From positions 1-25,379 of IMG/VR virus record IMGVR_UViG_3300042451_000099: a stretch of DNA of 25,379 nt; one strand, written 5' to 3'. Shown here piece after piece: positions 1 through 25,379 of the stretch. Made by a program: the position numbers and the translations under genes. The DNA comes from a virus. Below the pieces are notes generated by a model. It worked only from the letters and a program-made list of their open reading frames with translations, was not told the DNA's origin and made no database searches. Position 1 is the stretch's first letter. Each line of letters opens with the position of its first letter.

Positions 1-219
1 TGGTTTATTTGGGTCACGATTTATGAAGTTAATCTCTTTTATTAGTTCCGTTAACTCGTCAAAATCCAAGTCGTATACATCGTTTATGTCAGTATCGGAC
101 AAGATGCTTATTGCTTCAACGTGAAAATCAAATATAGAATCGAAAGAGTCAACTTGTAACCCTTTCAATTCCATAAATTGTTCTACACTTACGTTATTCC
201 ACGACTTCGGTAGGTGCAT
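1..219 (-). CDS. Partial gene, probable tail assembly chaperone-like protein (second of pair)
   Basis: An open frame of 73 codons runs off the left edge of the window, so only the N-terminus is seen. It starts at an ATG (complement of 217-219) that lies inside the end of the neighbouring minus-strand gene, overlapping it by 26 bases in a different frame. The protein is related to that neighbour. Both have a V/I-E-Q-F motif near the start, then a block reading DVYDLDFDELTELIKEI here and DVYDLEFSEFVEYIKIF in the neighbour. Two overlapping related genes transcribed together resemble the chaperone pair that precedes a tape-measure gene in many siphophages, which would place the tape measure just outside the window. 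That role is inference from layout; no catalytic motif is visible. Confidence 0.6.
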   Translation of the reverse strand, partial: MHLPKSWNNVSVEQFMELKGLQVDSFDSIFDFHVEAISILSDTDINDVYDLDFDELTELIKEINFINRDPNKP

Positions 220-742
220 TTTGTAGTCTGTTAGATAATTTTAAACCAATAAATGTAGCGTAAGGTATTGCAAGTTCAGCAGAAAGAGAACTAAACAATT
301 TAGCCTTTTGTTTGATGTGTGCGTCTGCGTAGTGTTCAGCTTTAGTTAAGTCGTTACGCTTAAACAATACCGACATCAAGTAACTAATGTAGTTGTGTGG
401 ATGGTTAGATACTTGCTTTTCAATCATTTTCATCTCACGTACTGAAATTTTCAATTCGTCTTCGTGTGATGTGTAAGTGTATCCATCTAACTCAATAACT
501 TTACAAAACTCGCTTGATGGTTTTACTTTAGTGTCTGAGAATATCTTAATATATTCCACAAACTCGCTAAACTCCAAATCGTACACATCGGATTCTGGTA
601 CACCTAAATAAATTAAAAGGTTTGCCCAACGTTCAAACTTTTCTACATCCTCATCATTTAAAATGCGAGAAACATTCTCGAACTGCTCAATTGTAAATTC
701 ATTGATTTCGTTCTTAACATCAAATTCTTTAATTTTTACCAT
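194..742 (-). CDS. Probable tail assembly chaperone-like protein (182 aa)
   Basis: Soluble, mostly helical, acidic 182-residue protein with no signal peptide or membrane segment. The C-terminal half (about residues 95-175) contains an amphipathic stretch with NHPHNYISYLMSVLF and KAEHYADAHIKQKAKLF, of a kind often seen in phage tail assembly chaperones and tail scaffolding proteins. The gene is transcribed against all other virion genes in the window. It has its own promoter at 756-785, only about 10 bases upstream of the predicted RNA start. Its end overlaps the start of a related partial gene. The gene call is secure because of the promoter, the full-length frame and the paralogue. The chaperone function is inferred from size, pairing and the neighbouring virion genes; I do not recognise the family by sequence. 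Confidence 0.75.
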   Translation of the reverse strand: MVKIKEFDVKNEINEFTIEQFENVSRILNDEDVEKFERWANLLIYLGVPESDVYDLEFSEFVEYIKIFSDTKVKPSSEFCKVIELDGYTYTSHEDELKISVREMKMIEKQVSNHPHNYISYLMSVLFKRNDLTKAEHYADAHIKQKAKLFSSLSAELAIPYATFIGLKLSNRLQNAPTEVVE

Positions 743-755
743 ACGTTTTTTTCTT

Positions 756-785
756 CAAATATACAAATTTTTAAACACTTAACAA
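756..785 (-). promoter_or_regulatory. Bacteroidota-type promoter for the minus-strand pair
   Basis: On the minus strand the sequence is TTG (complement of 783-785), exactly 19 bases, then TATATTTG (complement of 756-763). This matches the Bacteroidota vegetative sigma consensus TTG-N19-TAnnTTTG. With the -7 box centred about 7 bases before the start of transcription, RNA would begin near 752, leaving a leader of about 10 bases before the ATG at 742. Confidence 0.8.
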
Positions 786-803
786 TTATAAGACAATATT
801 GTT

Positions 804-1739
804 ATGAATACAGATTTACCAATTTATAAAATAACTATTGACCCAGAATATTCTGAGGGCAACGAGTTAGGAATTGAGCAAGTCGCTTTCACTTCAAAAC
901 CAGCCGTTAAAATTAAAGGAATGGCATTTAACTCTCAACAAATTTTTCAATTTCAAGATGAACCGAAAATGCGTATTGTTGCCCCAGCAATGATTCCAAT
1001 GGAGATTTACAGAAATGACGATGGAGAGGAGTACTTTGTTGAATTTACTGAACAAGAAATAGAGCAAATCTTTTCTAAGTTTATGTTCAACTTAAACAAC
1101 CAAAATCTTTTTAATTTAGAACACGACAAAAGTAAAGAAGTACCAGCGTACATTCTTGAAGCGTGGATAGTTGAAAATCCAATGGAAGACAAGTCATTAT
1201 CTTCTTATGGTATTAGCGTACCAAAAGGAACATTGATGCTAACTGCACAAATCACAGACAAAGAGTACTACACTAAGTTAGTTGAAAGCGGTCAAGTAGG
1301 ATTCTCGATCGAGGGGTTTTTAGGTATGAAGTTGGAAGACGCAAAAAAGCAATCACAAAACAAATATAATATGATGCTACCAGACGGAGAACATCAAATC
1401 GAAGACAAAATCTATATCGTAAAAGATGGAGAAGTTGTTGAGATTAAAGATGTAGAGATGGGCGCACCAGTTGAGGAAGAAGTAGCAATGGAAGAAGTAG
1501 TTGAAGAAGAAAAAGTTGAGGAAGAAGTCGAAATGGCTATCGACCCAGCTATGGACTCAGAGGCTATCACGTCTATTGTTATGCCTTTAATTGACGAAAA
1601 AATTAACGAAGTATTGCAAGTTATTGCAGACTTAAAAAACTCTTTAGAAGTTGAAGTTGAGCCAACGGAAGAAGTAGTAGAAACTAAATTAACTGCTCAC
1701 GCTAAATTTACTGCGTACAGAAACGCATTTAATAAATAA
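804..1739 (+). CDS. Head maturation protease fused to scaffold region (XkdF-type)
   Basis: 311-residue protein whose first 180 residues look like the XkdF-type putative serine protease of phage heads. This domain cleaves or processes the scaffold during prohead assembly in related families. Candidate catalytic residues are H107 in FNLEHDKS and S168 in GQVGFSIEGFLG, spaced as in S78-like proteases. Residues about 224-250 are an extreme Glu/Val run, and 250-290 look like a coiled coil, as expected for a built-in scaffolding tail. It sits 6 bases before the major capsid gene, the classic protease-capsid order. The start ATG at 804 follows a short palindromic leader (ACAATATTGT at 793-802) with no Shine-Dalgarno site. 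Family assignment comes from recognised pattern and context; the catalytic residues are my inference. Confidence 0.8.
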   Translation: MNTDLPIYKITIDPEYSEGNELGIEQVAFTSKPAVKIKGMAFNSQQIFQFQDEPKMRIVAPAMIPMEIYRNDDGEEYFVEFTEQEIEQIFSKFMFNLNNQNLFNLEHDKSKEVPAYILEAWIVENPMEDKSLSSYGISVPKGTLMLTAQITDKEYYTKLVESGQVGFSIEGFLGMKLEDAKKQSQNKYNMMLPDGEHQIEDKIYIVKDGEVVEIKDVEMGAPVEEEVAMEEVVEEEKVEEEVEMAIDPAMDSEAITSIVMPLIDEKINEVLQVIADLKNSLEVEVEPTEEVVETKLTAHAKFTAYRNAFNK

Positions 1740-1744
1740 TAAAA

Positions 1745-2662
1745 ATGGAAAGAAATCTTAAATTTGATTTGGACATCGAAACAAACGCTTTGTTATGTCC
1801 TAACCCTAATGAGTTCTATGGTCGTTCTTACATCTCAGAAGACATCGTAGACAACTATCGTTCATTGCCTGGAATTAAGTCTGCTACTAAATTAGCAAAC
1901 GTTACTTTTGGTAACATCTTACAACCAGCAACTTGTAACTTCTCTGCACCAACTGACGCTTTAGACGCAGTTGATATCGATGTTTGTTCTTTATCTGCTA
2001 TGGCTCAATTATGCCAGTTCGATTTAGAGCAGTCTTTCTTAGCTTTACAAATGGCACAAGGTTCTAACGGAGATTTCTCTGTTGCTTCTTTTATGTCTTA
2101 CTACTGGGATGAGATGGCTAAACAAATTCAAGAGTCTGTTGAGTACATCCGTTGGCAAGGTGACACTACAAGCACAAACGAAACTTTGGCTTTATGTGAT
2201 GGTTACATCAAAAAATTGAAAGCTGATGGCGGAGTTGTTGACGTTGCTAAAGCGACTATCACATCTTCAAATGTTATCGCTGAAATCGTTAAAGTATTGA
2301 ACGCTGCACCAGCAACAATTAGCCGTAAAAAAGCAGACTTAAGATTGTATGTTGCTTCTAACATTGCTAACGCTTTAGAACTTGCAACTGCATCTGGTAA
2401 CACTCAAACATACATCACAACTCCATTAGCTTTAACATTCTTAGGAATTAAAGTTGTAGTTGCTGAAGGTATGCCAAACAACCATATGGTATTGACTTTG
2501 AAAAACAACTTAATCTACGCATTTGACGGAGAGGGAGACGGAAAAGCATTGAAAGCAGTTAACTTGTCTGACACGGTTGCTGAGCCTTACTTACGTACAC
2601 GTGCGAATTTGAAAGTTGGTTTCTCTTATGTTAACCCAACAGAAATCGTTCTTTACTCATAA
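1745..2662 (+). CDS. Major capsid protein
   Basis: 305-residue protein directly after the protease/scaffold gene and followed by a strong terminator, as expected for the main shell protein. The size and the C-terminal pattern (a beta-rich stretch around TPLALTFLGIKVVVAEGM, then a late strand ending KVGFSYVNPTEIVLYS) fit an HK97-fold capsid protein of Bacteroidota phages. Codon use differs from the small early genes: it favours GCT, AAC, ATC, CGT and TAC, a mark of high expression. It contains five cysteines, but whether they cross-link cannot be told. No separate decoration gene is adjacent. The translation start lies 5 bases after the previous stop in an A-rich context. Confidence 0.85.
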   Translation: MERNLKFDLDIETNALLCPNPNEFYGRSYISEDIVDNYRSLPGIKSATKLANVTFGNILQPATCNFSAPTDALDAVDIDVCSLSAMAQLCQFDLEQSFLALQMAQGSNGDFSVASFMSYYWDEMAKQIQESVEYIRWQGDTTSTNETLALCDGYIKKLKADGGVVDVAKATITSSNVIAEIVKVLNAAPATISRKKADLRLYVASNIANALELATASGNTQTYITTPLALTFLGIKVVVAEGMPNNHMVLTLKNNLIYAFDGEGDGKALKAVNLSDTVAEPYLRTRANLKVGFSYVNPTEIVLYS

Positions 2663-2682
2663 GAATTAATTACTAACTAAAG

Positions 2683-2713
2683 AGGGTGGTGCAATATACA
2701 CCGCCCTTTTTTT
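2683..2713 (+). terminator. Intrinsic terminator after the capsid gene
   Basis: The left arm AGGGTGGTG (2683-2691) pairs with CACCGCCCT (2699-2707) over nine pairs, one a G-U wobble, across a 7-base loop. A run of seven T (2707-2713) follows. It lies 20 bases after the capsid stop and 13 bases before the next start. Confidence 0.88.
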
Positions 2714-2725
2714 ATATTTAAAAAT

Positions 2726-3235
2726 ATGTCTTGTACAACACTTACAACAATAACAAAAGGATGTGAAGGTAACATCGGTGGAATTACTGCTGTGTATATC
2801 AACGACCAAGCAAATGTAACTGCAATTACAGAAACATCTGCGACTTGGACGATTGACGCTATCACTTGTTCTCCAGACTTTATTCCTTTTGAAATCAGAA
2901 GAAATTCTGGTAACTATACAGAAGAAGAAGCAAACGACTTAGTGAAAGGTTCTCAATTCGTTACTGCTACAATTACTTTAATGTTCAGCAGACGTGAGGC
3001 TTCAAAATCTCGCTCATTGAAAATCTTAGGCGAAGGACAAAGAGATTTGGCTATCATCGTTAAAGATGCAAATGAAAAATATTGGTACTTTCCAAACGCT
3101 CAATTGAGTGCGGTAACTGAAGGTTCTGGAACTGCTAAAGCAGATGGTTCTTCTTACTCAGTTGTTTTCTTAGCTGAAAATTTATACTTAGCAAAAGAAG
3201 TAGATGCTGATATCATCGCTGGTATCGTTGCTTAA
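2726..3235 (+). CDS. Major tail tube-like protein
   Basis: 169-residue soluble, beta-rich protein located between the capsid and portal genes and bounded on both sides by intrinsic terminators. Size, lack of membrane segments, and the pattern of a long central strand region ending in SVVFLAENLYLAKEV match tail tube proteins of siphophages. The codon choice is of the highly expressed type, like the capsid gene (AAC, ATC, GCT). Being flanked by terminators suggests its level is set separately, which suits a protein needed in hundreds of copies. A head decoration protein is the main alternative. The tube call is inference from context and overall look, not a recognised motif. Confidence 0.6.
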   Translation: MSCTTLTTITKGCEGNIGGITAVYINDQANVTAITETSATWTIDAITCSPDFIPFEIRRNSGNYTEEEANDLVKGSQFVTATITLMFSRREASKSRSLKILGEGQRDLAIIVKDANEKYWYFPNAQLSAVTEGSGTAKADGSSYSVVFLAENLYLAKEVDADIIAGIVA

Positions 3236-3259
3236 TTTCTTTTAGCACTTTTAAAAATT

Positions 3260-3288
3260 CCCTCATCTTTATTGGTGGGGGTTTTTTT
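3260..3288 (+). terminator. Intrinsic terminator after the tail tube-like gene
   Basis: CCCTCATC (3260-3267) pairs with GGTGGGGG (3274-3281) over eight pairs including two T-G wobbles, with a 6-base loop. A run of seven T (3282-3288) follows. It lies 25 bases after the stop codon and 37 bases before the next gene. Confidence 0.85.
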
Positions 3289-3324
3289 GTTTTAAACGAA
3301 TTTATAATTTACAACAATATAGTT

Positions 3325-3660
3325 ATGATTTACATAGAAAAAAATCAAGAGAATAAAATATGTTTGACTTTGTCGGAGTCGACTACAATAAGTAATCCTT
3401 ATTATTTATTCGTGTTTCAAAATGAGTACAACAAAGCAAGCGACCCTATTTTGTGGGTTGGTACTGACATTTCAGAACATACAAACAGATATAACTTATT
3501 CCTAATGGATGAAACGACAACGGAGTCGTTCAGTATTGGGCAATATACATATACAATCTATGAAAGTGAAACCTTACCTGACGATGAAACTGGCTTGATA
3601 GCGGTTGAAGAAGGGCGAATGGTTGTCAGTGGAGTAGTAATAAACTCAATTTACGAATGA
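3325..3660 (+). CDS. Hypothetical virion-region protein (111 aa)
   Basis: A 111-residue acidic protein that I do not recognise. Its pattern of alternating hydrophobic and polar residues (for example YYLFVFQNEY and QYTYTIYES) suggests a compact beta-sandwich with no membrane segment. The stop overlaps the portal start by 4 bases (ATGA), so its translation is probably coupled to portal. This points to a structural or assembly role in the head or connector. It is the first gene after a terminator, and its leader shares ACAATATAGTTATGA (3314-3328) with the protease gene start, one mismatch apart. Confidence 0.7.
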   Translation: MIYIEKNQENKICLTLSESTTISNPYYLFVFQNEYNKASDPILWVGTDISEHTNRYNLFLMDETTTESFSIGQYTYTIYESETLPDDETGLIAVEEGRMVVSGVVINSIYE

Positions 3661-5006
3661 AATTATTTGGATTCAACATTGGAAAGAGTACAAGCGTAGA
3701 GATGACAGAAACATCAAGCTACCAATCTTTCTCAACACCATTTTTAAAAGTTAAAGGTGGAAATTTAAGTCTTCCGTATGTAAACGCAAGGCAACAAACT
3801 AATGGATATATCAGATTTGGAGACGACAATTTATATCCTCAAATGATTAACCAACTTTATTACACAAGTCCCTTACATTCATCAATCATTGACTTTAAAA
3901 CTAACGCTATTATCGGTGGTGGTTACGAGTTAAAGGTAGATGAAAATGCAACGGCAGTGGATAAAGTAGAAGTTTACTCAATCGAAAGACGTTTAAACTT
4001 AAAAAAGACTTTACACACAATCACAAAAGACGTATTATTACACAATAGAAAGTATTTTATTTTACGTTTCAATAGTTTAGGCGACTTAGTAGGAGTCAAA
4101 TCAATAGGTTCTGAGAAAGTAAGACGTGACAAAGACGGAGAAAATTACTTTATTTGTGATGATTGGTGGAGTCAAATTGAAATTAGAACCATTAAACGCT
4201 ACTCAAAACATTGCAAAGATACAGAGCAGTTGTTTGTTTACGAGAATCACCAAGTAGGACAAGATATCTATCCACTACCAAGCTATACAAGTGCATTTAA
4301 CTGGGCTTTTTTAGATGGAGAAATGAGTTACTTACAAAAGTCAAACATCTTAAACTCAATCTTCCCATCTTTTGCTATGATGTTTCCTAAGAAACCACAA
4401 GGAGAAGAAGAAAAGAAAGCCATTAAAGATACTATTGAACGTGCTAAAGGTGCTCAAAATGCTGGTAAAGCGGTTGCATTCTTTGCTAATAATAAAGACC
4501 AACTACCAACGATTGAATCAATACCTACAAATAACTTAGATAACGTCTTTCAAGTAACTACTGAAAGCATTGATAGTAAGATATGCCAAGCACATACAAT
4601 CGACCCAATTTTAATGGGTATTCGTGTAAGTGGTAAACTTGGTTCTGGTTCTGACATTAAACAAGCGTATGTAATTTTCGAGAAAAATACTATTATTCCA
4701 ATGCGTCAAGTAGTAGAAGATATAGTAAACGAAATTTTAGCAATCGCAAAAGTTAAAGCTGAACTTGTAATAAACAACTACCAAATTGTAAATGAAACAA
4801 TTGTAGAAGTAGACGGAGATGCAAGTAAAACACAAGACGCTTTAAATACTATGTCTCCTTTAGTTGCTACAAAAGTACTTGAGTCAATGACTGAAAATGA
4901 GATACGTGCTTTGGCTTCATTACCACCAGTAGCAGATGGAGACAAAACAAAATCACAGATAGCACAAGAAGCAATTGACAACGCACCAACAACACCGACA
5001 CTATGA
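3657..5006 (+). CDS. Portal protein
   Basis: 449-residue protein of portal length in a head-gene context, directly before a connector-like gene. Portals form the dodecameric ring at the capsid vertex through which DNA is packaged. The N-terminal region has FGDDNLYPQMINQLYY followed by HSSIIDFKTNAIIGGGY, the N-terminal helix and strand pattern of Bacteroidota phage portals. A long helical stem follows, with IFEKNTIIPMRQVVEDIVNEIL near residues 340-365 and an acidic C-terminal tail. It lies downstream of capsid and tail tube rather than upstream, which is unusual. ATGA overlaps at both ends tie it to its neighbours. Confidence 0.85.
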   Translation: MKLFGFNIGKSTSVEMTETSSYQSFSTPFLKVKGGNLSLPYVNARQQTNGYIRFGDDNLYPQMINQLYYTSPLHSSIIDFKTNAIIGGGYELKVDENATAVDKVEVYSIERRLNLKKTLHTITKDVLLHNRKYFILRFNSLGDLVGVKSIGSEKVRRDKDGENYFICDDWWSQIEIRTIKRYSKHCKDTEQLFVYENHQVGQDIYPLPSYTSAFNWAFLDGEMSYLQKSNILNSIFPSFAMMFPKKPQGEEEKKAIKDTIERAKGAQNAGKAVAFFANNKDQLPTIESIPTNNLDNVFQVTTESIDSKICQAHTIDPILMGIRVSGKLGSGSDIKQAYVIFEKNTIIPMRQVVEDIVNEILAIAKVKAELVINNYQIVNETIVEVDGDASKTQDALNTMSPLVATKVLESMTENEIRALASLPPVADGDKTKSQIAQEAIDNAPTTPTL

Positions 5007-5512
5007 TTTACTTTATAACAGAAAACTATTTAAAAACACAAACACCGATAACGGCAAATTGTGATGTTAACGATATTGTTCCATACATCAAGACTCAATC
5101 AGATTTGAGAATACAACCAATTCTTGGAACGTATTTTTACAATGATATTTTAGCAAAGTACAACGCACAAACATTGTCAGCAAATGAGGAGATTCTTGTA
5201 ACTTATATACAACCAATTGTTGCGTGGAGAAGTGCTGAAGATGCAGTCTTTGGTTTATCTTACCAGCTTAAAAATAAAGGTCTACAATTACAGAATGGAG
5301 ACTACTCAAATTCAGTTAGTCAACAAGAAGTTGCTTTTGCACAAGACCACTACGGACAAAAGGCATCTTTTTACGAAGCTCGTTTAGTAAACTATTTACA
5401 TACAAATAAAGATTTGTTTTCAAACTTTACAAGCGTATTGAATAAGGATAGCGACATTCGACCAACGCACAATCCAGATAATGGTTACACCGATTCAATT
5501 ATGGTAATATGA
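5003..5512 (+). CDS. Head-tail connector (adaptor) protein
   Basis: 169-residue helical protein translationally coupled to portal by an ATGA overlap. The pattern, with an early ITANCDVNDIVPYIKTQSDL helix followed by QPILGTYFYNDILAKYN, matches the head-tail adaptor family that follows portal in Bacteroidota phages. Such proteins bind below the portal ring and close the filled head for tail joining. There are no membrane segments. The C-terminus is polar and probably flexible. The assignment rests on position directly after portal, length and pattern. A head completion protein is the closest alternative. Confidence 0.7.
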   Translation: MIYFITENYLKTQTPITANCDVNDIVPYIKTQSDLRIQPILGTYFYNDILAKYNAQTLSANEEILVTYIQPIVAWRSAEDAVFGLSYQLKNKGLQLQNGDYSNSVSQQEVAFAQDHYGQKASFYEARLVNYLHTNKDLFSNFTSVLNKDSDIRPTHNPDNGYTDSIMVI

Positions 5513-5946
5513 TTAGAGTAATAGCATCAAATTTAACCATTCTTTTAAAAGTATTAGTTGTATTCTTTGCACCGATTAAAGGTATTATAATACTGGTAGC
5601 ATTATCTACTATTTTAGACACTGCATTTGGAGTATGGAAAGCGAGTAAGTTAAAAGAGAAAGTAAACTCTAAGACATTCCGTTACGGATTCGTACCAAAA
5701 TTGATGAGTTACGTTGGTGCTATTATGTTAGTTTATGCTTCAGATTTTTTTATAATTAATTACTTGACAAAAGAAGTTATAAGCGTTGATTATTTAGCTA
5801 CAAAATTAATTGCTTTAATGCTAATTAGTATTGAGGTTAAAAGTATGGATGAATCGTTTCAAAAAGTAAAAGGCTATTCATTTATAAGTAAGATTGTAAA
5901 GCTGATTATCCAAGCAAAAGACGTTAAGAAAAAACTTGCAGAATGA
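5509..5946 (+). CDS. Phage holin family protein
   Basis: 145-residue inner-membrane protein with about four hydrophobic segments (residues 5-20, 23-42, 66-86 and 95-110) and basic connecting loops. The motif ALSTILDTAFGVWKASK around residues 31-47 is typical of the Bacteroidota phage holin family, where an Asp in a transmembrane helix is followed by G-x-W. It starts a run of three overlapping genes (holin, lipoprotein, peptidase) that forms a lysis cassette. Its expected role is to form the membrane lesion that times lysis and releases or activates the endolysin. The C-terminus is Lys-rich and cytoplasmic. Confidence 0.75.
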   Translation: MIRVIASNLTILLKVLVVFFAPIKGIIILVALSTILDTAFGVWKASKLKEKVNSKTFRYGFVPKLMSYVGAIMLVYASDFFIINYLTKEVISVDYLATKLIALMLISIEVKSMDESFQKVKGYSFISKIVKLIIQAKDVKKKLAE

Positions 5947-6392
5947 AAGTAGACTACAAACAATTATTTTCGATGTTGATTTTATGGTTAATATCAATTT
6001 ACCTTGTATTTTATTTCACTTCTTGTAGTGCTAAATGGCATATCAATAGAGCATACAAAAAAGGTGCAAAGTTGGAGCAAGAAAGCGACACAATACGCAT
6101 CACTTCAATAGACTCATTTAAAGTAGTTTTAAACGATACTTTTTACTTCGAGAAGTTTCTTACCACTAAAGATACAATCATTCGTTACAAACGCTTATAC
6201 GTGCCTAAAACACGCTTTGAAACAAGAATAGAATATAAACTTAAACGAGACACGTTAAGACTTGAAAAGGTTAAAATACGCAAAGAATATAGAACTAAAA
6301 CAAAACCTTTCCCATATACACTTTTATTAATTGTTATTGGTTTAGTATGTATTACAATAATTAGTTTTATATTTAAGCCAAAAATACTATGA
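5943..6392 (+). CDS. Putative unimolecular spanin (outer-membrane lipoprotein with C-terminal membrane anchor)
   Basis: 149-residue protein lying between holin and endolysin with ATGA overlaps on both sides. The N-terminus has a signal segment (residues 8-24) followed by FTSC with C28 in the lipobox position, which predicts lipid attachment. Residues 29-123 are a polar, strand-rich, strongly charged periplasmic domain (SDTIRITSIDSFKVVLND and further strand-like stretches). Residues 125-144 form a second transmembrane segment ending in KPKIL. A lipobox at one end and a membrane helix at the other is the design of a one-gene spanin (T1 gp11 type), which would bridge and fuse the inner and outer membranes in the last step of lysis. 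The start overlaps the holin stop. The function is inferred from topology and position. Confidence 0.6.
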   Translation: MKVDYKQLFSMLILWLISIYLVFYFTSCSAKWHINRAYKKGAKLEQESDTIRITSIDSFKVVLNDTFYFEKFLTTKDTIIRYKRLYVPKTRFETRIEYKLKRDTLRLEKVKIRKEYRTKTKPFPYTLLLIVIGLVCITIISFIFKPKIL

Positions 6393-6838
6393 AATTAAGT
6401 AAGCACGTAACGATTGACGAGTTTTGCTATTCGCCAACTGCAATTAAGAAAGGTATTCATAACGTAATGAATGCAACACAAGTACAGAAAGCTATACAAC
6501 TATGCGAGAATGTATTTGAGCCTATTAGAAACCACGTAGGTAAACCTATTAAAATAAGTAGCGGTTTTAGATGTCAACAATTAAATAAATTAATAGGCGG
6601 TGCTTCTGGTAGCCAACACACAAAAGGCGAAGCATTTGATTTGGAATTAACAGATAGAAAGTTATTCGACTGGATAATCAAAAACGTAGAAGCGGACCAG
6701 TATATTTTTGAATTTGGTAACGATACACACGCTAACTGGTTTCACATATCGTATCGTAAAGGTAACAACCGAAAACAAGCGTTAAGAGCAATAAAAATTG
6801 GTGGTAAAACACAATACATTCCTTACAAGCCACTATAA
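6389..6838 (+). CDS. Peptidase M15 family endolysin
   Basis: 149-residue zinc peptidase that cuts peptidoglycan cross-links. The M15 signature is complete: SGFRC (58-62), then SGSQHTKGEAFDLE (73-86) giving zinc ligands H77 and D84, and HANWFHISY (114-122) giving H119. The start overlaps the spanin-like gene (ATGA), so the protein belongs to the lysis cassette. It has no signal peptide, so it should need the holin to reach the wall. The stop codon lies inside the loop of the following terminator. Its length is normal for single-domain phage M15 endopeptidases. Confidence 0.88.
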   Translation: MKLSKHVTIDEFCYSPTAIKKGIHNVMNATQVQKAIQLCENVFEPIRNHVGKPIKISSGFRCQQLNKLIGGASGSQHTKGEAFDLELTDRKLFDWIIKNVEADQYIFEFGNDTHANWFHISYRKGNNRKQALRAIKIGGKTQYIPYKPL

Positions 6839-6852
6839 AAAGTGGTTTTTTT
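6827..6852 (+). terminator. Intrinsic terminator at the end of the lysis operon
   Basis: AAGCCACT (6827-6834) pairs with AGTGGTTT (6841-6848) over eight pairs, one a wobble, with a 6-base loop that contains the TAA stop codon of the endolysin. The T run extends to 6852. Confidence 0.8.
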
Positions 6853-6871
6853 ATTTACTTAAATTTTATTT

Positions 6872-7648
6872 ATGAGAAAGAGATTGTTTTTTGACATCGA
6901 AACATCGTTTAATATTGGTATTTTCTGGCGAAGTGGCTACAACTTAAACATACAACCAGACGACATCATTAAAGAACGTGCTATAATTTGTGTAAGTTGG
7001 AAGTGGGAAGGTAAAGACGAAGTACATCATTTAACGTGGGACAAAAACCAATGCGACAAATCACTTTTAAAATCGTTTATTAAAGAACTAAACAAAGCCG
7101 ATGAGATAATTGCACACAATGGGGACAGATTCGATATTAAATGGTTGCGTACACGTTGTTTATTTCATCAATTGGATATGTTTCCACAATACCAAACTAT
7201 TGATACGCTTAAACACGCTAAAAGTCAGTTTAATTTTAACTCGAATAAGTTAGATTATATTGCTAAATTTCTTGGAGTTGGTGCAAAGTTAAAGCACGAA
7301 GGAATGGATATGTGGAAAGCAATCATTTTCAACAAAGACGAAGAAGCACTTAAACGAATGGTGGAGTACTGCGATATGGATGTCAAAGTACTTGAGAAAG
7401 TTTACGAAAGATTAGCACCATACACAAAACATAAAGTTAATTACGCAGTTTTAAGAGGTGGCGAAAAGTTTGAATGTCCGAATTGTGGCAAGTTACCACA
7501 CTACAAAAGTATGTATACAACATCTGCTGGAACTATTCAACACAGAATGCAATGTTCAGACCGCAAAATATGTAATAAAAAGTTCACTATAAACAACAAA
7601 ACTTATATGGATTTTATACAATTTAAGATGCGTAACAATTTAAAATAG
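6872..7648 (+). CDS. DEDD-type 3'-5' exonuclease with C-terminal zinc ribbon
   Basis: 258-residue protein with the three motifs of DnaQ-like RNase H-fold exonucleases: FFDIET (D8, E10), HNGDRFDIKWL (D88) and VEYCDMDV (Y166 with D170). The Tyr places it in the DEDDy subgroup, and the architecture resembles the RNase_H_2 (YprB-like) family. Residues 200-240 add a zinc ribbon with C202, C205, C228 and C234, probably for nucleic acid binding. It follows the lysis terminator by 20 bases, so it is either transcribed by read-through or from a promoter I could not find. It is followed by a candidate small RNA. Proofreading or end-trimming during phage replication is plausible; the substrate is unknown. 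Confidence 0.8.
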   Translation: MRKRLFFDIETSFNIGIFWRSGYNLNIQPDDIIKERAIICVSWKWEGKDEVHHLTWDKNQCDKSLLKSFIKELNKADEIIAHNGDRFDIKWLRTRCLFHQLDMFPQYQTIDTLKHAKSQFNFNSNKLDYIAKFLGVGAKLKHEGMDMWKAIIFNKDEEALKRMVEYCDMDVKVLEKVYERLAPYTKHKVNYAVLRGGEKFECPNCGKLPHYKSMYTTSAGTIQHRMQCSDRKICNKKFTINNKTYMDFIQFKMRNNLK

Positions 7649-7657
7649 TTATATTTG
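7628..7657 (+). promoter_or_regulatory. Probable promoter of candidate small RNA
   Basis: TATATTTG at 7650-7657 is a perfect TAnnTTTG -7 box. The -33 position (7628-7630) reads ATG instead of TTG at the ideal 19-base spacing. The -33 half lies inside the end of the exonuclease gene. The promoter at 12307-12336 has the same ATG at -33, preceded by AAG in both. Confidence 0.6.
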
Positions 7658-7659
7658 TA

Positions 7660-7740
7660 CGAAATCTGCTTTTCTATTTGCTGATTTTCATAGTTTTTTA
7701 GTTTAATTGTTAGAAGTGGGGAGAAATCTCCACTTTTTTT
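7660..7740 (+). ncRNA. Candidate small RNA between exonuclease and early operon
   Basis: The interval from the predicted RNA start (about 7660) to the terminator (7740) has no start codon for a sensible ORF. It holds a weak hairpin (AAATC-T-GC at about 7664-7671 against GC-T-GATTT at about 7680-7687, seven pairs with a T-T mismatch). A strong terminator hairpin at 7714-7735 ends it. The complete promoter-spacer-terminator unit of about 80 nt upstream of the early promoter suggests an independent small RNA. I do not recognise the family. An alternative is that it only terminates read-through from the exonuclease gene. Confidence 0.5.
7714..7740 (+). terminator. Intrinsic terminator with GAAA tetraloop
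   Basis: AAGTGGGGA (7714-7722) pairs with TCTCCACTT (7727-7735) over nine pairs, one G-T wobble, closed by a GAAA tetraloop. The T run extends to 7740. This is one of the most stable hairpins in the window. Confidence 0.9.
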
Positions 7741-7805
7741 ATGCTCTGAAACCCGCATAAACATTGGAAAATTAAAAATAATTTAAAAATAATTGTTAAA
7801 AAGTA

Positions 7806-7835
7806 TTGTAGTTATAAACATTATGTGTAGATTTG
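7806..7835 (+). promoter_or_regulatory. Early-operon promoter
   Basis: TTG at 7806-7808, exactly 19 bases, then TAGATTTG at 7828-7835: a full match to the Bacteroidota consensus TTG-N19-TAnnTTTG. RNA should start near 7839, about 20 bases before the ATG at 7859. It follows a strong terminator and opens the long early gene run. This position rules out the upstream in-frame starts at 7793 and 7823 for the first gene. Confidence 0.82.
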
Positions 7836-7858
7836 CTGAAACTTTTAAACTTTATAAT

Positions 7859-8041
7859 ATGAAAACATTACACAACACTTTTAACCCTAACTATGTACCT
7901 ACTACAATTGAGAATGAGTACGTACCAAAAGGTAATCACATTAACGATGCTATCAGAAAGCAATTTTTCACTACGTTTGATGTGCAAAGATTGAACAGAA
8001 TTAGAGAAATTAAGTTAAACAATTTAAACGAGAAACGATGA
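7859..8041 (+). CDS. Hypothetical early protein (60 aa)
   Basis: First gene after the early promoter. I place the start at the ATG at 7859 because the earlier in-frame starts (TTG 7793, ATG 7823) lie upstream of the predicted RNA start. The product is small, basic and polar (PNYVPTTIENEYVPKGNHINDAI split by the start of a helix-rich C-terminal half), with no membrane segment. No family is recognised. First-position early genes in phages are often host-takeover factors, but nothing in the sequence shows that here. Its stop overlaps the next start (ATGA). Confidence 0.65.
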   Translation: MKTLHNTFNPNYVPTTIENEYVPKGNHINDAIRKQFFTTFDVQRLNRIREIKLNNLNEKR

Positions 8042-8253
8042 ACTATAAACTACACAACAAAGCAAGTAATTTGATGCAGATGCACCAAGATATGAAAGCA
8101 AGAATTGACTGGATTAAAGCAGATACAGAATATTACACTCAATTCCCAAATATAATTGCAAAGCACTTAAACAGAATAGACACTTGCAAACGTGGACTTG
8201 AAAGAATTGAACAAGCGTATATCAAAGTATTAACCGAAATTTTAGCAGTATGA
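8038..8253 (+). CDS. Hypothetical helical protein (71 aa)
   Basis: 71-residue basic, fully helical protein (HNKASNLMQMHQDMKARI, then HLNRIDTCKRGLERIEQAY) that could form a helical hairpin or dimer. It is coupled by ATGA overlaps to both neighbours in the early operon. No family or function is recognised. Confidence 0.65.
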   Translation: MNYKLHNKASNLMQMHQDMKARIDWIKADTEYYTQFPNIIAKHLNRIDTCKRGLERIEQAYIKVLTEILAV

Positions 8254-8408
8254 TTGAAGTAGAATGTAAACAATGCGATGGTAAAGGTAGAATAGAAGTA
8301 GAAAAAGATTGCTTAATGCCTTCTTGGAATTGTTGCGGTGGATGTACAGAAATTGTTGAATGTCCAGAATGCGAGGGAAGCGGAGAAGTAGAAGAATACG
8401 AATTTTAA
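8250..8408 (+). CDS. DnaJ-type zinc-finger miniprotein (52 aa)
   Basis: A 52-residue protein with two CxxCxGxG-like motifs, CKQCDGKG (6-13) and CPECEGSG (38-45), around a central CCGGC cluster (28-32). The paired CxxCxGxG units are the zinc-binding design of the DnaJ central domain, here on its own without J or substrate domains. It starts by ATGA overlap at 8250 and ends 11 bases before the next ATG. Stand-alone DnaJ-like knuckles are common among small phage proteins of unknown role. Zinc binding is a confident inference; the biological target is unknown. Confidence 0.75.
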   Translation: MIEVECKQCDGKGRIEVEKDCLMPSWNCCGGCTEIVECPECEGSGEVEEYEF

Positions 8409-8419
8409 AAACAAACAAA

Positions 8420-8623
8420 ATGGAGATAGACAGAATAGTATTAAACGTGATTAAAAAGTTTGAGAAACGTGCAGACGAAGGTTTAAAAAAGTACGGAGTA
8501 ACACTCGAAAGAACCGATTTAAGCACGTTAGATTGGATAAACGAAGCACAACAAGAAGCAATGGATTTCTGTTTGTACTTGGAAAGATTGAGAATAGATA
8601 TTGAAAATTTAAACAAACAATAA
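8420..8623 (+). CDS. Small helical protein resembling phage MazG-like / nucleotide-metabolism proteins (67 aa)
   Basis: 67-residue helical protein. The stretch GLKKYGVTLERTDLSTLDW followed by INEAQQEAMDFCLYLERL resembles a short family found in many phages, sometimes annotated MazG-like or as the N-terminal part of dATP/dGTP diphosphohydrolases. I start it at ATG 8420, which has an A-rich leader. A longer frame from 8360 would be an Arg-rich extension read through the preceding zinc-finger gene and is unlikely. The family resemblance is remembered pattern, not a defined catalytic motif. Its stop is followed after one base by the next ATG. Confidence 0.6.
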   Translation: MEIDRIVLNVIKKFEKRADEGLKKYGVTLERTDLSTLDWINEAQQEAMDFCLYLERLRIDIENLNKQ

Positions 8624-8624
8624 A

Positions 8625-9014
8625 ATGAATTTAATAAAGATTACAGAATTAATAGAAAGATACGAGTTAAACACACCATCTCGCAAACGTGAAAAAGTGT
8701 ACATAAGAAGCGTATTGTATCATTTTCTACGCAGCAACAGAATGACATTAGATAGAATAGGTAAAATGTTTGGTAAAGGACACGCTACAATTTTACACGG
8801 CTTGGAATGTTACGATAGAAATAAAAACTATCCAGACTTCAAAGAGTTAATTGAGTTAGTAGAAAACGAGTTAGAAGTTTCTTGCATTGATATACCAGAC
8901 GAAGACAAATTGCAGTTAACAGAATCAGAATTGGATATATTAGAAGCTAATTCATTGCAGGACTTTTGGCAGATTAAAAATAATTTAATAAAAAAGTTAT
9001 CAATTAAAGAATAA
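8625..9014 (+). CDS. DnaA domain IV-like DNA-binding protein
   Basis: 129-residue protein. Residues 24-65 (VYIRSVLYHFLRSNRMTLDR and on to IGKMFGKGHATILHGLECY) match the helix-turn-helix of bacterial DnaA domain IV, where G-x-H-x-T contacts the DnaA box. Here the usual D-H-S-T is G-H-A-T. No ATPase domain is present, so it cannot act as a full initiator. It may bind an origin, recruit or displace host DnaA, or regulate transcription. The C-terminal half is acidic. Promoter sequence for the next gene overlaps its end. Confidence 0.75.
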   Translation: MNLIKITELIERYELNTPSRKREKVYIRSVLYHFLRSNRMTLDRIGKMFGKGHATILHGLECYDRNKNYPDFKELIELVENELEVSCIDIPDEDKLQLTESELDILEANSLQDFWQIKNNLIKKLSIKE

Positions 9015-9026
9015 TGTTTATATTTG
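8997..9026 (+). promoter_or_regulatory. Probable internal promoter for the recombination module
   Basis: TATATTTG at 9019-9026 is a perfect -7 box. The -33 position 19 bases upstream (8997-8999) reads TTA rather than TTG. RNA would start near 9030, giving a leader of about 28 bases before the ERF gene. The -33 half overlaps the end of the DnaA-like gene. Confidence 0.6.
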
Positions 9027-9057
9027 TATCAGTTATTAACAATTTAAAACTAAAAAA

Positions 9058-9564
9058 ATGAAAAATTTATTTAAAGCATTAGCAGAATTTCAACAAGAAG
9101 TTCCAGTAATTCACAAAGCAACGCAAGGTTATGGTTACACCTTTGCAGATTTGCCAAAAATCTTTAGCGTAATTAACCCACTATTAAAAAAGCACGGATT
9201 AGGTTTCACGCAATTAATCGAAAACGAGAATTTAACTACTATTTTGTTTCACGTAGAAACTGGAGAAACGATTGAATCTAAAATGGCATTACTTAAAGAT
9301 GTAGCACTCAAAGGGATGAATGAGTTCCAGGTGTACGGATCGCAACTTACTTATTTTAGACGTTACGCTTTGAGTTCTATTTTAGGTATCGTTACAGACA
9401 AAGACACGGATGCTGGTGGAGAACAAGTAAAGAAAGTTAAAACAATTACAGATGAACGTTTTAATAAAGCAATTGATGCAATAGGAAAAGGACTTGCTAA
9501 AAAAGAAGATTTATTGCAGTTTGAGTTAACAGAATCACAAAAATTAACATTCGCAACGCTATGA
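9058..9564 (+). CDS. erf: ERF family single-strand annealing protein
   Basis: 168-residue recombinase of the ERF superfamily, which pairs complementary single strands during phage recombination and circularisation. Typical features are an N-terminal LFKALAEFQQEVPVI helix, YGYTFADLPKIFSVINPLL (about residues 25-43), and the conserved GSQLTYFRRYALSSILGI block (about residues 98-115). It has its own probable promoter and overlaps the exonuclease gene by 4 bases (ATGA). The pair forms an annealase-exonuclease recombination unit. Length is near the core size of the family. Confidence 0.9.
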   Translation: MKNLFKALAEFQQEVPVIHKATQGYGYTFADLPKIFSVINPLLKKHGLGFTQLIENENLTTILFHVETGETIESKMALLKDVALKGMNEFQVYGSQLTYFRRYALSSILGIVTDKDTDAGGEQVKKVKTITDERFNKAIDAIGKGLAKKEDLLQFELTESQKLTFATL

Positions 9565-10244
9565 GTTTACTATTTAGATGTTCACAACTCGGCTCTCTGA
9601 TGACTGACGCAAGAAATAAAAGCGAGGTTTTGTCAGCTACTGCAAAGACGCTTATCGAAGATATGTTCAGAGAGAAGGAATTAGGTATCTACAAAGAATT
9701 TAGTTCACGATATACAGACAAAGGAAACCAAAACGAAGATATAGCTATTGAGTTAGCAAGTGAAGTATTGGATTGGAATTGGATTCTAAAGAACGAAGAA
9801 AAGTTTAAAAATGATTATGTTGTAGGTACACCAGATTTGGTTAATGACACTTTACTTGCAGATATTAAATGCTCTTGGAGTGGTGCTACGTTCCCAATGT
9901 TTGACAAAGAACTTAAAAATAAGGCTTACTATTGGCAGCTGCAAGGCTATATGATGCTTACTGGACACAAACAAGCTGAACTTGTATATTGTCTTACAAA
10001 CACACCATTTGATATTGTAGAAAGTGAAGTACGTAAAGAGCATTGGAAGTTGAATCTAATCGAAGAAGATTTGTTAGTGCGTGAAGCAGTGCAAAGTTTA
10101 CACAATTTCGACCACATACCAAACGATTTAAGAGTCAAACGATTTATAGTTGAATACAACGAAGCGGACATTGAAAAATTAAAGCAAAGAATTGAAGTTG
10201 CACGAGAATATTATCAAGAATTATTATTAATTTTAAACAAATAA
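9561..10244 (+). CDS. YqaJ-like (PD-(D/E)XK) recombination exonuclease
   Basis: 227-residue nuclease of the lambda exonuclease/YqaJ superfamily. Core residues seen are E59 in GNQNED, D92 in VVGTPD, and D101-x-K103 in LADIKCSWS, followed by YYWQLQGYMMLTG, which carries the conserved Gln. The DxK form of the last catalytic pair is allowed in this family. Translationally coupled to ERF, it should resect double-strand ends to give the single strands on which ERF acts. The C-terminus is helical and Lys/Glu-rich. Confidence 0.88.
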   Translation: MSLLFRCSQLGSLMTDARNKSEVLSATAKTLIEDMFREKELGIYKEFSSRYTDKGNQNEDIAIELASEVLDWNWILKNEEKFKNDYVVGTPDLVNDTLLADIKCSWSGATFPMFDKELKNKAYYWQLQGYMMLTGHKQAELVYCLTNTPFDIVESEVRKEHWKLNLIEEDLLVREAVQSLHNFDHIPNDLRVKRFIVEYNEADIEKLKQRIEVAREYYQELLLILNK

Positions 10245-10256
10245 AAACAAATAAAT

Positions 10257-11075
10257 ATGTTTAACACAAAACAAGCATCAATGGTGAACAATAGTAGCCA
10301 AATGCAAAAAGGAGAAAAAGTAAACGAGGTTTACAAAACAAGTGATTTATCAATCTTTAAATTAATTGAAGGTAACAGAGTACCAAACTTACAACACATT
10401 AAACGATTATCTGATTCAATTCGTGTAAACGGAATGAAATGTAATCCAATTTTAGTTAATGAACAAATGGAAGTTATTGATGGTCAACATAGATTGATGG
10501 CTTGTAAAAATGCGGATTCATTTGTTTATTATATTATAGTAGATGGTTATTCATTGAATGAAGTACACACACTTAATCTTAATCAAAAAAATTGGACTAA
10601 AAAAGATTTTATGGAAGGCTACGCTAATATGGGTATTGAACCATACATTAAATTAAAAAGTTTTACAGAAAAAAATGATGATTTTTCATTTAATGATTGT
10701 ATTATATTATGCAGTAATATTTCAAGTTCTACCTTTAATGCAAGAGATAAATATAGGGGTCAAAATCCAACATTATCAAAAGTAGAAGTATTTACAGAAG
10801 GAACTTGGATTGGTAAAGATTTTAATATTGCACAAGATTGGGCAAATAAAATTAGAATGATTTCTGCATATTACAATGGATATAATAGAAGCACATTTGT
10901 TGGAACTATTTGCGGTTTATTTTTAAATGAAAAGTTTGATTTTAATGAATTTATGCATAAGTTAAGATTACAACCAACTGCATTAGTTGATTGTGCTAAT
11001 CGTGAACAATACAAAACATTAATTGAAGATATTTATAATTGGAGAAGTAGAGAGAAAATAAGTTTAAAATATTAA
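10257..11075 (+). CDS. ParB-like nuclease-domain protein
   Basis: 272-residue protein with a ParB/Srx fold domain at about residues 28-110: SDSIRVNGMKCNPILVNEQM and then IDGQHRLMACK, where DGQHR takes the place of the ParB nucleotide-binding box. No ParA partner or centromere-like repeat is present, so a role in partition is unlikely. Such stand-alone phage proteins may modify or bind DNA, or act in host takeover. The second half of the gene is visibly more AT-rich than its neighbours and prefers AAT and GAT codons, suggesting later acquisition. It sits in the recombination operon without overlap, 12 bases after the exonuclease. Confidence 0.75.
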   Translation: MFNTKQASMVNNSSQMQKGEKVNEVYKTSDLSIFKLIEGNRVPNLQHIKRLSDSIRVNGMKCNPILVNEQMEVIDGQHRLMACKNADSFVYYIIVDGYSLNEVHTLNLNQKNWTKKDFMEGYANMGIEPYIKLKSFTEKNDDFSFNDCIILCSNISSSTFNARDKYRGQNPTLSKVEVFTEGTWIGKDFNIAQDWANKIRMISAYYNGYNRSTFVGTICGLFLNEKFDFNEFMHKLRLQPTALVDCANREQYKTLIEDIYNWRSREKISLKY

Positions 11076-11098
11076 TAAACAAATAAAAACAAAGTAAA

Positions 11099-11404
11099 AT
11101 GAGTACACTTATTAATGCATCAATTGATGTAACAAAAATCGACAAAAACAAATTGTATAACGGAAAGTATCTGAACTTGACAATTTCAATCAATGATTCA
11201 ACCGACCAATACGGAAACAATGTAGGATTAACAGAATCGCAATCAAAAGAAGAACGTGATTTAAAGACTTCTAAGCGTTATTTAGGCAATGGCAAAGTAG
11301 TTTATACCAATGGAGATGTGAAAGTAGCTGAGAAGCAAGAAAAACCACTTCAAACTGCATCGCAGAAGTTTGCACAACAAGAGAGTGATAGTTTGCCATT
11401 TTGA
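11099..11404 (+). CDS. SSB-like protein with DSLPF C-terminal tip
   Basis: 101-residue protein ending in ESDSLPF, an acidic-hydrophobic tip like the DDxPF tail by which bacterial SSB recruits partner proteins. The body (about residues 1-75) is beta-rich and could be a small OB fold. Residues 76-95 are a Gln/Lys-rich linker. It lies in the recombination-replication operon, as expected for a single-strand DNA binding protein. The RecA-fold ATPase at 13749-14657 ends in the same residues. I infer SSB function; the body shows no diagnostic motif. Confidence 0.6.
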   Translation: MSTLINASIDVTKIDKNKLYNGKYLNLTISINDSTDQYGNNVGLTESQSKEERDLKTSKRYLGNGKVVYTNGDVKVAEKQEKPLQTASQKFAQQESDSLPF

Positions 11405-11454
11405 TTTTATCCTTTTCGGTGGGTGGTTAAACCGATATTTTTAAACTAAAGACT

Positions 11455-11637
11455 ATGGAGCAGTACGTAATTTTATATTGGCTATCAAATGGAAAACCAG
11501 ACCGAATGATAGTAAGTGCAGAAAGCAAAGCAGAAGCATTGAAAGAAGCGGATAAGCATCCAAGCATTATATACTATTGTGATACTATGGACAACTGGAT
11601 TCAGTTCTGCGAAGATAGACGAGGAAACTATAAATAA
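11455..11637 (+). CDS. Hypothetical protein (60 aa)
   Basis: 60-residue protein (YVILYWLSNGKPDRMIVSAE and then KAEALKEADKH) with a beta-alpha pattern. Its first half is strand-like and a short helix follows. It begins 50 bases after the SSB-like gene, preceded by an A-rich leader, and ends 7 bases before the next ATG. No family is recognised. Confidence 0.55.
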   Translation: MEQYVILYWLSNGKPDRMIVSAESKAEALKEADKHPSIIYYCDTMDNWIQFCEDRRGNYK

Positions 11638-11644
11638 AAAAACT

Positions 11645-11848
11645 ATGGAACTAACTATAAAAGGAGATAAAGAACAAATACTTTATTATCTACAAGCAGA
11701 AGATTATAAGATAGCTATTGCAGAATTTGACCAAAAGTTAAGAGCATTAATTAAATATGAATTAGAAGACGCTACTATTCATCAAGAAATTAGAGATTTA
11801 TTACACGAAATATTAAACGATTATAAATTAAAACTTTACGAACTATGA
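11645..11848 (+). CDS. Hypothetical helical protein (67 aa)
   Basis: 67-residue protein starting at ATG 11645 (an upstream frame from 11579 reads through the preceding gene and is unlikely). The stretch IKGDKEQILYYLQAEDY is followed by FDQKLRALIKYE, then an acidic helix. This pattern is familiar from small early proteins of Bacteroidota phages, but I cannot assign a function. It overlaps the next gene by ATGA. Confidence 0.6.
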   Translation: MELTIKGDKEQILYYLQAEDYKIAIAEFDQKLRALIKYELEDATIHQEIRDLLHEILNDYKLKLYEL

Positions 11849-12048
11849 ATCCAAAAGAAAAAGCAATTGAATTAGTAAATAAATATTTACAAGTTTACGA
11901 TGGTAAAGTTAAAGAAGCTAAACAATGTGCATTAATAGCAGTTGATGAAATGTTAGATTTTAGAAATAGGCTTTATATAAATGAAGGTAGTTTAGCACAT
12001 CAATATTTAGTAGAAATTAAAAAAGAAATTATTAAAATAAAAATATGA
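11845..12048 (+). CDS. Small paralogous family protein, copy 1 (67 aa)
   Basis: 67 residues: MNPKEKAIELVNKYLQ, then AKQCALIAVDEML, then a C-terminal VEIKKEIIKIKI helix. Two further members occur at 14668-14886 and 15173-15379. All three share the pattern PKEKA/AKEYA-x-x-L, a short variable loop, AK-x-CAL-x-A, and a final Lys/Glu-rich helix. Such a short helical family is common in Bacteroidota phages without known function. Coupled by ATGA to both neighbours. Confidence 0.6.
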   Translation: MNPKEKAIELVNKYLQVYDGKVKEAKQCALIAVDEMLDFRNRLYINEGSLAHQYLVEIKKEIIKIKI

Positions 12049-12317
12049 ACACTAAACAACGAAAAGACTTAGACTTAACCTTAGCGTTAACTTTACAGAT
12101 GCAGTCAATACTTCATACATTAGACGAACTATCACACGAAGTAATCTACAAACGTGAATTTAAACAACGATGCGAAAACTTTTACACGTGGGTTGAAAAG
12201 ATAGTTGAGAATGTAAGCGAACAACTACCAGAAGATACTGCTCAACGTTGGGTTGACATTGTTAATGAAATTGATAAAATTGTTCAAAAGATTCAATTGT
12301 TTGAAGATGAAAAGTAG
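12045..12317 (+). CDS. Hypothetical helical protein (90 aa)
   Basis: 90-residue all-helical acidic protein (LALTLQMQSILHTLDELSH, and FYTWVEKIVENVSEQL), plausibly a coiled-coil dimer. It is the last gene before the promoter and leader at 12307-12445; the -33 element lies in its final codons. No family is recognised. Confidence 0.6.
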   Translation: MNTKQRKDLDLTLALTLQMQSILHTLDELSHEVIYKREFKQRCENFYTWVEKIVENVSEQLPEDTAQRWVDIVNEIDKIVQKIQLFEDEK

Positions 12318-12336
12318 TTAGTATATTGTATATTTG
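12307..12336 (+). promoter_or_regulatory. Probable promoter of leader RNA
   Basis: TATATTTG at 12329-12336 is a perfect -7 box. At 19-base spacing the -33 triplet (12307-12309) is ATG, a one-base change from TTG, as at 7628. RNA should start near 12340, just before the first hairpin. Confidence 0.65.
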
Positions 12337-12339
12337 CAG

Positions 12340-12431
12340 AGTTGCAGTCTCAAACATAGGCAACAAAAGGAATTTTAATTAACCCTTATAATGAAGTAGC
12401 TTGAGACTCTACGGATTTATAGGGGTTTTTT
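12340..12431 (+). ncRNA. Structured leader RNA with kissing loops and terminator, upstream of replication initiator
   Basis: Hairpin 1: GTTGC (12341-12345) pairs with GCAAC (12360-12364) around a 14-base loop. Hairpin 2: AACCCTTATAA (12381-12391) pairs with TTATAGGGGTT (12417-12427) over 11 pairs. Then comes a symmetric 4x4 internal loop (TGAA 12392-12395 opposite GGAT 12413-12416), then GTAG/CTAC (12396-12399/12409-12412) and a 9-base loop. AGTCTCAA in loop 1 (12346-12353) is the exact complement of TTGAGACT in loop 2 (12401-12408), giving an 8-pair loop-loop contact. A 6-T run ends it. It is 128 bases of gene-free DNA with no ORF except ATG-AAG-TAG at 12391-12399. It is probably a leader that attenuates the following gene, or a free small RNA. 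Confidence 0.65.
12381..12431 (+). terminator. Intrinsic terminator / attenuator before the replication initiator
   Basis: The 11-pair stem of hairpin 2 (one T-G wobble) is followed directly by six T (12426-12431). It lies 15 bases before the start codon of the next gene, so without antitermination the gene would be expressed poorly from the promoter at 12307-12336. Confidence 0.75.
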
Positions 12432-12445
12432 AGTTTATAAATATT

Positions 12446-13090
12446 ATGAGTGGTTGGATAAAATTACACAGACAGATTTTAGAGTGGGAATGGTTTGACG
12501 ATAAGAATACGTTTAGGTTATTTATGTATTTACTTTTAAAAGCTAATCACAAAGAAAGAAATTACAGAGGAAAATTGATTGAAGTTGGTCAAACTTTAAC
12601 TGGTTTGGATTTATTAAGTAAAGAAGTTGGTTTGACAATTCAACAAATAAGAACGTCTTTAACTAAGCTAAAATCAACAAACGAAATAACAATCAAAACA
12701 AGCTCGAAAGGTACTATTATTCAGGTAGTTAACTACAAAAAATATCAGATAGTAACAAACCAAATAACAGATGAGCAACAAACCAATAACAAACAAGTAA
12801 CAACTAACAAGAATGAAAAGAAAGAAAAGAATGAAAATAATACATTTACACCGCCTTCGGCTTTTGATGTTTTAGACTATTGTAAAGAAAGAAAAAACTA
12901 TGTTGATGCTGAAACATTTATTGCATTTTATCAATCAAAAGGTTGGATGGTTGGTAGAAACAAAATGAAAGATTGGAAGGCTTGTGTACGTACTTGGGAA
13001 AAAAGTAGTCTTGGACAAATTAAACAACAAGAACCAATTGAAGATAAATATATGAATCACGTAATGAAACAAATAAACTTAAACAAATGA
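12446..13090 (+). CDS. Replisome organizer / replication initiator protein
   Basis: 214-residue protein. The N-terminal winged-helix domain (1-105) starts SGWIKLHRQILEWEWFDD and includes LIEVGQTLTGLDLLSKEVGL and IQQIRTSLTKLKSTNEI, a pattern of phage replisome organizers (DnaD/gpO-like). A Gln/Asn/Lys-rich linker (110-135) leads to a small C-terminal domain with FIAFYQSKGWMVGRNKM and DWKACVRTWE, like DnaD/DnaB-loader modules. Such proteins bind the phage origin and load the helicase. Origin-like repeats are not evident in the gene by eye. It follows the structured leader and overlaps the methyltransferase start (ATGA). Confidence 0.75.
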   Translation: MSGWIKLHRQILEWEWFDDKNTFRLFMYLLLKANHKERNYRGKLIEVGQTLTGLDLLSKEVGLTIQQIRTSLTKLKSTNEITIKTSSKGTIIQVVNYKKYQIVTNQITDEQQTNNKQVTTNKNEKKEKNENNTFTPPSAFDVLDYCKERKNYVDAETFIAFYQSKGWMVGRNKMKDWKACVRTWEKSSLGQIKQQEPIEDKYMNHVMKQINLNK

Positions 13091-13749
13091 AAGTAACAGA
13101 TAAAATAACAATAACGAATGAAGATAATATGCTTTTGATGGCACGTTATCCAGATAATTATTTTGATTTAGCTATTGTAGACCCTCCTTACGGAATTAAT
13201 GCAGATAAGAAAAATAATGGAGCAAATAGTGATTATCATTTAAAAAATAGTAAAGCAAAAATAAATAATTATAAAACAGGTTGGGATTCTAATATACCTT
13301 CTGATGCTTATTTTAATGAATTAAAAAGAGTTTCTAAAAAACAAATTATATGGGGTGCTAATTTTTTTGGATTAAAAGGTGGATATTTATATTGGCATAA
13401 AAATGTAACTATGCCTACATACAGCACAGGAGAACTTGCTTGGTTAAGTTGGTTAAATAAATTAGATTTTTTAAATTTAACTTGGCACGGAATGTTACAG
13501 CACGATATGAATAATAAAGAAACAAGGATACACCCAACTCAAAAACCCGTTGCACTTTATAAATGGATTTTAGATAAGTACGCAAAAGAAAACGATAAAA
13601 TACTTGATACGCATTTAGGTTCAGGAAGTATTGCAATAGCTTGTCACGATTACGGATTTGAACTTACTGCTTGCGAGTTGGATAAAGAGTATTACGATAA
13701 AGCAATACAACGAATTAAAAACCATACTAACCAACAAAAACTATTTTAA
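13087..13749 (+). CDS. DNA methyltransferase (N6-adenine or N4-cytosine, beta class)
   Basis: 220-residue enzyme. Catalytic motif IV is DPPYG (32-36) and the AdoMet motif I is DTHLGSGSIA (174-183), the order IV then I that marks the beta class. HPTQKP (149-154) is the conserved element before motif I. It transfers a methyl group to an exocyclic amino group of A or C. DPPY is more common in adenine enzymes. No restriction nuclease is next to it, so it is probably an orphan that protects phage DNA or marks the origin. Codon use is more AT-rich than its neighbours (AAT, GAT, TTA), suggesting recent gain. Confidence 0.88.
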   Translation: MKVTDKITITNEDNMLLMARYPDNYFDLAIVDPPYGINADKKNNGANSDYHLKNSKAKINNYKTGWDSNIPSDAYFNELKRVSKKQIIWGANFFGLKGGYLYWHKNVTMPTYSTGELAWLSWLNKLDFLNLTWHGMLQHDMNNKETRIHPTQKPVALYKWILDKYAKENDKILDTHLGSGSIAIACHDYGFELTACELDKEYYDKAIQRIKNHTNQQKLF

Positions 13750-14657
13750 TGATTTTAAACAACGGACATAGTACTCAATACTTAAATGACTATTTAGATG
13801 GTAAGATTCCAACTGGTTTAAAATTAGGTTGCGACTTAGACGACTTCTTCGTTCATAAGCAAGGACAACTAAATGTTTTGTTAGGACACGATAACGTAGG
13901 TAAAACATATTTTTTAGAATGGTATTTTTTAGCACTTGCAACAAATCACAATTTAAAGTTTTGTTTGTTTATGGATGAGAACTATCAAGGTAAAGTAATG
14001 CGTGACTTAATTCAGATGTATTCTGGTAAAAAGTTTATGGATTTAACATACAACGAAGTTAGAAGATATGAAACAATACTCGAAAATTCGTTTAAGTTTG
14101 TAGATAATACCAAACGATATACTCCAGACGAATTGTTAAACATATTCGACAAAGCAGAATGCGATGTACATTTAATAGACCCGTTTAATGGTTTAAAAAC
14201 TCCGATGTCTTATAGTTCAAACTATGATGTATTAAACGATTTAAAGCACTTTACAAAGAATGGTAAAACAATCTACATAAATGCTCATCCAAGTTCAGCA
14301 AGTGGTAGACGCTCGGCAGTATATCCTGAAAAGCACGGATGGTCTGGTCACGTTATGCCACCATTAAAGTCAGACATTGAGGGTGGTAAAGCATTCGCAA
14401 ATAAAGCAGATGATTTTTTAGTAGTTCACAGATTAACACAACACCCAGACTTATGGAACTACACAATGGTAGAAGTAGTAAAGATTAAAGACACAGATAC
14501 TGGCGGTAAGCCAACGCTATTAAACGAGCCAATGATGATGGACTACAATTTTGGTTTAGGTTTTAAAGTTCGAGGAAAAGATGTGATAAAAAGATTAACT
14601 TCGCCAAGTACAAAAGCAATACAACCGAATGATTCATTTGATAGTTTACCATTTTAA
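13749..14657 (+). CDS. RecA-fold ATPase / putative replicative helicase with DSLPF tail
   Basis: 302-residue ATPase. Walker A is GHDNVGKT (46-53) and Walker B is CDVHLID (D144), followed by INAHPSS, which occupies the position of the DnaB/RepA histidine motif. The core fold matches RepA or DnaB-like hexameric helicase ATPases. The N-terminal domain is short, so a loader or primase domain is missing. The last residues are FDSLPF, the same tip as the SSB-like protein at 11099-11404. Its start overlaps the methyltransferase stop by one base (TAATG). It is probably the phage helicase, acting with the initiator at 12446. Confidence 0.75.
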   Translation: MILNNGHSTQYLNDYLDGKIPTGLKLGCDLDDFFVHKQGQLNVLLGHDNVGKTYFLEWYFLALATNHNLKFCLFMDENYQGKVMRDLIQMYSGKKFMDLTYNEVRRYETILENSFKFVDNTKRYTPDELLNIFDKAECDVHLIDPFNGLKTPMSYSSNYDVLNDLKHFTKNGKTIYINAHPSSASGRRSAVYPEKHGWSGHVMPPLKSDIEGGKAFANKADDFLVVHRLTQHPDLWNYTMVEVVKIKDTDTGGKPTLLNEPMMMDYNFGLGFKVRGKDVIKRLTSPSTKAIQPNDSFDSLPF

Positions 14658-14667
14658 ATAATAAGAT

Positions 14668-14886
14668 ATGACACCAAAAGAAAAAGCAAAAGACTTGTTT
14701 GATAAAATGTATAACTCTGGAGATTTAACAACATATTCAGCTAAAAAATGTGCTTTAAAAGCAGTTTATGAGGCACAACAATTAATTAAAGATTTAAGTT
14801 CTTGTAAATATAGATTTATTTATATTGTAGACGAATTGAATTATTGGCACAAAGTAGAAAAAGAACTAAATAATATAATACTTTGA
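14668..14886 (+). CDS. Small paralogous family protein, copy 2 (72 aa)
   Basis: 72-residue member of the family found also at 11845-12048 and 15173-15379: TPKEKAKDLFDKMYNSG, AKKCALKAVYEAQ, and a C-terminal HKVEKELNNII helix. It starts 11 bases after the ATPase stop. Its TGA overlaps the TTG start of the next gene (TTGA). Function unknown. Confidence 0.6.
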   Translation: MTPKEKAKDLFDKMYNSGDLTTYSAKKCALKAVYEAQQLIKDLSSCKYRFIYIVDELNYWHKVEKELNNIIL

Positions 14887-15176
14887 AACAGATAGCAATC
14901 ATAGAAGCATCAATAACTTTTGAATCGTTAACGCAGTCTTTACAGATTTCAATAGACGACATCAAAAAAAATAATGCACATCGTACAGATTTAATTGAAT
15001 CAATGCAAAAGCACTTTGATTTTCTGCAAGACGCACGAACTACTTTTAACATTTTAGTAGATGAAAACAAACAATACCAAACATTGTTATACGCAGAGCA
15101 TAAAAAAGTAATGGAGTTGACAAGAGAAGTAGAGCAGTTGAAAAAGCTAAACGAAAATATAATTAGTGGAATATGA
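14883..15176 (+). CDS. Hypothetical coiled-coil protein (97 aa), TTG start
   Basis: 97-residue helical protein; the C-terminal third (EHKKVMELTREVEQLKKLN) has heptad spacing and should form a coiled coil. The start is TTG at 14883, in a TTGA overlap with the previous stop, the same coupling geometry as the many ATGA overlaps. The alternative ATG starts lie deep in the protein. The gene ends by overlapping the third family copy. No function is recognised. Confidence 0.55.
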   Translation: MKQIAIIEASITFESLTQSLQISIDDIKKNNAHRTDLIESMQKHFDFLQDARTTFNILVDENKQYQTLLYAEHKKVMELTREVEQLKKLNENIISGI

Positions 15177-15379
15177 AAGCAAAAGAATACGCAAAAGAGT
15201 TAGTATATAAATTTTATAATGCAACAGATGACCATTGGAATCAATGGTATGTAGCTAAACAATGTGCGTTAATAGCAATTGATGAATTAAATAAAAAAGA
15301 AATTAGTTTATTAGGATTAAGCGAAAATCACGAATCTATTTGGTATAATATGGTTAAAGAAGAAATAAATCTACTATGA
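15173..15379 (+). CDS. Small paralogous family protein, copy 3 (68 aa)
   Basis: 68-residue third member: KAKEYAKELVYKFYNATDD, YVAKQCALIAIDELNKKE and a final WYNMVKEEINLL helix. Closest in pattern to copy 1 (AKQCALIA in both). It overlaps both neighbours by ATGA. Function unknown; three copies within 3.5 kb imply a retained family rather than a chance duplicate. Confidence 0.6.
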   Translation: MKAKEYAKELVYKFYNATDDHWNQWYVAKQCALIAIDELNKKEISLLGLSENHESIWYNMVKEEINLL

Positions 15380-15906
15380 AAACTAACTACGATAAAAAGT
15401 GCAAGGAATGTGAAACGATATTTACACCATATCGAACCACAGATAAACTTTGCTTTGTATGCACTAAAACACGTCAAGCAATAAAGAACCTTGAAAAGAT
15501 AAAGAAAGTGCATAAGAAAGCATTAAAAGATAGTGTTATGACATTACAAGACTACTTTAAGATTGCACAACAACACTTCAACCGATATATTAACTTAAGA
15601 GATAAGGGTAATGTATGTATATCGTGCCAAAAAAGAATAAACGGAGTAACACACGCATCGCATTACTATTCTGCTGGTACGCATACAAACGTTAGATTTG
15701 ACGAAAACAACGTTCACTCAAGTTGCTACAAGTGTAATGTACAATTATCTGGAAATCTAATCGAATACGGAATACACTTAGAAAACAAGATAGGAGCGGA
15801 TGAATTTACTATGTTACGTGAACGTGCATACATTACAAGAAAGTACACTAAGGATGAGTTAAAAGAACTTGCAGAGTATTATAAACAAAAATGTAAAGAA
15901 TTATGA
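15376..15906 (+). CDS. ninG: NinG recombination protein
   Basis: 176-residue protein of the lambda NinG (Rap) family, which resolves Holliday junctions and recombination intermediates. Zinc-binding clusters are CKEC (9-12) with CFVC (26-29), then CISC (81-84) with HASHYYSAG (93-101) and CYKC (117-120). The HxxH and paired Cys pattern is the family signature. It belongs with ERF and the YqaJ exonuclease as the recombination set, though placed after the replication genes. ATGA overlaps join it to its neighbours. Confidence 0.88.
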   Translation: MKTNYDKKCKECETIFTPYRTTDKLCFVCTKTRQAIKNLEKIKKVHKKALKDSVMTLQDYFKIAQQHFNRYINLRDKGNVCISCQKRINGVTHASHYYSAGTHTNVRFDENNVHSSCYKCNVQLSGNLIEYGIHLENKIGADEFTMLRERAYITRKYTKDELKELAEYYKQKCKEL

Positions 15907-16112
15907 GTGCAGTAGATTATTTATTTGAGCAATTATGGGAGTTACCAAAAGACAAGTTAACTTGGTATGCAGTTTTAAAAGAAGCAAAAGAAATTGAAGA
16001 AAACAAAAATATAAAAAGACAATTATTTATTGGAAAAGTTTCTGAAGTTTTAGGTTGCAGAGAAACAATTAAATTATTAAAAGAATGCGATAAAAATATT
16101 AATGATAAATAA
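15903..16112 (+). CDS. Conserved small phage protein (69 aa)
   Basis: 69-residue helical protein. VDYLFEQLWELPKDKLTWY followed by LKEAKEIEENK is a pattern I have often seen in Bacteroidota phages, usually near NinG or the replication genes, but with no known role. It starts by ATGA overlap with NinG and ends the operon; the next gene has its own promoter. Confidence 0.65.
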   Translation: MSAVDYLFEQLWELPKDKLTWYAVLKEAKEIEENKNIKRQLFIGKVSEVLGCRETIKLLKECDKNINDK

Positions 16113-16128
16113 ACTTATTAACAAAATG

Positions 16129-16158
16129 TTACGTCTATAATACAATATTTTATATTTG
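16129..16158 (+). promoter_or_regulatory. Probable promoter directly abutting a start codon
   Basis: TATATTTG at 16151-16158 is a perfect -7 box. The -33 triplet at 19-base spacing (16129-16131) is TTA. RNA would start near 16162, about 2 bases before the ATG at 16164, so the messenger would be almost leaderless. Confidence 0.6.
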
Positions 16159-16163
16159 CAAAT

Positions 16164-16412
16164 ATGGAAGTACTATTTTTAATTTCTTTTGCGTGGTGGT
16201 TTGCTAATTTTGAGCCATTACAACGTCAATTTGATCGGTTATTTTTACAGATTGAGGTCAATAAATACACCGATGCGATTTATTCCGCAGTTAGTTGTAT
16301 GAAGTGCTTATCTTTTTGGTTTGCACTTTTTTATTTTCAAGACTTTTTTATGGCTTGTTTTGTTTCATTAATCGGATACACTATTCAACTATGTTTGCAG
16401 AAACTGAAATAG
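16164..16412 (+). CDS. Small membrane protein with CxxC (82 aa)
   Basis: 82-residue protein with hydrophobic segments at about 3-15 and 49-72 and a CMKC motif (45-48) before the second one. The layout recalls DUF1360-like small membrane proteins (C-x-x-C-L-S-x-W). It is the first gene after a promoter at 16129-16158 and could be translated from a nearly leaderless RNA. Its last 22 bases overlap the next gene in another frame. Function unknown. Confidence 0.6.
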   Translation: MEVLFLISFAWWFANFEPLQRQFDRLFLQIEVNKYTDAIYSAVSCMKCLSFWFALFYFQDFFMACFVSLIGYTIQLCLQKLK

Positions 16413-16597
16413 AACTAATCGAAAAGCTGCGAGATGCTGACCCAATTATAAAGTCAGCGAAGACAACTTGCATAAAACTATCTGTTATTCGTATTCGAGT
16501 AACTGGAGAGAAAGAAAAGGAATGCTTTTGCAGTCAAGTAAGACGCAGAATTTGGATAAAAGACTTTTACAATTGGTATGATAGCATTACTAAATAA
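16391..16597 (+). CDS. Hypothetical protein (68 aa)
   Basis: 68-residue basic protein with the central strand-rich part TCIKLSVIRIRVTG and two Cys close together (CFCSQ). I start it at ATG 16391; a longer version from 16295 would be read through the preceding membrane protein gene in another frame and is unlikely. It overlaps genes on both sides. A role in nucleic-acid binding is possible but unsupported. Confidence 0.55.
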   Translation: MFAETEIELIEKLRDADPIIKSAKTTCIKLSVIRIRVTGEKEKECFCSQVRRRIWIKDFYNWYDSITK

Positions 16598-17093
16598 CTA
16601 CATATCGAAAAATTACGATGAAATAAATCGTTACACACGATATTTTGTCAGTAGATTAAATTCACAACTTGACATTGATACGATTATAAACAACGCTTAC
16701 ATTAAAGCAAGTGAGTCTAAGTACCAATATAAAGAAGAACACGAAGCAAAAGCAATGTTTCTACATTTAATTAAGTGTGAATTACTATGGCAGTCAGACT
16801 CAAAGAAAGAGATTATAAATTCAGTTGAGAACGAATACATTGAAGACTCTATTGACGATTCACTTGAAGACGAAATAAAGTTCAGTGAAAGATTGGAGAT
16901 ATTAGAAAATTATAGAGGGCAAATAACGGACAGAATTAAGTTAATATTCTTTGAAACGTATTTTGATAAGAGAATTTCTACCAGTCGCACGATTGCTAAA
17001 CATTTTAACATAAGTAATACATCCGCACATTTTATGATAGTTGAGATGTTAGAGTCTATAAAACATTTTGAAAAGTACGGACAATATAAATAA
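16578..17093 (+). CDS. Degenerate sigma-factor-like protein
   Basis: 171-residue protein with a two-part layout like small ECF sigma factors. Residues 1-78 resemble region 2 (ISKNYDEINRYTRYFVSRL, then DTIINNAYIKAS and AMFLHLIKCELLW). After an acidic linker (80-105), residues 116-165 resemble region 4, with the helix-turn-helix STSRTIAKHFNISNTSAHFM. It is weakly conserved and no promoter-melting motif is certain. Its place just upstream of the terminase genes makes it a candidate late-gene regulator that redirects host RNA polymerase. The start overlaps the previous gene by 20 bases. Confidence 0.55.
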   Translation: MIALLNNYISKNYDEINRYTRYFVSRLNSQLDIDTIINNAYIKASESKYQYKEEHEAKAMFLHLIKCELLWQSDSKKEIINSVENEYIEDSIDDSLEDEIKFSERLEILENYRGQITDRIKLIFFETYFDKRISTSRTIAKHFNISNTSAHFMIVEMLESIKHFEKYGQYK

Positions 17094-17099
17094 AACGAT

Positions 17100-17360
17100 A
17101 TGAAAGTTAAAGAAGAATACAAAGGACAAACGGTAACAATTAACGATGGAATTTTAGGTATGATAAAAATAGACTTAAACACTATTAAACCAATGCAACA
17201 AAGAAGACTTATTGCTTTAGGTTACACGCATTTATTTGAAGACGAAAAGGTCGAATCGCACGAACCAGAATTTACACCAACTTCACAAGAGGTAATAGAT
17301 TCAATTACTGAAATTATTGAAGCACCAGTAAAGAAAACAAGACGTAAAAAGTCAGTATGA
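17100..17360 (+). CDS. Hypothetical protein with basic C-terminus (86 aa)
   Basis: 86-residue protein with a compact N-terminal half (KVKEEYKGQTVTINDGILG, then MQQRRLIALGYTHLFE), an acidic linker, and a Lys/Arg tail (VKKTRRKKSV) suited to binding DNA or RNA. The Q-R-R-L-x-A-L-G-Y pattern occurs in small Bacteroidota phage proteins found near head genes. Its stop overlaps the next start by ATGA. Function unknown. Confidence 0.6.
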   Translation: MKVKEEYKGQTVTINDGILGMIKIDLNTIKPMQQRRLIALGYTHLFEDEKVESHEPEFTPTSQEVIDSITEIIEAPVKKTRRKKSV

Positions 17361-17533
17361 AGTACTATATAATTCAATACTCTCGTTCAATGTACGAAAG
17401 AATGCAAAGAATGCTACCATCTTTAGTAGATGAGGATACGCACGTTTGCTTTTATGAGTACACATCTGACGAACCGCACGAACTAAATATAAATGCAGTA
17501 AGTGAAGACGAATTTCTAAAACATTACAAATGA
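17357..17533 (+). CDS. Hypothetical small protein (58 aa)
   Basis: 58 codons between two ATGA overlaps: it starts at 17357 in the stop of the previous gene, and its TGA at 17531-17533 overlaps the small terminase ATG. The product begins MKYYIIQYSRSMYER and is acidic toward the end, with a likely short strand then helix. The tight coupling on both sides supports a real gene despite its length. Function unknown; it may belong with the packaging genes. Confidence 0.65.
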   Translation: MKYYIIQYSRSMYERMQRMLPSLVDEDTHVCFYEYTSDEPHELNINAVSEDEFLKHYK

Positions 17534-17943
17534 AGCCCAAATACATAAAGACACCTGAAGCAATGTACGAACTATTCGAGGAGTACAAAGTAAGTCTTAA
17601 ACCAAGAGAGATACAAAAAGCAACACCAAAAGGTGTAGTATCTGAGTTTCATTTACCACCTTTGACAATGTCTGGATTTAGAACGTTCTGCCATAAAAAA
17701 GGAGTTACAATAGTACATTATTTTTCAAATACAGATAATGCTTATATTGAGTATCGAACAATCTGTACGCATATAGAGGACGAAATCAGAACAGACCAAA
17801 TTGAGGGCGGTATGGTTGGACAATTCAATCCATCAATTACACAACGACTAAACAACTTAACTGAACGCACCGACATAACTACACAAGGTCAGCAAGTAAG
17901 TGACATTAAAATAACAATAGTTGGAGATAATGAAAGCCAATAA
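17530..17943 (+). CDS. terS: Terminase small subunit
   Basis: 137-residue protein with a helix-turn-helix-like N-terminal domain (PEAMYELFEEYKVSLK) and a conserved C-terminal block IEGGMVGQFNPSITQRLNNL then TERTDITTQGQ, seen in small terminases and DNA-packaging proteins of Bacteroidota phages. It recognises phage DNA and starts packaging with the large subunit. The large subunit gene lies 542 bases downstream, separated by a homing endonuclease gene. Its final codons have probably been altered by that insertion (stop TAA at 17941-17943). Confidence 0.8.
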   Translation: MKPKYIKTPEAMYELFEEYKVSLKPREIQKATPKGVVSEFHLPPLTMSGFRTFCHKKGVTIVHYFSNTDNAYIEYRTICTHIEDEIRTDQIEGGMVGQFNPSITQRLNNLTERTDITTQGQQVSDIKITIVGDNESQ

Positions 17944-18505
17944 TAAAAACGCATATGTTTATAGACATAGAACTTTAGATACAAATATTGTTTTCTATAT
18001 TGGAATAGGAATTGTTCAAAGAAGATGTTGGTCAAAAAATGGAAGAAATAAGTATTGGCATAACGTTGTAAATAAACATGGTTTTAAACATGAAATAATA
18101 GCATCAAATTTGAATCGTGAAGTTGCTAAAGAATTAGAAATGTTTTTAATTGAATCATATGGAAGACGAGATTTAAAAACTGGGCAACTTGTTAATATGA
18201 CAAATGGTGGAGATGGTATAAATGGAATTTCAAAAGAGGTAAGTGAAATTAAATCAAAAAAAATTACTGGATTAAAAAGAAGTGAAGAAACTAAATTAAA
18301 AATGAGTTTATCTCAAAGTAGAGGTAAACATTCTCACGCAAAAAAAGTAATAGATATATCAAGTGGGGTTATTTACGATTGTATTAAAGATGCATCTGAA
18401 TCTTATGGTATAGGATATCATAATTTAAAAGATAAACTATCTGGCAGAAAAAATAGTTTCAATAATACAAGCCTTAGATATTACGATGGAAATAAAGGCT
18501 ACTAA
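17930..18505 (+). CDS. GIY-YIG homing endonuclease with NUMOD DNA-binding modules
   Basis: 191-residue free-standing homing endonuclease. The GIY-like part is AYVYRH (8-13) with FYIGIG (22-27), then basic residues R31/R32 and a helix with E68/E70 as candidate catalytic Glu. A NUMOD3-like basic helix (GLKRSEETKLKMSLSQSRGK) spans about 114-133. A NUMOD1-like module spans about 139-187 (VIDISSGVIYDCIKDA and on). It starts at ATG 17930 inside the small terminase end and stops inside the large terminase start, overlapping them by 14 and 20 bases. Base use is visibly AT-richer than the terminase genes. It is a mobile selfish gene that cuts alleles lacking it. Confidence 0.85.
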   Translation: MKANNKNAYVYRHRTLDTNIVFYIGIGIVQRRCWSKNGRNKYWHNVVNKHGFKHEIIASNLNREVAKELEMFLIESYGRRDLKTGQLVNMTNGGDGINGISKEVSEIKSKKITGLKRSEETKLKMSLSQSRGKHSHAKKVIDISSGVIYDCIKDASESYGIGYHNLKDKLSGRKNSFNNTSLRYYDGNKGY

Positions 18506-19637
18506 AGTATTTGAGAAAAATTGGGAAGCAATGCAGAATCCTAATATTAGATTTTGCATTAACCAAGGTGGTTCACGTTCAAGCAAGACGTATTCGCTTT
18601 GTCAGTTGCTTATTGTGTGGTGCTTGGCTAATCCAAACAAGGTAGTATCAATAGTTCGTAAAACATTCCCAGCTTTACGAGCAACCGTGATGCGTGACTT
18701 CTTCGAGGTGCTTAAAGACTTAGACTTATACGAAAAGACTAACCACAATATGTCTGAAAATATCTACCGATTTGCAAATGGTTCGATCGTAGAGTTTTTT
18801 AGTGTTGACGATGAGCAAAAGATACGAGGGCGTAAACGTGACATAGGTTGGTGCAATGAGGCGAATGAGTTATGGTTTGAAGACTTCCAGCAATTGAATA
18901 TGAGAACGGAATCAAAACTTATATTCGATTACAATCCATCTGAGTCTGCTTCTTGGTTGTATGAACTACCAGAACAAGAAAGCGTATTAATTAAATCAAC
19001 GTACAAAGACAATCCATTCTTACCTGAATCAATCAAAAGACAGATTGAAGACTTGCAAAGAACAGACGAAGCACTATATCAGATTTACGCACTTGGAGAG
19101 AAAGCAGTAAGTAAACTTAACATCTATTCAAATTGGACATTTGTAAAGCATCGAGAGCCACGATTTACTAATTTTGTTTATGGCTTAGATTTTGGTTACA
19201 ACCACCCTACTGCATTGGTTAAAGTTTACTACTGCGACAAAGACATCTACATTGAGCCGATTATATACGAATCATATTTAACGACTACACAACTAATTGA
19301 ACGCTTTGAGCAATTGAATGTAGATAAGCATACGGACATCTTAGCGGATTATTCACGACCAGAAATTATTGCAGAACTTCAAACGGCTGGTTACAATGTA
19401 GGCAATGCGAATAAGGTAGTTAAAAAAGGAATAGACAATGTTAAGACTTTCGGAGTATATGCAGAAGACTATCCACCATTGAAAAAGGAATACGACAACT
19501 ACAAGTGGAAGAAGATTGGCGACATAATAACAGATGAGCCAGTTAAATTATTTGACGATGCTATGGATGCAGTTCGATACGCTACAACTTACATACGAGA
19601 GATGTACTATTCAGACGATGCTTACATCGCTTTTTAA
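18486..19637 (+). CDS. terL: Terminase large subunit
   Basis: 383-residue ATPase-nuclease that drives DNA into the head. Walker A is GGSRSSKT (28-35) and the Walker B region is RDIGWCNEANELW with catalytic E125. The RNase H-fold nuclease domain shows VYGLDFGYNHP (D235), ILADYS (D288) and FDDAMDAVRY (D357/D361). The set of acidic residues is complete. The start ATG 18486 lies in the end of the homing endonuclease. The length is short but normal for the single-chain type with a compact nuclease domain. Confidence 0.92.
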   Translation: MEIKATKVFEKNWEAMQNPNIRFCINQGGSRSSKTYSLCQLLIVWCLANPNKVVSIVRKTFPALRATVMRDFFEVLKDLDLYEKTNHNMSENIYRFANGSIVEFFSVDDEQKIRGRKRDIGWCNEANELWFEDFQQLNMRTESKLIFDYNPSESASWLYELPEQESVLIKSTYKDNPFLPESIKRQIEDLQRTDEALYQIYALGEKAVSKLNIYSNWTFVKHREPRFTNFVYGLDFGYNHPTALVKVYYCDKDIYIEPIIYESYLTTTQLIERFEQLNVDKHTDILADYSRPEIIAELQTAGYNVGNANKVVKKGIDNVKTFGVYAEDYPPLKKEYDNYKWKKIGDIITDEPVKLFDDAMDAVRYATTYIREMYYSDDAYIAF

Positions 19638-19681
19638 AAACGAAATTTAAAAACAAAACAATATAAATAAAAACAAAAGAA

Positions 19682-19954
19682 ATGGGAACAAATTTGATGG
19701 GCGAATTAGTCGCTAACTTAGGAACGTACATAGTAAACAATACAACGGAAGCAACTAAAACAATTGATGCTATTGTTGTACTTGAAGACACTATCTTTAG
19801 TTCAATTAAGGTTGCTGGTACAGATGCAAAGAGTACATACTTAGCAGATGCAACAAAAGCAATTAAAGCTGGTGCAATCATTACACCAATTAACGATGTG
19901 CAATTTAGCGGAGTGACTTTAACAAGTGGTTCAATCGCTTTAGTATTAGGTTAA
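19682..19954 (+). CDS. Small virion-like protein (90 aa)
   Basis: 90-residue beta-rich, hydrophobic-neutral protein, with AIVVLEDTIFSSIKV, TPINDVQFSGVTLTSGSIALV and no charge clusters, a composition seen in small virion decoration or tail-tip proteins. It sits between large terminase and the receptor-binding protein gene with an A-rich leader 44 bases long. Its stop is one base before the next ATG. The role is inferred from composition and position only. Confidence 0.55.
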   Translation: MGTNLMGELVANLGTYIVNNTTEATKTIDAIVVLEDTIFSSIKVAGTDAKSTYLADATKAIKAGAIITPINDVQFSGVTLTSGSIALVLG

Positions 19955-19955
19955 G

Positions 19956-21545
19956 ATGTACGGATACGGATACTCGCTTTATAATCGTTTAGCTTTCTTA
20001 GGTGGGTTAGACCCTAACGCATCCGCTTTTTTAACGGCTACTGGAATTACTGACCCAACAATTCAAGGTGCTATCAACTCTTTATGTGTTGACTTGAAAA
20101 CGTACGGAGTTTGGTCAAAGATGAAAGCAATATATCCATTTGTTGGAGGTACTGCAACTACTCATAAATTCAACTTGAAAGATTCAAGAGATTTAGACGC
20201 TGCGTTTAGGTTGGCTTTTAATGGCGGCTGGACACATAACTCAAATGGAGTAACTCCAAACGGAGTAAATGCTTTTGCTAATACTTTTTTAAATACTTCA
20301 ACTAATTTAATAAAAACTTCTGTAAATTTATCTGTATATAGTAGAACAAATAGCAATTTAGGGAATGCTTACGAAATTGGTAATAGTTCTAATTTAGCAG
20401 GAACACTAGACCCAACTTTTTTAATAACAAGATATTCAACAAATTTATCATATATAGGTATTGCAGACGCTTCATTTTCAACAAGTATAGCATCAACAGA
20501 TTCAAGAGGTTTTTTTAGTGGTGGAACAAATGGAAGTACTACTCAAAAACTTTTTAAAAATGGTTCATTAATTAAAACTGGAACTGCTGGAGCTGGCTCT
20601 TTAGCGAATCAATCTTTATATATTAGTGGAAGTAATAATGCTGGAAATCTTTCTACTGCTTCAAATAAACAACTTGCATTCGCAACTATTGGAGATGGAC
20701 TAACAGATGACGACTCTGCAAACTTATACTATTCAGTTCAAAAGTTTCAGACTACTTTAGGTCGCCAAGTTGGTACACCTATCTACTCATCTAATGCAAC
20801 AGATGTTAACGCTCGTTTATTCTTAGGAGCAACAAACATTCAAGACGTAACAATTACAAGTGCAGTGGATACGTTGGTACAAGGTTTAAAAACTGATGGA
20901 ATATGGACTAAGTTAAAAGCGGTTTATCCTTTTGTGGGTGGAACGGCTACAACGCACAAATTTAATCTTGCAAATGCTTTAGATGAGGATACTGCATTTA
21001 GATTAGCGTTTAGCGGTGGATGGACTCACTCGTCAAATGGTGCTTTACCGAATGGAACTAACGGATATGCTAATACTTTCTTGACGCCTTCAACATCTTT
21101 AAGTGTAGGAAGTAATTCATTTGGTATGTATTCAAGAACACAAGATATAGCGGGTAATAAAATATACGGAGTTGTAACGGATTCTACTACATATTTACAA
21201 AACAATTTAAGTGCTGGTAACTTAATAAGTGGTTCTATTTTATCGCTTATAAATTACACACCAACACCAACTACTGGATTAATATTAGCAACAAGGACTT
21301 CAACAACTTTATACAAAGGATTTAGAAACAATGTTTCTTTAGGTTCAAGCACTGTAACTATTAGCTCTTTACCTAATTTATCTTTTTATTTGGGGACTCG
21401 TAGAGATGGGTTGAGTGCGCCAGTTTTTTATAACGCTTATCAACACGCTTTTGCATTTATCGGAGATGGACTAAGTGACACTGAAGCATCAAACCTTTAC
21501 ACACGAGTACAAGCATTTCAAACAACTTTAAATAGACAAGTATAA
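19956..21545 (+). CDS. Receptor-binding / tail fibre protein with tandem duplication
   Basis: 529-residue protein made of an N-terminal part of about 24 residues and two related units, residues 25-272 and 289-529. Both begin FL-x-A-T and share WSKMKAIYPFVGGTATTHKF / WTKLKAVYPFVGGTATTHKF. Both end with IGDGLTDDDSANLYYSV-type sequence and FQTTL-x-RQV. The middle of each unit is different and rich in Ser, Thr, Asn and Gly. This is the design of LamG/concanavalin-type adhesion domains with variable faces. Its position after large terminase and before the tail proteins fits a host-binding fibre or tip. It starts one base after the previous stop. Confidence 0.65.
   Translation: MYGYGYSLYNRLAFLGGLDPNASAFLTATGITDPTIQGAINSLCVDLKTYGVWSKMKAIYPFVGGTATTHKFNLKDSRDLDAAFRLAFNGGWTHNSNGVTPNGVNAFANTFLNTSTNLIKTSVNLSVYSRTNSNLGNAYEIGNSSNLAGTLDPTFLITRYSTNLSYIGIADASFSTSIASTDSRGFFSGGTNGSTTQKLFKNGSLIKTGTAGAGSLANQSLYISGSNNAGNLSTASNKQLAFATIGDGLTDDDSANLYYSVQKFQTTLGRQVGTPIYSSNATDVNARLFLGATNIQDVTITSAVDTLVQGLKTDGIWTKLKAVYPFVGGTATTHKFNLANALDEDTAFRLAFSGGWTHSSNGALPNGTNGYANTFLTPSTSLSVGSNSFGMYSRTQDIAGNKIYGVVTDSTTYLQNNLSAGNLISGSILSLINYTPTPTTGLILATRTSTTLYKGFRNNVSLGSSTVTISSLPNLSFYLGTRRDGLSAPVFYNAYQHAFAFIGDGLSDTEASNLYTRVQAFQTTLNRQV
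20028..21542 (+). repeat. Tandem duplication inside the receptor-binding gene
   Basis: Two units of about 740 and 723 bases: 20028-20771 and 20820-21542. The framework stretches are similar in protein, but their DNA has drifted (for example GGAGATGGACTAA is shared near both unit ends, while TTTGTTGGAGG is TTTGTGGGTGG). The central parts are not alignable by eye. Confidence 0.7.
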
Positions 21546-21793
21546 TGAAACTAAAAGACATAACAACCGAAGACATAAATACCTTAGTAGGTTTATTAAA
21601 CCAAGAACAAAAAGATTCTTTAGTGGGACAATTGTACACAGATGATTCTTACTTCAACCCAATTCAAGACGCTAATGATAATTGGATAATCTCAACCGAA
21701 GAAATGATAAACTGCACAAACGAGAAGTTTATGTGGGTTAAAGAATTAGAATTGATTACATACGTACCAAAAGAAGTAACACCGATAGTATAA
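21545..21793 (+). CDS. Hypothetical tail-region protein (82 aa)
   Basis: 82-residue acidic protein, helical at first (TTEDINTLVGLLNQEQKDSL), then strand-like (NDNWIISTEEMINCTNEKFMW). It overlaps the fibre gene stop (TAATG) and the next start (one base), so all three are coupled. A chaperone for the receptor-binding protein is plausible from the position, as fibre genes are often followed by small assembly factors, but nothing in the sequence proves it. Confidence 0.6.
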   Translation: MKLKDITTEDINTLVGLLNQEQKDSLVGQLYTDDSYFNPIQDANDNWIISTEEMINCTNEKFMWVKELELITYVPKEVTPIV

Positions 21794-23202
21794 TGGCGAT
21801 GACTAAGATTGCAGAAGTTTACGACTTCGCACCAGCATACAACCCTTTGATGTTTATATACAACTCAACGAATAAAAACAAGTTGGGTTTTAAATATATC
21901 TTTCAAGTGTATGCAAGTGGCACGGCTACAAAAATAGGAGAGTATAAAGTTTTACCGAGATTCAGCGATGGGTACGGACAAATAGACTTATCTAAACTTC
22001 TGCAATCAAAAGTTACATTCAATATCAACGTAACAAATCCAAGCGACTGCTATTACAACTACGATGTAAAAATCGGAGAGGAGTACATACAAGGGGTTGC
22101 TTATTCAAGTTCGTTGACTAATAACGCTGGCTTTGTAAAAATCACAAGTGCGACACATACGTTTGTTGTAGGCGACCAAGTAAGTATTAAACAAGCTGAC
22201 GATGGCTTGGCAAATCCACTTATTGAGGGCTTATTCGTTGTCAAGTCGGTGCAGTCTTCAACTCAATTCACTATTAGTGCTTTATGGTCAAATGTAAACA
22301 ACGCAACAATAGATGGTAATGTTTACTACGCTGACAATAGAAAGACTCAAACTTTAGCAGAAATTACAGAATCGGACAAGTATGTTTTCAATGGAGTTCG
22401 TTCTTGGGTAGATTACACCACATACAATCAAAATCAATACTTAATTGATACTATCAACAACACGCAATTATTTGTAACAGATTTACCAACTACTGGATTC
22501 TCTATAACACCGACACAAAACTTGTGGCTTAACGTAGCGAACAACTTTGAAACGTCAGATTTGTATTGTATTATTTACACCAATACTGGACAATTCAGAT
22601 ATAGCATAACAAACGCAAACATAATGACACAGCTATGTATTGGAGTTGATGGAAACCCAGACATTATAGATTCTGGTTCTTTGCCTATGGTTGACGAAGA
22701 CACAACAACAATTTCATTTCAAATAGTAAACGATGGCTTAGATGAGTTTTCTCAATACTATGTGGTAGATGTTGACCAACGTTGTAGAATAAACGAGTAC
22801 GATGTTTATTTTATGGACAGAATGGGAAGTGTTGCTTCGTTTGGTTTTAGTCTTAAATCGTATGAAAACGGAACTATCGCACGTCAAACATACAACAAAG
22901 TGAACGAGGGTTTTGTAAGTGGTCAAATGTGGAACTATCGCACTACTGAATTTGGACAAACGGCATACTCAATTCAATTAGATAAAACATTCGAGTTGAA
23001 TACTGACTGGATGACTGAAGAAATGAATGTGTACTTCGAGCAATTACTTACTTCGCCTATTACGTTTGTAAGATTCGGAGATGACTACATTTCGTGTCAA
23101 GTTACAGACTCATCGTTTGAGGTTAATCGCAGACGAAACAAAAACTTGATTCGTAAAACAATCACAATTAAATTAGCAAATCAAAATACTATAAATGTTT
23201 AA
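21793..23202 (+). CDS. Tail structural protein (469 aa)
   Basis: 469-residue beta-rich protein, with an N-terminal domain (AEVYDFAPAYNPLMFIYNST, RFSDGYGQIDLSKLL). A compact module at about residues 110-180 contains TFVVGDQVSIKQADDG and LFVVKSVQSSTQFTISALW, resembling small beta domains inserted in tail proteins. It has no membrane segment. It is coupled at the start to the small gene before it and at the end overlaps the large tail gene by 8 bases. Tail tip or distal tail protein is likely, by position between the fibre and a large tail gene. I cannot name the family. Confidence 0.6.
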   Translation: MAMTKIAEVYDFAPAYNPLMFIYNSTNKNKLGFKYIFQVYASGTATKIGEYKVLPRFSDGYGQIDLSKLLQSKVTFNINVTNPSDCYYNYDVKIGEEYIQGVAYSSSLTNNAGFVKITSATHTFVVGDQVSIKQADDGLANPLIEGLFVVKSVQSSTQFTISALWSNVNNATIDGNVYYADNRKTQTLAEITESDKYVFNGVRSWVDYTTYNQNQYLIDTINNTQLFVTDLPTTGFSITPTQNLWLNVANNFETSDLYCIIYTNTGQFRYSITNANIMTQLCIGVDGNPDIIDSGSLPMVDEDTTTISFQIVNDGLDEFSQYYVVDVDQRCRINEYDVYFMDRMGSVASFGFSLKSYENGTIARQTYNKVNEGFVSGQMWNYRTTEFGQTAYSIQLDKTFELNTDWMTEEMNVYFEQLLTSPITFVRFGDDYISCQVTDSSFEVNRRRNKNLIRKTITIKLANQNTINV

Positions 23203-25379
23203 CGTACAGATTCAATTAGAAAGTGGTTATTTAGATGTCAAAGAAGGAACTGCTTTTCCTTTGAATTTCGGAGTGGCTGACATTCGTGACGTATCAAAAA
23301 GAAGCGGTGCGTTTTCAAAGACTATTGTATTAAGTGGTACAAAGAACAATCATAATCTTTTGAATCACTACTACGATGTAAACATTCAGACCGGCGACTT
23401 TAACATAGATACGTTAACAAAATGTAGCATTATTCAAAATGGTATTCCTATTCTTGAAAATGCAGTTTTGCAATTGTTATCAGTAAACAAAAAACAAGAT
23501 GGTGCAAATTATGAGGAATTTGTAGAATATGAAGTACTGGTAAAAGACGATGCGTCTGACTTCTTTGTTAAGTTAGATAATAGCGAGTTGACAGACTTAG
23601 ACTTTAGCGACTTAGACCACGTTATTAGTTCTGCTAACATTGTAGATAGTTGGTCGCACGATGTTAATGATGGCTATAAGTATTTATTAGGCTACCAGAA
23701 TACAAGTAACTACACATTAAAGGAAGCAAAACCGGCAATATATGCTAAGACTTACTTCGATAAGATATTTGCATCACAAGGATTTTCTTATACTTGGAAC
23801 TCTTTAGAGGTTGATCGCTTTGATAAGTTATTAATTCCATTTGTGGGAGATGTAAAGCGAGATATTTACAATAATTATTTAGTAGATGCTACGGCAACAA
23901 AAACGTTTACTACTTTATTTAATGTTCCATCAAGTGCATACGTTACAAACTACACCGAGATAGTAGACGAATTAAATTTATTCAATCCTACTACTGGAGT
24001 TTATGACACACCATTTACATTAAGTACTGGAGATTCTTACAATTTTCAAGTGGATATTGACTACTCAATTAACTTGCTTAATTCAAGTGGTGCAATTGCA
24101 TACTTAATTGACTTAGGTCTTATTATTAATAACAATGCCAACTATTCGGCAATGTACATTCGACCATTTGTAGCGATATATAAAAATGGTACTCAGATTT
24201 CAGTTACTTATTCAGATGCCGTTGGAGTTCCTTTGACGTTAACTTCTGCTTCAAGTACGAACATAGAAAACAGACTTAAAACTTTTAACATACCAGTATC
24301 TGGAATTGTTGCTGGTGATGATTTGCAAGTTGCTATTGGAATGCAAATATCTGTTGTACCTAATGCCAACTTCAGTCCTAATGCTATGGTATGGAGAAGT
24401 GCTAATAGTTCGCCTTGGGGTTCTCCAGTTACTATCAATTCTCAAATGGTAGCAAATTCAGTTAGTATTAAAGTACTGCCATCTTCAACTACAATTATAA
24501 GCGGTGCGAATATTAATTTACTTGGATTCGTTCCATCAAAGATTAAGCAAAAGGATTTCTTAAAGTCTATTTTTCAAATGTACAATTTATACATTGAATC
24601 AGACAAAAACAATCCAAACATATTGAACTTAACAACACGAGATAATTTTGTTGATAGTGGAGTTGAAAAAGATTGGACTTACAAACTCGCAAAAGATAGT
24701 GAGCAAACATTGCAATTTTTACCAGAATTGACTGGAAAGAAAATACAACTTACATACAAACAAGACACAGACGAAGCAAATAAAAAGTATTTTGATACTA
24801 CACGTGAAGTGTTCGGGCAAATAGAGTACACTTTCAACAATGAATATATCAAAGGAGTAGATAAAAAAGAACTTATCTTTAGTCCTACACCATTGTTACA
24901 AACACCATTCAATGCTTTTGTTCCATCGTTTAGCTTTGCAGAGCCAAAAGTAAATTTAAGAATATTGTATGATGGCGGATTGAAAGCGTGTAACTCATTC
25001 AACTTGTACGACTACGGAACTACTGGACAAAGTGGCTTAACTTCTTATCCATACGCTGGACATTGGGATGACCCATTGAAACCAAGTTTTGACATCAACT
25101 TTGGATTGTGTGATTTCTACTATTACTCTGGATTTCAAACTACAAACAATAACTTATACAATCAATATTGGAGAAGAACTATTGCTCAAATTAATACCGG
25201 CAAAATGTTAATCGCTTACTTTGATTTGAACGAGTTAGATATTCAATCATTAAAACTTAACGACAAAATTCGTATTGACAATAGTTGGTGGACTATAAAC
25301 AAAATAATTGATTATTCAGTTAACCAAAAGTTGCTTACTAAAGTTGAGTTAATGAGTATTGATACTGACATAGACTTAG
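23195..25379 (+). CDS. Partial large tail protein, open at window end
   Basis: At least 728 codons from ATG 23195 with no stop before the window edge, so it is C-terminally incomplete. The N-terminus MFNVQIQLESGYLDVKEG is followed by VADIRDVSKRSGAFSKTIV and LLNHYYDVN, a pattern of large tail proteins in Bacteroidota phages (tail tip or endopeptidase-like). Late in the window NDKIRIDNSWWTINKIIDY occurs, again typical of such proteins. It starts within the last codons of the previous gene (8-base overlap). An enzymatic wall-piercing function is not visible. All minus-strand frames over it are shadows. Confidence 0.75.
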   Translation, partial: MFNVQIQLESGYLDVKEGTAFPLNFGVADIRDVSKRSGAFSKTIVLSGTKNNHNLLNHYYDVNIQTGDFNIDTLTKCSIIQNGIPILENAVLQLLSVNKKQDGANYEEFVEYEVLVKDDASDFFVKLDNSELTDLDFSDLDHVISSANIVDSWSHDVNDGYKYLLGYQNTSNYTLKEAKPAIYAKTYFDKIFASQGFSYTWNSLEVDRFDKLLIPFVGDVKRDIYNNYLVDATATKTFTTLFNVPSSAYVTNYTEIVDELNLFNPTTGVYDTPFTLSTGDSYNFQVDIDYSINLLNSSGAIAYLIDLGLIINNNANYSAMYIRPFVAIYKNGTQISVTYSDAVGVPLTLTSASSTNIENRLKTFNIPVSGIVAGDDLQVAIGMQISVVPNANFSPNAMVWRSANSSPWGSPVTINSQMVANSVSIKVLPSSTTIISGANINLLGFVPSKIKQKDFLKSIFQMYNLYIESDKNNPNILNLTTRDNFVDSGVEKDWTYKLAKDSEQTLQFLPELTGKKIQLTYKQDTDEANKKYFDTTREVFGQIEYTFNNEYIKGVDKKELIFSPTPLLQTPFNAFVPSFSFAEPKVNLRILYDGGLKACNSFNLYDYGTTGQSGLTSYPYAGHWDDPLKPSFDINFGLCDFYYYSGFQTTNNNLYNQYWRRTIAQINTGKMLIAYFDLNELDIQSLKLNDKIRIDNSWWTINKIIDYSVNQKLLTKVELMSIDTDIDL

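Follow-up and report, generated by a model that had tools for sequence, protein, structure and literature searches.

What kind of element occupies the short interval in front of the replication genes of this phage, and how might it act on them? The window analysed here (record IMGVR_UViG_3300042451_000099, 25,379 nt) holds the RNA under study at positions 12341–12431. A preliminary description had read this interval as a leader with a promoter, two hairpins with complementary loops and a terminator, placed before the gene of a replication initiator. Inspection of the sequence and folding confirmed every coordinate given for the hairpins, the loop segments, the TGAA/GGAT internal loop, the run of six T and the start codon (Table 1). 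The window RNA folded at −22.0 kcal/mol (z −2.2), with 4 of 200 shuffled sequences folding equally well, and under a permissive rule the window contained three 8-nt loop–loop complements, whereas dinucleotide-shuffled windows averaged 8.7. Because this z score is modest and 8-nt loop complements are not rare in an AT-rich window, the single sequence is no proof: the exact 8-nt complement is real, but taken alone it is within chance, and conservation and covariation decide. A consensus scan of the window did not flag the terminator at 12426–12431; its stem is interrupted by the internal loop, which is the probable reason.

Table 1. Features of the leader RNA and of the operon that follows it (positions in the window).
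Feature	Position	Strand	Remarks
−7 box TAnnTTTG, TATATTTG	12329–12336	+	predicted +1 at ~12341, first base of hairpin 1
Hairpin 1	12341–12364	+	5-bp stem S1; loop of K1 and ACATAG
S1 arms, GTTGC / GCAAC	12341–12345 / 12360–12364	+	5 bp
Kissing segment K1, AGTCTCAA	12346–12353	+	partner K2
Linker, AAAGGAAUUAUU	12365–12380	+	partly conserved; between hairpins 1 and 2
Hairpin 2	12381–12427	+	terminator stem S2, internal loop, S3, apical loop with K2
S2 arms, AACCCTTATAA / TTATAGGGGTT	12381–12391 / 12417–12427	+	11 bp
Internal loop, TGAA / GGAT	12392–12395 / 12413–12416	+	inside hairpin 2
S3 arms, GTAG / CTAC	12396–12399 / 12409–12412	+	4 bp
Kissing segment K2, TTGAGACT	12401–12408	+	partner K1
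U-run of the intrinsic terminator	12426–12431	+	3' end of the predicted 91-nt terminated RNA
Start codon of the first gene	12446	+	after the U-run
Replication initiator / DnaD-like helicase loader, 214 aa	12446–13090	+	operon gene 1; phrog_2514, E 1.6e-29
DNA methyltransferase (N6_N4_Mtase)	13087–13749	+	operon gene 2; PF01555, E 1e-15
DnaB/primase-helicase-like ATPase	13749–14657	+	operon gene 3; phrog_18375, phrog_239

The promoter proposed at this site was present; it follows the Bacteroidota pattern, having a clear −7 box but no clear −33 box. The E. coli-type hexamers at 12307–12334 were weak. On the minus strand, a scan of the window with the E. coli consensus listed a site at 12353–12325. 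The TAnnTTTG box was found upstream in 78 of 87 relatives and began in nearly all of them 11–15 nt before hairpin 1. From this spacing and from the position of the Flavobacterium sigma-A consensus box at −12 to −5 (PMC9723704), transcription is predicted to begin at, or close to, the first base of hairpin 1.

A protein search with the helicase loader returned 80 viral loci, and upstream of helicase-loader genes the same leader was encountered, with loop sequences that differed yet remained complementary. Two pattern scans of IMG/VR added many relatives, their loop complement being confirmed by script, and a covariance model (R1) recovered both, with scores of 73 bits for the window and 55–100 bits for relatives. 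The homologues that the preliminary description had proposed to look for with such a model were found, in about 80 distinct forms, in contigs of Bacteroidota phages; many of the carriers are uncultured viruses with hosts of Flavobacterium type. Their usual order (hereafter type I) consisted of an S1 of 5 bp, the 8 nt of K1 directly on S1, six loop bases (usually AUUAUA), the linker and the terminator stem, with hairpin 2 usually topped by UGAA/GGAU, a stem 3 of 4–5 bp and a 10-nt loop made of two purines and K2. The UGAA/GGAU internal loop and many unpaired bases were near-invariant, the U-run was conserved, and the linker measured 14–15 nt in most relatives when counted to a 10-bp S2. Loop 2 has 9 nt in the window vs. 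10 nt in relatives. The window RNA is a divergent member of the class.

Among 50 phage records searched as a whole, 47 held one copy of the RNA and three held two. The second type I copy of locus L345 (7873–7962, minus strand) differs in K from the copy before the initiator and precedes an operon of PAPS-reductase-like appearance. Two contigs carried two leaders each, G177 (L160 and L433) and G183 (L306 and L434); downstream of the copy in L433, and likewise in L434, lie a replication initiator and a helicase-like gene, so that these contigs may hold two replication modules or be chimaeric. In L323/L436, a type I RNA that is divergent and has a kiss of 9 nt was seen before an excisionase-like helix-turn-helix gene, outside a recognisable replication module.

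Covariation argued strongly for the proposed fold. Over 79 distinct RNAs, the 27 pairs taken together were 97.2% paired, with 557 double-changed cells vs. 190 in shuffles, counts that kinship among the sequences inflates, and a score that was reached in 0 of 500 shuffles; slid controls fell to approximately 40% paired. S1 was 99% paired, with changes on both sides in all five of its pairs, in a model-fitted alignment that favours its own stems but has the kiss outside the model. An unfitted MAFFT alignment of 17 sequences gave the same stems with RNAalifold. For the eight kissing pairs, covariation had been named beforehand as a check: they were 96.0% paired in the 79 RNAs, seven of the eight had changed on both sides, and 148 double-changed cells were counted vs. 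53 in shuffles (0 of 500 reaching the score), a count biased upward by the part of the sequences that was chosen by loop complement. Selection was made without that requirement for 40 covariance-model matches and 58 matches of the helicase sample. An exact 8/8 complement between K1 and K2 was kept in 66 of the 79 RNAs, compared to 6.5 expected with shuffled partners. Most kissing positions varied, and the spread of the outer ones over GC, CG, UA and AU argued for repeated compensatory change. Mean duplex energies of the kiss and of S2 were similar (−10.7 and −11.1 kcal/mol).

This covariation equally fits an intramolecular kiss, the pairing of two copies of the RNA, or a mutually exclusive K1:K2 antiterminator helix. 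Pairing between copies would make the leader a copy-number sensor, in which released 91-nt leaders kiss nascent ones in trans and alter their termination, as a self-antisense attenuator. K1 and K2 are indeed complementary between any two copies, a terminated RNA before a replication gene recalls plasmid copy control, and K differs between phages (28 different K1 sequences), as self-recognition predicts. However, the intramolecular kiss is strongly favoured by local concentration, the variation of K needs no special cause, since the sequences of S1 and S3 vary freely too, and the second copy of L345 shows that the leader also occurs before a non-replication operon. We regard this sensor as unlikely.

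The genes that follow tie the leader to replication. Protein clustering placed the initiator cluster within the first two genes after 74 of 87 RNAs and within the first four after 78, and 66 of the RNAs were followed within four genes by a member of a DnaB-like helicase family. Initiators of at least five domain types occurred in these operons; the domains included DnaD-like, DUF6291, Lin1244_N and HTH_36, and some phages had a BT4734-like/PriCT primase instead. Even where the initiator family differed, the operon was nearly always a replication module. In nearly all of approximately 100 contexts a start codon on the same strand followed, mostly 13–26 nt past the U-run and sooner in a few. This leaves no space for a second promoter after the U-run, from which we infer that the operon is expressed by read-through and, in turn, that termination is the likely controlled step. 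Control of the replication gene, as the preliminary description had proposed, is thus supported indirectly, by the closeness of the start codon and by the replication module that follows whichever initiator family is present.

The other outcome that had been envisaged, release as a free small RNA with separate targets, fared less well, since no copy in this set was found away from an operon start. A trans-acting RNA that stands before replication genes by chance could have its own promoter, compact fold and terminator, as is seen here, but it would hardly be followed by a same-strand start so soon in nearly all contexts, be so tightly tied to one operon type and be never convergent or remote in the set; this reading appears very improbable. 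The least credible reading makes the RNA a primer for, or a transcriptional activator of, a replication origin located here. The constant link with the initiator operon would suit it, whereas the GC skew has no switch at 12.3 kb and HNH genes or small ORFs lie between leader and initiator in many phages.

In many phages the interval between leader and initiator contained genes of NUMOD4/HNH type (by resemblance) or ORFs of 57–69 aa, with NUMOD4/HNH-type genes exactly between the leader and the initiator or primase in L020, L022, L042, L155, L299, L357 and others, as if the 3' side of the leader were an insertion hot spot. Elsewhere in the window, positions 8625–9014 encode a small protein whose helix-turn-helix resembles domain IV of DnaA (PF08299), and proteins of similar appearance adjoin the replication module in other phages (upstream of the initiator in L461, L464 and L433).

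Loci fetched by a helicase alignment regardless of the RNA gave a view of how general the leader is. It was present in 58 of 80 such loci; the others had too short an upstream sequence, an initiator against the preceding gene, or a different kissing leader (L486, L488–490 and L492). In the leaderless loci L461, L464–467, L469, L471 and L499, the initiator overlapped the upstream gene or lay within approximately 25 nt of it, and in L465 the RNA was present elsewhere in the locus. Since the leader is absent from some phages whose operon is very similar, it is not essential.

Leaders of a second class, type II, were defined from a pattern scan and alignment A5. They usually have a 7-nt loop paired throughout, an AGUA/GAAA internal loop and a 3-bp stem under K2, and many contain an AUUAUU(G/A)A stretch resembling the linker of the window. 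Kiss and stem 3 were 100% paired in 19 sequences, and all six counted kissing pairs had changed on both sides, with a score reached by 0 of 500 shuffles, in a set found partly by loop complement and biased upward in the same way; by one measure, further pair types, the set was not above shuffles. The conserved bases of type II differ from those of type I at the same place, and both types were located before the same kinds of genes. Type II was observed before replication initiators, ParB-like genes and NUMOD4/HNH-type genes (L517, L521, L525, L561, L132:3937, L587:4690–4775 and others), and the two types stood before different operons of one phage in L473, L479 and L132. A match to model R2 (E 3e-4) was obtained in the cultured Flavobacterium phage 11b (AJ842011, 33639–33724). 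Its kiss, CGGGCAG/CTGCCCG, has 7 bp, and it precedes the gene of a 212-aa protein that is DUF6291-like by resemblance, with one small overlapping ORF between. In L006 and L007, which have an initiator 93% identical to that of the window and the promoter and upstream gene in common with it, yet another hairpin pair was found (L006:2700–2800 and the same place in L007), with 6-bp complementary loops GTGCCG/CGGCAC; it lacks both the type I and the type II internal loop and fits both classes poorly. That leader classes have been exchanged at one locus suggests that what is selected is the pair of kiss and terminator.

The sequence of the window presents a promoter motif, two hairpins with a predicted 8-bp kissing helix, a linker and a predicted terminator before the first gene, and the leader that had been described is supported in this respect. 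In our judgement, 12341–12431 is probably a kissing-loop attenuator that acts in cis on transcription of the phage replication operon. RNA polymerase would start at hairpin 1; if hairpin 2 closed fully, transcription would stop and an RNA of approximately 91 nt would be released. If the loops kissed first, the rigid kissed helix would stretch the 14–15-nt linker and keep the outer terminator pairs open, and the polymerase would read through into the replication genes. Kiss and full terminator probably compete, since by a rough estimate the stacked stems span approximately 30 bp, near the limit of such a linker. A signal (a small molecule, a protein or RNA copies from other genomes) would set the balance through the conserved bases of loop, linker and internal loop.

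Two versions of this trigger can be distinguished. The loop-1 bases, the linker and UGAA/GGAU may form the ligand pocket of a small-molecule riboswitch that stabilises the kiss, for which the many near-invariant unpaired bases, the several unrelated downstream genes and a layout as in guanidine-IV and Gd4v would speak; on the other hand, the genes are those of replication rather than metabolism or transport, and the different conserved bases of class II look more like interchangeable structural modules than one pocket, which leaves such a switch conceivable but doubtful. Alternatively, a phage or host protein may read the internal loop and the kissed loops for antitermination or autoregulation. 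The internal loops resemble rigid non-canonical modules; we take that of type I to be tandem G-A and that of type II (AGUA/GAA) to be a bulged-G loop E. However, autoregulation by the initiator alone misfits several unrelated initiator families, and no conserved regulator gene was identified, so that a protein site too is only tentatively put forward.

Beyond the attenuator of the window, it is possible, though speculative, that Bacteroidota phages use an interchangeable family of kissing-loop terminators (at least two classes) as gates of their replication operons, with the kiss as the switch and a signal of the phage cycle, e.g., genome copy number, as its input. To our knowledge, no gate of this kind is known for phage replication. 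The finding would be significant in that a strongly supported structured RNA class outside Rfam lies on replication operons whose initiators belong to several unrelated types, and does so in abundant uncultured phages, which suggests that the onset of replication in such phages is gated by co-transcriptional RNA folding. Flavobacterium phage 11b, which carries a class II member, offers a cultured system for testing.

The preliminary description had not recognised the RNA as a known class, and the searches agreed. Rfam 15 gave no match at the gathering score over the whole window, nothing relevant at the RNA when the threshold was relaxed to E 10, and nothing relevant in relatives; no description of this RNA was found in the literature. 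A pattern scan of 84,980 species genomes gave 95 matches, none with the loop-1 complement, and a first look with the covariance model at four Bacteroidota genomes found none. Searching 50,697 phage records with three RNAs by blastn gave short chance matches only, and the helicase search reached only distant Cellulophaga and Maribacter phages among cultured phages and nothing in plasmids. A generic kissing-leader descriptor was set aside, since it had many matches on reversed sequence too, and only conserved-core matches were used.

Among known systems, leader termination before a replication initiator with loop–loop RNA contacts occurs in the plasmid attenuators of pIP501 and pT181, but there the antisense RNA is a molecule of its own, transcribed from the opposite strand, whereas the phage RNA has both partners in one transcript. 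The P4 CI RNA and the P1/P7 c4 RNA are phage leaders in which RNA–RNA pairing stops the transcription of replication or antirepressor operons; unlike the proposed attenuator, they act in trans for immunity. Purine, guanidine-II and other kissing-loop riboswitches likewise build their active fold by loop–loop contact; these riboswitches differ in their stems and have no terminator hairpin as kissing partner, and the phage RNA had no Rfam match.

The closest likeness is to the guanidine-IV riboswitch (GGAM-1 or mepA motif) and Gd4v, which have the same two hairpins, a loop–loop pseudoknot and a 3' hairpin that is the intrinsic terminator (PMC9788692), and which are likewise cis leaders before several unrelated genes (PMC7736828, PMC9788692, PMC11611296). 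In guanidine-IV, control of termination has been measured, and a model in which the kiss hinders the terminator is backed by single-molecule work (PMC7736828, PMC11611296). The genes differ, being those of phage replication here and sugE, MATE, GNAT, transaminase or exporter genes in guanidine-IV/Gd4v. Most kissing positions of the phage RNA covary freely, its internal loop is UGAA/GGAU, and its loop 2 is nearly constant at 10 nt. The kissing loops of guanidine-IV are described as containing highly conserved bases (G66, U67 and G72 of the L. lactis RNA). The Rfam 15 search gave no guanidine-IV match, the presence of that family in Rfam 15 being uncertain. Loci near SMR exporters, examined for a direct comparison with guanidine-IV, yielded guanidine-I matches only, and candidate look-alikes stayed unconfirmed. 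The best reading by analogy is that the phage RNA would work like guanidine-IV leaders; class membership is not claimed, as the gene associations differ. We regard the RNA class as new and the device that it forms, the kissing-loop attenuator, as one of a known kind in a new place; it would be a second natural use of the principle that sets a kissing loop against a terminator.
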